From Akkermansia sp. (GTDB taxonomy: Bacteria; Verrucomicrobiota; Verrucomicrobiia; Verrucomicrobiales; Akkermansiaceae): 64,000 nucleotides of DNA. Within the stretch, counting starts at the first letter, position 1; the number at the start of each line of letters is the position of its first letter. The stretch covers positions 1 to 64,000 of the forward strand of contig JAFQGD010000057.1 in the NCBI GenBank assembly GCA_017398355.1. The letters are read 5' to 3'. Positions 1-64,000 of this stretch are shown here, piece after piece. The notes beneath the pieces are model-generated. The model was not told the origin of the DNA. It saw only the letters and a program-made list of their open reading frames with translations, and did not search any database. A program made the position numbers and the translations under genes.

Positions 1-1
1 A

Positions 2-85
2 CGTAAGGCCAAAATCAACAAGCACAAGCGCAGCAAGCGCATGCGCCAGAACCGCCACAAGAAGCGTTTGCGTTACAAGTCCTAA
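2..85 (+). CDS. AURKAIP1/COX24-domain small ribosomal-type protein (3' end only)
   Basis: The first bases encode the last 27 residues of a very basic protein ending in KRMRQNRHKKRLRYKS and a TAA stop at 83-85. The pattern of Lys/Arg/His with KxNKHKR and NRHKKRL resembles the short AURKAIP1/COX24-domain proteins of Bacteroidota and Verrucomicrobiota, homologues of mitochondrial small-subunit protein mS38. The expected role is an accessory ribosomal protein. The start lies before the window, so full length is unknown. A good rho-independent terminator follows about 45 nt downstream. The call rests on composition and this C-terminal motif. Confidence 0.6.
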   Translation, partial: RKAKINKHKRSKRMRQNRHKKRLRYKS

Positions 86-130
86 GCTGCGCGCTTAGGC
101 CACGTCCGCAAGCGACGCTGTTCTTTTTCA

Positions 131-165
131 CGGCACTGTTTCCGCTATGGAGACAGTGCCGTTTT
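131..165 (+). terminator. Rho-independent terminator after the COX24-domain gene
   Basis: A 9-bp stem CGGCACTGT/ACAGTGCCG around a 13-nt loop is followed by TTTT. It ends the plus-strand transcript entering from the left. Confidence 0.7.
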
Positions 166-210
166 GGTATCTCAACGAGAAGTAGAAGCAAATACATAAA
201 GCAAGCAAAG

Positions 211-240
211 CGCCCTTGCTGCACAAAGGCAACAAGGGCG
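211..240 (-). terminator. Hairpin downstream of the autotransporter gene (weak terminator)
   Basis: An 8-bp stem CGCCCTTG/CAAGGGCG lies just past the autotransporter stop codon on the minus strand. The tract after it (CTTTGCTTGCTTT) is only moderately T-rich, so termination is plausible but not certain. Confidence 0.45.
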
Positions 241-275
241 AAGAATAGGTAGGTTGCGAGTAATACTCAGCGTTA

Positions 276-3200
276 TCAGAAGTTCACGCGATAACCCACG
301 GTACCATTGATATTGGTGTAACCGCTGCGCAGGTCAGCAGAGGCATCCACGAAGACGGCACCACCCTCAGCCCCCATGGGGATGGTGATACCTGCACCGA
401 TTTCGATGCCAACGGCACCCACCTCTGCACCTTCGATATCGTAGGCCGTGCCATCGCCATTGAGCAAGGCGGTGCTGGATTCAGCCTCGGTATCGCCGGC
501 ATCAACCTTGAGCAAGGCGCGAGCTTCGAAGATAGATGTACGGTTGTACAGGTTTTCGCCGATGACGGACTGCACGCGAGCACCCAGACCGAAAGTGATG
601 GTGGTGAAGTCCTGGTCACCCACGCTCAGGCCGGCATCTGTGCCCTCTTCTTCGTAGCCGGAGATGCTGCTGTTGCGCAGAGCCACGTTGAAGACAGGCT
701 GCCAGCAGGTGGAGCCATCTTCGCTCACGGCAAAGACGCGACCTACTTCGTACATGAAGCCAAATGCCATACCGTCTGTCTCGCCCTTAGCCTTGTAGCT
801 GGTGCCGTTCACGTTCACCGTGCGGTCCAGAGAGACATCTGCGCGACCCACCGTTGCCACAAAGGTGTGTACCCATGCGTTGCGAGCATAGCGGGCAAAG
901 GCGCTCAGGTACATGGTGTCGAAATCGCCTTCCGCCTTATCAGCAGCATCGGCTTCAATATCGCCGTACATGGCGGTAAGAGCCAAGCCCATGGTCACGG
1001 AGGGAGTCAGGTCGGCATCGAAGCCAACGGTGCCACCCCAGCTATCGTGGGTGTAGCCGGCGGCCAAGCCATCGGCATCCAGCTCACGGTGGTTGCCCTC
1101 AGCGTTGATCCAAGCATTGTAATAGGGCATATTCTCGTTGACCTCACACTGGCCTACACCCATGGTGGTGGTGCGGTTGCGGATAGCCTTGAGCTGGCGT
1201 TCCACATCGGAGGAGAAGGCGGAGCCAAGCACGGCCGTGCTGCTACCAGCCACAGCGGCCAAGGCCTTGTTAATAGCCTCACCATCGGGCTTAGAAGCTG
1301 TCACCATAGCAGCCATCGTATCGAAGGTACGGGCCAAATCGCCATTGGGTTCGCTGCCGATATGGGTCAGCGCCTCCTTAGACCACAACATCTCTGCACC
1401 TGCGGCAGCATTGGCTTCACCCTCTGCATAGGGCAGGAACTTATTGCTATCGTCCACCGTTGTTTCCAGCACCATATCGTAGTAGCCACTGGCCTCGTTC
1501 CATACAGCTTTCAGCGTGATGGGCTGTGTCTTATCCACCATCAGGTATGCCGTGCCATCGCCCAGCTCAATGTTGATCAAACCATCTTCGCCAAGGTTGA
1601 GGCTGCCACTATCTGCAAAGGAGCCAAGCACAGTGTAGCTCTTGCCCGGGGTATCCTCTGCGCTCATAATGGGTGCAGCCCCCGTGCTGTTAAGCGTAAG
1701 CTTGGCTCCGTCTTCCACCGTCAGCTCGGCCAAGCCCAGCATTTGGCTTTCATCGGTATCAATCGTCAACACAGTGGCGGATTGAGCACCAAGTGTCAGG
1801 CTATTGAGAGTGCTGCCTTCTGTGGGACGGAAGTCCATGGAACCATTGTTCACAATGTTCCAGGAGTTGTCCGTCGTCACATTGGCAAGGGTCTGTGTCA
1901 GCGAGTTCTCAACAGATTCAATGACCAAAGTATTGTCACCGGCCGTTGCGCCTTCAGCACCCAACAGAGAGCCATTGAAAGTACCGGCCTTTGTGCTGTT
2001 GATGACAAGTGTGGGTTTGTTATCGCGGTCACTGCCGTCGCCGGCCATCACCGTACCATCACCACGCAGCGTTTGCAGCTCGCTGGCGGTGGTGCCACCC
2101 AAATCAAGCACAGTCCCCTCGCCATCCAAGTAGAGATCCACATCCACAATCTTGGCATTGCCACTCATCTTGGTCTTGCCACCCAAGACAAGTTGGTTGC
2201 TCGTGTCGCCATCGCCAATCACGGAGGTGTTGTCGATTTCGCCCATGCCACCTTTTACGGTCAACCATGCGCCATCGGATTTCATGCTTCCGTTTTCAGC
2301 CATCTCCTCATCGTGATACAGCTCAAATACGGCTTCGCCACCGTCCTTCTCGTAATAACGGCCGTTGATGGTCAAATCATTGCCATCCACCAATTCAAAG
2401 GTATACTTACCGTTCTGCACAGCCATTTCACGAGCAATGATTTCCTCGGATGTCACCTTCACGGTTGCATCTTCATCATTGGTGAAGTAGGCCGCACGGT
2501 TCTGAGCATAGGCATAGTGACCATCTTGATCATCTTTGAGGGACCAGTTGGGGTCTTCTGTGTTCCATTCGCCCTCAGCACCACCGTTGTATTGGTAGTA
2601 TATACCGTCCGAGTCATTGATGAGCTTGATACGCAGGGTTCCGGCAGCTGTCAGCTCCAGCGTGGTCTGAGCCAGGTTGATATCATCACAATCAAAGAAG
2701 TCTTGCAGCAAGCCCAACTCCATATCGCCGGACTTTGTCTCACCATCGATGACGAGTTTACCGACCTCGTTGAACAACTCAACATAGTCGCCCTCTTCCA
2801 TGAAAGCGGAGAGGTTAACGGTAAGCTTGGCCTTATCACTAGTGTTCAAGGTCAATTTCTGTCCCAGCATCTTCAAACCGGCACTACCGTTGGAATCCCA
2901 AGCGCCACCATCAGAAGAGTTCAACTCAGCACCCAGAGTAATCTGACCACCGGCATGTGGCGTAAGATTTGCATTGAGCGTTGAGCCCGTTTCAGAAATG
3001 AGTAGTGTCTGCCCGGTTGTAACAGCCAATTCGGCGGCTACAAACTCACCCAAGCCATCGTAGGTACCAAAGCGCAACTCAGCGTCATCGCCGCCGATTT
3101 CAAACGTACCGTAGGTGGTAGGTGCCGTGTAGAATTCCAACAAACCTTCACGCACAGTGACCTTGCCGGCATAATCATCCGCAAAGTTGGTACCGGATGT

Positions 3201-6200
3201 AAAGCGCTGTGAACCCTTACCTATCTTAACCAGGTTGACGTTGGTATCAAGCATGGAGGATGTGGTATACACATCTGTACCGTGAATCACGAGAGTTGCA
3301 GCCTCACCATCCTCGGATACAACCTTCAAGCGCCCTGCAAGGCCGGCAATATTGTAGGTATCTGCATCTGCACCCAATTCCAGAAGGCTCTTACCGTATT
3401 CAGAATAGCCACCCTGAATCTTTGCATTGACCAAGCTGTTCGTGTTGTTAGCACGCAACGTGCGCCCCGCATAAATCAGCCACGTACCCTCGAAGTCCGG
3501 GTTGGCGGTGTTGAGTTCTACCACGGCTTGGGCATCCTCCGCACCACTTGCAACAAGAGTAACGTTGGATGACTTCTCGCCGGTCACGGCTGAATTGAAC
3601 ACGATACCATAGGCTCCATTGTCCATGAGGTTAGAAGCGGGGCATGCAAAATCAACACCGCTTTCAAATGTGGTATAGCCGCTTACACCCATACCGGATG
3701 TTTCCCCCCCCATGGTGATGTAATTGTACACAGCAGAAGGAACTGCACCCTCTTCTCCCATCTTAACATCGTTAAGATCGAACCAAAGGTTGGCTCCTTG
3801 AACTTCAATATCACCCCCATTGGCATCCTGGGCTTCCACCCGGGTGAAGGTCACATTACCCAAAGCACCTTTCAGCGTCAACTTATGGCCATTGCTTATA
3901 TAATCACCACCAAGACGAAGAGTGGTGGCAGCACCTGCAGCATAAATGGTAGTTGCATCCGTCAGGATCGTATCCGCCAAAATTGTAGCGGTTGCACCAC
4001 CCGTCATCGACAAAGCAGCATCCATACCCAACTCATCCCCAAAGCTACCGGCACCAGCCAACTCCAAGACGCTGCCGGCTGTCATGATTTCAGCTGCAAC
4101 CGTCCGCTCGATGGCCAATCGAGAACCGGACTTAATGGCGAGCCTATCAATAGCACGGAGCTTATCAGCCTCTTCCGTATTGGTAGAGCTAAGTTTGATA
4201 GTCGTCTTGCCGTCAAAAACGACACCGTTAAGGGATTCGCCCATAATGTTGGTCAAAACATTGGTCCGAATACCGCCTGCAGCGATTTCCAAATCACCAT
4301 CACCTTCAATGATTCCATCCCAGCTGGTATCGGTGAGCGTTTCTAAACGCAAGGTTGCACCATTCAGCAACTCTACCCCGGAGCCGAAGTATACCTGTCC
4401 GGTGGTGGCAAAGGTAGTCTTAACACCATCCACCACAAGTTTGCCTTCTGTATTGGCACCCGTAGAGATAATACCTGAGCCGGTGAACTTGTAGCCATCG
4501 CCATCAACGGTCATGTTGTTAATCAACACGGTTCCATATACAGACACCGTTTCACCTTGTCCGGTGAAGGTTACACCGGAGTTCTGCACAAAGCGACGGG
4601 CTTCACCATCTTCCAAGAAGTTGGTTTCAGTGCTATTGGCCCACATGTCAGAATCATCCTGCACATTCCATACCAGGTTGTCAGAGGCTCCAACTTTCTC
4701 ACAGCGGGTAATGGATACATACCCGTAGTAGTTCTCCGCGCTATAGTTTGCAGTATAGCCATCTTCCAACATGGCTACCAAATTCACCCTGTCAGCATCC
4801 GGCGTGCCGCCACCTTGCAAAATGGCATACTTGGAACCATTTTCACCACCTTCTACGGTAATGTTCAGAGTCCCTTCTGTCTTAAGAACCTTGACAAACT
4901 CCTGATTATCCGCTACTTCACTACCCACAGGAACCGCATCTGTCAAATCGAAGAGCAAAGAGCCGGATCCAACAGTCGAAATGGTATCCAAACTTACGGA
5001 ATAATTCCCGCTCTTCTTATCCACGGCAAGATAGCCTCCCTTTACAACGGCTTTTTCCAAGTGAGTCGGAGAGCCAAGGAACAGCGTACCCGTCCCCACC
5101 TTCTCAATGGAACCAGAGGTAGACACAAGGCTGATTTCGCGAGCTACGCCATTTTCACTGCTGGCTTCATCCACAATCCACCCTTGGGTATTGACGGTCA
5201 CATTGCCCTGCAACTTCAAATCACGCTGGGTACTCCAAGAGGCTGCATCATTGAGGATACCGAGCGTTGCACCGTCTTTGATGTTGAGGATGAGGCTTTG
5301 ATCGCCGTCTCCCTTCTCCACGCCTTTATCCCCACGGTCCACATGACCGATGCCGTCTTCCCCCACGTTGAATATAGCACCACCATTGATATTGACAGTC
5401 ACATAAGACCCCTGCCCGGAATCACGCGTTTGAAGCCACATACCCATCATATTCAGCACGCCGCCATCATTCACATTCATCTCTTTTTTGTGAGTAACGC
5501 TGCTGACAACAGAAAGGTTGGAGAGGCGCAGGAAATTCAGTGTTCCGTTAACTTCATAAATGCTGTGATTATTGCAACTGAACAGGAAATCTGCAGCCGC
5601 ATACGACTGTTCTACGGGAGTGGGTGCTTCTGCCAACACTTGATTGATACCGTTTACCGTCATCGTACTGCCGGCATCTATCATCATCGTGCTTTTTTTC
5701 TCACCACCATTGGCTGATGCGCGCAGAGTGGTCGTTGTCACGCGGGCATTATCCGACACAATAAGCGTCGTTTCTTCATAGCCCGCACCGAGGGACATGC
5801 CCAACGATGTCATATTCTTGATGACACCATTTTTACCGCTCAAAACCAAAGTACCGCACTGTGTAGTAACAGAACCATCGTATTCGCTCATATCACCGGT
5901 CAAAATCACCGTGCCATACCCTGCCTTGTACAAGCTGGCATTAGCATAGGTACCATTCTCCGAAAAAGCATTATAGATGCGCCCTGTATAGGTTGTTTCC
6001 AGAGCAGAGTATGCATTCTCGCCGGTCTCGGCAGAGAGATAAAGTTCACCATAAGCAAGGAAATTGCCTGTACCGTTAATTGCAATATCAGCATCGACGG
6101 TAATCTTAGGATCAGAAATAAGATTATGATGAGCAGGATCAGCGGATACCAAGCTACCACCCTGTAAGGTAATCGTATCTATGCCGCTCAGATTCGCAGC

Positions 6201-8126
6201 TTGCCCCGTCTTAGGATTGAACACCGCCAAATCAGCATTCACCAGTGTAATTGTATTGCCACTGTAGGTTGCACTATCCAAATAGTTCACCTCTATCGTT
6301 CCCTCTCCGGGACGTGTTTCCGGATGGCGGTAATATAATCTATCCGTAAGCGTTACGTTACCGGCAATCTTGGTCGTATCGGACAAATCAACCCCATTGC
6401 CCAAGATTTCATAGTACTTAAATTCGCCCAGCATGCCCCAAGTATTGGCAACGCTGCTAGAACCTAAACCAACTTCTGCCTTAGCACCATTTTGCACAAC
6501 CAAACGGCGGAACTCACCAATGGAACCAATTTCCAACACGCCGCTCGTTACATAGATAAAACGATTGGGATCATCTTCCAAAGTGGCAAAAATCTGCTTT
6601 CCCTGACCTTCTTTTTCGATATCCACATTCTTCAAAACCTTACCACTGAATCGGGTTGTTGAACCAAGGGACAATGTGCCGCCTACATGCAACTTAGCGG
6701 TTGCTGCATTACTTGTGGGGCGAATATCGTTGGCCGGAGCCTCTTGACTACCGGATGTGGGAGCTTCACCGGAGAAGATAAGGGACTGAGAATTACCGCT
6801 GATATCACCAATATAAGCATCCGTCACATTCAGAGCGACAAGCGCCATTTCATAATCAAAAGGAGAGAGATTGACAGAAGCTTCCGTCAACGCATGGGAG
6901 TTCCTAATTTCGATATAGTTCTGATAAATACCATACTGATAGGAAGGTCCAACCTGAATATGGGGAATGTCATTCGTTACGCTCAAGGTACCCGTAAAAC
7001 CGACATTGGTGTCCGTCGTTCGGTTATCTCCTGTCAAATAAATAACATCCGGTCGATAGCTCTCTGCTTCATGCTCAAACATGACAACACCTCTACCATG
7101 AATCTGGTTGAGATACCAACGAGTAGAACCGCCATGACTATACAGAGTCGCATACGATAAGGGATCTTCGACAACCACATGACCAATTGTCTGGCGCACT
7201 TGCACCCCGCCTGCCATATTTCGAATGACTGCAGAACTACTAAGAGATTCAACACTGTTCACGTAGAGAGCTGCAGCCCCCAAACGCAAGGAGGAAAAAC
7301 CATCCAGCACAAAGCGAACGTTGCCACCAATTGTGTTCTGAGATGTAATATTCAGCGTTAATTCCTTATCCGGCACCTTGGAAGGTTTGCTCCAAGACTC
7401 GCGAAGCCAAATAGTACCATTGTAGGAACCACCCGGAAGGTCCTTATTGTAGCCAAGAGTGTATACAACATTGCGCCCCTCAGAATTCATGGGGTCGATA
7501 AGAAGCACAGCGTCATCACTGGCAGAGGTCAGGTTGGTAAAATTGTGAGAAGCAGACCACTGAGATGTTGTGGCAACAAAGCCATCAATCGTGATAGGCC
7601 CACCAAAGGAATAGGCACCATCCCGAATGAAGAGCTGAGTATTGCCTTCGTTCAGGTCGGCATAATCACCACCTTCAGCCATTTTTTCCTCCAGTTCCTC
7701 TCTGGTGAGCACATCTCCCCTGAGAGTAATGGCGCCGGAAACCCCCTTTTGCGTGTTCTTATCTGTATGGATATGAATGTAGAGTTGGCCACCGTTCTCT
7801 ACCGTCAATTCACCGACACTGAAAGAGTAGCGATATTTCTCACCTTCGAGCCAAGAGTTATTGTTGGGCTGATTGGTATTGACACCGTTGGCCACGACCA
7901 AGCGATCATACTGGGAATCCTCAGTATCACCACTAATGAGAGTCGTATCCTTGGAATGTTGCGAATGCTGGGTGGAATCCCAATAAAGAGATTCGGCGTA
8001 TGCCTGAGAAACAGCGAGAGCACCGGCCACGAGAGACCCGGTGGCACAGGTAGTAGCGATGCCGGCTACTGCAGTCATGCAAGCAAGAACGGCATTACGA
8101 AGTTTGGAGGGGAGGTGTAATTTCAT
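276..8126 (-). CDS. Giant autotransporter (type V secretion), 2616 aa
   Basis: This is a surface or secreted protein that exports its own passenger through a C-terminal beta-barrel. Residues 1 to about 44 form a long signal sequence (MKLHLPSKLRNAVLACM, Ala-rich, ending SQAYA). The passenger to about residue 2300 is a Gly/Thr/Asn/Ser-rich beta-helix with autotransporter-associated strand repeats such as KAGYGTVILTGD near residue 730 and KVGTGTLFLGS. The last roughly 285 residues, starting near YNAWINAEGNHREL, form the barrel and end in aromatic GYRVNF, the usual outer-membrane C-terminal signature. An in-frame ATG 24 codons upstream (8198) is rejected because a consensus promoter sits at 8205-8232, putting the transcription start near 8198. 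No protease or lectin motif is visible in the passenger; ligand unknown. It is transcribed alone, divergent from the carboxypeptidase gene. Confidence 0.88.
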   Translation of the reverse strand: MKLHLPSKLRNAVLACMTAVAGIATTCATGSLVAGALAVSQAYAESLYWDSTQHSQHSKDTTLISGDTEDSQYDRLVVANGVNTNQPNNNSWLEGEKYRYSFSVGELTVENGGQLYIHIHTDKNTQKGVSGAITLRGDVLTREELEEKMAEGGDYADLNEGNTQLFIRDGAYSFGGPITIDGFVATTSQWSASHNFTNLTSASDDAVLLIDPMNSEGRNVVYTLGYNKDLPGGSYNGTIWLRESWSKPSKVPDKELTLNITSQNTIGGNVRFVLDGFSSLRLGAAALYVNSVESLSSSAVIRNMAGGVQVRQTIGHVVVEDPLSYATLYSHGGSTRWYLNQIHGRGVVMFEHEAESYRPDVIYLTGDNRTTDTNVGFTGTLSVTNDIPHIQVGPSYQYGIYQNYIEIRNSHALTEASVNLSPFDYEMALVALNVTDAYIGDISGNSQSLIFSGEAPTSGSQEAPANDIRPTSNAATAKLHVGGTLSLGSTTRFSGKVLKNVDIEKEGQGKQIFATLEDDPNRFIYVTSGVLEIGSIGEFRRLVVQNGAKAEVGLGSSSVANTWGMLGEFKYYEILGNGVDLSDTTKIAGNVTLTDRLYYRHPETRPGEGTIEVNYLDSATYSGNTITLVNADLAVFNPKTGQAANLSGIDTITLQGGSLVSADPAHHNLISDPKITVDADIAINGTGNFLAYGELYLSAETGENAYSALETTYTGRIYNAFSENGTYANASLYKAGYGTVILTGDMSEYDGSVTTQCGTLVLSGKNGVIKNMTSLGMSLGAGYEETTLIVSDNARVTTTTLRASANGGEKKSTMMIDAGSTMTVNGINQVLAEAPTPVEQSYAAADFLFSCNNHSIYEVNGTLNFLRLSNLSVVSSVTHKKEMNVNDGGVLNMMGMWLQTRDSGQGSYVTVNINGGAIFNVGEDGIGHVDRGDKGVEKGDGDQSLILNIKDGATLGILNDAASWSTQRDLKLQGNVTVNTQGWIVDEASSENGVAREISLVSTSGSIEKVGTGTLFLGSPTHLEKAVVKGGYLAVDKKSGNYSVSLDTISTVGSGSLLFDLTDAVPVGSEVADNQEFVKVLKTEGTLNITVEGGENGSKYAILQGGGTPDADRVNLVAMLEDGYTANYSAENYYGYVSITRCEKVGASDNLVWNVQDDSDMWANSTETNFLEDGEARRFVQNSGVTFTGQGETVSVYGTVLINNMTVDGDGYKFTGSGIISTGANTEGKLVVDGVKTTFATTGQVYFGSGVELLNGATLRLETLTDTSWDGIIEGDGDLEIAAGGIRTNVLTNIMGESLNGVVFDGKTTIKLSSTNTEEADKLRAIDRLAIKSGSRLAIERTVAAEIMTAGSVLELAGAGSFGDELGMDAALSMTGGATATILADTILTDATTIYAAGAATTLRLGGDYISNGHKLTLKGALGNVTFTRVEAQDANGGDIEVQGANLWFDLNDVKMGEEGAVPSAVYNYITMGGETSGMGVSGYTTFESGVDFACPASNLMDNGAYGIVFNSAVTGEKSSNVTLVASGAEDAQAVVELNTANPDFEGTWLIYAGRTLRANNTNSLVNAKIQGGYSEYGKSLLELGADADTYNIAGLAGRLKVVSEDGEAATLVIHGTDVYTTSSMLDTNVNLVKIGKGSQRFTSGTNFADDYAGKVTVREGLLEFYTAPTTYGTFEIGGDDAELRFGTYDGLGEFVAAELAVTTGQTLLISETGSTLNANLTPHAGGQITLGAELNSSDGGAWDSNGSAGLKMLGQKLTLNTSDKAKLTVNLSAFMEEGDYVELFNEVGKLVIDGETKSGDMELGLLQDFFDCDDINLAQTTLELTAAGTLRIKLINDSDGIYYQYNGGAEGEWNTEDPNWSLKDDQDGHYAYAQNRAAYFTNDEDATVKVTSEEIIAREMAVQNGKYTFELVDGNDLTINGRYYEKDGGEAVFELYHDEEMAENGSMKSDGAWLTVKGGMGEIDNTSVIGDGDTSNQLVLGGKTKMSGNAKIVDVDLYLDGEGTVLDLGGTTASELQTLRGDGTVMAGDGSDRDNKPTLVINSTKAGTFNGSLLGAEGATAGDNTLVIESVENSLTQTLANVTTDNSWNIVNNGSMDFRPTEGSTLNSLTLGAQSATVLTIDTDESQMLGLAELTVEDGAKLTLNSTGAAPIMSAEDTPGKSYTVLGSFADSGSLNLGEDGLINIELGDGTAYLMVDKTQPITLKAVWNEASGYYDMVLETTVDDSNKFLPYAEGEANAAAGAEMLWSKEALTHIGSEPNGDLARTFDTMAAMVTASKPDGEAINKALAAVAGSSTAVLGSAFSSDVERQLKAIRNRTTTMGVGQCEVNENMPYYNAWINAEGNHRELDADGLAAGYTHDSWGGTVGFDADLTPSVTMGLALTAMYGDIEADAADKAEGDFDTMYLSAFARYARNAWVHTFVATVGRADVSLDRTVNVNGTSYKAKGETDGMAFGFMYEVGRVFAVSEDGSTCWQPVFNVALRNSSISGYEEEGTDAGLSVGDQDFTTITFGLGARVQSVIGENLYNRTSIFEARALLKVDAGDTEAESSTALLNGDGTAYDIEGAEVGAVGIEIGAGITIPMGAEGGAVFVDASADLRSGYTNINGTVGYRVNF

Positions 8127-8204
8127 GGATGTGATTTGAGAAGAGGTATATAGGTATGCGTGTAGAGAGGAAGATACAGTCCTTCCTCGAACTGTCATGT
8201 TGCA

Positions 8205-8232
8205 AGCATAGCAGATAGACCCCGCTTGTCAA
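8205..8232 (-). promoter_or_regulatory. Sigma70-type promoter of the autotransporter gene
   Basis: On the minus strand TTGACA (8227-8232), a 16-bp spacer and TATGCT (8205-8210) predict a start near 8198 and a leader of about 72 nt. This fixes the autotransporter start at 8126. Confidence 0.75.
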
Positions 8233-8520
8233 GAAGGAAAAGCAGGAAATTTTCAAAATACAAGGCTCGCATATTCGGCGCGGCAAGAAGAAGTCTCCCG
8301 AGCCCATTTGGGTAATGAACAATGAGGGAATTTGCATGCAGAGGAGATGCAAGAAGGCAAAAAAATCCTCTGTGGGTCACCGCAAGCATAGTCATTGCCT
8401 AGGGTTGCACCTGTGTGGGCGTAGAACGCAGGTGCGCGAGACTCGAAGTTCCCACGCCCGGAGCGAAGAGTCCGTTTGCAGAGGCTCGATGCACTGCACT
8501 ATGCTGCACATAATAAAAGC
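8233..8520. other. Intergenic gap with a hairpin and no recognisable gene
   Basis: No coding sequence is convincing here: short reading frames lack start signals and family features. The clearest structure is a 7-bp stem GCACCTG/CAGGTGC around 8406-8434, with a longer-range GGGCGT/ACGCCC pairing. A small RNA is possible, but no known RNA class is recognisable. Confidence 0.35.
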
Positions 8521-8549
8521 TTGCCAAAAACGGGGGGCTGGGGTAGACT
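8521..8549 (+). promoter_or_regulatory. Leaderless-type promoter of the carboxypeptidase gene
   Basis: TTGCCA (8521-8526), a 17-bp spacer and TAGACT (8544-8549) predict transcription starting at about 8556, with the ATG at 8557. The mRNA would have essentially no 5' leader. Confidence 0.65.
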
Positions 8550-8556
8550 CTGCGCC

Positions 8557-9513
8557 ATGCGTTATCTAGCCCTGATTGCCATATTGTGTGTCGCTACATT
8601 GATGAGCGGGTGTCAACAGTCCTACGCCAATGCGCCACGCCAACAATACAGTGCTTGGGCAGGAGAGCACCGCGCCCCCGTTATGCACACGCAAACGCCC
8701 ATACCGGCCGGGGCTCAAAGTGTATATGGCCCCAACAAAGCAGCGCGAGTGCCGGCACGCCCATTGGCGCGCCCCACCACCCCTGCCCCGCGACCGGATT
8801 GCGCTGCGGTGTGTGTGATAGACCCGCGCACGGGCAATATCCTTTATTCTCACAATGCAGATGAGCGCCGGCAAGTGGCCAGCACGCAAAAAATCGTCAC
8901 CGCACTGTGCGTATGCGATGCAGGGAACCTGAATAAGATGGTGCGTATCGATGCGTCTGACCGCCGGGTTCCTCCCATCCGAATGAACCTGCGCATAGGG
9001 GACAGCTACCGCAAAGGAGATTTGCTGCAAGCCATGCTGACAGGGAGCTACAACGATTTGGCTGTGGCGCTGGCACGCGATACCGCCGGCAGCGTGGAAA
9101 ACTTTGCCAAGTTGATGAACGCGCGTGCGCGACGCATGCGTATGTATAATTCCCACTTTGTGAACCCAAGCGGTCTGCCGGCAGAGCAATACTCTACAGC
9201 GCATGATATGGCCTTGGCGGCATGCTATGCCTACAACAACCCCATCATTCGCAATTGCATCAACATTCCTGAATACGATTTTGTGAAAGCAGATGGCAGT
9301 GTGCGCAAAGTGCGCTCCACCAACCGTCTGCTCCGCAGCCACCCTTGGGTACACGGTATGAAAACAGGCTACACAAATGCCGCCGGCAAGTGCCTTATAT
9401 CCTGCGGTACAAAAGACGGCCGAGCCGTGATTGTTGTCATTCTGGGGAGCAACAACCGCAAAATCTGGGGAGAATCCCTCAAGTATCTGCGCTGGGCTCT
9501 CGGTATGGCCTAA
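8557..9513 (+). CDS. D-alanyl-D-alanine carboxypeptidase, lipoprotein (peptidase S11)
   Basis: A penicillin-binding-protein-5-like enzyme that trims the terminal D-Ala from peptidoglycan stem peptides. The 318-aa product begins with a lipoprotein signal (lipobox LMSGC, acylated Cys19), then a Pro/Ala-rich linker to about residue 80. All three serine-transpeptidase motifs are present: STQK at 109-112 (nucleophile Ser109, Lys112), SYN at 164-166 and KTG at 269-271. It ends soon after KTG, so the usual PBP5 C-terminal stalk and amphipathic anchor are missing; the N-terminal lipid would replace them. The start is chosen because a promoter -10 box ends 7 nt upstream, ruling out the longer frame from 8476. 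It has its own promoter and is monocistronic. Confidence 0.88.
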   Translation: MRYLALIAILCVATLMSGCQQSYANAPRQQYSAWAGEHRAPVMHTQTPIPAGAQSVYGPNKAARVPARPLARPTTPAPRPDCAAVCVIDPRTGNILYSHNADERRQVASTQKIVTALCVCDAGNLNKMVRIDASDRRVPPIRMNLRIGDSYRKGDLLQAMLTGSYNDLAVALARDTAGSVENFAKLMNARARRMRMYNSHFVNPSGLPAEQYSTAHDMALAACYAYNNPIIRNCINIPEYDFVKADGSVRKVRSTNRLLRSHPWVHGMKTGYTNAAGKCLISCGTKDGRAVIVVILGSNNRKIWGESLKYLRWALGMA

Positions 9514-9525
9514 TCCGCAAGCCCT

Positions 9526-9572
9526 CTTGTCTCCTCTTACCTTGTCACGGCGAGAAGGATGCCGGAGACAAG
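9526..9572. other. Inverted repeat after the carboxypeptidase gene
   Basis: A perfect 9-bp repeat CTTGTCTCC/GGAGACAAG is separated by 29 nt. There is no T-tract, so it is not a canonical terminator; it could stabilise the 3' end of the mRNA. Confidence 0.35.
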
Positions 9573-9635
9573 CTCACCGTCTGCTCTCCAAATTTTGATT
9601 TATCGAGATGAGGGGGGGGCTTTTTCAAAAATGCC

Positions 9636-9673
9636 GTTGATGCATCTATCGCTTACAAAATCTTGGGGGCGCA
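9636..9673. repeat. Degenerate intergenic repeat, copy A
   Basis: These 38 bases match 10357-10394 at 29 of 38 positions, centred on GTTGATG..TCTAT.G.TTACAAAAT, with looser similarity (ATGAGG) extending about 30 bases upstream. Both copies lie 25-35 bases before a TTGAC promoter box. Confidence 0.45.
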
Positions 9674-9695
9674 CCCTTACACCAACAGAATGTGC

Positions 9696-9724
9696 TTGAC
9701 AAGCAGCGCTTGCCACGGCATAAT
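9696..9724 (+). promoter_or_regulatory. Promoter of tRNA-Ser
   Basis: TTGACA (9696-9701), a 17-bp spacer and CATAAT (9719-9724) give a strong sigma70-type promoter about 24 nt before the mature tRNA 5' end. Confidence 0.75.
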
Positions 9725-9754
9725 CTGCGCCACGCAGCGCCCCACGCGCAGCAT

Positions 9755-9842
9755 GGAGAGATGGCTGAGTTGGTCTAAGGCACTCGACTCGAAATCGAGC
9801 GTGGCAGAGATGTCACCGTGGGTTCGAATCCCACTCTCTCCG
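9755..9842 (+). tRNA. tRNA-Ser (anticodon CGA)
   Basis: The 88-nt gene folds as a class II tRNA. The acceptor stem is GGAGAGA/TCTCTCC with discriminator G, the anticodon stem-loop is CTCGA-CTCGAAA-TCGAG with anticodon CGA, there is a long serine-type variable arm, and the T arm is GTGGG-TTCGAAT-CCCAC. CCA is not encoded. It has its own promoter and terminator. Confidence 0.95.
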
Positions 9843-9848
9843 CTTCCT

Positions 9849-9885
9849 CACCTTGCGCGCCACACCGCGCAAGGTGCTTTTTTTT
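9849..9885 (+). terminator. Rho-independent terminator of tRNA-Ser
   Basis: A perfect 11-bp stem CACCTTGCGCG/CGCGCAAGGTG with a 6-nt loop is followed by CTTTTTTTT. Confidence 0.93.
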
Positions 9886-9950
9886 AATCTTTTCTACATG
9901 ATGAGCATGTACCTTTCGCCTCTTTTTTGGGAGGCGGCAAGGTAAGAGGC

Positions 9951-10220
9951 TTAGCGGTGGCGTTGGGGATGGTGGCGGTCAGATTGCTGGCGGTCATGGC
10001 GCCGGTGGTCGCGATGGCGCTCACGGTCGCGGCGTTCATCGCGGCGTTCATCGCGGCGTTCGATTCGTTTTTCACGGGCGCGGTGGTCGCTATAATCCTT
10101 GCCGGCGTTGAGGATGGTTTGGAGGGTGGATTCCTGCTGCACAGGGGTGGCTGATTGGGCCATGAGGGGGCCTGCGGTGGCAGCTATCATGATAGCTGAG
10201 ATAATGTATTGTGTGTTCAT
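9951..10220 (-). CDS. Small secreted Arg/His/Asp-rich protein, 89 aa
   Basis: No family is recognised. An N-terminal signal peptide (MNTQYIISAIMIAATAGPLMA, probable cut after LMA) is followed by a short linker containing ILNAGKDYSDHRA and then about 45 residues almost wholly Arg, Asp, Glu and His, including tandem RRDE units encoded by 12-bp direct repeats near 10032-10065. Such a charged tail could bind metal, nucleic acid or anionic glycan, but this is inference. The signal peptide on this strand and no credible gene on the other support the call. The ATG at 10220 is preferred to a TTG three codons upstream. Confidence 0.55.
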   Translation of the reverse strand: MNTQYIISAIMIAATAGPLMAQSATPVQQESTLQTILNAGKDYSDHRAREKRIERRDERRDERRDRERHRDHRRHDRQQSDRHHPQRHR

Positions 10221-10356
10221 ACTATGCAATGGTTAAAACGAATGGAGGCTATCTTAAGCTGCACCGTTGATAAACGGGGAGAGCTCCCCCCCCTTAGTTT
10301 AAGCAAAGAGCCCGATAAATGACAATTTGGCTGGATGAGGAGACCTCAAAATTGTG

Positions 10357-10394
10357 GTTGATGTTTCTATTGTTTACAAAATTGTAGGGATGCA
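10357..10394. repeat. Degenerate intergenic repeat, copy B
   Basis: Partner of the element at 9636-9673 (29 of 38 identical bases). It lies shortly before the purN promoter. Confidence 0.45.
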
Positions 10395-10426
10395 TGTGGA
10401 GCGATTCGGATTCCATGCGGTAGAGC

Positions 10427-10455
10427 TTGACTTATCAGTGGGTGTAGGGTAGAGT
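10427..10455 (+). promoter_or_regulatory. Near-leaderless promoter of purN
   Basis: TTGACT (10427-10432), a 17-bp spacer and TAGAGT (10450-10455) put the start at about 10462, three bases before the ATG. Confidence 0.65.
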
Positions 10456-10464
10456 ACGGGCGTT

Positions 10465-11043
10465 ATGAGTCTTCGTTTAGCAGTATTGGGCTCCGGTTCC
10501 GGGAGCAATTGTCAATCCATCTTCAACGCAATCGATGATGGGCGTTTGGATGCGGAAGTGGTCATCGTGCTTTCCGACAATCCTGATGCCTACATATTGG
10601 AACGCGCCAGGCAACGAGGCGTGCGCGCAGAGGTGATGGATTGCCAAGGATACAAGAACAAATTCCCCTTGGATGTGCAAGAAGCCCTCGCGCAGCAGCT
10701 CACGGAGCTCAAGATTGATTTGGTATGCTTAGCCGGGTTCATGCGTTTGGTCAAGGAACCGCTCTTGGCCGCATTTCCCCGCCGCATTCTCAATATTCAC
10801 CCTGCCCTGCTGCCCGCCTTCCCCGGGGTGGAAGCTTGGAAACAAGCTTTGGAAGCAGGCGCCACCCAAGCGGGCTGCACGGTCCACTATGTGGATGCCG
10901 GCATGGATACGGGCGAAATCATCATGCAGGCATACGTGCCCGTGCTGCCGGATGACACGGCTGCCACCCTGCACGCGCGCATCCAAGTACAGGAGCATAT
11001 TCTCTACCCGGCAGCCATTCTATCTGCCATCTCCCGCCTGTAA
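10465..11043 (+). CDS. purN: Phosphoribosylglycinamide formyltransferase (GAR transformylase)
   Basis: Transfers the formyl group from 10-formyl-tetrahydrofolate to glycinamide ribonucleotide, the third step of de novo purine synthesis, in the cytosol. The 192-aa length is normal. The N-terminal nucleotide loop reads LGSGSGSN. The catalytic triad is visible as Asn110 and His112 in NIHPALLPAFPG and Asp148 in MDTGEI. The promoter is nearly leaderless. Unexpectedly, the next gene 11 nt downstream encodes a PEP-CTERM surface protein with no obvious purine link. Confidence 0.96.
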   Translation: MSLRLAVLGSGSGSNCQSIFNAIDDGRLDAEVVIVLSDNPDAYILERARQRGVRAEVMDCQGYKNKFPLDVQEALAQQLTELKIDLVCLAGFMRLVKEPLLAAFPRRILNIHPALLPAFPGVEAWKQALEAGATQAGCTVHYVDAGMDTGEIIMQAYVPVLPDDTAATLHARIQVQEHILYPAAILSAISRL

Positions 11044-11054
11044 ATAAAATCGCA

Positions 11055-14000
11055 ATGCGTCTCGCACTTCGGATTCTACCGTTACTTCTTACCTTGGGCA
11101 TCACAGCTCATGGAGCCACACGTGTAGATGTTTACAGCCCTGATGACATGAAAGTATCAGGGGCTCTTTACTCGGAATACGAAATGGTATTGCATGAGAA
11201 TATCAGCCTTGACTTGCCAACAAAAAGCAGCGCTTACTACGCATCCTATAAATTTGACTTCACCTCTGCAGCCGATAAAAGCGACTCCGCCCATTTATCG
11301 TTCCATGGCGAAAACGATGAACGAGGTGAGGTGCTGCACAACTGCGGTGCCACCTTTCATCATCTGGGCAATCTAAGCTTTATCGACTGGATAAACACAT
11401 GGGGCGGAGACGATGAAGACACATCCGTTTCCGCCCGTGGTGGCGCTATCAGCGGCGGAGACGGTGATTCTTTTCTTTTTCACGACAATGGGGCTATCTT
11501 ATTCTCACACATCACCTACGATAGCTCAGAGTGGGGAACCAACCACAGCACCATCAGCGTACACGGCGGTGCCATACACACCTACACCGCACAGTCAGAA
11601 CGGGTCGAGTTCACACGCAACGCAAGCATTACTTTAGAACACATCAGCATCGTGAATGAACACGACACCAACTACTGCTACAAAGATTTAAGCGCTCTTG
11701 GCGGTGCTATTTACACCGGCAACCTGAAGATAAGCAACACCTCCGGATTGGTCACACTGAGCAACAACAGTATTCACCAAGGTATATGCACAGATGTGGA
11801 AGGCGTAGGCAAAGGCGGCTCAGCATACATTACCAATTCACTCGATATCTCCGCCAACAAAAGCAATGTAATGCTGGATAGCAACAGCATTCTGGTAGCC
11901 AACACGGCCGCGGGCGGTGCTCTTTATCTGAATGAAAACAGCAGCGCTTCGATATCAAACAACCTGCTGCATGTTCAATTTCGCGAAAACAAAGTACAGG
12001 CTGCAGCCGATGTAGAATTTATTTTTACAGAAGACTCATTGTCTGCCACTTGCGAAGCAATGGGCGGCGCCGTTTATATTGAAAACAAACTGTTGATGGA
12101 GCATAACCACGGCAACATCACCATCGAATCCAACACCGGTACCGCAGATTACAGCAAGGTGTTGGAGAATGGACGCAGCGAGGAGCACGACAATGACCCC
12201 GCCTATGCGCTGGGCGGTGCTTTTTTCCTGGCAAGCGGGGCACACTTGGGTATCAACAACAATGGTACTGATGGCACAACCGACATGGGAAATGTGACAT
12301 TTTCCGACAACGAGGTGAGTACCATCGGCACAAGTGGCGGCAGAGCGCAAGGCGGCGCCGTATTCCTCAGCTCCGCGGCAGAATTAAGCATAAGCAACAA
12401 CACGGGCAACGTAGACTTCACTTACAACAAAGCCACGGATGGCGGAGCTCTTTATTTCTCGGCCAACAGCACCGGCTCCATTTCAAATAACGGCGATGTT
12501 TCTTTTGAAAACAACTCTGCCACCTACGGTGCCGGGCTCTTTGCAGCCGGCACTGTCGGCCTTTCCCTCAACGAACATGTGGCGTTTCAAAACAACACAG
12601 CCACCGCATACGGTGCCGGAATCTATGCAACAAGCCAAGTCTTGATCAATGGCAACAGCAGCGTGCTGTTCTCCGGCAATGAAGCACAAAAAGGAAGTGC
12701 CATATATGCAGCAAGCGGCAGTTTGGTTGATATATACGACAACAACGGAGATGTCAAATTCACGAACAATGAACTCTCAACCGGTGACACCTCAACCGGA
12801 GCCATCCACTTGTATAACGGTGCCACCCTTAAGCTCCGAGACAACGTAGCCGTTGTTTTCGAAAGCGGGAAAAATGGAAGAGGCGTTCTTTATGGAGAAT
12901 CCGGCTCCTCCGCCCATCTCAGCGGCAATAAAACTGTGACCATCAGCGGCAATGAAACGATGCAGACAAGCATCATCCGCACAGCCGGTGCTCTGTACCT
13001 GCACGACAACACAGGCAACGTAGAACTGAACAACAACAGCGCACTGCAAGCTTCCGGCGCAGTATTCACGCTGGAAGGCAGCTCGGCCCTGCTTTCCGTT
13101 TGCGGCAATAGTGGCAGCATCACCGCCGCGGGCAACTATGCCACCAAAGCCGGCGGGTTTATCCGCGCAGAAAGCGGTTCCCACATCCTCATCTGCGACA
13201 ATGCCGATGTCACCATCATCGGCAACAGCTCCCGCTCCGGTGCCGCCGCGATTGACAGCAACGGCTCCATCCACATCCGCAACAACGCAGGCAAGGTCAT
13301 CTTTGGCAACAACGGCGTGTATGATGACGAAAGCGCCCAAACGACCTTGAGCAGTCTCCGCGCCGATACTGCTCAATTTTCCGCCGCAGAGGGCTATTCT
13401 GTTGAATTCCGGGATTCCATCATCATCTCCCCCGCCAACGAGGGGACCCCGGCGCTTGTCTTGAATGCAGACTACAAGGACAGTTCCGGCACCACGCACA
13501 AACAAGGCGGCGATATCATCTTTACCGGTGCCGATACCATCAACGCGAATGCTTCCGTTGATGCCGCCGCCTCGCGCCACAGCAAAATCAACGGCGCTAC
13601 CACTCTCCACAACGGGCGGCTCATCGTGACTCAGCAAGCCATGTTGGAGGGCGATTCTCTGAGCACCACCGAACACAGCGGAGCCACAGTCGTGCTGAGC
13701 CAAGGCGGCTATCTCAATCAATCAGATGTCAACATCTCCACCGGTACCACTCTGCAGGCGGGGGATGCCGATACATCCCTCCTCTTGGCCTCTCCCCCCA
13801 TGATTGTGGAGACGCTGCAACAGCTCATCGAACATACCACCGTTTGCGGCTATTTTGGCGGCAGCACCCTCACCCTGCAAAACGGCAGCTCCTATGCCAT
13901 GTATGGAGGCATTCTTGATTTGTATGGTGGCCGGCTCAATCTCAGCGCAGGTACCGGTGCCATCACCCTCAGCTCCACCATAGCGCCCACTCTCGTGGAG

Positions 14001-14219
14001 GAAGAATACGTCCTACTTCTATTCACCGGGGTGAATAACCTGAGATACAACGAGGATATACTCTTTACCTACAATGGGCACGAATACGGAGCCGAGCACC
14101 TCTCATACTCATCAGACGAGCGCGCCGTCTATCTCCGCAACGTCATCATCCCCGAACCGGCTACCTCCGCGCTCTGTTTTCTGGCATTGTCCGCGTTGAT
14201 TTCTCGGCGAAAAAGATAA
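11055..14219 (+). CDS. Pmp-like beta-helix surface protein with PEP-CTERM anchor, 1054 aa
   Basis: A signal peptide (LRILPLLLTLGITAHGA) is followed by roughly 800 residues of repeats in which GGA(I/V/L/F) or related GA motifs alternate with FxxN motifs (for example GGAVFL, GGALYF, VSFENN, VAFQNN). This alternation is the hallmark of chlamydial polymorphic membrane proteins, which fold as right-handed beta-helices. There is no C-terminal autotransporter barrel. The last 24 residues instead carry a PEP-CTERM signal: PEPATSA, a hydrophobic segment and a basic SRRKR end, used by exosortase for sorting. Likely an exported surface or exopolysaccharide-associated protein, possibly an adhesin (inference). 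It starts 11 nt after purN with no own promoter or Shine-Dalgarno seen. No exosortase gene is in the window. Confidence 0.82.
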   Translation: MRLALRILPLLLTLGITAHGATRVDVYSPDDMKVSGALYSEYEMVLHENISLDLPTKSSAYYASYKFDFTSAADKSDSAHLSFHGENDERGEVLHNCGATFHHLGNLSFIDWINTWGGDDEDTSVSARGGAISGGDGDSFLFHDNGAILFSHITYDSSEWGTNHSTISVHGGAIHTYTAQSERVEFTRNASITLEHISIVNEHDTNYCYKDLSALGGAIYTGNLKISNTSGLVTLSNNSIHQGICTDVEGVGKGGSAYITNSLDISANKSNVMLDSNSILVANTAAGGALYLNENSSASISNNLLHVQFRENKVQAAADVEFIFTEDSLSATCEAMGGAVYIENKLLMEHNHGNITIESNTGTADYSKVLENGRSEEHDNDPAYALGGAFFLASGAHLGINNNGTDGTTDMGNVTFSDNEVSTIGTSGGRAQGGAVFLSSAAELSISNNTGNVDFTYNKATDGGALYFSANSTGSISNNGDVSFENNSATYGAGLFAAGTVGLSLNEHVAFQNNTATAYGAGIYATSQVLINGNSSVLFSGNEAQKGSAIYAASGSLVDIYDNNGDVKFTNNELSTGDTSTGAIHLYNGATLKLRDNVAVVFESGKNGRGVLYGESGSSAHLSGNKTVTISGNETMQTSIIRTAGALYLHDNTGNVELNNNSALQASGAVFTLEGSSALLSVCGNSGSITAAGNYATKAGGFIRAESGSHILICDNADVTIIGNSSRSGAAAIDSNGSIHIRNNAGKVIFGNNGVYDDESAQTTLSSLRADTAQFSAAEGYSVEFRDSIIISPANEGTPALVLNADYKDSSGTTHKQGGDIIFTGADTINANASVDAAASRHSKINGATTLHNGRLIVTQQAMLEGDSLSTTEHSGATVVLSQGGYLNQSDVNISTGTTLQAGDADTSLLLASPPMIVETLQQLIEHTTVCGYFGGSTLTLQNGSSYAMYGGILDLYGGRLNLSAGTGAITLSSTIAPTLVEEEYVLLLFTGVNNLRYNEDILFTYNGHEYGAEHLSYSSDERAVYLRNVIIPEPATSALCFLALSALISRRKR

Positions 14220-14258
14220 TGTTGCACCCCTTTTTTGACTCAACGGAGAAAGTTATGC

Positions 14259-14287
14259 TTGACAAATGAGCCGCAATGGTGTATCTC
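14259..14287 (+). promoter_or_regulatory. Promoter of rplI
   Basis: TTGACA (14259-14264), a 17-bp spacer and TATCTC (14282-14287) give a leader of about 25 nt before the ATG at 14319. Confidence 0.65.
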
Positions 14288-14318
14288 AACCGCTCACCAA
14301 ACCCAAATTACAAGAGTT

Positions 14319-14804
14319 ATGGCTAACATGCAAGTTATTCTCGCAACAAAGATCGACGGTCTGGGCTGTGAAGCCGACCTCGTTACCGTGAAGGCCGGTT
14401 ATGGTCGCAACTACCTGATCCCCCAGGGTCTGGCATTTGAGGCTACCCCCGCCAACCAGCGTTTCATCAATATGCTCCAGAAGAAGCGTGCCGAGCGCGA
14501 GGCCGCTGAGCTCGCCAACTTCCAGGAGATTGCCGGCAAGATTGCCACCGTCACGGTCAGCCTCACCCTTGAGGCCGGCGAGAACGGCAAGGTATTCGGC
14601 GCCATCACCAACCAGCAGATTGCTGAAGGTTTGGCTGCTCTGGGCATCGAAATCGACCGCCACAGCATCGACCTTGAGAAGCCCCTCAAGAAGTCCGGCA
14701 CCTATGAAGTGCCCGCCAAGCTTCACGCTCAGGTTACCGCTACCATCAAGGTGCAGCTCACCGTCAAGGGTGAGGTTGCCGCTGAGGAAGCTGCTGCCGA
14801 GTAA
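14319..14804 (+). CDS. rplI: 50S ribosomal protein L9 (bL9)
   Basis: Ribosomal protein of the L1 stalk base. The 161-aa product has the N-terminal domain (MANMQVILATKIDGLG, then VTVKAGYGRNYLIPQGLA), the long connecting helix (KKRAEREAAELANFQE) and the C-terminal RNA-binding domain (GKVFGAITNQQIAEGL), plus an Ala/Glu-rich tail. The longer frame from 14235 is rejected because it runs through the promoter. The gene stands alone rather than in the common rpsF-ssb-rpsR-rplI cluster and is closed by a strong terminator. Confidence 0.95.
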   Translation: MANMQVILATKIDGLGCEADLVTVKAGYGRNYLIPQGLAFEATPANQRFINMLQKKRAEREAAELANFQEIAGKIATVTVSLTLEAGENGKVFGAITNQQIAEGLAALGIEIDRHSIDLEKPLKKSGTYEVPAKLHAQVTATIKVQLTVKGEVAAEEAAAE

Positions 14805-14839
14805 AGCGCTCAAAACTTCTCAAACCTCTTTCAACAAGA

Positions 14840-14867
14840 CCGCCGAGCCTGACGCTCGGCGGTTTTT
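14840..14867 (+). terminator. Rho-independent terminator of rplI
   Basis: A 9-bp stem CCGCCGAGC/GCTCGGCGG with a 5-nt loop is followed by TTTTT. Confidence 0.93.
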
Positions 14868-14894
14868 GTGCTTTCCCCTCAGTCGTTTTTGGTC

Positions 14895-14923
14895 TTGCTC
14901 TCTACCCGTTAAAAAAGTAGAAT
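14895..14923 (+). promoter_or_regulatory. Leaderless-type promoter
   Basis: TTGCTC (14895-14900), a 17-bp spacer and TAGAAT (14918-14923) predict transcription starting exactly at the A of the ATG at 14930. Confidence 0.65.
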
Positions 14924-14929
14924 TGTGGC

Positions 14930-15664
14930 ATGACACCGAGAAAGAGCATGGGGGAACTGGGGGCACGTATCATCTGTCTCATGTTGGGCTTGTACCTGCT
15001 GGCTCAGGGGATTGCTTTCACCATATTGGCTAATTTGGGTACAGATGCCATTACCAGCCCGGCTTTGGTGGCCTCTCTGACGCTGGGGACGGGAGAAGGT
15101 GGCATGGGCTACGAGTTCTGCTCCGTGGGCAACATGCTCATCTGTATCCACATCCTGCTGGTGCTGATGCAGATTCTTCTATTGCGCAGCAAATATCAAC
15201 CGGTGCAATTGTTGCAAGTACTCATGGGGCTTCTGCTGGGCTCTCTTCTGAACGTATGCCTGAACTACACCATGAAGCTGCCGGAGCCCACCTACGCCAT
15301 GTCCATTGTATACACACTCATTGGCTGCGTGATTGGTGCGTTTGGTATTTTCACCTATGTGAAAGCGGATTTGGTTCCCCTTTCCGCAGAGGGTTTTTGT
15401 TTGGCCCTCACCCGCACCTTTGGCTGGAATTTCAGCTTGGTAAAAGTGGGGCTGGACTGCTCCATGATTCTCATCGCGGTGGTAGCCTCGCTGATATTGC
15501 TGGGTGAGGTAGCAGGCGTGCGCGAGGGCTCGCTCATTTGTGCCGTGAGCACGGGGTTCATCATCGGGTGGTTTTTCAAGTTTTTCCCCTATTGGGACAA
15601 AATGTATGCAGCTTTGCGTGGCGAATCTCGGTCAAATGAAACAAATAATGCAGACTGCGCATAA
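14930..15664 (+). CDS. YczE/YitT-like integral membrane protein
   Basis: A 244-aa polytopic inner-membrane protein with about five to six hydrophobic segments (for example MLGLYLLAQGIAFTI, LICIHILLVLMQILL, MILIAVVASLILL). The N-terminal GLYLLAQGIAFTILANLGTDAIT followed by a small-residue stretch is typical of the YczE/YyaS/YitT membrane protein group, whose function is unknown. It has its own leaderless-type promoter, a strong terminator lies upstream, and hpt is separately promoted downstream, so it is probably monocistronic. Subfamily is less certain than the general type. Confidence 0.7.
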   Translation: MTPRKSMGELGARIICLMLGLYLLAQGIAFTILANLGTDAITSPALVASLTLGTGEGGMGYEFCSVGNMLICIHILLVLMQILLLRSKYQPVQLLQVLMGLLLGSLLNVCLNYTMKLPEPTYAMSIVYTLIGCVIGAFGIFTYVKADLVPLSAEGFCLALTRTFGWNFSLVKVGLDCSMILIAVVASLILLGEVAGVREGSLICAVSTGFIIGWFFKFFPYWDKMYAALRGESRSNETNNADCA

Positions 15665-15682
15665 GGCGTTTGAGATTCAATC

Positions 15683-15711
15683 TTGACTTTCAATCAGATG
15701 CGTGCTACCGT
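15683..15711 (+). promoter_or_regulatory. Promoter of hpt
   Basis: TTGACT (15683-15688), a 17-bp spacer and TACCGT (15706-15711) predict a 27-nt leader to the ATG at 15745. Confidence 0.55.
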
Positions 15712-15744
15712 TCCGCGCACTACTATCTAACTTTCATCCACACT

Positions 15745-16266
15745 ATGTCCCAAGAGACGAACATCCTCACCCTGTACACGGCCGAACAAATCCAAGAAGC
15801 CGTGCAGAAAACCGCACGTGATATTGAGGCTTTCTTTGGGGCGGATGAGCCGGTTGTCTCTCTCTGCCTGCTGAATGGTGCCATCTGGTTCACCTCTGAC
15901 TTACTGCGTTGTTTACCCCCCAACTTTGAGCTGCAAACCATCCGCATTTCCAGCTATGAAGGGACGGACAGCACCGGCGAGCTCAAATGGCACAGTGCCC
16001 TGCCGGAGTGCAAGGGCAAGCGTGTGCTTGTGGTGGATGATGTACTGGATACCGGGCTCACCATGAAAGGTGTTTGTGAAAAATTGCTGGCCAACGGTGC
16101 CACCAAGGTTGCTTCTGTGGTAGCCGTCAACAAGATTGGCCGCCGCAAGGTGGAATACGAGGCAGATTTTGCCGCCCTGCAGTGCGAAGACCTCTTCCTC
16201 GTGGGCTATGGGCTGGATTTCAACGGTAAATACCGCAACCTGCCTTTCATTGGCTATATTAAATAA
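15745..16266 (+). CDS. hpt: Hypoxanthine phosphoribosyltransferase
   Basis: Purine salvage enzyme converting hypoxanthine or guanine plus PRPP to IMP or GMP. The 173-aa length fits the family. The PRPP-binding signature is VLVVDDVLDTGLTMK, and the flexible-loop region reads ISSYEGTDSTGELKW. The C-terminal DLFLVGYGLDFNGKYRNLP is the usual purine-binding end. The ATG at 15745 is chosen because upstream in-frame codons from 15670 cross the promoter. Single gene; no clear terminator, only a short stem CCTTGC/GCAAGG without T-tract after the stop. Confidence 0.94.
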   Translation: MSQETNILTLYTAEQIQEAVQKTARDIEAFFGADEPVVSLCLLNGAIWFTSDLLRCLPPNFELQTIRISSYEGTDSTGELKWHSALPECKGKRVLVVDDVLDTGLTMKGVCEKLLANGATKVASVVAVNKIGRRKVEYEADFAALQCEDLFLVGYGLDFNGKYRNLPFIGYIK

Positions 16267-16345
16267 AACCACAGCCTTGCCGGGGCAAGGAAGAAGTCGA
16301 ATTGGGGCGCTGGGGAGTGTATCGCTCGCTGCGTGTCGCGCGTGG

Positions 16346-16375
16346 CATTCCGGAATTTTGCAAAATCGCGGAATG
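16346..16375. promoter_or_regulatory. 30-bp palindrome upstream of aconitase (possible operator)
   Basis: CATTCCG (16346-16352) and CGGAATG (16369-16375) flank a perfect inner palindrome ATTTTGCAAAAT (16355-16366); only two base pairs mismatch and there is no loop. The symmetry suits a dimeric DNA-binding protein better than an RNA hairpin. It sits about 90 bp before the aconitase -35 box. Regulator unknown. Confidence 0.4.
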
Positions 16376-16463
16376 GCGAATTTTCACCGGACGTAGCAAG
16401 ACGATTTTTGTACCCGGAGCAGGAGTTGTTCGCCCAAAAAATCAGTTTCCGAAAACTTTCAGC

Positions 16464-16491
16464 TTGCAAAAAAAAAGGCAGGGTGTATACT
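16464..16491 (+). promoter_or_regulatory. Promoter of acnA
   Basis: TTGCAA (16464-16469), a 16-bp A-rich spacer and TATACT (16486-16491) give a leader of about 26 nt before the ATG at 16524. Confidence 0.7.
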
Positions 16492-16523
16492 TCCCGCGAA
16501 CTACTATCAGCCATTACAGCACA

Positions 16524-19241
<2,718 letters not shown>

Positions 19242-19249
19242 TACCACCT

Positions 19250-19756
19250 ATGCAAACCATCAATTTTGAGGAATTGCAAGCCAATGCGGCGCAGCTTATC
19301 GGCAAGCAGTGGATGCTCATCACAGCCGGAGATGCGGATAACTTCAACTGCATGACGGCCAGTTGGGGCGGGCTGGGGTTCCTTTGGAACCGCCCCGTGG
19401 CGTTCGTGTTTGTGCGCCCCAACCGCCACACGAGAAGCTACATTGACGCCACCCCCGCCTTTACCCTCTCTTTTATGCCGGAGCCGTACCGCAAAGACCT
19501 CATCTTCTGCGGTCGGAACTCCGGGCGAGATGTGGACAAGATGGCCAACACCGCGCTCAGCCCCATCACCACCGAAAGCGGACTGGTGGCATTTGCGGAT
19601 GCTGACCTTGTGCTGGAATGCCGCAAGATGTTCTGCACTACCATGCAGGAAGCCGATTTCATGGATTGGAGCGAGGTTTCTCCGCAATGGTATGCGGAGG
19701 ATAATCCCCTTCATTTGCTCTACATCTGCGAAATTACGGCCACCCATGTGCGCTGA
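19250..19756 (+). CDS. Flavin reductase family protein (FMN-binding split barrel)
   Basis: A 168-aa protein of the flavin-reductase-like split-barrel family, expected to bind FMN and use NAD(P)H. Recognisable features are the N-terminal WMLITAGDADNFNCMTASWGGLGFLW (core of the FMN pocket), RPNRHTRSYID and FTLSFMPEPYRKDLIFCGRNSGRDVDK, typical of the anaerobe and gut-bacterial branch often annotated as flavoredoxin. It starts 8 nt after acnA and is followed by a strong terminator, so it forms a two-gene operon. The electron acceptor cannot be read from the sequence. Confidence 0.87.
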   Translation: MQTINFEELQANAAQLIGKQWMLITAGDADNFNCMTASWGGLGFLWNRPVAFVFVRPNRHTRSYIDATPAFTLSFMPEPYRKDLIFCGRNSGRDVDKMANTALSPITTESGLVAFADADLVLECRKMFCTTMQEADFMDWSEVSPQWYAEDNPLHLLYICEITATHVR

Positions 19757-19774
19757 TGCGCCATAACGTTTTTA

Positions 19775-19815
19775 CCCCCCCCTTTCTGATAAAAGAAAGG
19801 GGGGGAGATTTTTTT
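19775..19815 (+). terminator. Rho-independent terminator of the acnA operon
   Basis: A C-run plus TTTCT pairs with AGAAA plus a G-run across a 6-nt loop, giving a stem of about 12 bp, then GATTTTTTT. Confidence 0.9.
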
Positions 19816-19826
19816 GCAAATAAAGC

Positions 19827-19855
19827 TTTACAAACTCCGCACTATCCATTATACA
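19827..19855 (+). promoter_or_regulatory. Promoter of the ankyrin-repeat gene
   Basis: TTTACA (19827-19832), a 17-bp spacer and TATACA (19850-19855) predict a leader of about 19 nt to the ATG at 19881. Confidence 0.65.
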
Positions 19856-19880
19856 GTCGGCCACTTTACAGCCCAATACC

Positions 19881-21503
19881 ATGCAGACAAAAAACATTAT
19901 GAAACAAAAAGTCATCAAGATTGCCGTAGGCAGCTTGTTGGGTATTGTTTTGCTTACTCTGGTAATTACCCTGTGTCTGGGGGGTGAAACAGATCCGCTG
20001 GAGTATGAGGTAGAAAAGGGTATCTTGTCTGAAGATTATGTGGTAAAAGATGCCGACATGAACCGCTTGAAGGAGGAGATATGCAGCCACCACCAACGCC
20101 GAATAGACGAAGTGGAAACGCTGGCCGATTACCCCTACATAGTACAACTACTGCGATACGACATAGGCACAGGTTCCAATCTTTCCCCATCCATCTACAC
20201 CAATTTGGCAAAGGCAGGAGCCAACCCCAATGATAAATCCGGAGAAGGAGAAAGCGCTCTGCATGTGGCGGTGCAACACAAACTCGCTACCCATATTTCT
20301 GCCTTGGTGAATGCCGGGGCCGATGCAGACACCCGCAACGGCCGCGGGCTTACCCCCCTTGCTTGTGCCACAGCCAACAACAACGCAACCATCGTCTCTG
20401 TACTACTGAGCAACAAAGCCAACCCCAATGCCACCAACAGCGATGGCACAACTGCCCTGCACAAAGCAGCGGAATCGGGTGCCTTGGAGTTGACAGAAGC
20501 ACTCCTGAAAAGCGGAGCCGATCCCAACGCAAAAGATCATACCGGCACGACACCGCTGCACAAAGCCGCAGCCGCCGGGCATGCCGCTATCGTAAGCACG
20601 CTCACCACAGCAGGGGCAAAACCGGATTTGGCCAATGATGCCGGGGAATCACCCGTTCTCTTTGCCGTCAACAACAAAAAGGTAGCAGTGCTCAAGGAAC
20701 TGGCAACCGCCGGGGCCAACATGAACATCCGCAACCGCCGGGGCGATACCGTCTTGTTCTCCGCCATCACGGAAGGAGAAAATGCCATCATTGCAGCCCT
20801 GCTTAATGCCCAGGCAGACCCTAACATGACCGGTCGCAACGACCGCACGCCACTGCATGCAGCAGCCCAACGCGGAAATGCCGGGGTGGTCAAAAAATTG
20901 CTTGAGGCAGGTGCAGATGTCAATGTCAATGACCGTTTCGGGACATCTCCTCTGTGTGAGGCCATTTCCCACGGTAAAGAAGAAGTGGTGGATATGCTTC
21001 TGAAAGTGGGAGCCGACCCCAACTCCACAAATGGACACGGCAACAGCATGCTCTTCCTCGCCATTAGCGGCAACCACCACCGAATTGTGAACTTACTGCT
21101 GGAAGCCGGAGTAGATGCCAATAGCCGCGGGAAAGACGGAGCCCTGCCACTGCACAGAGCGATTGAGCGTGGCAATGACCAGATGGTTATCGCACTGCTG
21201 GAAGCCGGAGCTGATTTCAAAGCCAAGGACAACTACGGATTCATGGCCATTCACAAAGCCTGTGTCATGGGGCGCAAGGATGTGGTGGTGGCGTTGATTA
21301 AAGCCGGAGTCAACGTCAATGAGATCGATGATTTCAAATACACCCCCCTGCACTACGCCGCCAAAAAAGGGCACCTGAAAATTGCGGAAATCCTGGTAGA
21401 TGCCGGTGCCAACACAAAGGCAAAAAACAACAACGGAACCACGCCCGTGCAGGAAGCAAAACTGAGCGGGCATGAAGAAATGGTAGAACTACTCGGCAAA
21501 TAA
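19881..21503 (+). CDS. Membrane-anchored ankyrin-repeat protein, 540 aa
   Basis: A protein-interaction scaffold. A single N-terminal hydrophobic segment (IKIAVGSLLGIVLLTLVITLCL, residues about 12-33) acts as an uncleaved anchor or signal. After about 75 residues come twelve full 33-residue ankyrin repeats and a partial thirteenth, with classic pieces such as GTTPLHKAAAAGH, DRTPLHAAAQRGN and YTPLHYAAKKGH, each ending near LL.AGADPN. The anchor places the repeats in the periplasm if the topology is N-in. An alternative ATG at 19899 would shorten it by six residues. Its partner is unknown; it has its own promoter and faces tatD/radC convergently. Confidence 0.9.
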   Translation: MQTKNIMKQKVIKIAVGSLLGIVLLTLVITLCLGGETDPLEYEVEKGILSEDYVVKDADMNRLKEEICSHHQRRIDEVETLADYPYIVQLLRYDIGTGSNLSPSIYTNLAKAGANPNDKSGEGESALHVAVQHKLATHISALVNAGADADTRNGRGLTPLACATANNNATIVSVLLSNKANPNATNSDGTTALHKAAESGALELTEALLKSGADPNAKDHTGTTPLHKAAAAGHAAIVSTLTTAGAKPDLANDAGESPVLFAVNNKKVAVLKELATAGANMNIRNRRGDTVLFSAITEGENAIIAALLNAQADPNMTGRNDRTPLHAAAQRGNAGVVKKLLEAGADVNVNDRFGTSPLCEAISHGKEEVVDMLLKVGADPNSTNGHGNSMLFLAISGNHHRIVNLLLEAGVDANSRGKDGALPLHRAIERGNDQMVIALLEAGADFKAKDNYGFMAIHKACVMGRKDVVVALIKAGVNVNEIDDFKYTPLHYAAKKGHLKIAEILVDAGANTKAKNNNGTTPVQEAKLSGHEEMVELLGK

Positions 21504-21510
21504 AAGAGTA

Positions 21511-22119
21511 TCAGAAGCGCATTTTGTGCACCGTCAGCAGGGCCAATGTGCGCTCCCAATTCTCCGGGTGGTCATCTGTCTCCGGGAAAAGTTTATCTGC
21601 CGGTATGCGAGCGTAGCGTTCATGTGCCTTGGGGTGAGAGAGCTCCCGCAAGCCCACGGAAAAGATAGCGCCCAGACGCAAAAATTCGCGAGCCAGTTCG
21701 TGAGAGCCATTCCACGCATGCAACAGCACGCGTGGCAAGGTGTTGGTGCGTGCGCGCTGTTGCAGGATTTCCAGCAGCTCGGCCCAGGCATGGACACCAT
21801 GCAGGTGAACCATGCGATCATGGCGAAACGCCGCCCCCAAATGAATATGCAGTAGCAGACGCTGCGCTTCCAGCGTATCTTTGTGGCCGGAAGATGCATC
21901 CAACCCGCTTTCTCCCACATCTGCCTGCGGATAGCGCGTGAGCCATTCATCCAGCTCAAAAGCAATCTCCGCAGCATCTACTTCATGCGCATGCCAAGGA
22001 TGCACCCCAAAACAAGGTGTCATGCCCGGTGCCTCTGCATTTTTTTCCCAGTCCTCGCGCGTGACAGAGCATAAATAGCCACCGTGAGGGCCGGGGATAT
22101 GGGTGTGGTAATCTTTCAT
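21511..22119 (-). CDS. TatD-family metal-dependent hydrolase
   Basis: A 202-aa cytosolic TIM-barrel metallohydrolase of the TatD family, predicted metal-dependent nuclease. Metal-site elements are visible in order: DYHTH near the start, GVHPWH, GESGLD, HLHG, HAWNG and the late ETDDHP. It is about 50 residues shorter than E. coli TatD (about 260 aa) and lacks the usual insertions. Its start overlaps the radC stop by 4 nt (ATGA), indicating translational coupling and a possible shared DNA-repair or nucleotide-recycling role (inference). Confidence 0.82.
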   Translation of the reverse strand: MKDYHTHIPGPHGGYLCSVTREDWEKNAEAPGMTPCFGVHPWHAHEVDAAEIAFELDEWLTRYPQADVGESGLDASSGHKDTLEAQRLLLHIHLGAAFRHDRMVHLHGVHAWAELLEILQQRARTNTLPRVLLHAWNGSHELAREFLRLGAIFSVGLRELSHPKAHERYARIPADKLFPETDDHPENWERTLALLTVHKMRF

Positions 22120-22841
22120 GGTATTAAGCCGTGTGCTGAAAAACTATAATAAGGAAGACTGCGGTCATTGCCGGGAGCACCAATGATGACATGGTCAATA
22201 AAGCGAATCCGCAAGAGTTCAGCCGCATCTGCTACAACCCTCGTCAACTCTTTGTCGGCCTTGCTGGGTGTTGTATCCCCACTGGGGTGGTTGTGAACCA
22301 AGACGATGGCATGAGCATTGCAGTTGATGGCCTCCCTGAAAATATCACGCGGATGCGATACCACCATACTGGCAGTTCCCTTAGCTACTACACATTTTCG
22401 CATCAAATGGCGGCGAATGTCCAGTAGCAGCACCACCAAGGTCTCTTGGCTATAACTCATCATCTCCGGGCTCATATACCGGTATATGGTTTCCGGGGTA
22501 TCCATCACCTCACGCTGTACTTCCTCTGCAACGGCTCGCTGCCCCAATTCAAAAACGGCGGCAAGAGTGGCGGCTTTTGCAGCTCCTATACCTTTGCAAC
22601 ATTGCATGATTTCGCTCGCCTCCATACGCCCCAGCGACACAAGGGAGCCGGCCGAGCGTTTTAACCGGGCAGCCAACTCCAGCACGTTGCATCCGCGCAG
22701 TCCTGTGCGCAGAAAGATGGCTATCAATTCTTCATCTCTCAGAGCGGCTCGCCCCTTCTGCAACAGCTTCTCGCGCGGGCGCTCCTCCAGTGCCAAATCT
22801 TTCAAACGCAGTGGCTGTTCTGCTTCCACATTCTCACTCAT
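22116..22841 (-). CDS. radC: RadC family JAB/MPN-domain protein
   Basis: A conserved protein historically linked to DNA repair, although its biochemical role is unsettled. The 241-aa product has the N-terminal helix-hairpin-helix part (RPREKLLQKGRAALRDEELIAIFL, then GIGAAKAATL) and the C-terminal JAMM metalloprotease-like domain with the metal motif HNHPSGD and downstream D (SKADKELT). Length is typical. It is the first gene of a two-gene operon with the TatD-family gene. A -10 TAGAAT close to the ATG predicts a very short leader; GGGAGG before the ATG would then lie mostly upstream of the transcription start. Confidence 0.94.
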   Translation of the reverse strand: MSENVEAEQPLRLKDLALEERPREKLLQKGRAALRDEELIAIFLRTGLRGCNVLELAARLKRSAGSLVSLGRMEASEIMQCCKGIGAAKAATLAAVFELGQRAVAEEVQREVMDTPETIYRYMSPEMMSYSQETLVVLLLDIRRHLMRKCVVAKGTASMVVSHPRDIFREAINCNAHAIVLVHNHPSGDTTPSKADKELTRVVADAAELLRIRFIDHVIIGAPGNDRSLPYYSFSAHGLIP

Positions 22842-22851
22842 ATTCCTCCCT

Positions 22852-22879
22852 ATTCTACACTTTTCTCTGACACTGTGAA
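22852..22879 (-). promoter_or_regulatory. Near-leaderless promoter of radC
   Basis: On the minus strand TTCACA (22874-22879), a 16-bp spacer and TAGAAT (22852-22857) predict a leader of about 4 nt. Confidence 0.55.
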
Positions 22880-22976
22880 GCGGAAAATTGCTTAAACGTG
22901 TCGCCTAATCGCTCATTTTGACAAAAGCACGTTCATTCCATGCGAGGATTTCCTCCTTTACGTCACAAAACAACCC

Positions 22977-23006
22977 TTGCAAAGCAAGAGCGCGGTATGA
23001 TAGAAT
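22977..23006 (+). promoter_or_regulatory. Leaderless-type promoter of the uracil-DNA glycosylase gene
   Basis: TTGCAA (22977-22982), an 18-bp spacer and TAGAAT (23001-23006) predict the start at the A of the ATG at 23013. Confidence 0.65.
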
Positions 23007-23012
23007 GCACCT

Positions 23013-23834
23013 ATGCCGACACTCCGTGAAATTGCATTGCAAGGGCTTTCCCACATGCAGGAAAGCGGGCAGTTGCGCGTAGCGGTGGATGAAGAGGCCC
23101 GCGGTATTTTGCGGGGCTGGATGTTGGCAAAGAAAAAGGGTACAACCAGCCCCCTTCCCCCACAAACAAAACCGCACCCCCGGCAAGAGGCCGCAAGCAC
23201 CACCATGCAAAGTGTAGAGGAAAAGCTGGCCTACCTGCGAGAACGAGCAGCGCATTGGAAAGCGGCAAAAGCGCTGGGTACGCTGCGGGAAACGATGGTA
23301 TTTGCCACGGGGAATCCGCGGGCTCGCCTCATGCTGGTGGGAGAAGCCCCCGGCTATGATGAAGAACGCCTACAAGAACCTTTTGTGGGTAAGGCCGGTC
23401 AGAAACTTAATCAAATCTTGGGGGCAATGGGGCTGAACCGAGAGGAGATTTATATCTCCAACGTGTGCAAGTTCCGCCCCGCCATGGGAGAAAACCAAGG
23501 CACGGCCAACCGCGCCCCCAGCGAGGAAGAAATTGCTGCATGCCTCCCTATCATCTTGGCAGAGATACGGGCCATTCAACCGTTGTGCATCGTTTGCTTA
23601 GGGGGCAGTTCGGCCAAAGGTTTACTTGGCAGCACGGCCAGCGTGAGTAACTTACGCGGGAACTGGCATGAATGCCAAGGGATACCGGTGCGGGTGACAT
23701 ACCACCCCAGCTACCTGCTACGCAATGAAAGCATGGCAGCTAAGCGCGCTGTGTGGGAGGATATGCTGCACGTCATGGAGCATTTGCAGCTCCCCATCAG
23801 CAACAAACAACGCCGATATTTCCTCCCGAGATGA
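23013..23834 (+). CDS. Uracil-DNA glycosylase, family-4-like, lacking most Fe-S cysteines
   Basis: Removes uracil from DNA as the first step of base excision repair. Family-4-type motif 1 reads GEAPGYDEE (residues 110-118), followed by PFVGKAGQKLNQIL; motif 2 is HPSYLLR from His231. The family normally has four cysteines holding a [4Fe-4S] cluster. The expected CxxC before motif 1 is replaced by HWKAAKALG, and the KCRP cysteine by KFRP; only the later AAC cysteine is recognisable, though other cysteines lie nearby. An extra N-terminal region of about 90 residues, Pro/Lys-rich in the middle, precedes the domain. The stop overlaps the next gene by 4 nt (ATGA). Confidence 0.82.
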   Translation: MPTLREIALQGLSHMQESGQLRVAVDEEARGILRGWMLAKKKGTTSPLPPQTKPHPRQEAASTTMQSVEEKLAYLRERAAHWKAAKALGTLRETMVFATGNPRARLMLVGEAPGYDEERLQEPFVGKAGQKLNQILGAMGLNREEIYISNVCKFRPAMGENQGTANRAPSEEEIAACLPIILAEIRAIQPLCIVCLGGSSAKGLLGSTASVSNLRGNWHECQGIPVRVTYHPSYLLRNESMAAKRAVWEDMLHVMEHLQLPISNKQRRYFLPR

Positions 23835-24532
23835 AGATGACGCTCTGCACCATCCTCGGCATTCTTTGTGGCCTGCTGCTTGGCGCATGCCACAGCTCGA
23901 CCCATGCCCTGCTGGCGCGCGCGCAGGACGGCGAAGCCGCTGCCCAGTTTGAATATGGCCGCAGGCTGCTCACGGGGCAAAAAACGGCACCGGATCGCTC
24001 CCTGGCTCCGGGGTGGTTCTACGCTGCCGCCAACCAAGGACACGCCAAAGCACAAGCCGCGCTCGGCACTTGCTACCAACGCGGCCTAGGCCTCCCCCGC
24101 AACGAGAAGGAAGCACTCAAGTGGTACAATAAAGCCGCCATTCAAGGGGAGCAACACGCCACCCGCGCCGTGCTGGAGTATGCCGACACCAAAAAGGGAA
24201 AAAAGGCCGTAAAAAATGCCCTACGCCCCCTGCTTGCAGCAGAAAACCCGGCGGCTGAGCTCTATCTGGCAGTACGTCTTCTGCAAGAAGCCCCCGCCAA
24301 CAAGACCAACCAACAGCAAGCGGTGGATTACCTGCGCTACGCGGCCATGGGCGGAAGTGGAGAGGCCGCTTTCCTCCTCTTTTTGTGCTACTTGGAAGGT
24401 ACCGGTGTGTACCCTTCTACGGAACTTGGAATCGGCTGGCTTATCACAGCGGCTAACATGGATTACGAACCGGCAATCGCTCTACTTCAACAACTCCAGG
24501 CAGAGTTGAATGCCGCCGGCATTCCCCATTAG
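23831..24532 (+). CDS. Sel1-repeat lipoprotein
   Basis: A 233-aa predicted lipoprotein with lipobox LLLGAC (Cys20), followed by Sel1-like tetratricopeptide-type repeats: AQFEYGRRLLTGQ, AQAALGTCYQRGLG with EALKWYNKAAIQG, then AVDYLRYAAMGGSGEAAFLLFLCYLEGTGV. Such repeats form helical scaffolds for protein contacts in the envelope. Its ATG overlaps the glycosylase stop (ATGA), so the two are translationally coupled although one acts on DNA and the other in the periplasm or membrane; no functional link is evident. No clear terminator follows before the AT-rich efflux promoter. Confidence 0.83.
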   Translation: MKMTLCTILGILCGLLLGACHSSTHALLARAQDGEAAAQFEYGRRLLTGQKTAPDRSLAPGWFYAAANQGHAKAQAALGTCYQRGLGLPRNEKEALKWYNKAAIQGEQHATRAVLEYADTKKGKKAVKNALRPLLAAENPAAELYLAVRLLQEAPANKTNQQQAVDYLRYAAMGGSGEAAFLLFLCYLEGTGVYPSTELGIGWLITAANMDYEPAIALLQQLQAELNAAGIPH

Positions 24533-24560
24533 ATTTTTTTACTTCAATTAGTTTAAATCG

Positions 24561-24569
24561 TGATATAAT
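24561..24569 (+). promoter_or_regulatory. Extended -10 promoter of the RND efflux operon
   Basis: TGATATAAT (24561-24569) is a TGn-extended perfect -10 in an AT-rich tract; the -35 is weak. It predicts a leader of about 21 nt to the ATG at 24597. Confidence 0.6.
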
Positions 24570-24596
24570 TTTCATATATCAAACGTAATTACCAAC

Positions 24597-26732
24597 ATGA
24601 AACTGAGAGTATTGACAAGCGTGTTGTTGCTAGCGGGCAGTGCGCTGGCCCAAATGCCGGGCACGCCGGCAACCCGAGTGCAGGTGGAGAAAGCCACCAC
24701 GGGGTTGGACATGATTTTTCGCCGGAGCATCGGGCATGTGGAAGCTATCCGCAAGGTGCAGGTGCGCTCCGCAGTGGAAGGATTTTTGATGGAAGCCAAA
24801 TTCAAGGAAGGCAGCATTGTGCAAGAGGGGGATGTGCTTTTCGAAATCAACCCCATTCGCTACAAAGCAGCCTTTGCCCAAGCGCAAGCCACCTTGAAAG
24901 AAATCAACGCGCGTATCATCTACGCTGAAAATAACTACAAAAGGCTCAAAGCTTTGGCTAGCAGCCATGCAGCTTCTGTTGAAAATGTTGAAAGCGCCCT
25001 TGCCCGATTGGAAGGCCTGAAAGCTCAAAAAATTGAAGCAGAAGCCAACCTAGTCAAAGCAGAAAAGGATTTGAACGATTGCACCATCCGCGCAGAAATC
25101 ACCGGGCGCATTGGTCGCAGGGAATTCTCCAAAGGCAACTATATCACCCAAGGTGAAATGCTGGCCACCATCACCCAGACAGATCCCATCTATGTGCGTT
25201 TCCCGCTCAGCCAGAGCGATGTGAACGGCATTTTCCGCGGGCCCAAGGAAATTAGCAACGTGGCCAACGTAAAACTGACCACGGCAGATGGCCGCGGATA
25301 CCCCGATGCCGGCCACATTGAAATTGTGGACAACCTGCTCACCGGCAATACGGATACCTACACCCTGTGGGCCAAGTTCGACAACAAAAAGCAAGTACTC
25401 ACCCCGCGTGGCATCGGCGCGCTCCACATTTCGCTGACGAATACGGCAGAGGTAACGATGGTGCCCCTCACCGCCGTGCATCATGATGAAGTGGGGGCAT
25501 ACGTATACACCGTGGACAACGAGGGCAAAGTAGCACGCCGTGAAGTCATCTCCGGCACAGTCCAAGGGCGCATGCAATCCATTTATGATGGGCTGCAACC
25601 CGGCGAAACCGTCATCACCGATGGTTCCCACAAGACCCGTGTGGGAGCTACGGTCATGCCCGTCTACCCGGAAGAACAAAAACTGGCAACAAAGCCGGGC
25701 CGGGCCAGCACGCAAAATGAAGAAGCAACTGTGGTGGCAGAAATTGCGGAAGCGAGCCCCATAAGCGACCCCACCGTGTTGGTGTGCCAAGGCGCGCGGG
25801 TAGAGGCCATCAACCGCGTCAACATTCGCCCGCTGGTACAAGGGGTGTTGGAAGAGCCTGCCTTCAAGGAGGGCGACCGCGTGAAACAGGGAGACGTGCT
25901 CTTCAACATTGACCCCACCCGGTACAAAGCCACGGTAGACGCGCAGAAAGCCAAAATCATGCAGCTCGATGTGCTGATTGCGGATGCCACCAGCAAATAC
26001 GAACGCCAGCAGCAACTCATCGCCCGCAATGCCACCAGTAAGGATGATGTGGAAAGCGCCAAGGCGACCCTGGATGAGCTGCAAGCCCAGAAAGAAAAGG
26101 CCCAGGCCGTCCTTGCAGTGGCAGAAGATGACCTCTCCCGCTGCACGGTGCGTGCCGCAATTGATTCCCGCATCGGGCGCGTCAACTTCTCCAAAGGCAA
26201 CTACATCACCGATATCAAATCCCCGCTGGCTACGCTGGTGCAGCTCAGCCCCATTTATGTGCGTTTTTCACTGAGTGAAAGCAGCATTCTCTCCCACTTC
26301 GGCAATGTGGAAGACCTCATCCGCGATGCAGAAATCACCCTCGTCACAGCCAATGGCAAAACATTCAGCGAAAAGGGCTGCGTATCCTTCTGCGATAACG
26401 TGATTCAGCAAGCAACCGATACCCAAAACCTGTGGGCCATTTTCAACAATGCCGAGCGAGAGCTGCACCCCGGAGGTGTAGTGACGATACGTGTCAAACG
26501 CAAAGCAGACATCACCGTACCGGGCATCCCGGCACAAGCGGTGCAAGTAGATACACGCGGCAAATATGTATACCTGCTCAAAAATGGGCGGGCCGTGCAA
26601 ACGCGCATCCACTGCGGCACGGCAGATGAAAATGGCATGGTACCCGTCTTTGCCGGTTTGGAGAACGGGGCCAAGGTCATCACCACCCAGTTGGCAGAAT
26701 TGGAAAACGGCACTCCGGTACAAGCTAAGTAA
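24597..26732 (+). CDS. Tandem-fused RND periplasmic adaptor (two MFP modules), 711 aa
   Basis: Links an RND pump to an outer-membrane channel. A signal peptide (LTSVLLLAGSALA) without lipobox is followed by two complete membrane-fusion-protein modules, about residues 25-365 and 395-711. Each repeats the order lipoyl half (GFLMEAKFKEGSIVQEGDVLF; GVLEEPAFKEGDRVKQGDVLF), coiled-coil hairpin, second lipoyl half (GRIGRREFSKGNYIT; SRIGRVNFSKGNYIT), then DPIYVRFPLS/SPIYVRFSLS and a C-terminal membrane-proximal domain. Normal adaptors are about 370-400 aa with one module. The linker (KPGRASTQNEEATVV) is short. The RND pump gene follows after 21 nt. The modules are clearly diverged, so this is an old fusion rather than a recent duplication. 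Confidence 0.9.
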   Translation: MKLRVLTSVLLLAGSALAQMPGTPATRVQVEKATTGLDMIFRRSIGHVEAIRKVQVRSAVEGFLMEAKFKEGSIVQEGDVLFEINPIRYKAAFAQAQATLKEINARIIYAENNYKRLKALASSHAASVENVESALARLEGLKAQKIEAEANLVKAEKDLNDCTIRAEITGRIGRREFSKGNYITQGEMLATITQTDPIYVRFPLSQSDVNGIFRGPKEISNVANVKLTTADGRGYPDAGHIEIVDNLLTGNTDTYTLWAKFDNKKQVLTPRGIGALHISLTNTAEVTMVPLTAVHHDEVGAYVYTVDNEGKVARREVISGTVQGRMQSIYDGLQPGETVITDGSHKTRVGATVMPVYPEEQKLATKPGRASTQNEEATVVAEIAEASPISDPTVLVCQGARVEAINRVNIRPLVQGVLEEPAFKEGDRVKQGDVLFNIDPTRYKATVDAQKAKIMQLDVLIADATSKYERQQQLIARNATSKDDVESAKATLDELQAQKEKAQAVLAVAEDDLSRCTVRAAIDSRIGRVNFSKGNYITDIKSPLATLVQLSPIYVRFSLSESSILSHFGNVEDLIRDAEITLVTANGKTFSEKGCVSFCDNVIQQATDTQNLWAIFNNAERELHPGGVVTIRVKRKADITVPGIPAQAVQVDTRGKYVYLLKNGRAVQTRIHCGTADENGMVPVFAGLENGAKVITTQLAELENGTPVQAK

Positions 26733-26753
26733 ACCCTACATTCTCTTCCATCT

Positions 26754-29700
26754 ATGTTCTCACAATTTTTCATTTATCGTCCCAAGTTTGCGTTCGTCAT
26801 CTCCATCCTGATGATGCTGGCAGGGTTGCTTTGCATCAGCAAGATGCCGATATCAGAATACCCGGAGGTATCGCCGCCCACGGTATCAGTAAACATGAAC
26901 TACAACGGTGCCAGCGCCGAGGAATTGGCCCAAGTAGTGGCAGCCCCGGTGGAGGAACAGCTGGTGGGGATGGATGACCTGCTCTACTTCTACTCCTCCT
27001 GCGCCAACAACGGCTCCTACTCCCTGACCCTCATTTTCGAGACCGGCACCAACGACGACATGGCCATGATTAACGTGTCCAACGCTATCAAGGCTGTGGA
27101 ATCCAAATTGCCGGCAGAAATCAAGCAAAACGGCTACCGCATCCGCAAGCGCTCCGGCGACATGCTGTGTTTCATCAACTTCATGTGCGATGAAAACAAG
27201 ATGAGTGTGCTCGACCTCTCCAACTGGTTGCGCATGAATGCCAAAGACCGCATCGGCCAGGTGAGTGGCGTATCCAGCGTAGATATTATCCCCAACCGCA
27301 ACTACGCCATGCGTATTTGGATGAATACCACACGCATGAGTGCCCTCAACATCACCCCGGCGGATATCCGCAAGGCTATCGAAGCACAAAACATCCAAGC
27401 TGCTGCCGGCTCCGTGGGCTCGGAAGACGAACAGTCGTACGCTACTTTCAAGGTGACGGCTACGGGCCGACTCAAAACCGCAGAGGAATTCGGCAACATC
27501 ATCGTAAAACGCGGTGAGGGTGGTCATGTGACCAAGTTGAAAGATATCGCCACCATTGAACTGGGAGCCGAGCGTAACTCCGGCTACAGCCGACTCAATG
27601 GCAAGGATGCCGTGGGGATGATTATTCACCGCAACAATGAGGCCAACGCCTTGGCCACTGTGCAGGCAGTGCAAACCATGATGAAAGAAATTGAAGCCAC
27701 CATGCCCGATGGCATGGAATGGCAAATGGGCTATGACCCCACCCAAGCCATCTCTGCCACCATGGAAGAAATCATCATCACCTTGGGGCTGGCTCTCTTC
27801 CTAGTGGTGCTGGTGACCTTCATTTTCCTGCAAGACTGGCGCGCCACGCTTATTCCCTCATTGGCCATTCCGGTGTCTTTGCTGGGAGCCTTCGTCATCA
27901 TGTACGCATTGGGCTACACGATTAACGTGCTCACCATGTTCGGCCTCATCCTCGTGATTGGTTCACTGGTGGATGATGCCATTGTGGTCGTGGAAAACGT
28001 GATGCGACTCATCCAAGAAGAAAAGCTCAGCCCGCGGGAAGCTACGATTAAGAGTATGAAACAAATCACGGGTGCCATCATCGCCACCACGCTGGTGACG
28101 CTGGCGGTGTACGTGCCGATAGCCTTCTATGGCGGCATGGTTGGTGTGATTTACACGCAGTTCTCCGTGACCATGTGCGTGGCGCTCTGCATTTCCACCT
28201 TCAACGCCCTTACCCTCTCCCCTGCTCTGTGTGCCCTGATTTTGCGCCCGGCAGGTGTGAAACAGAGTAAACTCTCCGAGTGGATGTTCAAGCCCTTCAA
28301 CTGGTTTATGGATGTGTGCCGCCGCATCTACTTATGGGGGGCAGGCATTTTGGTCCGCAACGCCTGGTTGACGGTACTGCTGCTGGCAGCCGTTCTTTTT
28401 GGCAACTACATCTACTTCTCAGGCTCCCCCTCTTGGTGGTATGATATTTTCCACAGCAAAGAACAGCCTGTTGCCCAAGCGCCCGCCCGTGGCAAAGCCC
28501 CGGCCAAGAAGAGCTTCGACATACTCGACCTCATCGCCCCGGATGCTATGAACAGCTCATTCATCCCCACGGAAGATAAGGGTACGCTCTTCGTGATGAT
28601 TACCATGGAAGGCACGGCCACCGCCAAGCAGCGCACAGATAAAGTGCTGCGCCAGCTGGAGGCGCGCATGAAAAACATCCCCGGCATTGCAGCCGTTACG
28701 GCACAGAGCGGCTACAGCTTTGCCAGTGGCTCCGGTGAGAGCCGCGCCATGATGATTATTCTGCTGGACCACTGGAGCAAACGCACCACACCGGATTTGC
28801 ACGTGTCAGCCATTGCAGCCAAGGTCAATGCCGCCTGCGCAGACATCCCCGAAGCCTCCATCATGGCCGTGACTCCGCCCGCCATCCAGGGGCTGGGTAT
28901 CTCCGGCGGTATTTCTATGGTGCTGCAAGCCTCCGGCGATACCACGCCGCTGGACATGGGCAACATGGTCAAAGAAATTCAGGCGCGTCTGCAATCACAC
29001 AGCGACCTCGTCTCCCTCGTACGCAGTGAGTACAATGCAGAAAACCCGCAAATTCGCTTGGAAATCAACCGCGAAAAAGCACAATCTCTCAATGTGCCGG
29101 TAAACACTATTTTCAGCACCTTGCAGAGCGTGATGTCGTCCCTCTACGTCAACGATTTCACCCTCAACGGATTCAACTTCAAGGTTATGATGCAGGGTGC
29201 CACCCAAGACCGCCGCACGGCGGAGGACATTCTCAACCAAATGGTGCGCAACGAAAAGGGGGAAATGGTACCGCTCTCAGCGGTATGCTCCATTTCCCAC
29301 ACGGTGGGGCCGGATTCCTACGGGCGTTTCAACCAGTACATGAGCGCAGATATCACTGTGATGGCTCAGCCCAACGTGGGCTCCGGGCAAGTCATGAAGC
29401 TCATTGAGGACACCATCGCCCAAATCAACAAGGAAGAGCGCGCTGCCGGCCACGACCGCCAGTGGATGGTGAGCTGGAAAGACCTTTCCTACCAAGAACG
29501 CCAGAACGATGGCAAGGTGGGCATCCTCGTGGGCTTAGCCATGCTCTTTGCCTACCTCTTCCTCGTGGCGCAGTATGAGAGCTGGACCACCCCGGTACCG
29601 GTGATGCTCTCGGTGAGTGTGGCCACGTTGGGCGCCTTGATGGGGGCACGCCTCTTCGGGCTCACACTGTCCATCTATGTGCAGCTTGGCCTGCTGATGC

Positions 29701-30032
29701 TCATCGGCCTGGCCGCCAAGAATGCTATTTTGATGGTGGAATTCAGCAAGGAAGACCACGAAACAGGCACACCGATACGCCAAGCCGCTATCAACGGCGC
29801 AAGCCTGCGTTTCCGCGCTGTGCTTATGACGGCCATTTCCTTCATCTTCGGTGTGTTCCCCATGGTAGTCGCCACAGGTTCCGGCGCCGCCAGCCGGCAG
29901 GAAATCGGCATCACCACCTTCTTCGGCATGACGCTGGCCACCATCTTCGGCATTTTCATGGTGCCGGGTCTCTACGCAATCTTCGCCCGCATGCGCGACT
30001 GGACCGCCGCGAAAATCGGCCTGAAAAAATAG
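26754..30032 (+). CDS. RND multidrug efflux transporter (HAE1/AcrB family)
   Basis: Inner-membrane proton-driven pump, 1092 aa. The N-terminus ([18 protein letters not shown]) and the periplasmic start AISEYPE-like [15 protein letters not shown] are typical. The proton-relay residues are visible: Asp407-Asp408 in [13 protein letters not shown] (TM4) and Lys989 in [13 protein letters not shown] (equivalent of AcrB Lys940). It is about 40 residues longer than AcrB, mainly through a Lys/Ala-rich insertion near residue 565-595 ([13 protein letters not shown]) at the periplasmic entry of the second half. Paired with the tandem adaptor; no TolC-like outer-membrane factor is in the operon, so one must come from elsewhere. 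Substrate unknown. Confidence 0.95.
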
Positions 30033-30110
30033 CCGTTTCGCCGGCCAGGGCTGCCCTCTTTTTCAACACCAATACCACAGTCATATTCCCCTATTCCCCC
30101 CCAAAAAACG

Positions 30111-30347
30111 ATGAAAATTACCCCCGTTCTTCGTGCCAAGAAATCTCTGTTACCTGCCACACTTCTGCTGACCGGTAGCACCCTCATGGCTGGCTGCGAC
30201 CGCCACACACCCCCGGGTGATGTACCCTATACCGACAATGCTCAGACATCTGCAGATGATACACAGCAACTTATCGGTAAATATATAATCTCCCACCCGG
30301 AGCCACCCAAGCCAAAGCCCCAGTCTCCCCCCGCTACTGACGAATAA
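30111..30347 (+). CDS. Small lipoprotein coupled to a radical SAM enzyme
   Basis: A 78-aa protein with a lipoprotein signal peptide (LLPATLLLTGSTLMAGC, acylated Cys29) and a 50-residue mature part: an acidic, polar stretch containing DVPYTDNAQ, then LIGKYIISH and a Pro/Lys tail (PEPPKPKPQSPP). No family is recognised. Its TAA stop shares one base with the ATG of the downstream radical SAM/SPASM gene (TAATG), so the two are translationally coupled. That arrangement resembles small substrates next to radical SAM maturases. The single Tyr-Thr-Asp could suit an aromatic crosslink, but this is speculation. It lies 78 nt after the RND pump gene; a weak promoter (CATATT near 30082-30087) may serve it. 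Confidence 0.68.
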   Translation: MKITPVLRAKKSLLPATLLLTGSTLMAGCDRHTPPGDVPYTDNAQTSADDTQQLIGKYIISHPEPPKPKPQSPPATDE

Positions 30348-31459
30348 TGACCGGGCCACTCACCCTCACTCTTTGTCTTACGCACCAATGCAATTTGCGC
30401 TGCCGCTATTGCTATGCGGGGCGCAAGTACCGCAGCACCATGTCGCAAGCAACGCTGGAGCGAGCAGTCGACATCGCTTTGGATGAAGCGCAGCGCCTTG
30501 GACGGCATCTTGATATTTCCTTTTTTGGGGGCGAGCCTCTGCTGGAGTGGGAGCTTTTGCAATACGGCTGGCAGTATGCCACGCAAAAAGCAACCAACAG
30601 CAAGGTACGCCTCCGCTTCGGCCTCACCACTAACGGCACACTCCTCTCCCAAGAAAAATCAGCTTGGCTTGTTGAGCGCGATTTTCTGATTGGTCTGTCG
30701 CTTGATGGCTCTCCTGCCATGCACAACACGAACCGCTGCTTTGCCAACGGCAGCGGTAGCCATACACAAGCAAGCCGGGCTCTCAGGCACCTGCAGCAAT
30801 ATCCCTCTGCTCGCTTCAAAATTATCTGCGTAGTCGATCCGCACAATCACCTATACCTATGCGAGGGGGTGCGCTGGCTGCACCGTCACAAGGTCGGCAC
30901 CATCGGGCTCAATTTCGACTACTGGAGTCCGTGGTCGGATGCTCAGTTTGAGTCTCTTGCCCACCACATGCAACTTTTGGCCGACCAAGTTTTGGACTCA
31001 TACCGCGCCGGCACTCCCTGGCAAGTGGAATGCTTCGCGGATAAAATCCGTAGCTATATTGAGCAACCCCAACATTCCTGCAACCGCTGCCAACTAGGAG
31101 AACGCGAGCTGGCTGTATCGGTCGATGGGCACTTTTTCCCCTGCTCTCGGCTCGTAGGCGTGGGGGATGACCCCGCCATCACATTCGGAGATGTGCACAC
31201 AGGCATCAACCGAGCGCGGCAACAATTTATCATCGCCACACGTGGCAATGCCACACCGGAGTGCCGCTTGTGTGCACTGCGCTACCGCTGTATCAACTCC
31301 TGTGGTTGCAGCAATTTTGCATCGTCCGGGGCCATAAACCAAGTATCCCCTTTCCTTTGCAACCTTCAACAGCTCATCATACGGCTGGCCGATACCTTGG
31401 CAGAAACGCTCTACGCTGAGCGCAACCCTGCCTTCATGCAGCAATTTTACGGCCAATGA
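30347..31459 (+). CDS. Radical SAM/SPASM-domain protein (putative peptide maturase)
   Basis: A 370-aa radical S-adenosylmethionine enzyme. The [4Fe-4S]/SAM motif CxxxCxxC is Cys15, Cys19 and Cys22 in CNLRCRYC, followed by FFGGEPLLEWELL (SAM-binding GGEP). The C-terminus has a full SPASM pattern for two auxiliary clusters: CQLGERELAVSVDG..PC (CX12GX4C), CRLCALRYRCINSC (CX2CX5CX3C) and a last Cys in SPFLCN. SPASM proteins include sulfatase maturases and RiPP maturases. The N-terminus resembles the peptide-modifying branch more than classical anSME, but a sulfatase-maturase role cannot be excluded since no sulfatase is in view. The 1-nt overlap with the upstream lipoprotein makes that protein the natural candidate substrate. 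Confidence 0.87.
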   Translation: MTGPLTLTLCLTHQCNLRCRYCYAGRKYRSTMSQATLERAVDIALDEAQRLGRHLDISFFGGEPLLEWELLQYGWQYATQKATNSKVRLRFGLTTNGTLLSQEKSAWLVERDFLIGLSLDGSPAMHNTNRCFANGSGSHTQASRALRHLQQYPSARFKIICVVDPHNHLYLCEGVRWLHRHKVGTIGLNFDYWSPWSDAQFESLAHHMQLLADQVLDSYRAGTPWQVECFADKIRSYIEQPQHSCNRCQLGERELAVSVDGHFFPCSRLVGVGDDPAITFGDVHTGINRARQQFIIATRGNATPECRLCALRYRCINSCGCSNFASSGAINQVSPFLCNLQQLIIRLADTLAETLYAERNPAFMQQFYGQ

Positions 31460-31470
31460 CACCCCTCCGC

Positions 31471-34050
31471 TTAGGCTATCGTGCCTTCCGTCACGCCGAT
31501 GCGGTCAAGCAAATTGAGTTGCTGCATCAGAGCCTCCGGTTTGAGTCGCCCGCGCAGGAGGTCGCGGTAGAGGGAAATAAGCTGCGTTGTCTTCTCGGGT
31601 GATTCCTCCAGCAACTCCAAGCGGAAGCGCGAAAGGCCCCAGCGGCGCATCCCCTCCACATAGCGTGCAGCCGTCTGGGCCTGTCCATTGAACAAGGTAT
31701 TGCGGCAACCCTCATCACTGCGCAGATAGTGCATCGCATGGGTGCGGTCCATCACGCGCACGCGGTGGTGCTCGCATGGCTGTCCACAATCCTTGAAACT
31801 ATGCCCTCGGGAGAGGAAAGTGCAATACACGCAATGCTCCGTATGGAACATGGGGATATGCTGGTGCAGGGTGAGTTCCAGCTGCGGGCCGCAACCACTG
31901 CGCAGCATATCTGCCAACTGTGCAGCATTCAAATCATAGGAAACGGTGAGATATTTCAGGCCGAAGGCACGCCACTGCAACACACTCTCGGGGTTGGCTG
32001 TGTTGAGAGAGAAATCCCCCACTAGGGGCACCCCTTTATCCCGCCACCACAGGGCAGCACCCAAATTGCGTACCAACACACCATCCGGCTTGGCTGCCAC
32101 CAGATACTTGAAGTAACCGGCCTCATGCGGCTTCATGATGCGGAGCGTTGCCACCCACACTGCCACGCCGGGGTATTCGGCGCGGATTTGAGCCGCCACG
32201 GGTGCCAGTTGCTTCAAATCCTTAAAGTCAAGATACAAGCGCTTCACACCGGCGGCAGCGGCAGCAAGGGCTTGCTCCGGTTCACGGCACAGAACAGATA
32301 ACTTATACCCCTCTGCCGGAGCGGGTGCTGGGAATGCCCCCTGCCAGGCAGCCCACGCAGGAAGAGAGCCCCCGTCTCTTTCCTCCTTTTCTTGCGGGGT
32401 GGTAGCCAATTTCTCGACCAGTTCGCGACGCATGCGGTTCAGGATGGAAAGCGGCATCATGAGCCCCTCCTCCAGATCGAAACGACAATCGCCCAGCGTG
32501 TACCCCGTGCCGCCTAACCGTCCGAACTGAGCCAGCAGCACATCCGGCGTAAGCGGGCGGTTCTCCGCAGGCTCCAGCGGTTGCCCGCTTCCCACAACAA
32601 CCCCGCGGCATTCCGCCGTGAGCTGGCTTCCCATGCGCCCGCAGAAACGGATGGAAAGAGCGGTAGTGACCTCTGCACCGGCAACACGCGGGGCAAATTG
32701 GCACCAAGTGGCATGCAGCGCTTTGTCCAAAGCCGGGTCAGCCGTCTTCCACAAAAGATTTCCGGGGCGCACCTGCCGCCAATCAATGCGACTGGCCTTG
32801 CCATGGAAAAAGAGCTTCGCGCCCTGCACTTTCCAGATTCGCCCGCCCTGCTCATCGTTACGGTCTTGCCCCGCATCAATCACAAAACCATCTCCCGGTG
32901 CCAGAGGCATGGGTGGCAGGCCCTCCAGTTCCACCCATCCCTCGCCGGAGCGTGCTATGCGCCCGGCCAAAGCTCCGCGTTTCTTGCCAAAACGCCCATG
33001 GGTGAGCAAGGGGTGGTCTGTACCATCCAACCACCCCGTGGAAAACCCACGCGAAAACGCCATCTGCATGGCATATAAATCGGCCCGTTGACAGGCCGCC
33101 GAGGGAGCTTTTTGTGCCAAAGCTGCATCCAGAGCTCGGCGGTAGGCACGCGTGGTGGCGGCCACATATTCGGGGCTCTTCAAGCGCCCCTCAATTTTAA
33201 AACTCATCACACCGGCTGCCAGCAGCTCCGGCACACGCTCCAGCGCACACAAATCCTGCGGGGAAAACACATAGCGGCGCTCACCCAAATCGCGCATGCG
33301 TCCATCTACCTCCAAGCGGTAGGGCATGCGGCAGGCTTGGGCGCATTCCCCGCGATTTGCACTGCGCTGTCCCAAGCTCTCACTGGTCAGGCACTGCCCG
33401 GAGTATGCCACACACAAAGCCCCGTGGCAAAACACCTCGATAGGCTTGCTCGTAGCCTTCGCGCAGGCCTCAATCTCTCGCAGCGAAAGCTCACGCGACA
33501 ACACTATTTGCTGCGGGTCGAACATCTCATCCACCAAGCGAACCGCCTCGGGGGAAGACACCGTCATCTGCGTGGAGATGTGCAGCTCTATCTTCCAACG
33601 CCCCTCGCGGCGGTAGCGGGATATGATGCCGGACAAGCCGATATCCTGCACAATCACGCCATCCACCCCTGCAGCATCCAACGCATCCACATATTCCAAT
33701 GCTTCCCCCATTTCTGCCGGGAAGATGAGGACATTCATCGTCACATACGCTCGCACACCGTAGCTATGCAAAAAGGGGACCAGCACCCCTAAATCGGCTC
33801 GCGTAAAGTTATCCGCTCTCATGCGGGCATTAAACTGATCCAAGCCAAAATAAACCGCGTCCGCCCCATTGGCTACGGCGGCTCGTACACAATCCCAATT
33901 CCCTGCTGGCGCTAATATCTCCGGTTTCCGCTCTGGCATCTCCCCCTTATTTTCCACCATTTTCCCCTTCAAGGCAAGCCTTATCGCCTCCATGCCTGCC
34001 ATATTTTTCACAATGGCAAAGCAGCACATCTCAGGAGTCTTGATTTTCAT
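31471..34050 (-). CDS. U32 family protein, RlhA-like with extra C-terminal U32 region, 859 aa
   Basis: U32 'peptidases' are now known mainly for RNA hydroxylation (RlhA on 23S rRNA, TrhP on tRNA). The N-terminal domain begins PEILAPAGNWD and carries the signature EVFCHGALCVAYSGQC and GECAQACRMPY, whose four cysteines bind an Fe-S cluster. A middle region matches the DUF3656-type extension of RlhA. Beyond about residue 590 a second U32-like part has its own cysteine set (HCVYCTFLSRG, DCGQPCEHH). E. coli RlhA is about 650 aa, so this is a longer, double-U32 architecture. Start is uncertain: internal ATG codons at residues 20, 31 and 38 would all keep the domain. It converges on the radical SAM gene with an 11-nt gap. 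Confidence 0.83.
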   Translation of the reverse strand: MKIKTPEMCCFAIVKNMAGMEAIRLALKGKMVENKGEMPERKPEILAPAGNWDCVRAAVANGADAVYFGLDQFNARMRADNFTRADLGVLVPFLHSYGVRAYVTMNVLIFPAEMGEALEYVDALDAAGVDGVIVQDIGLSGIISRYRREGRWKIELHISTQMTVSSPEAVRLVDEMFDPQQIVLSRELSLREIEACAKATSKPIEVFCHGALCVAYSGQCLTSESLGQRSANRGECAQACRMPYRLEVDGRMRDLGERRYVFSPQDLCALERVPELLAAGVMSFKIEGRLKSPEYVAATTRAYRRALDAALAQKAPSAACQRADLYAMQMAFSRGFSTGWLDGTDHPLLTHGRFGKKRGALAGRIARSGEGWVELEGLPPMPLAPGDGFVIDAGQDRNDEQGGRIWKVQGAKLFFHGKASRIDWRQVRPGNLLWKTADPALDKALHATWCQFAPRVAGAEVTTALSIRFCGRMGSQLTAECRGVVVGSGQPLEPAENRPLTPDVLLAQFGRLGGTGYTLGDCRFDLEEGLMMPLSILNRMRRELVEKLATTPQEKEERDGGSLPAWAAWQGAFPAPAPAEGYKLSVLCREPEQALAAAAAGVKRLYLDFKDLKQLAPVAAQIRAEYPGVAVWVATLRIMKPHEAGYFKYLVAAKPDGVLVRNLGAALWWRDKGVPLVGDFSLNTANPESVLQWRAFGLKYLTVSYDLNAAQLADMLRSGCGPQLELTLHQHIPMFHTEHCVYCTFLSRGHSFKDCGQPCEHHRVRVMDRTHAMHYLRSDEGCRNTLFNGQAQTAARYVEGMRRWGLSRFRLELLEESPEKTTQLISLYRDLLRGRLKPEALMQQLNLLDRIGVTEGTIA

Positions 34051-34097
34051 CGTTTCGTATGATAATAGAATGCTACCGCAGCAAAAAAGAATCCATC
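34051..34097. promoter_or_regulatory. Short divergent promoter region
   Basis: Only 47 nt separate the U32 gene from the divergent membrane-protein gene. TATTAT (minus, before the U32 ATG) and TAGAAT (plus, 34066-34071) are candidate -10 boxes that overlap; -35 boxes are weak. Confidence 0.35.
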
Positions 34098-34520
34098 ATG
34101 AAAAGCTTTTATAACAGGCTCAAAGGCAAAGGACTCCTCTTCTCCTATCTTTGCCGGGTATTCACGGCGGGAATGGAGATGTTGTTCATGGGAACCCTCA
34201 GTTATTGTTGGAGTAGCGGAATGCTGAGTTGGCCGCAAATTGAGGTATTGCGAGAGGGGCAAACAGTGGAAACACCCGCCTTTTTTGTCCTGATAGGGAT
34301 ATGCACCATCGTGCTCCTGTGGAAAGAGTATAAAAAAGGCCAGCTCTTTTACGCAAAAGAAATCGCAGAAGTGTGCATAGCCGGCGTTTGGGTAACGGTT
34401 CATGCAGCTGGAGCCATGAGCACACCCGCAGGCTTGCACGCAGACATAGCGTTTTATGGGCTTATTCTGGGTCTTAATCTCATGGCCTTGTTGTCCCTTA
34501 TTCGCAAACAGGTCTCTTAA
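34098..34520 (+). CDS. Hypothetical four-helix membrane protein, 140 aa
   Basis: No family recognised. Four hydrophobic segments are visible: around SYLCRVFTAGMEMLFMGTLSYCW, FFVLIGICTIVLLW, VCIAGVWVTVHAAGAM and IAFYGLILGLNLMALLSLI, joined by short loops, ending in a basic RKQVS. It is probably an inner-membrane protein. The ATG at 34098 (MKSFYNRLKGKG) is preferred to the frame start at 34059, which overlaps the promoter region. It stands alone between divergent and convergent neighbours. Confidence 0.62.
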   Translation: MKSFYNRLKGKGLLFSYLCRVFTAGMEMLFMGTLSYCWSSGMLSWPQIEVLREGQTVETPAFFVLIGICTIVLLWKEYKKGQLFYAKEIAEVCIAGVWVTVHAAGAMSTPAGLHADIAFYGLILGLNLMALLSLIRKQVS

Positions 34521-34554
34521 CGCCCTCCTAAACGGCAGGCCCATTTTAGCACTT

Positions 34555-34592
34555 TATCGGCTAATTATCGACCAAATTAGCCGATAATTAGC
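34555..34592. repeat. Nested inverted repeats between convergent genes
   Basis: Two mutually exclusive perfect hairpins overlap: TATCGGCTAATT/AATTAGCCGATA (34555-34566 with 34575-34586, 8-nt loop) and GCTAATTATCG/CGATAATTAGC (34560-34570 with 34582-34592). It may act as a bidirectional transcript end, although T-tracts are short. Confidence 0.6.
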
Positions 34593-34593
34593 A

Positions 34594-35436
34594 TCATCTC
34601 AGGGGCCAGTCGAGGTGGAGGGCACGGGTGCGCGCATCATGCAGCTCGATGAGGGGATGCCGAAGCGGCTCGCCCACCGTTTCAATGAAGCGGCATACGG
34701 CATAGGAAGCGGATGCAGCGGCGTATTCCGCAATCCACTGCAGCGTCTCGGGGCTTTGGGCGGCAGCGGAGCACGCAGGGCGGGGATAGCGCGGCATGCC
34801 CACTTTGGAGGGCTTGGGCGTAAGGCGCGCTCGCCAGCATTGTTGCTTGGCGCAGAGGTGCGCGTAGAGTTCATCGGCGTGCAACTGCTCAAAAATCACC
34901 TGCATGCGGTGGGAATCCGGTTGCAAGCCGGGTTCCAGCGCAAGAATGCGCCAACCTCTGGAGGTGCGGTACACGCGGGCACCGCGCAGAGCGCCATCAC
35001 CCACGAGCCGGTGCAGTTTTTCCAGAAGGCAGGCTTCGGGTGCGGTATCTTGCCCCAGCAAACGGCGCAGCCAATCGAAGGGGCGGGGAGGTATGCGGTC
35101 TACATCAATGAAGCATAATTCGGTAGAGTTGAGCACCTCTGCCCCGTAGCGGTTGCGGGTGATGATGTTGGTGGCATCCAACTGTTCCACCACGGGCTCG
35201 GGCATGAGGACCGCGTATTCCCCTTCCTCCCCTGCGTCCAGCTTCTGCCATGCGCTCCGCATCTTCTCCAGCATGGCCGCGCTGCACCCACTTTCCAAAA
35301 AACGCCGCATCAGTTCCGCCTTGGCTTCCCATTTAGCGCGTGCATCCGTCTCCGACTCCCACGACACCCCGCGTAAACGGTATATCCTGCCGTCAATGTT
35401 GCACTCTGTACTATACCAATAAGGTGGAATCTTCAT
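34594..35436 (-). CDS. Conserved protein of unknown function, 280 aa
   Basis: Not assigned to a named family. It opens [11 protein letters not shown] and contains [31 protein letters not shown] followed later by [18 protein letters not shown] recall similar uncharacterised proteins in Pseudomonadota that share IPxYW at the start, an ITRNxYGAxVLN block and an FxDVD/RVYRTxxGxRxL core. The acidic FIDVD and the basic RTSRGWR could be a nucleotide- or nucleic-acid-handling site reminiscent of primase-like folds, which is inference only. No signal peptide. The upstream frame extension to 35481 is rejected because the promoter -10 lies at 35447-35452. Confidence 0.62.
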
Positions 35437-35446
35437 GCCGTAGCCG

Positions 35447-35475
35447 AGCCTAGCAGCTACTCCGGGCAAGGTCAA
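35447..35475 (-). promoter_or_regulatory. Near-leaderless promoter of the 280-aa protein gene
   Basis: On the minus strand TTGACC (35470-35475), a 17-bp spacer and TAGGCT (35447-35452) predict a leader of about 4 nt. Confidence 0.6.
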
Positions 35476-35537
35476 CCGCAAAAAGCACCCCTACCTGTTC
35501 CAAAGAGCATTTTTTGCTGGCAAAAAGCCGGCATAAG

Positions 35538-35546
35538 TGGTACAAC
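35538..35546 (+). promoter_or_regulatory. Extended -10 element before fumarase
   Basis: TGGTACAAC (35538-35546) is a TGn-extended -10; predicted start near 35553, about 4 nt before the ATG. No good -35. Confidence 0.4.
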
Positions 35547-35556
35547 TAACGGCGTT

Positions 35557-37206
35557 ATGGCAACACCTCCCTTTGTGTATCAGGAAATGTTCCCCATGGG
35601 GGAAGATACGACTAAGTACCGTCTTATTACCAAGGATTACGTCAGCGTGAGCGAGTTTGAAGGCAAGCCCATACTGAAAGTAGAGCCGGAGGGGCTCCGC
35701 CTGCTGGCCGAAACCGCTTGGCATGATGTAGCTTTCTACCTGCGCCCGGAGCACTTGCAGATGGTGCGAGATATTCTGGATGACCCGGAAGCCTCCGAGA
35801 ACGATAAGAGTGTGGCGCTGACCATGCTGCGCAACGCCGAGGTGGCCGCCTTGGGCGTGCTGCCCCTGTGCCAAGACACCGGCACGGCTATCTGCGTAGG
35901 CAAGAAGGGGCAACAGGTGTGGACAGGCTACAACGACGCCGAGTACATCTCCCGCGGCGCGTACGATTGCTACACCAAAAATAACCTGCGCTACTCCCAG
36001 AATGTGGCGCTGGATATGTACAAGGAAATCAACACCGGCACCAACCTGCCCGCCCAGATTGATCTCTTTGCCACCGACCACGGCATGGATTACTCTTTCC
36101 TCTTCATCGCCAAGGGTGGCGGCTCTGCCAACAAGACTTATCTGTACCAGGAGACGAAGGCTCTGCTCAACCCCACCTCCCTCAAGAAGTTCATGGTGGA
36201 GAAGATGAGCACCCTCGGCACCGCTGCCTGCCCGCCCTACCATGTGGCCTTTGTAGTGGGTGGCACCAGTGCTGAAATCTGTCTCAAAACCGTGAAGCTG
36301 GCCTCCACCAAATACTACGACAGCCTGCCCACCAGCGGCAACGAACACGGCCGGGCTTTCCGCGATGTAGAGCTGGAAAACGAGCTCAAGAAGGAAGCGG
36401 AGAAGCTGGGCTTGGGTGCTCAGTTTGGCGGCAAAGCCTTTGCACTGGATGTACGTGTGGTACGTCTGCCCCGCCACGGTGCTTCCTGCCCGGTGGCACT
36501 GGGTGTATCCTGCTCTGCAGACCGCAATGCCAAGGCCAAGATTACGCCCGAGGGTATCTTCATCGAAGAACTGGAATACGACCCCGGCAAATACATCCCC
36601 GCCGAGCTGCGCGAAACAAAGAGCGCCGGCGTGCCCATTGATTTGGACCGCCCCATGAAGGAAGTGCTGGCCGAGCTCACCAAGTACCCCGTCAAGACCC
36701 GTCTCTCTCTGAGTGGCACCATCATCGTAGGCCGCGATATTGCCCACGCCAAGCTCAAGGAGCTGATTGATGCCGGCAAGGATCTGCCCCAGTATGTGAA
36801 AGACCACCCCATCTACTACGCAGGCCCCGCCAAGACGCCCGAGGGCTATCCCTCCGGTTCTTTTGGCCCCACCACGGCAGGCCGCATGGACTCCTATGTA
36901 GACCTTTTCCAGAGCCACGGTGGCAGCATGATTATGATTGCCAAGGGCAACCGCGCCCAATGCGTGACAGATGCCTGCCAGAAGTACGGTGGCTTCTACC
37001 TCGGTTCCATCGGTGGTGTGGCGGCAGACCTCGCGAAGAACTGCATCACCTCCATCGAGTGTATCGAGTACCCCGAGCTGGGCATGGAGGCCATCTGGAA
37101 GATTACCGTGAAGGACTTCCCCGCCTACATTCTGGTGGATGACAAGGGCAACGACTTCTTTGCCGATATCCGCGCCGGATGGGCCTGCCCCGGTTGCGCC
37201 CACTAA
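35557..37206 (+). CDS. Fumarate hydratase, class I ([4Fe-4S])
   Basis: Hydrates fumarate to malate in the TCA cycle. The 549-aa single chain is the FumA/FumB type, with the iron-sulfur N-terminal domain ([10 protein letters not shown] with a cluster cysteine; the others are likely in AACPPYH and SCSAD) and the C-terminal beta domain ([47 protein letters not shown]). Length and motif order match E. coli FumA (548 aa). Oxygen-sensitive fumarase fits an anaerobic or microaerophilic lifestyle. It has its own promoter and strong terminator. Confidence 0.96.
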
Positions 37207-37221
37207 AGCCCCATTCTTTCC

Positions 37222-37252
37222 AGCCCCGTTGCTCCGGCAACGGGGCTTTTTT
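37222..37252 (+). terminator. Rho-independent terminator of the fumarase gene
   Basis: A perfect 11-bp stem AGCCCCGTTGC/GCAACGGGGCT with a TCCG loop is followed by TTTTT. Confidence 0.95.
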
Positions 37253-37314
37253 CTTACAGAAATCAGATTGGGCTCTTTTGGTGGAAAATGCCGTTTATTT
37301 TCAGCATTAAAACA

Positions 37315-37343
37315 TTGACAAAGTCGCATTAAGGAACTAAACT
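37315..37343 (+). promoter_or_regulatory. Promoter of the cdsA operon
   Basis: TTGACA (37315-37320), a 17-bp spacer and TAAACT (37338-37343) predict a leader of about 23 nt. Confidence 0.75.
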
Positions 37344-37372
37344 AGGCGCGTAACGCAAGCCACACATAAGAC

Positions 37373-38299
37373 ATGACCCCAAAAGTAAAAACATTTCTTG
37401 AGCGCGGATTGAGCACCATCATTCTCTTGGGCCTCTTGTGGGGGACAATCTGTTGGAACACCCCTATGGGCTATGCCATTTTGGTGTGCGTGCTGTGCAA
37501 CCTGACCAGCTATGAGTGGTTCAACATGCTGCGCGAACGCGGGCGTGCTGCCAACCGCAAACTGGCTTTAGCAGCCGGCTTGGTGTACCCGTGGCTCATG
37601 GCGGCAGGGATGCTGATATTCACAGACCAATCAGAGCCACTTGTCATAGCCGGCGCGGATGGTCCCATGTCCTTGTTTGTAGTGTTTGACTTCACCGCCA
37701 CAGCACTTTCCCTGTTGGTTCTCTATGTGCTGGTTGCCTTTTTCTGCGAGTTGTACCGCATGGATTACAAGGGGAGTGATGGCAGCACGGCATTGAGCAG
37801 CATAGGCATTACCATCCTTTCCTTTGTGTACCCGGTGTGGCTCTTTGCATTTGCCTTGGGTACACTGGACGCCCCCGAAAGTATCTGGAATCTGCTGTGG
37901 TTGGTGCTCGTCACCAAGATGAGCGATATCTGGGCTTATGTGAGCGGCGTGTTGCTGGGTGGCAAGTTTATCAAGCGCAAGTTCAGCCCGGTCGTTTCTC
38001 CTAAGAAAACATGGGAAGGCATCATCGGTTCATTTATCATCACCTCGATTTGCGCTTGGTACATGAGAGGACTCACGGATTTTGAGTTTGCACTCACTCC
38101 GCTCGTCTTCTTCTGCGTTCTCATGCCCTGCATCTTCATTCTGAGCGTAGCGGGGGATTTGGCAGGCTCCCTGATCAAGCGTGGCTTGGCTGTAAAGGAT
38201 AGCGGCTCCCTGTTGCCGGGTATTGGGGGTATCTTTGATTTGATAGATTCCCCGGCATTCACCGTATCATTCTTCGTAGCCGTGCTGGCTATACTCTGA
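37373..38299 (+). CDS. cdsA: Phosphatidate cytidylyltransferase with variant signature
   Basis: Makes CDP-diacylglycerol from phosphatidate and CTP, the entry to membrane phospholipids. The 308-aa protein has about seven to eight membrane segments. The family region is present: VSPKKTWEGIIGS, AGDLAGSLIKR, and LAVKDSGSLLPGIGGIFDLIDS. In the canonical signature this last part reads PGHGG..DR.D; here His is Ile and Arg is Leu, while both Asp residues and the GG pair are kept. I believe other Verrucomicrobiota/Planctomycetes enzymes vary here too, but cannot check. It heads a cluster with a lipid-kinase-like gene 19 nt downstream, consistent with a role in phospholipid turnover. Confidence 0.88.
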   Translation: MTPKVKTFLERGLSTIILLGLLWGTICWNTPMGYAILVCVLCNLTSYEWFNMLRERGRAANRKLALAAGLVYPWLMAAGMLIFTDQSEPLVIAGADGPMSLFVVFDFTATALSLLVLYVLVAFFCELYRMDYKGSDGSTALSSIGITILSFVYPVWLFAFALGTLDAPESIWNLLWLVLVTKMSDIWAYVSGVLLGGKFIKRKFSPVVSPKKTWEGIIGSFIITSICAWYMRGLTDFEFALTPLVFFCVLMPCIFILSVAGDLAGSLIKRGLAVKDSGSLLPGIGGIFDLIDSPAFTVSFFVAVLAIL

Positions 38300-38318
38300 T
38301 ACCCCCTTTTCATTTTCC

Positions 38319-39296
38319 ATGCACATTACAGTTCCTCTGCTCATTAACCCCAAAGCCGGCAGCCTTTTCCGCTCCGGGCTTAAGGGATGGTTGGATGCCA
38401 ACCGGGCATCGTTCACCATTATCCCCACAAAGAGCGCAGAAGATTTGACCAACAAAGCCCGCGAATTGGCCGAAGCAGGCGAACCGGTCGTAGCAGCCGC
38501 CGGTGGCGATGGCACACTCATGTGCGCAGCAAGGGGGCTTATAGGCACAAAATCAGCGCTAGGCATCCTACCATGTGGCTCCATGAATGTCTTTGCCCGC
38601 GAGCTAGGCATCGGCTCACGACGCTTCGACGTAGCGTTGGATACCATACAGAGTGGCACGCGCCAAGAAGTTGATATTTTCACCGTCAATGACGATCCTT
38701 TCTTGCAAATGGCCGGGTTCGGCTTGGATGCGCGCATCATCAAACGCATTACTCCGCGCCTCAAAAAACACTTTGGGCCCACGGCGCACATCCTGACCGG
38801 TTTGCATGTAGCCATGCAGAGCCATCCGCTCATCACCCTGACACTGCCCGACGGCAAATCCTACACGGGCACGCAAATCATCATGGGCAATGGCAAACGC
38901 TACGGCGGTGAGGCTCACCTCTTTGCTGAAGCTCGCTATGATGATGGCTTGCTCAACGCTGCCATCATCCGGCAGGAAGGCATACCCATTCTCTTCGAGG
39001 TGCTGGGATGTATGCTTCAGCACGGAGCAACCCGCCGCAACACGAGTGAGTTTACCAGCCTTTGCACATTCTCCTCCTGTGAAATTACCGCAGACGGCAA
39101 ACTGGATTACCAGCTTGATGGCGATTACGCAGGCACTCTCGTACCCGGCGAAACTCTCAGGATCCGCAAATTACCGCAAATGCTGCGCGTCTGCATTCCT
39201 CGCAATTACATCCCCAATACACCTATAGAGAAATTTATGGCGCATCCCATGGTGGAAGCTTGGCGTGCGCACATCCGCCAAGCTCAAGAATTCTAA
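38319..39296 (+). CDS. Diacylglycerol kinase family lipid kinase
   Basis: A 325-aa member of the DagK/YegS lipid kinase family, which phosphorylates diacylglycerol or related lipids with ATP. The catalytic-domain signature is clear: LLINPKAGS at the N-terminus, AAAGGDGTL with the nucleotide-binding GGDGT, and LPCGSMNVFARELGI. The C-terminal beta-rich domain contains YGGEAHLFAEARYDDGLL and YQLDGDYAGTL, as in the family. It is probably cotranscribed with cdsA, so recycling diacylglycerol to phosphatidate for CdsA is a reasonable inference. Exact lipid substrate cannot be read. Confidence 0.9.
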   Translation: MHITVPLLINPKAGSLFRSGLKGWLDANRASFTIIPTKSAEDLTNKARELAEAGEPVVAAAGGDGTLMCAARGLIGTKSALGILPCGSMNVFARELGIGSRRFDVALDTIQSGTRQEVDIFTVNDDPFLQMAGFGLDARIIKRITPRLKKHFGPTAHILTGLHVAMQSHPLITLTLPDGKSYTGTQIIMGNGKRYGGEAHLFAEARYDDGLLNAAIIRQEGIPILFEVLGCMLQHGATRRNTSEFTSLCTFSSCEITADGKLDYQLDGDYAGTLVPGETLRIRKLPQMLRVCIPRNYIPNTPIEKFMAHPMVEAWRAHIRQAQEF

Positions 39297-39311
39297 CAAA
39301 CCTTGCTTCCT

Positions 39312-39686
39312 ATGATAGACTTTCAAAATGGATTTTTCAAACTGTCTCCCGTAGAGCCGTCCTCCCTGATGTCCAAAGTGGGGCCGTTGCTGGTCGAAGG
39401 AGAAAGCATTGTGGCCGCATTCAAAGCCATCCGAGATTCCGTGGTCTTCACCAACAAGAGAGTGATTGCCATCAATGTGCAGGGAATTACCGGTAAGAAG
39501 ACGGATTTCACCTCCCTTCCCTACAGCAAGTTGCAGGCGTACTCCGTGGAAACGGCCGGTACTTTTGACCGCGATAGCGAGTTGGATCTCTTCTTCAGCG
39601 GTGGTATCGGAGCCATTCGTTTTGAGCTGAAGGGCAACTACGATATCCTCGCGCTCAGCAAGCTCATCAGCGCCTACATTCTCTGA
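39312..39686 (+). CDS. Bacterial PH-domain protein (YvbH/YxxE-like), 124 aa
   Basis: A small cytosolic protein with the bacterial pleckstrin-homology fold pattern: LVEGESIVAAFKAIRDSVVFTNKRVIAIN, TSLPYSKLQAYSVETAG and LDLFFSGGIGAIRFEL, ending in an amphipathic helix ILALSKLISAYI. The GK(K/R)xDFxSLPYSKI-type block is typical of these proteins, which form ring-like oligomers of unknown role. The ATG at 39312 is chosen over a TTG three codons upstream. It follows the lipid kinase by 15 nt and ends the cdsA operon at a bidirectional terminator. Confidence 0.82.
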   Translation: MIDFQNGFFKLSPVEPSSLMSKVGPLLVEGESIVAAFKAIRDSVVFTNKRVIAINVQGITGKKTDFTSLPYSKLQAYSVETAGTFDRDSELDLFFSGGIGAIRFELKGNYDILALSKLISAYIL

Positions 39687-39701
39687 TTTTATTCAAAGCA
39701 C

Positions 39702-39746
39702 AAAAAAGGAGAGGCCGGTTTCATTTCACCGCCCTCTCCTTTTTTG
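39702..39746. terminator. Bidirectional terminator between the PH gene and ndk
   Basis: AAAAAAGGAGAGG pairs with CCTCTCCTTTTTT around an inner CCGGT/ACCG stem with one mismatch. An A-run precedes and a T-run follows the stem, so it can work on both strands. Confidence 0.9.
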
Positions 39747-39763
39747 GTCGTGTAGAGAAAAAA

Positions 39764-40213
39764 TTAATCCACGTTATCGAAAAGCTCCTCGGGCTTGAAG
39801 AAGCGTTTAATTTCAGTCTCAGCACTCTCAGGAGAGTCGGAGGCGTGGCAAATGTTGAGCATGCTGTTGGTGCCAAAGTCACCGCGGATGGTACCCTTAT
39901 CAGCCTTCATGGAGTTGGTGGGCCCGAGGATGGTGCGCACGCGAGTGATGACACCGGGACCGGAGAGCACAAGAGCCACCACCGGGCTGGTCTGCATGAA
40001 TGCGGAAAGCTTGGGGAAAAGTGGCTCACCATCAATGACCAAATCAATAATGTGGCCGTAGTGCTCGCGCAGCACGGCATCGTTGAGCTGCATCATCTTC
40101 ATGCCTCGCAGGCGGAATCCCTCTGCCAACAGGCGCTGCAGAATGATACCGGAAAGGTTCTTGCGCACACAATCCGGCTTGAAAAGAATGAGTGTTTTTT
40201 CGTCTCGGTTCAT
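39764..40213 (-). CDS. ndk: Nucleoside diphosphate kinase
   Basis: Balances nucleoside triphosphate pools by phosphate transfer through a histidine. The 149-aa length is normal. Motifs are TLILFKPDCVRKN at the start (KPD), the active-site His123 in NICHASDSPESA, and the usual LVLSGPGVITRVRTILGPTNS. The Asn before the loop and Ser after His are conserved. It ends at a shared bidirectional terminator and has its own promoter; leuB on the same strand lies upstream but is separated by the ndk promoter. Confidence 0.96.
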   Translation of the reverse strand: MNRDEKTLILFKPDCVRKNLSGIILQRLLAEGFRLRGMKMMQLNDAVLREHYGHIIDLVIDGEPLFPKLSAFMQTSPVVALVLSGPGVITRVRTILGPTNSMKADKGTIRGDFGTNSMLNICHASDSPESAETEIKRFFKPEELFDNVD

Positions 40214-40239
40214 AAGATTTAAGAAATGTGTTGGGGGTA

Positions 40240-40268
40240 TACATACGCCCTTACGGGCTATCTGTCAA
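40240..40268 (-). promoter_or_regulatory. Promoter of ndk
   Basis: On the minus strand TTGACA (40263-40268), a 17-bp spacer and TATGTA (40240-40245) give a leader of about 20 nt. The -35 box lies between the leuB stop and ndk. Confidence 0.65.
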
Positions 40269-40275
40269 GCAGAAA

Positions 40276-41427
<1,152 letters not shown>

Positions 41428-41445
41428 TCATGCCATTCTATGAGC

Positions 41446-41474
41446 TTGCAGACAAAAAAAGAGGCTGGTAGAAT
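41446..41474 (+). promoter_or_regulatory. Near-leaderless promoter of the M3 peptidase gene
   Basis: TTGCAG (41446-41451), a 17-bp spacer and TAGAAT (41469-41474) predict the start near 41481, three bases before the ATG. Confidence 0.65.
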
Positions 41475-41483
41475 GAAAGCAGT

Positions 41484-43571
41484 ATGAGTGAACACCCCTT
41501 TCTTGAAGATACGCTGAATGTTGCCTGGTCCCGACTGACCCCGGAGCAGGCTCGCGTGGATATCCGCTTGGCCATTGAACAGGCCAAGGCCGCAGTAGAG
41601 AGCATTTGCCAAGTAGATACCCCCAGCTATGAGAATACTTTTGCTGCGTTGGAAGAATCCGGAGCGGCTCTGCTGCGTGGCTGGCAAAGGCTGAATCATC
41701 TGCGCTCCGTCATGGATGCCCCGGAACTGCGAGAAGTCATCAATGAACTGATGCCGGAAGTCGTCATCTACTCCTCCGGCGTCACACTTAATCCCCGCTT
41801 GTATGCAGTATTGAAAAAGGCGGCCACCATGCCTTGGGCAACGGAAGTCTCTGCCGTGAAGCAGCGCTTCATGCAAGAAACCTTGGCAGATTTCCGTGAA
41901 AACGGAGCAGATTTGAGTGATGCGGAGAAAGTGCGCTACACAGAAATCTCCACTCAATTGGCGCAACTCTCCCAGCAGTTCGGCGAAAAAGTGCTGGATG
42001 CCACCAACGCTTGGGAATATGTGACGGCTGATGAAAACGAGCTTGCGGGCTTGCCGGCATCTGCTATGGCCAACGCACGGCAGGATGCCCAGAGCAAGGG
42101 ATACGGAAGCGAGGAAGCCCCACAGTGGCGATTCACGCTGCAAGCCACCTCTGTGCAACCGGTACTGACCTTTGCAGACAACGAGGAGCTGCGCAGCCGC
42201 GTGTGGCATGCATACAATGCACGCGGCACCGGTGAATATGATACCCAATCCATCATTCACGAGATATTGGCTCTGCGCGCAGAAAAAGCAGCCATGCTGG
42301 GCTACAACAGCTGCTCTGATTATGTGACAAGCCGCCGCATGGCCGGAAGTGGCCAAACCGCGCTGAATTTCACGAATGATTTGCACGCAAAAGTGCTGAC
42401 CGCCTTCCGCGCGGAGCAAGAAGCCATCCGCCACTTTGCCGAAGAGAAGACCGGCTCAGAAATCCCCGTCATGAAACCGTGGGACGTGGGCTACTGGAGC
42501 GAAAAACTACGCAAGGAACGCTATGATTTTGACAGCGAAGACTTGCGTCCCTACTTCCCGATGCAAAACGTACTGGATGGCATGTTCTCCATCTACGCCG
42601 GGTTGTACGGCATCCACTTCCGGCAGCGAAAAACCTGGTGTGCAAGCCAGGGTGGAACACCGGAAACTGATGCGGTGGAGGTGTGGCACCCTGAGGTTCT
42701 CTTCTACGAAGTGTATGATGATGAAAGCGGCGAACACTTGGGCTCATTCTATGCAGACTGGTATCCGCGCGATGTCAAGCGAGCCGGTGCCTGGATGGAT
42801 TGCCTGCGCTGTGGTCTTCCCCCCATGAACGGCGCCCCCCGCGAACCCCACCTGGCGCTCATGTGCGGCAATATGAGCAAACCAACAGAGGGTAAGCCCG
42901 CCCTGCTGAGCCACTATGAAGTAGAGACTGTTTTCCACGAATTCGGGCACTTGCTACACCAAATTCTGAGCGATGTTGAGGTGCGCTCCCTGGCCGGCTG
43001 CAACGTAGCTTGGGACTTTGTAGAATTGCCCAGCCAAATCAATGAAAACTGGACGTGGGAACGCGCTGCCATGGACAAATACGCCCGCCATTGGCAAAGT
43101 GGCGAATGTATCCCCAGCGAATTGAAAGATAAAATGCTGGCGGCTCGCAATTATGGTGCGGCATCTTTCTTCATGCGCCAGCTCAGCTTCGGCAAGTTGG
43201 ATTTGGAGCTGCACCTGCATACCCAACGCTACGTCAACCGCGATATTGAAGAAGTAGACCGCGAAATTTTAGCAGAATACCGTATCCCAATGACAGAGAC
43301 CGGCTACAGCATGCTGCGTGGCTTCTCTCATATCTTTGATGGTGGCTACGAATCCGGCTACTACTCATACAAATGGGCAGAAATGCTGGAGGCAGATGCC
43401 TTCTCCCGCTTTGCTGCCGAGGGCATTTTCAACCCGGAAACGGGGCGTGATTTCCGCCGCTGCATCCTCTCCCAAGGAAACAGCCGCCCCGCTGCCGAGC
43501 TCTACCGCGATTTCATGCAACGAGACCCCGACCCCGGCGCCCTGCTCCGCCGCTGCGGAATAAGCAATTAA
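41484..43571 (+). CDS. M3 family oligopeptidase (PrlC/oligopeptidase A type)
   Basis: A cytosolic zinc metallopeptidase that degrades short peptides, including signal peptides in E. coli. The 695-aa protein has the HEFGH zinc motif at residues 485-489 and the downstream Glu region (LPSQINENWTWE), as in the thimet-oligopeptidase/OpdA family. The N-terminal helical part (TPEQARVDIRLAIEQAKAAVE, then SYENTFAALEE) and TLNPRLYAVL are standard. Length matches E. coli PrlC (680 aa). No signal peptide. The rpe promoter is embedded just past its stop codon. Confidence 0.94.
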   Translation: MSEHPFLEDTLNVAWSRLTPEQARVDIRLAIEQAKAAVESICQVDTPSYENTFAALEESGAALLRGWQRLNHLRSVMDAPELREVINELMPEVVIYSSGVTLNPRLYAVLKKAATMPWATEVSAVKQRFMQETLADFRENGADLSDAEKVRYTEISTQLAQLSQQFGEKVLDATNAWEYVTADENELAGLPASAMANARQDAQSKGYGSEEAPQWRFTLQATSVQPVLTFADNEELRSRVWHAYNARGTGEYDTQSIIHEILALRAEKAAMLGYNSCSDYVTSRRMAGSGQTALNFTNDLHAKVLTAFRAEQEAIRHFAEEKTGSEIPVMKPWDVGYWSEKLRKERYDFDSEDLRPYFPMQNVLDGMFSIYAGLYGIHFRQRKTWCASQGGTPETDAVEVWHPEVLFYEVYDDESGEHLGSFYADWYPRDVKRAGAWMDCLRCGLPPMNGAPREPHLALMCGNMSKPTEGKPALLSHYEVETVFHEFGHLLHQILSDVEVRSLAGCNVAWDFVELPSQINENWTWERAAMDKYARHWQSGECIPSELKDKMLAARNYGAASFFMRQLSFGKLDLELHLHTQRYVNRDIEEVDREILAEYRIPMTETGYSMLRGFSHIFDGGYESGYYSYKWAEMLEADAFSRFAAEGIFNPETGRDFRRCILSQGNSRPAAELYRDFMQRDPDPGALLRRCGISN

Positions 43572-43574
43572 GAC

Positions 43575-43603
43575 TTGCCAACAACCGAAACACCGTGTAT
43601 TCT
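43575..43603 (+). promoter_or_regulatory. Leaderless-type promoter of rpe
   Basis: TTGCCA (43575-43580), a 17-bp spacer and TATTCT (43598-43603) predict transcription from the A of the ATG at 43610. Confidence 0.65.
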
Positions 43604-43609
43604 CAAGCC

Positions 43610-44260
43610 ATGTTAATAGCCCCTTCCATGCTTGCCTGTGATTTCCGCCGCATCGGAGAAGAAGCCAACCGCGCCCTGCAAGCCGGGGCAGATTGGCTGC
43701 ATCTTGATGTGATGGATGGTTCCTTTGTGGATAACATCTCCTTTGGCCCGGATATTTGCGCAGCCATCCGCAACAGTGTGCCGGAGGGAGCCTTTCTGGA
43801 TGCCCACCTCATGATAGACGCACCGGATCACTACCTGCCCCGATTTGTAAAAGCCGGCATGAATATGGTGACGATTCATGTAGAGCGAGAAGGGTATGTA
43901 GACCTGCACGCCACCCTCGCGGCCATTCGAGAAGCGGGCATTCAATGCGGTTTGGCTATCAACCCGGCAACCCCTGTGGAAAAGGTGCTACCTTATCTGG
44001 CAGAGGTGGACATGATACTGGTGATGAGCGTAGTACCCGGATTCGGCGGGCAGAGCTTCATGGCCGAGGTGCTGGATAAAGTGCGGCGCCTGCGGGATGA
44101 ACGCGCCGCAGCCGGGTTGCAATTTATCATTCAGATGGATGGTGGCATAGGTGCCCCCCAAGCGCCTCTTTGCAAAGAAGCGGGGGCAGACTGCTTGGTG
44201 GCCGGTTCCTCCACCTTCAAAGCCCCGGATATGGCTGAGGCCATTCGCAGCATGAAGTAA
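43610..44260 (+). CDS. rpe: Ribulose-phosphate 3-epimerase
   Basis: Interconverts ribulose-5-phosphate and xylulose-5-phosphate in the pentose phosphate pathway. The 216-aa TIM barrel has IAPSMLACDF, WLHLDVMDGSFV (metal-binding His and catalytic Asp), FLDAHLMI, MSVVPGFGGQSF and QMDGGIG with the second catalytic Asp. The upstream GTG at 43595 is rejected because it lies inside the promoter. A VC0807-family membrane protein gene follows after 7 nt, so they are probably cotranscribed. Confidence 0.96.
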   Translation: MLIAPSMLACDFRRIGEEANRALQAGADWLHLDVMDGSFVDNISFGPDICAAIRNSVPEGAFLDAHLMIDAPDHYLPRFVKAGMNMVTIHVEREGYVDLHATLAAIREAGIQCGLAINPATPVEKVLPYLAEVDMILVMSVVPGFGGQSFMAEVLDKVRRLRDERAAAGLQFIIQMDGGIGAPQAPLCKEAGADCLVAGSSTFKAPDMAEAIRSMK

Positions 44261-44267
44261 TAACACC

Positions 44268-45032
44268 ATGGATGAGGGTTCCAAAACGTTCCTGAACGTG
44301 GTGCTCAGCGTACTGGCACCGGTCATCATACTCGACACCTGCTCCACAGAAGGACCAAAGCTCTGGGAAGTGGGCACCACTTGGGCCATGGTCATTGCTC
44401 TGGCCTTGCCTATCGGCTGTGGGGTATACTCTCTTATCGACAAAGGCAAGGTTGAAATCCTAACACTTTTCGGCTTAGTGGGCACCATTCTCACGGGGGT
44501 GGTGACCATCTATGCCAACACGGGCAGCGATGCCGCTATACGCCCGGATGCACCATGGTGGTATGCCGCCAAGGAGGCACTCATCGCCACACTGCTGGCC
44601 GGTGCCATGCTCGTCAAATCGCGTGGCAAAGCATCCATGTTGCGCGTCTTCATCTATTCTGATTCCGTATTTGATGTAGCGGGGATAGAGGCAGACGTAG
44701 CGAAGCAAGGCAAGGAAGTGGAATATGATGCCCTGCTGCAGCGCATCAACCGCATTTTGGCTGCTTCTTTTCTCTTTTCTGCCGTGGCCAATTTCCTACT
44801 GGCACTACATTTCCTCCTGCCCGTATTGGACAAGCCGGCGGCAGAGCAGGCTTTGGAATACAACTATGCCGTGAGCAGCATGACGTGGTGGGGCTACCTG
44901 ACGATTGCTATCCCCCTCCTTATCACGATGGTTTGCATCATCCGCTACCTCTTCCGCTCGCTCCAACGCCTGACCGGCCGAGATACCGACCGCATCTTCG
45001 CGCCCGGCATCGCCCTAGCCAACAAAAAGTAA
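44268..45032 (+). CDS. VC0807-family integral membrane protein
   Basis: A 254-aa inner-membrane protein with about six hydrophobic segments. The N-terminus FLNVVLSVLAPVIILDTCS, the AMVIALALPIGCGVYSLID segment and the conserved ATLLAGAMLVKSRGKASMLR loop resemble the VC0807 group of uncharacterised membrane proteins, distantly like intracellular septation protein A. Function unknown. It follows rpe by 7 nt and converges on ugd with only 24 nt between stops and no clear terminator. Confidence 0.7.
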   Translation: MDEGSKTFLNVVLSVLAPVIILDTCSTEGPKLWEVGTTWAMVIALALPIGCGVYSLIDKGKVEILTLFGLVGTILTGVVTIYANTGSDAAIRPDAPWWYAAKEALIATLLAGAMLVKSRGKASMLRVFIYSDSVFDVAGIEADVAKQGKEVEYDALLQRINRILAASFLFSAVANFLLALHFLLPVLDKPAAEQALEYNYAVSSMTWWGYLTIAIPLLITMVCIIRYLFRSLQRLTGRDTDRIFAPGIALANKK

Positions 45033-45056
45033 ACGAGTGGATGACTCCCGGCACGG

Positions 45057-46382
45057 TCAGCGGGCCGGATAGAGGCTCTTGCGGCCTACGGAGTGATACT
45101 CGAACCCGGCATGCACGGCATTCTCACCGTGCAGGATGTTGCGGCCATCAAAAATAATGGGCAGGTGCATCAATTCACGCACTTTCACCAAGTTCGCTGT
45201 GGCAAATTGTCGCCATTCTGTAGCGACGACCAACACCTCAGCCCCACGCACGCATTCATACATATCATCGCAGATGGTCATCTTCACCCCTTCCAGTGCT
45301 CGTGCGCCGGTTTCTGAAGCTTTGGGATCATAAGCAGTGACAATGGCCCCCTCTTCCACCAAGCGGCGAATGAGCTTGATGGCTACAGATTCACGCACAT
45401 CATCCGTATTTTGTTTGAACGCAAGCCCCCACACAGCGATGCGCTTGTTGCGCAGCACCCACATCTTCTCGCGAATGCGTTCCATAAAGCGTTCAATCTG
45501 GCGCGCATTGATGATTTCCACCTCCTTGAGTAAGTTCAGGGGCGCACCCAATTGGTCTGCTATATTGATAAAGCCTTTCACATCTTTGGGGAAGCAGGAG
45601 CCGCCATACCCCAAACCGGCATTGAGGAAATGCCTGGATATGCGCTTATCCATCCCTATGCCCTGCGCCACAAGCTCCACATCTGCCCCGGATTTTTCAC
45701 ACACAGCTGCCACAGCATTGATGTATGATATCTTGAGTGCCAAAAATGAATTGGCTGCATGCTTGATAAGCTCGGCAGAGGACAAATCTACCTCCACAAT
45801 AGGAGCGCTAAATGGCTGGTACACGCGCTTCATCATGTCCATAGCACGCTGTGAGTTCGCACCAATGACAATACGATCCGGATTCATCAAATCCTTTACC
45901 GCGCTCCCCTCTCGCAAGAATTCCGGGTTGGACACCACATCAACCTCCACATCACAGGACGCATAGCGGCGTATAACCTCCGACACTTTGCTACCGGTGC
46001 TGACCGGCACGGTGGATTTATCGACAATAATGCGATAGCCGTGCTCCGGGCGCAGAGCCTCAGCAATCTCATGAGATACCGCCTCAATGTAGGAAAGGTC
46101 TACTGAACCATCTGCATGCGGGGGAGTTGGGACTGCAATAAAAACGATATCACACAGATGCACAGCAGCGGGCAAATCTGTTGTGAATGAAAGCTTACCG
46201 GCAGAAACATTAGACGATATCATATCCTCCAAGTCAGGTTCATAAATAGGCATACGACCGGCCTTGAGCATCTCTACTTTCTCGTGGTCATTATCCACAC
46301 AAATCACATTGTGCCCCACCTCTGCAAAACAAGTGCCGGTAGTCAGGCCCACATACCCCGTTCCAATGATTGCCAAATTCAT
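45057..46382 (-). CDS. ugd: UDP-glucose 6-dehydrogenase
   Basis: Oxidises UDP-glucose to UDP-glucuronate, a precursor for capsule, exopolysaccharide or LPS sugars. The 441-aa protein has the Rossmann start MNLAIIGTGYVGLTTG, VDKSTVPVSTG, NPEFLREGSA and the catalytic Cys263 in GYGGSCFPKDV, then the C-terminal UDP-binding part (WGLAFKQNTDDVRES). The ATG at 46382 gives the canonical N-terminus; the longer frame from 46418 crosses the promoter. It is divergent from fucP across a 127-bp gap. Confidence 0.96.
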   Translation of the reverse strand: MNLAIIGTGYVGLTTGTCFAEVGHNVICVDNDHEKVEMLKAGRMPIYEPDLEDMISSNVSAGKLSFTTDLPAAVHLCDIVFIAVPTPPHADGSVDLSYIEAVSHEIAEALRPEHGYRIIVDKSTVPVSTGSKVSEVIRRYASCDVEVDVVSNPEFLREGSAVKDLMNPDRIVIGANSQRAMDMMKRVYQPFSAPIVEVDLSSAELIKHAANSFLALKISYINAVAAVCEKSGADVELVAQGIGMDKRISRHFLNAGLGYGGSCFPKDVKGFINIADQLGAPLNLLKEVEIINARQIERFMERIREKMWVLRNKRIAVWGLAFKQNTDDVRESVAIKLIRRLVEEGAIVTAYDPKASETGARALEGVKMTICDDMYECVRGAEVLVVATEWRQFATANLVKVRELMHLPIIFDGRNILHGENAVHAGFEYHSVGRKSLYPAR

Positions 46383-46404
46383 AATCTGTGAGAATACGCA
46401 GAGC

Positions 46405-46432
46405 ATTATATACCACAATTATCACATTGCAA
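46405..46432 (-). promoter_or_regulatory. Promoter of ugd
   Basis: On the minus strand TTGCAA (46427-46432), a 16-bp spacer and a perfect TATAAT (46405-46410) give a leader of about 16 nt. Confidence 0.75.
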
Positions 46433-46472
46433 GCTTTTTGAATTCCCTTGAGAGAAAGAAAGAATTTCCACC

Positions 46473-46500
46473 TTGACACCGCAAGGCATCATGCTATACT
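46473..46500 (+). promoter_or_regulatory. Near-leaderless promoter of the fucose operon
   Basis: TTGACA (46473-46478), a 16-bp spacer and TATACT (46495-46500) predict the start near 46507, three bases before the fucP ATG. No clear operator was recognised. Confidence 0.72.
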
Positions 46501-46509
46501 CCATGTGAT

Positions 46510-48060
46510 ATGAGTAGCATGAACACGAAAGATCTCACTCCCGTCGTTCCGCGCCGTTTCCGTTCCATCTTCTTCATGCTGGTGAGCTGCTTTGCCCTGT
46601 GGGGCCTGCTCAACAACATGACGGATAACTTGGTGCCGGCTTTCAAGAATATCTTTACCATCCCGCAAGAGCAGGCTGCGCTCGTGCAAGTCGCTTTCTA
46701 TGGAGCGTATGCCGTGCTGGCCATCTTCGCCTCCATCCTCATCGAGGAATTTTCGTACAAGAAAGGCGTACTCATCGGTTTGGGTGTATACATCATGGGC
46801 GCATTGGCCTACATTCCCGCCTGCATTAACCAAAGTTTCGAGATTTACTTTGTTGCCATCTTTGTGGTAGCCGCCGGTTGCTCCGTTTTGGAAACCACAT
46901 GCAACCCGTACGTCATTTCATTGGGGCCGGAGAAAACAGCCGTACGCCGCCTCAATTTTGCACAAGCCTTTAACCCCGTAGGCTCCATTTGCGGTATTTT
47001 GCTGGCACAGCAACTCATCCTCAGCAATCTGAACCCCGCCACGGCCGATGAACGCGCCGTCATGCCCGCAGAACAGCTCAAAGAAATTGTCCACAGCGAG
47101 CTTTTCTGGGTATGCGCCCCCTATGTAGGCCTGTGCGCCATCGCTTTCCTCATCTGGCTTTTCTTCCTGCGTGCCAAGGAAGAGCAGCCCGCCGCTGAGG
47201 CCGAAGCCACGACAACCGACCGCAAGGGTGGCTTGCGCGTACTCATTGCGGCTCTGTTTGCCATTGTGCCCCTCACCGCTCTTTACTTCATCTTCCCGGA
47301 CATGGACAAGGTACACTGGATTCTTTACGGAACCTTGGGACCGATTGTGTACCTGTTCTTGGTGAGAAATTACCGCGCCATGCTTTTCTCCCTACTGCGC
47401 CAGCCACGCTACTGGTGTGGTGTCATCGCCCAGTTCTTCTACGTAGGTGTGCAAATTGCCGCTTGGACCTACTTGAACGTATACTGCTGCAAGGAGCTTG
47501 GTGTCACCCCGGCCACCGCCGCCACATACTACCTCATCTCCATCACCCTCTTCATCGTCTGCCGCTGGGTAGCCACCTACTACATGAAGAAGTTTAATCC
47601 CGCCAGCATGATGAGCTTGTTTGCCATTGCGGCTATTGCCACTTGCGCTGGGGTCATTTATCTGCCGTCTGACATTCTGTTCAGCATCGGGGGGCTTGGC
47701 TTCTCTGCCAATGTGATAAGCCTGATTGCCATGTCCGGCTGCATGAGCCTGATGTTCCCAACCATCTACGGCATTGCCTTGGGCGGATTGAATCAGCGGG
47801 ATGTAAAGCTGGGTGCAGCCGGGCTCATCATGGCCATCTTGGGTGGAGCTCTCATCACCCCGTGGATGGCCGGCATCATTGGCGATGCCGAGGGCTTCTG
47901 GCTCTGCCTCACCTCCGGGTTCGACAGCACTTGGGATACAAACTTGGGCACCAGCTCGGCAGCGGTACGCGCATCGTTCATCGTGCCCGCCATTTGTTTC
48001 AGCGTAGTGCTGGTATATAGCCTCATCTTCCGCAAACCCACCACTTCTTCCGAGCAATAA
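46510..48060 (+). CDS. fucP: L-fucose:H+ symporter (MFS)
   Basis: Imports L-fucose using the proton gradient. The 516-aa protein has about 12 membrane segments. Residues equivalent to the E. coli FucP proton and sugar pair Asp46 and Glu135 are present: Asp39 in NNMTDNLVPAF and Glu128 in LETTCNPYV. It is about 80 residues longer than E. coli FucP (438 aa), partly from a longer central loop (AKEEQPAAEAEATTTDRK). It heads the fucose operon with fucI 27 nt downstream. Fucose is a terminal sugar of mucin glycans. Confidence 0.92.
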   Translation: MSSMNTKDLTPVVPRRFRSIFFMLVSCFALWGLLNNMTDNLVPAFKNIFTIPQEQAALVQVAFYGAYAVLAIFASILIEEFSYKKGVLIGLGVYIMGALAYIPACINQSFEIYFVAIFVVAAGCSVLETTCNPYVISLGPEKTAVRRLNFAQAFNPVGSICGILLAQQLILSNLNPATADERAVMPAEQLKEIVHSELFWVCAPYVGLCAIAFLIWLFFLRAKEEQPAAEAEATTTDRKGGLRVLIAALFAIVPLTALYFIFPDMDKVHWILYGTLGPIVYLFLVRNYRAMLFSLLRQPRYWCGVIAQFFYVGVQIAAWTYLNVYCCKELGVTPATAATYYLISITLFIVCRWVATYYMKKFNPASMMSLFAIAAIATCAGVIYLPSDILFSIGGLGFSANVISLIAMSGCMSLMFPTIYGIALGGLNQRDVKLGAAGLIMAILGGALITPWMAGIIGDAEGFWLCLTSGFDSTWDTNLGTSSAAVRASFIVPAICFSVVLVYSLIFRKPTTSSEQ

Positions 48061-48087
48061 ACCATTTAACCCCAAAATAAAACGTAT

Positions 48088-49869
48088 ATGAAATACGACA
48101 CATTACCGACCATCGGTATCCGCCCCACGATTGACGGTCGCCGCCTCGGCGTCCGCGAATCCCTGGAGGATCAGACCATGAACATGGCCAAGGCTGCAGC
48201 AGCCTTGATTGAAGCCAATGTTACCCACGCTAACGGCCAGCCCGTTAAGTGTGTGATTGCCGACACCACTATCGGTGGCCCGGCCGAGGCCGCAGCATGC
48301 AACCAAAAGTTTGCAGAAAACAACGTAGGCTGCTCCCTTATCGTGACTCCCTGCTGGTGCTACATCACCGAAACTTTTGAGACTGATGCCACCACCCCCA
48401 AAGCCATCTGGGGCTTCAATGGCACCGAGCGCCCCGGCGCTGTGTACCTGGCCGCTGCTCTGGCCGGCTATGCCCAGAAGGGCGTTCCCGCATTCTCCAT
48501 CTACGGACACGATGTGCAAGATGCAGATGACACCACCATCCCCGAAGACGTGGCAGAAAAGATTCTGCGCTTTGCCCGCGCAGGCCTCACCGTAGCAACC
48601 CTGCGCGGCAAGGGCTATCTCTCCATCGGTGGTTGCTCCATGGGCATTGCCGGTTCTATCCTTGACCACTCCTTCTGGGAAGCCTACTTGGGCATGCGCG
48701 TGCAGCCGGTAGACATGACGGAAGTACGCCGCCGCATGGAGCTGGGTATCTACGATAAGGCTGAGTTTGACCTTGCTATGGAATGGGCCAAGAAGTATGT
48801 GAAGATTGGGCCGGATCGCAACCGCCCCGACCTCGTGCTCTCCCCCGAGGAGAAGGAACGCACGCTGCGCGAAAGCATCCTCATGACCATCATCTTCCGC
48901 GACATGATGCACGGCAACCCCTACCTCAAGACCATCGACCGCGAGGAAGAGGGCCTGGGCTTCAACGCCATTTGCGGTGGCTTCCAAGGTCAGCGCCACT
49001 GGACGGACTTCTACCCCAACGGCGACATGGCAGAATCCCTCCTCAACAGCACTTTCGACTGGAATGGTCCGCGCGAAGCCATCCCCTTTGCCACGGAAAA
49101 TGATGCCATGAACGGCGTGTGCATGCTCCTGCTGCACCAACTCACCGGCCGCGCTGCCTGTTTCTCCGATATCCGCACCTACTGGAGCCCCGCTGCCGTG
49201 AAACGCGTGACCGGCTACACCATGGAAGGCCTTGCCAAAGATGGCATCATGCACCTCATCAACTCCGGCTCCACCGCTCTGGACGGCAACATGCACTCCA
49301 CCGCTCCTGATGGCACCCCCATCATGAAGAAGACGGGCGAGACCACCCAGGCCGACATCGAGGCCATGATGGGTGCTTCCGAATGGTGCCCCGCCAACCG
49401 CGAGTACTTCCGCGGCGGTGGCTACAGCCTGCACTTCGTCTCCAAGGGCAATGTACCCGTGACGATGATTCGTATGAACCTGGTGAAGGGCCAAGGCCCC
49501 GTGCTCACCATCGTAGAAGGCTGGACCTGCGACCTGCCGCAGGATGTGAACGACAAGCTCGACCAGCGCACCGACCCGGGTTGGCCCACCACCTGGTTTG
49601 CACCGCGCCTCACCGGCAAGGGCGGATTCAAGGATGTGTACACCGTCATGGCCAACATGGGTGCCAACCACGGCGCTTGGACCTACGGCCACATCGGTGC
49701 CGACATCATCACCTTGGCTTCCATGCTGCGTATCCCCGTGTATGCCCACAACGTGCCCGAGGACAAGGTATACCGCCCCGCCGCTTGGGATCTCTTCGGC
49801 ACAGCCGACCCCGAGGGTGCAGACTTCCGCGCCTGCGCCAACTTCGGCCCGATTTACGGCAAGTACTAA
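48088..49869 (+). CDS. fucI: L-fucose isomerase
   Basis: Converts L-fucose to L-fuculose, first enzymatic step of fucose breakdown. The 593-aa length matches E. coli FucI (591 aa). Recognised parts are [64 protein letters not shown] and the C-terminal [30 protein letters not shown], which holds an active-site His, ending [14 protein letters not shown] as in enterobacterial FucI. Mn2+ dependence is expected from the family. A hairpin with T-rich tail follows the stop and may partly terminate or separate expression from the downstream genes. Confidence 0.96.
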
Positions 49870-49882
49870 CACTCCGTACCAC

Positions 49883-49927
49883 ACCCGCTCTGTCGCCCTT
49901 GGGTGGCAGGGCGGGTTTACTCTTTTT
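49883..49927 (+). terminator. Hairpin after fucI (partial terminator or processing site)
   Basis: ACCCGCTCTG (49883-49892) pairs with CAGGGCGGGT (49907-49916) with one G-U pair, followed by TTACTCTTTTT. It would lower expression of the following glycosyltransferase and fucK relative to fucI. Confidence 0.65.
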
Positions 49928-49935
49928 GGCCTGCA

Positions 49936-51048
49936 ATGAACCCAAAGTACAAGAAAATCTACACCTGTACCCCGGTAGCTTTTCACGCGAACAAGTGGTT
50001 TTTCATTCGCGACACCGGGCTCATTACCCGCACCTTGCAGGCCATGGGGGTAGAGAGCAAAGTCATCATGCCCCTCCCCTACTATGAAGATGACTCACGC
50101 GATAGTCTCATCCGCACAGAATACGCTCATTTATCATCTACGGAGTGGTGGAAATCATTGCAGATAGATGCACTGGTTCTTTACTCCTGGGGAGCCCCCC
50201 GCTACCGCAAAATTGCCAAAGCCATACGCCAAGCCGGTATAAAACTCATCATCCATGTTGACACGTCGGGGAATTTCCGCCCCACATTTCCGCCGGGCAC
50301 TCCGCTATTCCGCAAAATCTTCACCCACCTTCGCATCAGGCTTCAAGACATTTTACGCTCCAAACATTTATCTTATGCCGATGTATTAACCATGAGCGAG
50401 CCCGTTGCAAAGGTGATAAGTAGCAGATTATTTTATGGAAAATTCATTGAAGAAAAGTGCTATCCCATGCCATGTCCGGTGGCAGCACACTTCAATTATG
50501 AAGGGCAAACAAAAGAAACCAGGATTTTGGCAGTAGGGCGCTGGGATGATGCCGTGAAAAGGCCCCAAATGTTGATGGATACGCTTTCTCACTTCTACCA
50601 ACTGGGGGGCTGCGCTGAAACGATGATATGCGGCCCCTACGGCGATGACATGAAGGCTTGGTATCACGCCTTGCCGGAAGAAACAAAAAAGAAAATCACC
50701 ATCAAAGGACCCACAGACAACACAGAGCTGCGTGATTTGTACTGCCGCTCCCAAATCGTCATCTGCACCTCTGTATCGGAAGGAACACACATCGTCTCCG
50801 CAGAAGCCTTATGCTGCGGTTGTTCAGTTGTCGTCTCCAACAGGCCAAGACCCCTGCGAAACGTTTTGTGGTATACCTGCAAAAATTCCGGTACGATTTC
50901 GGAAGAAGATACTCCCCTTTCATTAGCTAAAGCCCTTCAGCACGAACTTAGTCTCTGGAAAAATGGAGAAAGAAACCCTCACTTTATTGCAGACACTTGG
51001 CAACCTTGTTTCCGTATAGATAAAGCTTTCAATAACATACTTAAATAA
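49936..51048 (+). CDS. GT4-like glycosyltransferase in the fucose operon (paralogue 1)
   Basis: A 370-aa cytosolic glycosyltransferase of GT-B fold, resembling family GT4. The donor-site motif E-x7-E is visible in SEGTHIVSAEALCCGC, preceded by ILAVGRWDDAVKRPQML and CGPYGDDMKAW in the C-terminal Rossmann half. The N-terminal half has KIYTCTPVAFHANKWFFIRDTG, shared closely with the second copy at 52489. No signal peptide or membrane segment. Donor and acceptor cannot be read. Its position between fucI and fucK is unusual and suggests use or control linked to fucose supply (inference). Confidence 0.78.
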   Translation: MNPKYKKIYTCTPVAFHANKWFFIRDTGLITRTLQAMGVESKVIMPLPYYEDDSRDSLIRTEYAHLSSTEWWKSLQIDALVLYSWGAPRYRKIAKAIRQAGIKLIIHVDTSGNFRPTFPPGTPLFRKIFTHLRIRLQDILRSKHLSYADVLTMSEPVAKVISSRLFYGKFIEEKCYPMPCPVAAHFNYEGQTKETRILAVGRWDDAVKRPQMLMDTLSHFYQLGGCAETMICGPYGDDMKAWYHALPEETKKKITIKGPTDNTELRDLYCRSQIVICTSVSEGTHIVSAEALCCGCSVVVSNRPRPLRNVLWYTCKNSGTISEEDTPLSLAKALQHELSLWKNGERNPHFIADTWQPCFRIDKAFNNILK

Positions 51049-51064
51049 CAAAAAAAACAACACT

Positions 51065-52480
51065 ATGTCTTACGTACTTTGCTTAGATTGCGGTGCCACC
51101 AATGTGCGCGCCATTCTTGTGGATGACAAAGGCCAACTTGTGGCCAAAGCCAGCCAACCGAACGCAACGGATACCGGGTCAGAGAACCCGCAGTACCATG
51201 TATGGAATGCAGAGCGCATCCTCAACCAGCTTGCGGAATGCAGCCGCCAAATTCTGCCACAGATAGACCCGGCGCAGGTACGTGGCATCACCATCACCAC
51301 CTTTGGTGTGGATGGTGCCCTCGTTGATGAGAAGGGCGAGCTTCTCTACCCGGTCATTTCCTGGAAATGCCCCCGCACAGCCGAGGTGATGAAGCAGGTG
51401 GCAAAGTACCTCCCGCAGCAAAAGCTCAATCAGATATCAGGTGTGGGCGAATTCGCCTTCAACACCATCTACAAGCTCATCTGGCTCAAAGAAAACCGCC
51501 CGGAGCTACTGGAGCAGGCCCATGCGTGGCTCTTCATCTCCAATATCCTGGCTCACCGCCTGACGGGTATCATGGCCACCGATCGCACCATGGCCGGCAC
51601 CTCTCAGATGACAGATTTGAACACCGGCGACTGGAGCGATGAAATCCTCAACACCATCGGTGTACGCAAGAGCCTCTTCCCGCCCATGATCAACGCCGGC
51701 GAAGTCACCGGCACCCTCACCCCGGAAGCCGCGCAACTGCTGGGCTTGCCGGCAGGGGTTCCCGTTATCTCCACCGGACACGATACCCAGTTTGCCCTCT
51801 TCGGCAGTGGCGTAAAAGAGAACCAGCCATTCCTTTCCAGCGGCACATGGGAAATCCTTATGCTGCGCACCGCCAAAGCTGCTCTGGGAGCAGATGACTA
51901 CGCAGCAGGCGCTACCGTCGAATACGACAGCAAGGCAGGTCTCCTCAACCCCGGTTTGCAATGGATTGCCAGCGGCATCATCGAATGGGTCAAAGCCACC
52001 TGCTACAACGGCGAAAACTACGACACCATGGATGCTGAAGCCGCGTCCATTCCCCCGGGCTGCGAGGGTGTCAAGCTCATCCCCAACTTCCTGCCCAGCG
52101 ATCCCGTGCCGGGCAGCATTGAGGGTCTCATCCTTGGGCGCACGCGCGGCCACATCTACCGCGCCGCCATGGAAGCCCTCACCCTGCGCCTCAAGAACCG
52201 CCTGCAAAAGCTGGAAAAAGTCGGTGGATTCCAAGCCACGGAACTCTTGCTGGTGGGCGGTGGAGCTCGCAACAAAATCTGGACACAGATGCGCGCCGAC
52301 ATCCTCGGGCTACCCATCATGGTGGCCAAGGTATCAGAAAGCACCGTTCTGGGAGCCGCCATGTATGCCTTTGCCGGGGCCGGGGTCTACCCCACCCCGG
52401 AGGCCTGCCGAGATGCTTTCGGTATCGACTACGAGACGACCCTCCCCGGAGAACAGCAAAGCGCATACGCCCTGCTCTAA
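51065..52480 (+). CDS. fucK: L-fuculokinase
   Basis: Phosphorylates L-fuculose to L-fuculose-1-phosphate with ATP. The 471-aa FGGY-family kinase matches enterobacterial FucK closely along its length: LCLDCGATNVRAI at the N-terminus, TTFGVDGALVDEKGELLYP, SWKCPRTAEVM, HAWLFISNILAHRLTG, STGHDTQFALFG and LLLVGGGARNKIWTQ. These distinguish it from rhamnulokinase. It lies between the two glycosyltransferase paralogues, 16 nt after the first and 8 nt before the second. Confidence 0.95.
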   Translation: MSYVLCLDCGATNVRAILVDDKGQLVAKASQPNATDTGSENPQYHVWNAERILNQLAECSRQILPQIDPAQVRGITITTFGVDGALVDEKGELLYPVISWKCPRTAEVMKQVAKYLPQQKLNQISGVGEFAFNTIYKLIWLKENRPELLEQAHAWLFISNILAHRLTGIMATDRTMAGTSQMTDLNTGDWSDEILNTIGVRKSLFPPMINAGEVTGTLTPEAAQLLGLPAGVPVISTGHDTQFALFGSGVKENQPFLSSGTWEILMLRTAKAALGADDYAAGATVEYDSKAGLLNPGLQWIASGIIEWVKATCYNGENYDTMDAEAASIPPGCEGVKLIPNFLPSDPVPGSIEGLILGRTRGHIYRAAMEALTLRLKNRLQKLEKVGGFQATELLLVGGGARNKIWTQMRADILGLPIMVAKVSESTVLGAAMYAFAGAGVYPTPEACRDAFGIDYETTLPGEQQSAYALL

Positions 52481-52488
52481 CCCCCACC

Positions 52489-53589
52489 ATGCCCAAGCAA
52501 GAGTTTCACAAAGTGTACACCTGTACACCCGTGGCCTTTCACGCAGATGCCCGTTTCTTCACGCGCGACACGGGGCTCGTGAGCCGCACCCTGCGCGGCT
52601 TGGGCTATGAAAGCAAAACCATCATGCCCCTCCCTTGGCACGCGGATGATGAAAAAGAACACATCATCCGCGTGGCACCGGCAGCTCTACGTTCTGTCAA
52701 ATGGTGGCGCAAACAGGGGATTGATGCCCTCGTTCTTTATTCCTGGGGAGACCCCCGCTACACCCTCATCGCCCGGGCTATTCACAAGGCAGGTGTCAAA
52801 CTCATCCTGCAGCTGGATTTCAACGGCCATTTTCTCAAAGCCGAAAAATTCCCCCGTTTTCTGCGGGAATACGCGGTCAACTTCCTCCGCGCACGCCACC
52901 TGAGCTATGCAGATGCCATTGCAGCCTCTCCGGTAGCCAAGGTCTACCTGCAGGGGCACCCTAGGTATGGCCACAGCATTGCAGACAAATGCCACACCAT
53001 GCCCACCGCTGTCGATTCCCGCTTTGCCTATGCCGGGGCGCCGAAGGAACGGCGCGTCATCTGCGTGGGGGATTGGGAAGCCGCCGTCAAACGCCCGGCT
53101 TTCATGCGTGAAACCATTCAACTGCTCCTAGAGCAGGATGCCGGGGTGAAAGTGGACATCTGCGGGCCCTTCGGTGCGGCATGCGCAGCCTGGTGGCAAG
53201 CGCTCCCCCCGCAGCAGCGCGAGCGCACCCACCTGCTGGGCGCCGTGAGCCACGCAGAGCTACCCGCCCTTTATAATCGCGCCCAGGTTTCCTTGTGTAC
53301 CTCCGAAAGCGAAGGCACCCACGGCGTTTCCGCAGAGGCACTCTGCTGCGGTTGTTCGGTTGTCACCACCAACCGAGAACGCTTGCGCATGGTCCATTGG
53401 TATACAACGAGGGATTCCGGCACCATCTCCGCAGATGACACCCCGGCCTCCCTTTGCGATGCCATCCTGAATGAACTCTATGCTTGGCTGTGCCACCGGC
53501 GCGACCCGCACGGCATTGCTGCATCATGGCAACCTGTATTCCACACTGAACAAACGCTTCCCCGTATCCTACATGCAATAAAGGGATAA
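52489..53589 (+). CDS. GT4-like glycosyltransferase in the fucose operon (paralogue 2)
   Basis: A 366-aa GT-B glycosyltransferase homologous to the one at 49936 along its full length: KVYTCTPVAFHADARFF, ESKTIMPLPWH, DALVLYSWGDPRY, the donor motif SEGTHGVSAEALCCGCSVV (E-x7-E) and SGTISADDTP. By eye the two share roughly 40 percent identity. It is more GC-rich and Ala/Arg-rich than copy 1. Last gene of the fucose operon; a short inverted repeat TACCACTT/AAGTGGTA (53635-53659) follows. Substrates unknown. Confidence 0.78.
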   Translation: MPKQEFHKVYTCTPVAFHADARFFTRDTGLVSRTLRGLGYESKTIMPLPWHADDEKEHIIRVAPAALRSVKWWRKQGIDALVLYSWGDPRYTLIARAIHKAGVKLILQLDFNGHFLKAEKFPRFLREYAVNFLRARHLSYADAIAASPVAKVYLQGHPRYGHSIADKCHTMPTAVDSRFAYAGAPKERRVICVGDWEAAVKRPAFMRETIQLLLEQDAGVKVDICGPFGAACAAWWQALPPQQRERTHLLGAVSHAELPALYNRAQVSLCTSESEGTHGVSAEALCCGCSVVTTNRERLRMVHWYTTRDSGTISADDTPASLCDAILNELYAWLCHRRDPHGIAASWQPVFHTEQTLPRILHAIKG

Positions 53590-53634
53590 TCAGGAACAAT
53601 AATACTGCGTTATTTGCCGCGAAAAACCAGGCAT

Positions 53635-53659
53635 TACCACTTGCGCTTGAAAAGTGGTA
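53635..53659 (+). other. Inverted repeat after the fucose operon
   Basis: An 8-bp stem TACCACTT/AAGTGGTA with a 9-nt loop is followed by TTCT. It may be a weak terminator ahead of the kdsA promoter. Confidence 0.35.
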
Positions 53660-53687
53660 TTCTAACGCGAATCCTCCGAATTCTATC

Positions 53688-53716
53688 TTGACTTTGGAGT
53701 ACACTTGCGACATAAT
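53688..53716 (+). promoter_or_regulatory. Promoter of the kdsA-lpt-hemC operon
   Basis: TTGACT (53688-53693), a 17-bp spacer and CATAAT (53711-53716) predict a leader of about 17 nt. Confidence 0.7.
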
Positions 53717-53739
53717 GCTCAAGGTAAGCTCATCTCACT

Positions 53740-54558
53740 ATGTCTTTCTACATTCAGAACATCGAAATCGGCGGCGAAAAGCCATTTTATCTACTGGGAC
53801 CCTGCTCTTTGGAGAAAGAGGAATTTGCTTGGGAAATGGCACGTAGCATCAAGGAAATCTGCACACGCCTGAATGTTCCCTTCATCTTCAAAGCCTCATA
53901 CGACAAAGCCAACCGCACCAGCGTGAAGAGCTTCCGTGGCTTGGGCATCCAGGAAGGTTGTCGCATTCTCTCTGAAATCGGCAAGGAATTGCAAGTCCCC
54001 GTGGTAACGGATGTGCACACAGAGGAACAGGCTGAATACGCTGCACAATACGTTGATTTGCTGCAAATTCCGGCATTCCTCTGCCGCCAGAGCGATCTGC
54101 TGGAAGCTTGCGCAAAAACCGGCAAGCCGGTCAACATCAAAAAAGGTCAATTCTTAGCACCTTGGGACTGCAAGAATATCTGCGAAAAAATGCTCGCTTT
54201 CGGCTGCGAAAAGTTTATGCTTTGCGAACGCGGCACCAGCTTCGGGTATAACAACTTGGTGGTCGATATGCGCGGCATGTACTGGATGAAGCAATTCGGC
54301 TATCCGGTCGTATTCGATGCCACTCACTCCGTGCAGCGCCCGGGTGGCTTAGGTGGTGCAACCGGTGGAGACCGCGAGCTTGCCCCTGTGCTGGCTAATG
54401 CCGCCATGGCCGTGGGTGTGGACGGTGTCTTCATGGAGGTACACAAGGACCCGGACAACGCCCTGAGCGACGGCCCCAACCAGGTACGCTTGGACGACTT
54501 GGAAAAAGTACTGACCAACCTACAGCTGGTGCGGGAAGCATACAGCCGCATGTCCTGA
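53740..54558 (+). CDS. kdsA: 3-deoxy-8-phosphooctulonate synthase (Kdo-8-P synthase)
   Basis: Condenses phosphoenolpyruvate and arabinose-5-phosphate to Kdo-8-phosphate for the inner core of LPS. The 272-aa TIM barrel has LLGPCSLE, FKASYDKANRTS, VVTDVHTEEQ, LQIPAFLCRQSDLL, GQFLAPWD, CERGTSFGYNNLVVDMR and FDATHSVQRPGG. The Cys in GPC and the later His/Asp residues are compatible with the metal-dependent class, though this needs alignment. It heads a run of closely spaced LPS-transport genes, a sensible functional grouping. Confidence 0.96.
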   Translation: MSFYIQNIEIGGEKPFYLLGPCSLEKEEFAWEMARSIKEICTRLNVPFIFKASYDKANRTSVKSFRGLGIQEGCRILSEIGKELQVPVVTDVHTEEQAEYAAQYVDLLQIPAFLCRQSDLLEACAKTGKPVNIKKGQFLAPWDCKNICEKMLAFGCEKFMLCERGTSFGYNNLVVDMRGMYWMKQFGYPVVFDATHSVQRPGGLGGATGGDRELAPVLANAAMAVGVDGVFMEVHKDPDNALSDGPNQVRLDDLEKVLTNLQLVREAYSRMS

Positions 54559-54575
54559 TTTTCCCCTTCCCCGGC

Positions 54576-55055
54576 GTGAAAAAAGCATGCACCATATTGA
54601 GTCTTGCCACAGCGGTAGCCTGCGTGCAGCCGCTGTGGGGGGCTGACCCTAAGGATGACGTGAGCCAAAAAGAGTTCCCGGCGCTACAACTTCTTCCGGA
54701 AGGAAGTGTAGTGAAGGGAATTGTTCTTCCCCGCTACGAGAATCACCGTGTATCCACACTGATGATAGCCGACCATCTGCGAGTGGATTCACGCACCATG
54801 GTCTCCATGAAAAACATCCGCGCTGAGCTTTATTCCACCTCCGGAGAAATCACATCCGTTATTTGCGGAGAGGCACAGTATGACTTCTCCACATCGCGGC
54901 TCACGGCAGATGAGAATTCAGCCATTAAGGACCCGCGTTTTTCGGCAAAAGGAGCGGGTGTAACATTTAGCATCCGCACCCGGTTGGGGCTCTTGAAAGG
55001 GCCGGTACGGACGACATTTTCTACTTCCGCATTCTCTTCCGGCAAAAGCAAATGA
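54576..55055 (+). CDS. LptC-like periplasmic LPS transport protein
   Basis: A 159-aa protein with an N-terminal signal or anchor (ACTILSLATAVACVQPLWGA) and a beta-rich remainder: GIVLPRYENHRVSTLMIADHLRVDSRTMVSMKNIRAELY, then AQYDFSTSRLTADENSAIKDPRFSAKGAG. That pattern fits LptC/OstA-type strands, and the gene sits between kdsA and the lptA/lptB genes where lptC is expected. It starts with GTG (54576). Its stop overlaps the next ATG by 4 nt (ATGA). In the cell it would pass LPS from the LptB2FG complex to LptA. Sequence similarity alone is weak; position supports the call. Confidence 0.62.
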   Translation: MKKACTILSLATAVACVQPLWGADPKDDVSQKEFPALQLLPEGSVVKGIVLPRYENHRVSTLMIADHLRVDSRTMVSMKNIRAELYSTSGEITSVICGEAQYDFSTSRLTADENSAIKDPRFSAKGAGVTFSIRTRLGLLKGPVRTTFSTSAFSSGKSK

Positions 55056-57466
55056 GATACCTTCCCACCATACTCTTCTTGAGTACCCCGCTCCTGATGG
55101 CCAACACCTTGGTACCATGGCAAAAACAAGCCGTCAAAGAGCGAGAAGCCGCCATTCATTCCATTCGCACAGTCTGCCGGGAAGTAGATGAAATTCTTCT
55201 GCATCTGGGGGTGAATGATACACCTGATGCAGCTGCATTTGAGAACAGCAGCATGCCCCAAGGCAACCCCGGAGAAACGGTGGCAGAGGCTGATGGTGGC
55301 ATGCTTTTTGACGCAGCAAACTCGCGAGTCACCTACGTCAACAATGTGCGCGTGAACGACTCCCGCGCGCGCTTGCGCTGCGCACGGCGGCTTTATGTGC
55401 AACTTCCTCTATCCTCCCTAACCGACCGCCAAGAAGGGGTCCAACACGCGCTGAAAGGTGACAACAAATCCCCCAAAAAGCAGACGGCTTCTGCCCCGAA
55501 CAAAAAGAAAGCACCGATAGCAAAAACTGAGCCAGCAAAAGCGCCGACATCATCCCCTGCACCACAGGGAGAAGCCACCCCGGAAGAGCTGCCCGGCATC
55601 CCCGTTGCTACGGCACCCGCCACCTTGGAGATGCCAATCAACGAGGAACCGTTGGATATTACCACGGAAGAAGCCGTCATTGACACCAAGAGAAACTGTA
55701 TCCTACTCATTGGCAGCAAAAGCAACTCCCCGGGTATACACCTACGCCGCGGGCACGATGAAATGACCCTCCAGCCTACTCGCAACGGTGCTGCCCCCAC
55801 CATCATGGCAGATGACAACGGAGATGTCATGATAAAAAGCGGCAAATTGCATATTGTATGGCAGGATAAAGACGGTGCCCAAAGTGAGCTGAAGACAGAA
55901 GCGGAAACGGTGTATTACCGCTCCGCAGAGCATAGCCTGCTAATTGCCGGCAAATCTCAAATAAGCACCCCCCAAGGCACTCTGAGATTTGACAAAGGGG
56001 CCGTTGTTGTACTGGAACCTAAAGAGGCTCCGGCCAAAACTAAAGACGGCTTCATGAGCCAGTTCACCAACGTGAGCATCTCCGGCGTGGCATACGCAGA
56101 AGCTTGGGGCAACGTCATCGCCACCTCGCCACAAAGCGGAACGCACTTAGCCGGTGAAGTACGCGGGGATCACCTCGTGTATGATGCTAAAGCAGGCACT
56201 TGCCTGACTGAAGGTAAAAACTGTCTCATGGTATATGGTAAAAACAAGCTCCGAACAAATGGCTCCCTGCGATTGGCCGCCAATGGAGATATCTACCTGC
56301 GTGGTGCAGAAATTACCGGCACTTATGAACGGCCGGCCGCTGAAGATGGCAAAGCCCCCATCATCGGCACTTTCCGTACGGCAGATACATTAGTTTTCAC
56401 CGCAGAGAACGGCACTATCACCGCGCCCAAAGGCATCACGCTCAAAGACGCTTACAGCGATTTCTCCTGCACGGGTCCCCTTGTGCTGACTTTGCAGCAG
56501 GACAAAAACGCCAAGAAAGCCCCCACATTCGGCAAGATGAATTTGGCCATTGCACAATACTCGGATATTTCACATGCTAAGGCCTCCGGCAATATCATCA
56601 TGCACCATGGGGAGAATCCCGGTGCACCGGAAACAGAATTGCGAGCATCCGAGGCAGACATCAACCTGCTGACGGGGGAAGCCACCCTTACCGCAGCAAG
56701 TGGTCAGCAAGCGCTGTTGCGCTCCAAGGGGTACAAGATTTCCGCCTCATCTGCGCAAAAACCGGCTCTGGTAGAATTGGCGGCAAATGGAGATATTCAC
56801 ATCACCGGTGAACAAATAAATGCCACCCTGCAAGCCAACGGCGGAGATGCCAACATCTTTGCACGTCAAAGCCTGCACCTAAACCGCGAAAGCGGTGAAC
56901 TTTCCATCGGCCCGAATTCCCGCATCGCAGCCCCGGATGGCATCATGACAGCCAACGGACCTCTGACCGCAACTCTGCGCCGTACTCCGGCAGAACAAGC
57001 ACGGCCCATCATCCCCCGTTATCCTCACCTGGTATACAACTACGATGGTTTGGAAAAAGCCTCCACCAAGCAGGGGGGCACGCTGCAAACAGCGCAAGCC
57101 TCTATGCAATGCAAAGGTCCCATCTCTGTCATCATGAATCCCCAACCGGTCGCTAACGACTCCTCCCCCACGGCTGCCATTCAATACGCCTCTGCTGAAG
57201 GGAGTGTGGCACTGGCAGGAAAGGACAGCACAGGGCGCATCATCAGCGCTACGGGTGACAAGCTTACCCTCAACGGCCTCACCGGGGAAAAACGGCTCAG
57301 CGGCAGCAAGGTTACCTTGGCAGACGCCTACAACGTTCACACCGCATACGGCCCGAATGCAGGCATTATCATCGACAAAAAGAACAACGCGCGTGTTACC
57401 GGTTCTCGCCACACAACAACTGCCACGAGCATCCACCACCAGATTGAACAACAAAAGAAAAAATAA
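55052..57466 (+). CDS. Oversized LptA/OstA-like periplasmic protein, 804 aa
   Basis: Placed exactly where lptA would be, 2 nt before lptB and overlapping the lptC-like gene by 4 nt. A signal peptide (MRYLPTILFLSTPLLMA) is followed by a coil, a Lys/Pro/Ala-rich linker (about residues 145-200) and about 600 residues of beta-strand repeats, for example VYYRSAEHSLLIAGKSQIST, LVYDAKAGTCLTEGKN, ADINLLTGEATLTAAS and GDKLTLNGLTGEKRLSG. These pair 'coordinate of a variable, then aLTG' elements as in OstA domains. E. coli LptA is about 185 aa, so the strand region is roughly three to four LptA lengths. It lacks an LptD barrel. A single-chain LPS bridge is a hypothesis. Confidence 0.6.
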   Translation: MRYLPTILFLSTPLLMANTLVPWQKQAVKEREAAIHSIRTVCREVDEILLHLGVNDTPDAAAFENSSMPQGNPGETVAEADGGMLFDAANSRVTYVNNVRVNDSRARLRCARRLYVQLPLSSLTDRQEGVQHALKGDNKSPKKQTASAPNKKKAPIAKTEPAKAPTSSPAPQGEATPEELPGIPVATAPATLEMPINEEPLDITTEEAVIDTKRNCILLIGSKSNSPGIHLRRGHDEMTLQPTRNGAAPTIMADDNGDVMIKSGKLHIVWQDKDGAQSELKTEAETVYYRSAEHSLLIAGKSQISTPQGTLRFDKGAVVVLEPKEAPAKTKDGFMSQFTNVSISGVAYAEAWGNVIATSPQSGTHLAGEVRGDHLVYDAKAGTCLTEGKNCLMVYGKNKLRTNGSLRLAANGDIYLRGAEITGTYERPAAEDGKAPIIGTFRTADTLVFTAENGTITAPKGITLKDAYSDFSCTGPLVLTLQQDKNAKKAPTFGKMNLAIAQYSDISHAKASGNIIMHHGENPGAPETELRASEADINLLTGEATLTAASGQQALLRSKGYKISASSAQKPALVELAANGDIHITGEQINATLQANGGDANIFARQSLHLNRESGELSIGPNSRIAAPDGIMTANGPLTATLRRTPAEQARPIIPRYPHLVYNYDGLEKASTKQGGTLQTAQASMQCKGPISVIMNPQPVANDSSPTAAIQYASAEGSVALAGKDSTGRIISATGDKLTLNGLTGEKRLSGSKVTLADAYNVHTAYGPNAGIIIDKKNNARVTGSRHTTTATSIHHQIEQQKKK

Positions 57467-57468
57467 CC

Positions 57469-58215
57469 ATGCCCGATTCCACCAACGAAATTCTTCTTGA
57501 TGCTCGCGGTCTCTGCAAATCATACAATGAACGCAAGGTTGCGGATAACGTGAGCTTGCAGGTAAAAAGTGGTGAAATTGTGGGGCTCTTGGGGCCGAAT
57601 GGGGCCGGCAAAACAACCTCATTCTACATGGTTGCCGGACTTGTGCGACCGGATGCAGGCGAGGTGACCTTTGCCGGGCAAAACGTATCGGGCTTACCCA
57701 TGCACCTGCGAGCCCGCTTGGGAATGGGATACTTACCACAAGAAGAATCCATCTTCCGCAAGCTTAGTGTCATCGAAAACCTCATGGCCATCTTAGAAAC
57801 ACGCAAAGACTTGACCGGCAGTCAACAAAAAGCGAAGGCTGATGAGCTTTTGGAGCGTTTCAACATCACCAAACTGCGTAAAAGCCAAGCTATCCAGCTC
57901 TCCGGTGGAGAAAAACGCCGACTCACCATTGCACGTGCCTTGGCAGCCAATCCCCGTCTGCTCATGCTGGACGAACCCTTTGCCGGAGTAGACCCCATTG
58001 CTGTGCAGGATATCCAAGGCATCATCGCGTCTCTGCGAGAAACGGATGGGCTCTCCATTCTCATCACCGACCACAACGTACGAGAAACCCTCGGCATTGT
58101 AGACCGCGCCTATATTCTGTTTGAGGGCAAGGTCATCAAGCAAGGTAATGCAGAGGAGATTGCCAACGACCCGAAGACACGTAAGATTTACCTCGGCGAA
58201 GACTTCAAGATGTAA
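57469..58215 (+). CDS. lptB: LPS export ABC transporter ATP-binding protein
   Basis: ATPase that, as a dimer with LptF and LptG, extracts LPS from the inner membrane. The 248-aa protein has Walker A GPNGAGKTT, the Q-loop region MGYLPQEESIFRKL typical of LptB, signature LSGGEKRRL, Walker B LLMLDEPFAGVDP and the switch His in ITDHNVRET. The PQEESIF and GVDPIAV pieces distinguish LptB from general ABC proteins. It follows the lptA-like gene after 2 nt. LptF and LptG are not in the window. Confidence 0.96.
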   Translation: MPDSTNEILLDARGLCKSYNERKVADNVSLQVKSGEIVGLLGPNGAGKTTSFYMVAGLVRPDAGEVTFAGQNVSGLPMHLRARLGMGYLPQEESIFRKLSVIENLMAILETRKDLTGSQQKAKADELLERFNITKLRKSQAIQLSGGEKRRLTIARALAANPRLLMLDEPFAGVDPIAVQDIQGIIASLRETDGLSILITDHNVRETLGIVDRAYILFEGKVIKQGNAEEIANDPKTRKIYLGEDFKM

Positions 58216-58223
58216 CACGCCAC

Positions 58224-58376
58224 ATGTCCAGCCCCAGTCATAGCCGCGAGCGACGCAGATGCCTGCTGATAACGCTGTGGGGGCTGCTGTGGATTCTTTC
58301 CTTCCTCATGTGGTACATGCTCTTCTACCCGGCATTCATTTGGGTAGCAGAATTTTTCAACATACCTCAATCATGA
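58224..58376 (+). CDS. Small single-span membrane protein, 50 aa
   Basis: A short frame starting 8 nt after lptB: a basic N-terminus (SHSRERRRCLL) followed by a hydrophobic, Trp-rich span (TLWGLLWILSFLMWYMLFY) and a short end (AEFFNIPQS). Its TGA overlaps the ATG of the next small frame (ATGA). No family is recognised. The N-in orientation is expected from the positive charges. Reality is supported by tight packing, the overlap and the coherent membrane span, not by homology. Confidence 0.5.
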   Translation: MSSPSHSRERRRCLLITLWGLLWILSFLMWYMLFYPAFIWVAEFFNIPQS

Positions 58377-58537
58377 ACAGGTCGAGACATGAGAATGGAG
58401 CAACAGACCGAGACATGAGACAACTCATCTTTTGGCTATTGCCGGTCACAACCTCCTTTATCGTGATGTTAGGAGCCCTGCTTCTCTACACCGTTACCTG
58501 TGCCATACACTATTATTACAACATAACCCATCTGTAA
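58373..58537 (+). CDS. Small single-span membrane protein, 54 aa
   Basis: Starts with an ATG overlapping the previous stop by 4 nt. A charged N-terminus (NRSRHENGATDRDMRQ) is followed by a single hydrophobic segment (LIFWLLPVTTSFIVMLGALLLYTV) and a Tyr-rich tail (HYYYNITHL). It ends 3 nt before hemC, so it lies within the operon. No family recognised. A longer upstream frame from 58259 exists but overlaps the 50-aa gene extensively and is rejected. Confidence 0.5.
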   Translation: MNRSRHENGATDRDMRQLIFWLLPVTTSFIVMLGALLLYTVTCAIHYYYNITHL

Positions 58538-58540
58538 GAT

Positions 58541-59476
58541 ATGTCCACCCCTTCCCTCCGCATCGGCTCACGTAGCAGTGAGTTGGCTCTTCTCCAAACG
58601 GAATTGGCCATCAAGGCTATTTCAGCAGCTACGCCCGGCATAACAACAGAGGTCATCCCCATCAACACCGCCGGCGACATGCGCACAGATATACCCCTCT
58701 GCAAGGTCAACAAGGCTACCAAGACCCAAGATAAAGGAGTTTTCATTGCAGCATTGGAAGAAGCCCTGGCAGATGGCCGCATCGACTGCGCGGTACACAG
58801 CCTCAAAGATATGCCCGGCACCTTGGATGAGCGATTTGAAGTTGCAGCCATTCTGCCACGTGAAAACATTTGGGATGCTCTCGTCATCAAAGAAGGAGCC
58901 AACATGGAGAGACCCACCATAGGCACCAGCAGTGTGCGCCGCACCAACCTCATCCGCAACTATTGGAGCGGCACGGCTAAAGCTGTTTCTATACGCGGCA
59001 ATGTTGCAACACGCCTGCAAAAGCTTATCGACACCCCGGACATGGACGCCATCGTTCTGGCTCGTGCCGGGCTGAATCGGCTTGGTTACACCGGTTCCGT
59101 CATTGAATTCAACGGTTCCCGATTGCATGTGGTAGAAATGGCCAAGGACTCTTTCATGCCCGCATTCTGCCAAGGAGCCATTGCCATCGAAATACGCAAA
59201 GGAGATGCCGCCACTAAAGCACTGGTTGCACCGGCCAATGACACTGCCAGCGAAGTCACCATCCGTGCCGAGCGCGCCTTCTTGGCAGAGCTGCAAGCGG
59301 ATTGCTCCGTCCCTGTGGGTGGCTATGCCACCTGCAACCGGGATTTAATGATGTTCCGAGCCATCTACTATACCCCCAACGGCATGCCCATCCGCATCAC
59401 CCACCGCGGCAGCTCAACAGACCCTGAACGCGTGGGCCGCGAAGCTTGCGCCATGCTCAAGCAACAACTGAGCTAA
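58541..59476 (+). CDS. hemC: Porphobilinogen deaminase (hydroxymethylbilane synthase)
   Basis: Polymerises four porphobilinogens to hydroxymethylbilane on the way to haem and related tetrapyrroles. The 311-aa length is normal. Visible parts are RIGSRSSELALLQT at the start, HSLKDMPG with catalytic Asp90, GTSSVRR for substrate binding, and Cys255 in LQADCSVPVGGYA, which binds the dipyrromethane cofactor. It is the last gene of the kdsA-lpt operon, 3 nt after the small membrane gene, and ends at a strong terminator. No other haem genes are nearby. Confidence 0.96.
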   Translation: MSTPSLRIGSRSSELALLQTELAIKAISAATPGITTEVIPINTAGDMRTDIPLCKVNKATKTQDKGVFIAALEEALADGRIDCAVHSLKDMPGTLDERFEVAAILPRENIWDALVIKEGANMERPTIGTSSVRRTNLIRNYWSGTAKAVSIRGNVATRLQKLIDTPDMDAIVLARAGLNRLGYTGSVIEFNGSRLHVVEMAKDSFMPAFCQGAIAIEIRKGDAATKALVAPANDTASEVTIRAERAFLAELQADCSVPVGGYATCNRDLMMFRAIYYTPNGMPIRITHRGSSTDPERVGREACAMLKQQLS

Positions 59477-59490
59477 TTTCCCCGATAAGA

Positions 59491-59526
59491 AGCCCGCCGG
59501 AAAAGTTATTTTCCGGCGGGCTTTTT
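59491..59526 (+). terminator. Rho-independent terminator of the kdsA-lpt-hemC operon
   Basis: AGCCCGCCGGAAAA pairs with TTTTCCGGCGGGCT, a 14-bp stem with a short loop, followed by TTTT. It may also serve the convergent aldolase gene weakly. Confidence 0.95.
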
Positions 59527-59549
59527 GTGTATTAAGTATAACAACGTGC

Positions 59550-60368
59550 TTACTTCCCGGAAGTACCCATGGTGTAACCGTTAAACTCGCGGGTGTTGTA
59601 CAAGGGCTGCCCTTCGGGGACGGAGTAGCCGATATTCTTGCGGATGGCAAGGAAATCAGCAATACCCTCGGGGCCAACTTGGTTGAGCTTGCCACCATGC
59701 ATATCAGCAAAGAGTACCATCTTGCAGTACGCATCGGCATTTTCCATAAACCACTCAGCCTCTTCAATGTGGCGGGCACCGGCTATCACGCCGTGATTTT
59801 CCATAAACACAACCGTACTCTGGTGTGCAGCTTTCGCCACAGCCTCTGCTGTCTCCACAGAACCGGGAGTGCCATAGGGTGCCAGCGGAATCTGCCCCAA
59901 GAAGATATCAGCTTCGGGGTTAATGCCATTGGGAGGCACAAGTCCGGCAAAGAGGAATGCATTACAGCAGGGAGGATGCGCATGGATGCACGCATTCACA
60001 CCAACTTCTTTCATCATGGCGATGTGGGTTTTCACCTCACTTGTGGCGGGACGAATGCCACAAAGTTGGCCTGCGTTCATATCTACCAAGCAGATGTCCT
60101 CTACCGTCATGAACCCCTTCGAGCAGAGCGTGGGTGAGCAAAGCAGCAAATCTTTCGCTACGCGCACGGAGAGATTGCCGCCATTCCCATCAACGTATTC
60201 ACGCTGCCAAAGGCGACGCCCCATATCGACCATGCGCTCCTTGATTACTTGAATCTCAGGGCTATTGAAAAACGCATCAATTTCTTCACGCGTCTGCGGA
60301 TCATACTTCTCCCATGGAAAAATGCGGTCCGGAAGCGCCGGCTTAATATATAATTCAGGATTAGCCAT
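59550..60368 (-). CDS. Class II aldolase, probable L-fuculose-1-phosphate aldolase
   Basis: Expected to split L-fuculose-1-phosphate into dihydroxyacetone phosphate and lactaldehyde. The 272-aa class II aldolase/adducin-family protein has GNGGNLSVR, the zinc ligands His129 and His131 in HAHPP, a third His192 in MENHGVI, and a catalytic Glu111 in PATSEVKTH. It is longer than E. coli FucA (215 aa), mainly at both ends, so another sugar-phosphate is possible. It lies 6 kb from fucP-fucI-fucK, which lack an aldolase, making it the best candidate to complete the pathway. A near-leaderless promoter precedes it. Confidence 0.75.
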   Translation of the reverse strand: MANPELYIKPALPDRIFPWEKYDPQTREEIDAFFNSPEIQVIKERMVDMGRRLWQREYVDGNGGNLSVRVAKDLLLCSPTLCSKGFMTVEDICLVDMNAGQLCGIRPATSEVKTHIAMMKEVGVNACIHAHPPCCNAFLFAGLVPPNGINPEADIFLGQIPLAPYGTPGSVETAEAVAKAAHQSTVVFMENHGVIAGARHIEEAEWFMENADAYCKMVLFADMHGGKLNQVGPEGIADFLAIRKNIGYSVPEGQPLYNTREFNGYTMGTSGK

Positions 60369-60380
60369 AGTATACTAGAG

Positions 60381-60409
60381 AATCTAGCATAAGCGGACGA
60401 ATCTGTAAA
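60381..60409 (-). promoter_or_regulatory. Near-leaderless promoter of the class II aldolase gene
   Basis: On the minus strand TTTACA (60404-60409), a 17-bp spacer and TAGATT (60381-60386) predict a leader of about 6 nt. Confidence 0.6.
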
Positions 60410-60468
60410 GGAAAAAGCCGAAAACAATGGTATTAAGCTCATTTATGCTCTTACATCAAAACATGAGC

Positions 60469-60498
60469 TTGACCACACGGGAGCAGATGTGATAGCAT
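60469..60498 (+). promoter_or_regulatory. Promoter of ppk
   Basis: TTGACC (60469-60474), an 18-bp spacer and TAGCAT (60493-60498) predict a leader of about 27 nt. Confidence 0.55.
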
Positions 60499-60531
60499 AC
60501 CAGACGGTCGCAATACCACGCATCTGACGCT

Positions 60532-62619
60532 ATGTACATCAATCGGGAAATATCTTGGCTGGAGTTCAACCAGCGCGTGCTCAACCAAGCACAGCGCAGG
60601 GATTTGCCGCTGTTGGAAAGGGTGCGTTTTCTCGCCATTTCCGCGAGCAATCTGGATGAATTTTTCCAAGTTCGAGTGGGTGGGTTACAGCTCTTACAAC
60701 AAAGTGGCAAGGGGACAACAGACCGCGCAGGGCTTACCCCGGGAGAGCAATTGGAGCTCATCCGTGAGCGCACGGTGCGCATGGTGCAAGAGCAATACGA
60801 CCTCATGCGCCACGAACTTCTCCCCTTACTGAGCCAAGCAGAGTTGGCTCCCGTCTCCATAGATGAATTGGGAGAGACCCAACAATCCGCATTGGAGCAG
60901 CTTTTTATCAGCAACATTGCACCCCTCCTCACACCACTGGCTATGGAAGTGGAACATCCACCCATGTTACCCTCTCTCGATTTAATACTGGGGGTCGAGT
61001 TGGAGTCCGTCTCCACACCAGAGAGCACACGCTTTGTAGCAGTTCCCCTGCCGGATGTATTGCCAAGGCGCATCCACTCATCAGCCTTAGAGAAAGAGAG
61101 ATACGTACTATTGGAAGATTTAGCTGCCGCATACATAGGGCACTTATTCCCGGAAGAAGACGTTGTGTGCGCCTATACATTTCGAGTGACTCGCAACGGG
61201 GATATTGCCGTAGCGGAGGAGGAGGGAGGCAATTTTGCGCACGACATGGAAGAGGTGCTGGTAGCGCGCAAGTTCTCAGACTGTGTGCGCCTAGAGATAC
61301 CGGAGGGGCCCCCGGATACCTTTGTCGCCCGATTATCCGGAATTGTGGGAGCCCCTGCAAACTCCATCTATACAGTTCCCGGTCCCCTGCGTTTGGTAGA
61401 TTTTGCGGGTCTGGCATCCACACCGGGCCACGACCACCTGAAGATAAGCCCGTGGGAACCCGGCATGCCGGCCGGGGTAGATCCCAGCTTATCCATGTTC
61501 GAAAACATAGCAGAGGGAGATATTCTCATTAACAATCCCTATGAAAGCTATGAGCCGGTTGTGAAACTGGTAGAAGAAGCGGCTGAAGACCCGGACGTGC
61601 TCGCTATTAAACAATGTCTGTACCGCACGGCTACCAATTCGCGCTTCATCAATGCCCTGTGCCGCGCCGCAGAGTCCGGCAAGCAAGTAACAGCGTTGGT
61701 GGAACTCAAAGCACGTTTTGATGAAGGGCAAAACCTACAGCAAGCTGAAAAGCTGCAACGCTCAGGGGTGCAGGTGGTGTACGGCGTGAAGGGCTTCAAA
61801 ACACATGCCAAGGTTCTCCTTATCGTGCGCCGAGAAAACGGTATTTTGAGGCGATACTGCCACTTTGGTACCGGCAATTACAACGAAAATACAGCCCGTA
61901 TCTACAGCGATCTTTCCCTGCTTACCTGTGATGAAAACTTAGGGGCCGATGCCTCACAATTTTTCAATTCCATCACCGGGCGCACCAAGCTCACGCGCTT
62001 CCGTCGTCTGCATCCCTCCCCTGCCCTGATGAAAGAAAAGTTAATATCACTCATTCAGGCAGAAACCCGGCGAGCCCGCCAAAACGAGCGCGCAGAAATA
62101 CGGGCAAAGATGAATTCGCTCAATGATGCAGACATGATACGCGCGCTGGATGCAGCAGCGGAGGCAGGTGTACACATCAGTTTGAATGTTCGAGGCATCT
62201 GCTGTTGGCTTCCCTCGTCTCCGGCAGCCAAGGAGCGAGTCCACATCATCAGTATCGTGGACCGCTATTTGGAGCATGCTCGCATATTTTCATTCCACAA
62301 CGGCGGAAGCCCGAAAATATACATAGCCAGCGCAGACTGGATGGGCCGCAATTTGGATAGACGCGTTGAGCTGATGATACCCATAGAAAATGCCATGCTT
62401 GCACACCGCGTTTCCGGCATACTGGATGCTTGCTTCAAAGACAATGTGCAATCCTACCGCATGCAAGCAGATGGAAGCTATCGCCCGGTGAATCGGCAAG
62501 CCACAAGCTTCCGCATGCAACAATACTTGCAAAGGCAAGCAGAACTGAACGCCAGGGCTCAAGAGCGCGCCAACCGCCAAACTTTAGAACCCCACCTTCC
62601 CCGCACGGATTTGACATGA
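60532..62619 (+). CDS. ppk: Polyphosphate kinase 1
   Basis: Reversibly polymerises the gamma-phosphate of ATP into polyphosphate, at the inner membrane. The 695-aa protein matches PPK1 in length. It has the N-terminal helical domain (REISWLEFNQRVLNQA, ISASNLDEFFQVRVGG), the phospholipase-D-like catalytic fold with phosphorylated His425 in GFKTHAKVLL, the metal and nucleotide region FGTGNYNENTARIY, and the second HxK-like part ending SADWMGRNLDRRVE. It overlaps the next gene by 4 nt (ATGA). Confidence 0.96.
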   Translation: MYINREISWLEFNQRVLNQAQRRDLPLLERVRFLAISASNLDEFFQVRVGGLQLLQQSGKGTTDRAGLTPGEQLELIRERTVRMVQEQYDLMRHELLPLLSQAELAPVSIDELGETQQSALEQLFISNIAPLLTPLAMEVEHPPMLPSLDLILGVELESVSTPESTRFVAVPLPDVLPRRIHSSALEKERYVLLEDLAAAYIGHLFPEEDVVCAYTFRVTRNGDIAVAEEEGGNFAHDMEEVLVARKFSDCVRLEIPEGPPDTFVARLSGIVGAPANSIYTVPGPLRLVDFAGLASTPGHDHLKISPWEPGMPAGVDPSLSMFENIAEGDILINNPYESYEPVVKLVEEAAEDPDVLAIKQCLYRTATNSRFINALCRAAESGKQVTALVELKARFDEGQNLQQAEKLQRSGVQVVYGVKGFKTHAKVLLIVRRENGILRRYCHFGTGNYNENTARIYSDLSLLTCDENLGADASQFFNSITGRTKLTRFRRLHPSPALMKEKLISLIQAETRRARQNERAEIRAKMNSLNDADMIRALDAAAEAGVHISLNVRGICCWLPSSPAAKERVHIISIVDRYLEHARIFSFHNGGSPKIYIASADWMGRNLDRRVELMIPIENAMLAHRVSGILDACFKDNVQSYRMQADGSYRPVNRQATSFRMQQYLQRQAELNARAQERANRQTLEPHLPRTDLT

Positions 62620-63167
62620 AATCTCTCCTTCATGGATTCCGGCTATACGCTCATTTTTCCGGGAATACACCCCGGCGTACGTTCTGGGAGTTTGTATCTA
62701 TTACCCAGGTCGTGTTCATTATTCTGCTCTTGCCGGCTTGGTTCATCTTGTCGGAGTTTTTCAACGAGGCGATAAGCGACCCACGTGTACTGGACATCAT
62801 CTTTGCCATGGCGCAAACGCGTGAAATTCTGTTCCGCGAATTGGCCGAAGTGCTTCTTGAGATATGGCAAACTTTTTCCGTTGATTTAATTGATGCGCAT
62901 AAAGAAGCCCTCATTTGCACCGGGGTAGCTCTGCTCTGGGGCGCAGTCACCGCCCTACCCACACTTGCTATCACAGCGCGCCGCTTACACGATGCGGGGC
63001 ATAGCCGCTGGTGGATTTGCCCCATCATTCTCCTGTGCATTCCGCTGCCCATCATTGCCGATATCGGATTCATCGGCAGCATCGTCACGCTCATCTTCTG
63101 CGCTCAACCAAGCCGTGGGGAAGCACCCTTACCACCCATTCCCCCCAATGGACATGCGGCGAATTAA
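62616..63167 (+). CDS. DUF805-family inner-membrane protein
   Basis: A 183-aa protein with the DUF805 pattern: GFRLYAHFSGNTPRRTFWEFVSI near the start, a first membrane segment (VVFIILLLPAWFIL), two central segments and the ending TARRLHDAGHSRWWI with two more spans. Function unknown. The ATG at 62616 overlaps the ppk stop (ATGA), so it is translationally coupled. The longer frame from 62430 lies within ppk and is rejected. Its stop overlaps the convergent acyltransferase stop by 4 nt. Confidence 0.82.
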   Translation: MKSLLHGFRLYAHFSGNTPRRTFWEFVSITQVVFIILLLPAWFILSEFFNEAISDPRVLDIIFAMAQTREILFRELAEVLLEIWQTFSVDLIDAHKEALICTGVALLWGAVTALPTLAITARRLHDAGHSRWWICPIILLCIPLPIIADIGFIGSIVTLIFCAQPSRGEAPLPPIPPNGHAAN

Positions 63168-64000
63168 GACAGCGCAAAAGTGCGCAAAAAGCCCGGGCAA
63201 AGCCGCTTCAACAGACAATAAATGCCGATACTCAAAGCAGTAATACAGAATGGAGCTACACTTATTTCCCACGTAGACATGGTACCACCATACTGGCCGG
63301 TGGAAATCAGTTTCCAGATGTGTAGAAGGGGGTAGTGCGTCACGTAGATAAAGAATGCCGCCTTACCCCAACGGGCAATCCAAGCGCAGAAACGTGGCAG
63401 ATATTGCTCGCACAAGCAGCCAATGCTCATGGTGGTTGCCACACCTAAGAACACAAGCGCACTGCTCTGCACCGGCGGATAAAAGCCAAACCCGTACACC
63501 GCAGGCAAAAGGATGAGGGAGGCCAACACCACCGTCCACGCATAATTGCGCATAAATGTGGTAAACCGCTCAAAATCTGCATGGCGGCGCACCCACACCC
63601 CCAGCGCATAAAATCCCAAAGCCAAAATACTCTCATACAGGCGGAAGGGCAACCACCCCACATACCAACTCTTATGGCTGCTGGCCGTTTCAAAATCGCG
63701 CGCACACAGCACATCGCTCCCAGCAAAGCAAAGCAACACGACGACCAACAGCACTTTGGAAGGTAACTTTTGCAGGATGGGGCAGAAAAGCGCCAGCAAA
63801 ATCAACGTGCGCAAAAACCACAGCGGTACGTTGTCAAAATCCCAATAGCACCAGTTCAACAGGCCCATTTCGCGTGGGATTAGCCCCCAGTTCAACCAGC
63901 TAAAGTCACCCGCCACTGTTTGGGGCCAATGAATCATGGGCTGCAGCAGCAGAATAGAGACAACAGCCGTCCAAAAAATGTAAGGCAAGATCAGCTTGCG
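63164..64000 (-). CDS. Acyltransferase-3 family membrane protein (5' end outside window)
   Basis: The visible 278 residues are the C-terminal part of a polytopic acyltransferase family protein that typically O-acetylates surface sugars. The reading frame is open to the window edge, entering as RKLILPYIFW. About seven hydrophobic segments follow, with VPLWFLRTLILLALF, RLYESILALGFYALGVW and GKAAFFIYVTHYPLLHIW as recognisable family pieces. The family catalytic His near the N-terminus lies outside. The carbohydrate target is unknown; it fits a glycan-rich envelope. Confidence 0.83.
   Translation of the reverse strand, partial: RKLILPYIFWTAVVSILLLQPMIHWPQTVAGDFSWLNWGLIPREMGLLNWCYWDFDNVPLWFLRTLILLALFCPILQKLPSKVLLVVVLLCFAGSDVLCARDFETASSHKSWYVGWLPFRLYESILALGFYALGVWVRRHADFERFTTFMRNYAWTVVLASLILLPAVYGFGFYPPVQSSALVFLGVATTMSIGCLCEQYLPRFCAWIARWGKAAFFIYVTHYPLLHIWKLISTGQYGGTMSTWEISVAPFCITALSIGIYCLLKRLCPGFLRTFALS

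Follow-up and report, generated by a model that had tools for sequence, protein, structure and literature searches.

A natural tandem fusion of two RND periplasmic adaptors encoded directly before an AcrB-type pump in Akkermansia

The stretch of Akkermansia DNA analysed here (64,000 nucleotides; hereafter the window) encodes a single polypeptide in which two complete, diverged RND periplasmic adaptor modules are joined by a short linker, directly before the gene of an AcrB-type RND pump. We consider it probable that the chain is a genuine, selected tandem adaptor produced by in-place duplication and fusion, and that it acts as a pre-linked dimer, three chains of which would serve each pump together with an outer-membrane factor (OMF) encoded elsewhere. 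The features of the locus are collected in Table 1.

The open reading frame runs from an ATG start to a TAA stop and is matched in two separate stretches by the NCBIfam profile TIGR01730 (RND_mfp), with 431.7 bits against a cut-off of 94.9. BLASTP aligns the two halves with each other at 41% identity across 298 aa (E 1e-69), a likeness far beyond chance. The AlphaFold2 model of the chain, computed from an input alignment of 25 sequences, has a mean pLDDT of 86.7; either half contains strands followed by a helical hairpin and then more strands, an order that fits lipoyl halves, a beta-barrel and a membrane-proximal domain. The hairpin helices comprise residues 87-122 and 128-160 in the N-terminal module (N), and 441-476 and 482-514 in the C-terminal module (C). 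Disorder is confined to the signal peptide and residues 360-375 (pLDDT <50). Module C has N-terminal strands of its own (residues 379-403), so that its membrane-proximal part can be complete. The initial annotation had described a natural tandem fusion of two complete, diverged adaptors with a short linker, and the twofold profile match, the identity between the halves, the model and the orthologues in 58 genomes (see below) all bear this out. The profile score above the cut-off, the domain order within each module, the RLS motif and the neighbouring pump with its proton-relay residues together identify the chain as an RND periplasmic adaptor.

Table 1. Features of the tandem adaptor locus (positions are those of the window; residues are those of the encoded protein)
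Feature	Position	Strand	Evidence
Tandem RND periplasmic adaptor, 711 aa	24597..26732	+	TIGR01730 twice; orthologous fusion in 58/76 genus genomes
Signal peptide without lipobox, residues 1-19	24597..24653	+	Sequence; no conserved Cys in aligned orthologues; cleavage site predicted
Adaptor module N, residues 24-359	24666..25673	+	AlphaFold2 model; monophyletic, 100% SH-aLRT
Helical hairpin of module N, residues 87-160	24855..25076	+	AlphaFold2 model; spacing 75 residues in 25/25 orthologues
RLS OMF-docking motif of module N, R116-L120-S127	24942..24977	+	Of 25 orthologues, all have R and L, and 24 have S
Flexible linker and approach to module C, residues 360-378	25674..25730	+	pLDDT <50 at 360-375; 28% mean identity
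Adaptor module C, residues 379-711	25731..26729	+	AlphaFold2 model; monophyletic, 100% SH-aLRT
Helical hairpin of module C, residues 441-514	25917..26138	+	AlphaFold2 model; spacing 75 residues in 25/25 orthologues
RLS OMF-docking motif of module C, R470-L474-S481	26004..26039	+	25/25 orthologues
AcrB-type RND pump, 1092 aa	26754..30032	+	PF00873, 923 bits; relay residues kept
Pump insertion between TM7 and PC1, residues 560-600	28431..28553	+	Only in fusion-linked pumps among those measured

Among 76 genomes of the genus Akkermansia, mostly metagenome-assembled genomes from herbivore guts, the fusion is present, in full length or partly recovered, in 58, a single adaptor in 17, and neither (at the threshold used) in one. 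A separate collection comprises 57 fusion loci, nearly all titled Akkermansia or Akkermansiaceae, whose gut hosts are goat, sheep, buffalo, yak, deer, cattle, rabbit, horse and chicken. As the carriers are largely metagenome assemblies, an artefact of assembly or sequencing, in which a stop and a start were lost between two genes, had to be considered, and the initial annotation had itself named such an artefact in related genomes as the danger to its reading. The reading frame is, however, open in dozens of independent assemblies, and the 58 genomes come from many projects and hosts, with one continuous frame and a coherent module phylogeny. The artefact is therefore rejected, and we assign it a negligible probability. 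A single in-frame TAG occurs in the fusion gene at two loci, L023 (genome G030; codon 421) and L034 (G031; codon 164), both counted from the start of the match, and represents either a pseudogene or an assembly error. Outside the genus, no such tandem (tandem A) was found in 387 sampled genomes of the phylum, in which the best candidates per genome were scored, or in 150 genomes of another phylum; a tandem of another subfamily could escape either survey. In a plasmid search with the fusion, the top matches were single adaptors matched by both halves, with no tandems.

The origin of the fusion was examined in a tree of 91 modules, including six single adaptors found beside orthologous pumps. 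The N modules and the C modules are each monophyletic (100% SH-aLRT), and together with the six single adaptors they form one clade, also at 100%; a joining of two unrelated adaptors is thus not favoured. In the pump tree, 14 fusion-linked pumps constitute one clade (100%) nested inside the single-adaptor pumps, with two of the latter as nearest relatives (97% support). Judged from these two phylogenies, the ancestral state was most likely the single adaptor, and the fusion would have arisen once, when the single-adaptor gene was duplicated in place at the base of one Akkermansia branch. The data leave several orders of N, C and single adaptor within the clade, and the arrangement of N and C as sisters is not rejected (p 0.32). 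In other Akkermansia, the single adaptor orthologue (about 379-405 aa) resembles the fusion in its subfamily, its orthologous pump and its lack of a lipobox, but it consists of one module, and its pump is without the TM7-PC1 insertion of the fusion system.

Both modules are under purifying selection, and the linker is far freer. Relative to the L070 orthologue, dN/dS is 0.035 for module N, 0.029 for module C and 0.28 for the linker; relative to L071, it is 0.045 and 0.139 for modules N and C, respectively. All these ratios are rough because dS is near saturation. The RxxxLxxxxxxS (RLS) motif at the hairpin tip, which docks TolC (PMC3391258), is retained in both modules, and all 50 modules of the 25 orthologues have a hairpin spacing of 75 residues. 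The length of the linker between V356 and D391 is kept at 30-35 residues, whereas its mean identity is 28%. N and C show fixed differences at only 12 sites, most of them in the barrel and hairpin (by approximate domain borders), and a specialisation of the modules to two different positions is consequently weakly supported.

The pump gene starts 21 nt past the stop codon of the fusion, in operon-like order, and its PF00873 score confirms the AcrB-type pump that had been placed directly after the fusion. Residues D407, D408, K989, R1019 and R1021 are conserved in 26 of 26 aligned pumps; the proton-relay residues of RND pumps are named in PMC8277102. The insertion between TM7 and PC1 occurs in all 55 fusion-linked pump entries measured (which include a few genomes entered twice under two locus ids) and in none of six single-adaptor pumps. 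It is about 30-70 residues long and highly variable in both length and sequence; in the AlphaFold2 model of the pump it follows directly on the TM7 helix (537-556) and is mostly disordered, and by homology with AcrB it would lie on the periplasmic side. As insertion and fusion arose on the same branch, their co-occurrence counts as a single event and not as independent evidence. Elsewhere in the genome, a further RND pump gene (L145; G000:C32:4507-7585) is split into frames of 998 aa and 59 aa, by either a frameshift or an assembly error.

No OMF gene lies beside the fusion-pump pair within the window. OMF genes occur elsewhere in the genome, in an adaptor-pump-OMF operon, beside an ABC-type efflux set and at other sites, and any of them could serve the pair in trans. 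The gene right after the pump (30347-31459) encodes a radical SAM protein that scores below the cut-off against RiPP-maturase models. Upstream, positions 19881-21503 encode a 540-aa protein that consists largely of ankyrin repeats; the named profiles that fit it best are ankyrin-repeat effector models, with scores that fall far short of the cut-offs, and only the repeats are meant here. No match was established between the fusion locus and the bile-response RND genes of A. muciniphila (PMC7671984).

The signal peptide had been described as free of a lipobox, with anchoring by contacts only. The first part agrees with the sequence and with the aligned fusion orthologues, none of which points to a conserved lipobox; the missing anchor is, however, no trait of the fusion as such, since a lipobox was also not found in its single-adaptor relatives, and its lack is thus ancestral. 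An N-terminal lipid anchor, common among RND adaptors without defining them, is accordingly absent. As delipidated AcrA is functional (PMC8277102), this does not exclude the fusion from the RND adaptors.

The same genome codes for a second tandem adaptor on another contig (L036:2240-5215; G000:C12:35239-38214), an open frame of 1003 aa (992 aa from the ATG) with two TIGR01730 stretches, a long C-terminal region past module 2 and an AcrB-type pump of its own directly after it. It probably carries a lipobox and would then be a lipoprotein. Among the genomes examined, it is present in 29 of 31 with tandem A and in none of six with the single adaptor. The AU test rejects a shared origin for the two (p 5e-65), which indicates that the genus fused adaptors twice; a grouping of the N modules of both tandems is likewise rejected (p 2e-178). 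Neither this tandem nor the pump insertion was included in the earlier reading of the locus. It is conceivable, and we propose it only tentatively, that both tandems are covalent heterodimers specialised for two non-equivalent positions, evolved twice, and that one of the pumps co-evolved the TM7-PC1 insertion as a contact with its fused adaptor.

In the working model, each fused chain would fill two adjacent, non-equivalent adaptor positions at one pump protomer, and three chains would complete the hexameric funnel around the pump trimer. The linker would set the order of the modules along the ring, and both hairpins would dock on a TolC-type OMF encoded elsewhere. It is plausible by analogy that three chains occupy the six positions in a fixed alternation: every pump protomer of AcrAB-TolC is in contact with two AcrA protomers, I and II, which differ in conformation (PMC5404916), fused AcrA dimers are reported to be functional (PMC4446572), and a fusion was deposited with three chains (6VEJ, see below), all of which favours three chains per pump. 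We infer the stoichiometry, the alternation, the OMF in trans and the efflux function itself from such comparisons.

The linker bears directly on a different reading, in which the chain is cut there after export and matures into a separate, TriA/TriB-like adaptor pair in an exact 1:1 ratio. Its disorder in the model and its nearly unconstrained sequence would suit such cleavage, but the alignment contains no conserved site, and a length held so closely would be needless in a segment destined to be cut; we regard this course as unlikely. Still less probable is an arrangement of six chains per pump in which one module works at the pump or OMF while the other is a spacer or a regulatory remnant: it may be structurally feasible, yet both modules have kept the RLS motif, the hairpin length and a low dN/dS, and with six chains the pump would be surrounded by twelve modules. 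The pre-linked dimer therefore remains the favoured reading.

The debate on how many adaptors an RND pump has, and on what the two positions per protomer do, has drawn chiefly on engineered fusions, structures and TriABC. A natural fusion that is established in dozens of species, and that has two origins in one genus, lends independent support, from evolution, to the adaptor dimer as the functional unit. Because the halves differ in sequence, mutations confined to one of them can probe what each position does, which is impossible in homohexameric AcrA, and the single-adaptor species with an orthologous pump offer a natural before-and-after comparison.

The nearest precedents for such an arrangement are the engineered AcrA tandems and PDB entry 6VEJ. 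This entry contains three chains of a 695-aa RND adaptor fusion, presumably the TriA-TriB fusion of the TriABC study. A junction-only search gave a weak 6VEJ match (E 0.56), on which we base no claim of linker similarity. TriABC-OpmH of Pseudomonas aeruginosa employs two diverged adaptors for one RND pump, like the two modules described here; TriA and TriB are, however, separate genes in nature (PMC8277102), whereas the Akkermansia fusion is genomic and its modules stem from a duplication of their own. The MexC-type, AcrA and MexA adaptors (PDB 9j3d, 5o66 and 6iok) align with single modules of the fusion along their length but are single-module chains, six per pump. Consistently, Foldseek with the whole fusion model aligned one module at a time to single adaptors, with no tandem among the matches listed. 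In the literature covered, which excludes most subscription papers and is thus weak evidence on this point, neither a fusion of two complete modules linked to an RND pump in a Gram-negative genus nor two independent adaptor fusions in one genome came to light.

Fused adaptors as a kind are already known, and the adaptor dimer is regarded as a functional unit (PMC4446572, PMC4338810). A fused AcrA tandem restores AcrA function (Xu et al. 2011, as cited in PMC4446572); such constructs also carry two adaptor copies per chain, but they are engineered and repeat one adaptor. A natural counterpart is DSY0927 of Desulfitobacterium hafniense, a fusion of two adaptors (Zgurskaya et al. 2009, as cited in PMC4446572 and PMC4338810), whose likeness to the Akkermansia chain is one of architecture only. 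As far as these citing accounts describe it, its N-terminal half is of the MF type without a coiled coil, whereas both halves of the Akkermansia fusion are complete and RND-type; its host is treated as Gram-positive in the review, whereas Akkermansia is Gram-negative. With two adaptor modules in one natural chain, the Akkermansia protein thus joins DSY0927 as a fused dimeric adaptor.

Follow-up and report, generated by a model that had tools for sequence, protein, structure and literature searches.

A small lipoprotein encoded beside a SPASM enzyme characterises, as the name of the model indicates, the Bacteroidota system TIGR04133 (rSAM_w_lipo). ChlB, a SPASM enzyme of about 375 aa, was crystallised together with the leader of its precursor, as the title of the PDB entry states (PDB 9gm3, 9gmc), and no paper on this RiPP enzyme was found in the open-access literature that we searched. 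PapB joins Cys to Asp/Glu (PMC9413430), and TvgB is a cyclopropylglycine enzyme with a TVGG-repeat precursor, in which an aliphatic-plus-Gly motif is used and no Cys is needed (PMC9062424). The open-access literature searched contained no paper on radical-SAM RiPPs of Akkermansia or on RiPPs with a lipobox, and the wider literature may differ in this respect.

We analysed a gene pair of this general kind in a 64,000-nucleotide stretch of Akkermansia sp. DNA (the whole stretch is hereafter called the window). The features of the pair are as follows.

30111..30347, + strand: small lipoprotein, proposed modified substrate, 78 aa, MKITPVLRAKKSLLPATLLLTGSTLMAGC-DRHTPPGDVPYTDNAQTSADDTQQLIGKYIISHPEPPKPKPQSPPATDE (open reading frame; leader profile; dN/dS 0.08)
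30111..30155, + strand: leader-like N-region MKITPVLRAKKSLLP (consensus MKIxPxxxxKxxLYP), ahead of the signal-peptide core (alignment)
30156..30197, + strand: hydrophobic core and lipobox LMAG-C29, signal peptidase II site (sequence; Cys invariant in the alignment)
30204..30230, + strand: first, degenerate core motif H-T-P-P-G-D-V-P-Y (sequence; motif consensus)
30264..30287, + strand: core motif Q-Q-L-I-G-K-Y-I (Q-x-Phi-x-G), proposed modification site (motif analysis)
30291..30344, + strand: Pro-rich tail SHPEPPKPKPQSPPATDE (sequence)
30347..31459, + strand: radical SAM/SPASM enzyme, 370 aa, beginning at the radical SAM barrel with no N-terminal extension (Pfam, NCBIfam, AF2)
30389..30412, + strand: CxxxCxxC (Cys15, 19, 22), SAM-binding [4Fe-4S] cluster (invariant in 28 homologues)
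31079..31360, + strand: SPASM cysteines C245/C248, C266, C306, C309, C315, C319, C321 and C338, auxiliary clusters
31301..31309, + strand: clade signature C319-G-C321, within C-x2-C-x5-C-x3-C-x-C-x-N (54/58 in the clade, 0/49 outside)

The coordinates of both genes agree with those of a preliminary description of this DNA, which had also noticed that base 30347 belongs to both the lipoprotein stop codon TAA (30345-30347) and the enzyme ATG. Its expression "translationally fused" was loose, however, as the actual arrangement is a one-base stop/start overlap (TAATG) and no fusion. Compared with the pair of the 95%-identical relative L060, dS was ~0.30 and dN/dS 0.08 for each gene, indicating that the small ORF encodes a genuine protein under constraint and is not a chance ORF. 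The 9.4-kb block surrounding the pair is common only to the near-identical L060 region and not to other enzyme loci. Immediately upstream lie RND efflux genes (window 24597-30032), encoding a 711-aa protein that resembles two tandem HlyD/AcrA-type adaptor units and then an AcrB-type pump. A plasmid search for the lipoprotein/enzyme pair gave no match.

The window lipoprotein matched no Pfam family and, at E 0.01, no NCBIfam model. Its lipobox reads L-M-A-G-C29 and is followed by 49 residues; judged by sequence, 135 of the 139 family members fit the bacterial lipoprotein pattern of n-region, hydrophobic core and lipobox Cys. In the alignment the N-termini have MKIxP...YP in common before the hydrophobic core and lipobox, and in a search of its own genome the window protein matched the leader profile at E 9.6e-11. 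We propose that this N-region serves as an enzyme-docking element. The Pro-rich tail is probably a disordered spacer. The single YTD to which the preliminary description had drawn attention is not a conserved feature of these proteins; what is conserved is the leader together with the Q-x-Phi-x-G motif. At the position of the degenerate first motif, the nearest relative, L060, has Q-T-P-P-G-D-V-P-Y.

The mature parts are strongly divergent yet repeat Q-x-[LIVM]-x-G. For 91 non-redundant mature parts, shuffled sequences would give 9.3 occurrences of this motif, and 111 were observed (z 32); it was carried by 63 proteins, against 8.9 expected. Its density was 35 times that of large ORFs in the same loci, which is the fairer comparison, the motifs having been defined after inspecting the sequences. 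Even a relaxed core motif is missing from 22 of the 91. No further Cys is present in 61 of these 91 mature parts, and thioether chemistry is therefore unlikely for most of them; it is unlikely for the window protein too, because its only Cys is that of the lipobox.

Membership of the enzyme in the radical SAM/SPASM superfamily is indicated by CxxxCxxC, a seven-Cys SPASM pattern and the fold, and PF04055 was matched at 3e-13. As the preliminary description had read from the sequence, the enzyme has CxxxCxxC at Cys15/19/22 and a full SPASM set. In 28 homologues the CxxxCxxC is invariant, as are the SPASM cysteines C248, C266, C306, C309, C315, C319 and C338 and one extra Cys, C321; C245 is found in the window enzyme but is not invariant. 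The AF2 model (pLDDT 91.5) has CteB (Z 37), anSME (Z 32) and ChlB (Z 32) as fold neighbours. No N-terminal RRE domain was found, since the window enzyme starts at the barrel, with CxxxCxxC at residue 15.

In a 107-row enzyme tree rooted by midpoint, the partner-bearing enzymes all fell into one group of 58 rows (support 97/90). The pattern C-x2-C-x5-C-x3-C-x-C marks this group, being present in 54 of 58 rows inside it and in 0 of 49 outside; the exceptions are Fibrobacter enzymes, which have C-x4-C-x-C. The group also lacks the N-terminal extension of CteB-type enzymes: its members have 10-46 residues up to CxxxCxxC, whereas most relatives outside it have ~100 or more. Twelve of the 58 rows were labelled partnerless, some of them with lipoproteins bearing another leader (L174, L188). 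At L174, a Fibrobacter relative, a 194-aa lipoprotein with a different leader lies directly upstream (4413-4997), and its Ser-rich mature part contains IDLVGG.

Of 76 genomes of the genus Akkermansia, 49 had the enzyme at E <= 1e-20. In 40 of 51 enzyme loci (37 by the N-terminus profile within 1.3 kb and three by inspection), small exported proteins, from one to several and almost always lipoproteins, are encoded immediately upstream; their genes often stop only a few bases away from the first codon of the enzyme. Among the 37 profile-positive loci, 16 have one copy and 21 have two to four. At L107, L109 and L110 the neighbouring lipoproteins have a leader that diverges from the others (YPT or YPA). 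For the other 11 loci (L063, L078, L083, L085, L086, L088, L089, L092, L093, L104 and L105), leader lipoproteins are encoded elsewhere in the same genomes, several as tandem arrays. The preliminary description had made its reading depend on small lipoproteins with an aligned core occurring next to homologues; they adjoin most orthologues and, for the others, are encoded in trans; the leader is common to them and so is the repeated motif.

The number and state of the partners vary among loci. At L108 (genome G190) at least ten leader-bearing genes lie upstream of one enzyme, the array being interrupted by a run of N, and some of these genes encode secreted proteins of about 200-410 aa that carry this leader too. 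At L114, L115 and L142 (G193, G220 and G208) the enzyme copies are truncated to roughly 46-135 aa and stand alongside intact leader lipoproteins; that is, the enzyme gene has decayed or recombined while the substrates persist.

We consider it unlikely that the enzyme acts on something else and that the lipoprotein is a co-transcribed envelope receptor, immunity or carrier protein. The one piece of direct evidence linking the two genes is their adjacency, and the partners in other phyla include larger proteins, as described below; both would fit such an arrangement. But tandem, sequence-diverse lipoproteins with a common leader and a repeated short motif resemble precursors, no third gene recurs beside the enzyme across the contexts compared, and leader proteins are found in trans where the enzyme has none adjacent.

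The leader also tracks the enzyme among genomes. When whole genomes were searched with the leader profile (E <= 1e-5), matches were found in 44 of the 49 genomes with the enzyme and in 4 of the 27 without it (Fisher p 7e-11, where related genomes and species are not independent samples). Of the four exceptions, three are incomplete MAGs and the fourth, G208, retains an enzyme fragment beside the lipoprotein. The genome of the window (G000) has only one further leader match, a decayed remnant that we rejected as a second substrate. The remnant, on contig C36 (18078-18128, L156), reads MKIEPSANKSTPLYPTL and then runs out of frame, suggesting the former presence of another substrate locus in this genome, and it adjoins a small conserved ORF that is also an enzyme neighbour in L068.

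Some of the leader conservation could serve export because the segment sits in the n-region of the signal peptide, and at L108 it also precedes the larger secreted proteins. Nevertheless, that MKIxP...YP is a signal which this group uses for export or sorting independently of the enzyme, with the lipoproteins being ordinary ones, seems still less likely than a different target. Within the genus, genomes without the enzyme have hardly any profile matches, a dependence not expected of an export signal, and the leader marks enzyme-adjacent genes in other taxa. The comparison of enzyme-positive with enzyme-negative genomes and the cross-taxon profile test thus both weaken an explanation by a generic signal peptide.

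The cross-taxon test came from a scan of GTDB genomes, in which enzyme relatives were found in MAGs labelled Bacillota, Bacteroidota, Myxococcota, Planctomycetota, Lentisphaerota, Fibrobacterota and Campylobacterota; the phylum labels are those of the records, and some bins may be wrong. Many of these non-Akkermansia enzymes adjoin an exported protein starting with K-[IV]-x-P...Y-P or P-L-Y-A. When 5,754 ORFs from 77 non-Akkermansia loci were searched with a profile built from Akkermansia leaders only, the top 12 were enzyme-adjacent genes from nine loci, and the genes so marked belong to Bacillota, Bacteroidota and Myxococcota. In rumen Clostridia the partners are small lipoproteins encoded in tandem; a motif defined post hoc, [VI]-x-[LYFM]-x-G, occurs in them 15 times where 0.7 would be expected.

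Other non-Akkermansia loci encode a partner of 270-375 aa. These larger partners, frequent in other phyla, are mutually alignable and have no obvious copy of the motif. They matched no Pfam or NCBIfam family, a PDB profile search gave nothing convincing, and with a poor AF2 model (pLDDT 63.6) Foldseek returned nothing below E 0.3. On a divergent branch, in Planctomycetota/Verrucomicrobiota MAGs (L186, L189 and L190), the genes downstream of the enzyme encode a membrane protein of 100-130 aa and a protein resembling signal peptidase I, the latter possibly a dedicated leader protease.

The pair is probably a two-gene RiPP-like module in which the lipoprotein is the precursor modified by the enzyme. 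That the lipoprotein is the substrate had been proposed in the preliminary description, and adjacency, the shared leader, the repeated motif and co-occurrence all point in this direction. At the gene level the locus has what a RiPP locus has: a small precursor beside a maturase, a conserved leader and a repeated core motif. From the paired genes, the conserved leader and motif, the co-occurrence, the selection acting on both genes and the fold, we infer the substrate relation, leader docking and an order of events as follows. The precursor would have three parts, namely the MKIxP...YP leader, the lipoprotein signal sequence and a short mature part that is predicted to be mostly disordered and to carry one to several X-x-Phi-x-G motifs. 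The enzyme would recognise the leader without an RRE domain, which is plausible by analogy with ChlB, an enzyme of similar size crystallised with its precursor's leader. In the cytoplasm, a 5'-deoxyadenosyl radical and two auxiliary clusters would modify residues of the motif (QQLIG in the window protein). Sec export, lipidation and a signal peptidase II cut at Cys29 would follow, and the same cut would remove the leader, so that the envelope would finally carry a peptide that is both modified and anchored by a lipid. Candidate chemistries are epimerisation, a C-C or C-N cross-link, and desaturation or cyclopropane formation at an aliphatic residue.

A wider reading is plausible but tentative: the loci may form a multi-phylum class of lipid-anchored RiPPs, with the leader inside the signal sequence and signal peptidase II as the leader protease, in which an RRE-free C-x-C SPASM clade carries out a new modification, independent of Cys, at repeated X-x-Phi-x-G motifs and some genomes hold many cis and trans substrates. 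The two-gene module can be put to the test as an enzyme with its substrate, in a major gut genus and in relatives of that genus. It would link lipoprotein export with the chemistry of RiPPs, would point to RRE-free leader recognition, and would predict that surface lipoproteins undergo a radical modification for which no Cys is needed. The chemistry is tractable because the five-residue motif is fixed and a genome supplies many natural substrates. Annotation pipelines miss the partner proteins because these are in neither Pfam nor NCBIfam.

How does this locus compare with known systems? The enzyme scored below the cut-off of every NCBIfam model tested. The preliminary description had remarked that the lipoprotein family of the Bacteroidota rSAM/lipoprotein pairs looks different from this one. 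TIGR04133 gave 41.8 bits for the enzyme against a cut-off of 425, and the lipoprotein matched no NCBIfam model, that system's own lipoprotein model included, so that membership was rejected. A close anSME homologue, which would have spoken against its reading, was not found either: TIGR03942 gave 111.8 bits against 349.45 and no sulfatase is among the flanking genes examined, the likeness to anSME lying in the fold and the cluster cysteines. The best model was PapB (NF047865), with 208.6 bits over residues 6-332 against a cut-off of 340, which does not place the enzyme among PapB ranthipeptide maturases. Nor does the window protein have the Cys-x3-Asp/Glu thioether site of a PapB substrate. 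That the enzyme is an anSME or a PapB-type thioether/formylglycine enzyme of known chemistry is very improbable: PapB is its best match and its fold is near CteB and anSME, but it scores under both cut-offs, about two thirds of the non-redundant mature parts have no Cys and the window substrate none besides that of the lipobox, and no sulfatase or CX3D peptide is adjacent.

The PapB-family ranthipeptide maturases give the best sequence match, which covers the whole SAM/SPASM region, and have the three-cluster architecture in common with the enzyme; all 28 aligned members matched NF047865 (best E 2.9e-69). Unlike PapB substrates, the Akkermansia ones are mostly Cys-free, carry X-x-Phi-x-G and are exported lipoprotein precursors, and the enzyme has the extra CGC. 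CteB, the SCIFF maturase (PDB 5wgg), is the closest solved structure (rmsd 2.9 over 342 residues) but has ~90 more N-terminal residues and a Cys-rich substrate. ChlB has only 19% identity to the window enzyme and a different precursor. TigE (PDB 8vpo) ranks lower by fold (Z 25). The TvgB precursor likewise has a repeated aliphatic-plus-Gly motif, although its repeat is TVGG and lipoproteins are not mentioned in the report (PMC9062424). With scores below the NCBIfam cut-offs and no paper found in the open-access literature searched, the enzyme-substrate system is apparently undescribed, and apparently widespread; it is a radical SAM/SPASM maturase with its precursor, as in these systems, but with a leader, a motif and an enzyme clade of its own and with lipoproteins as precursors.
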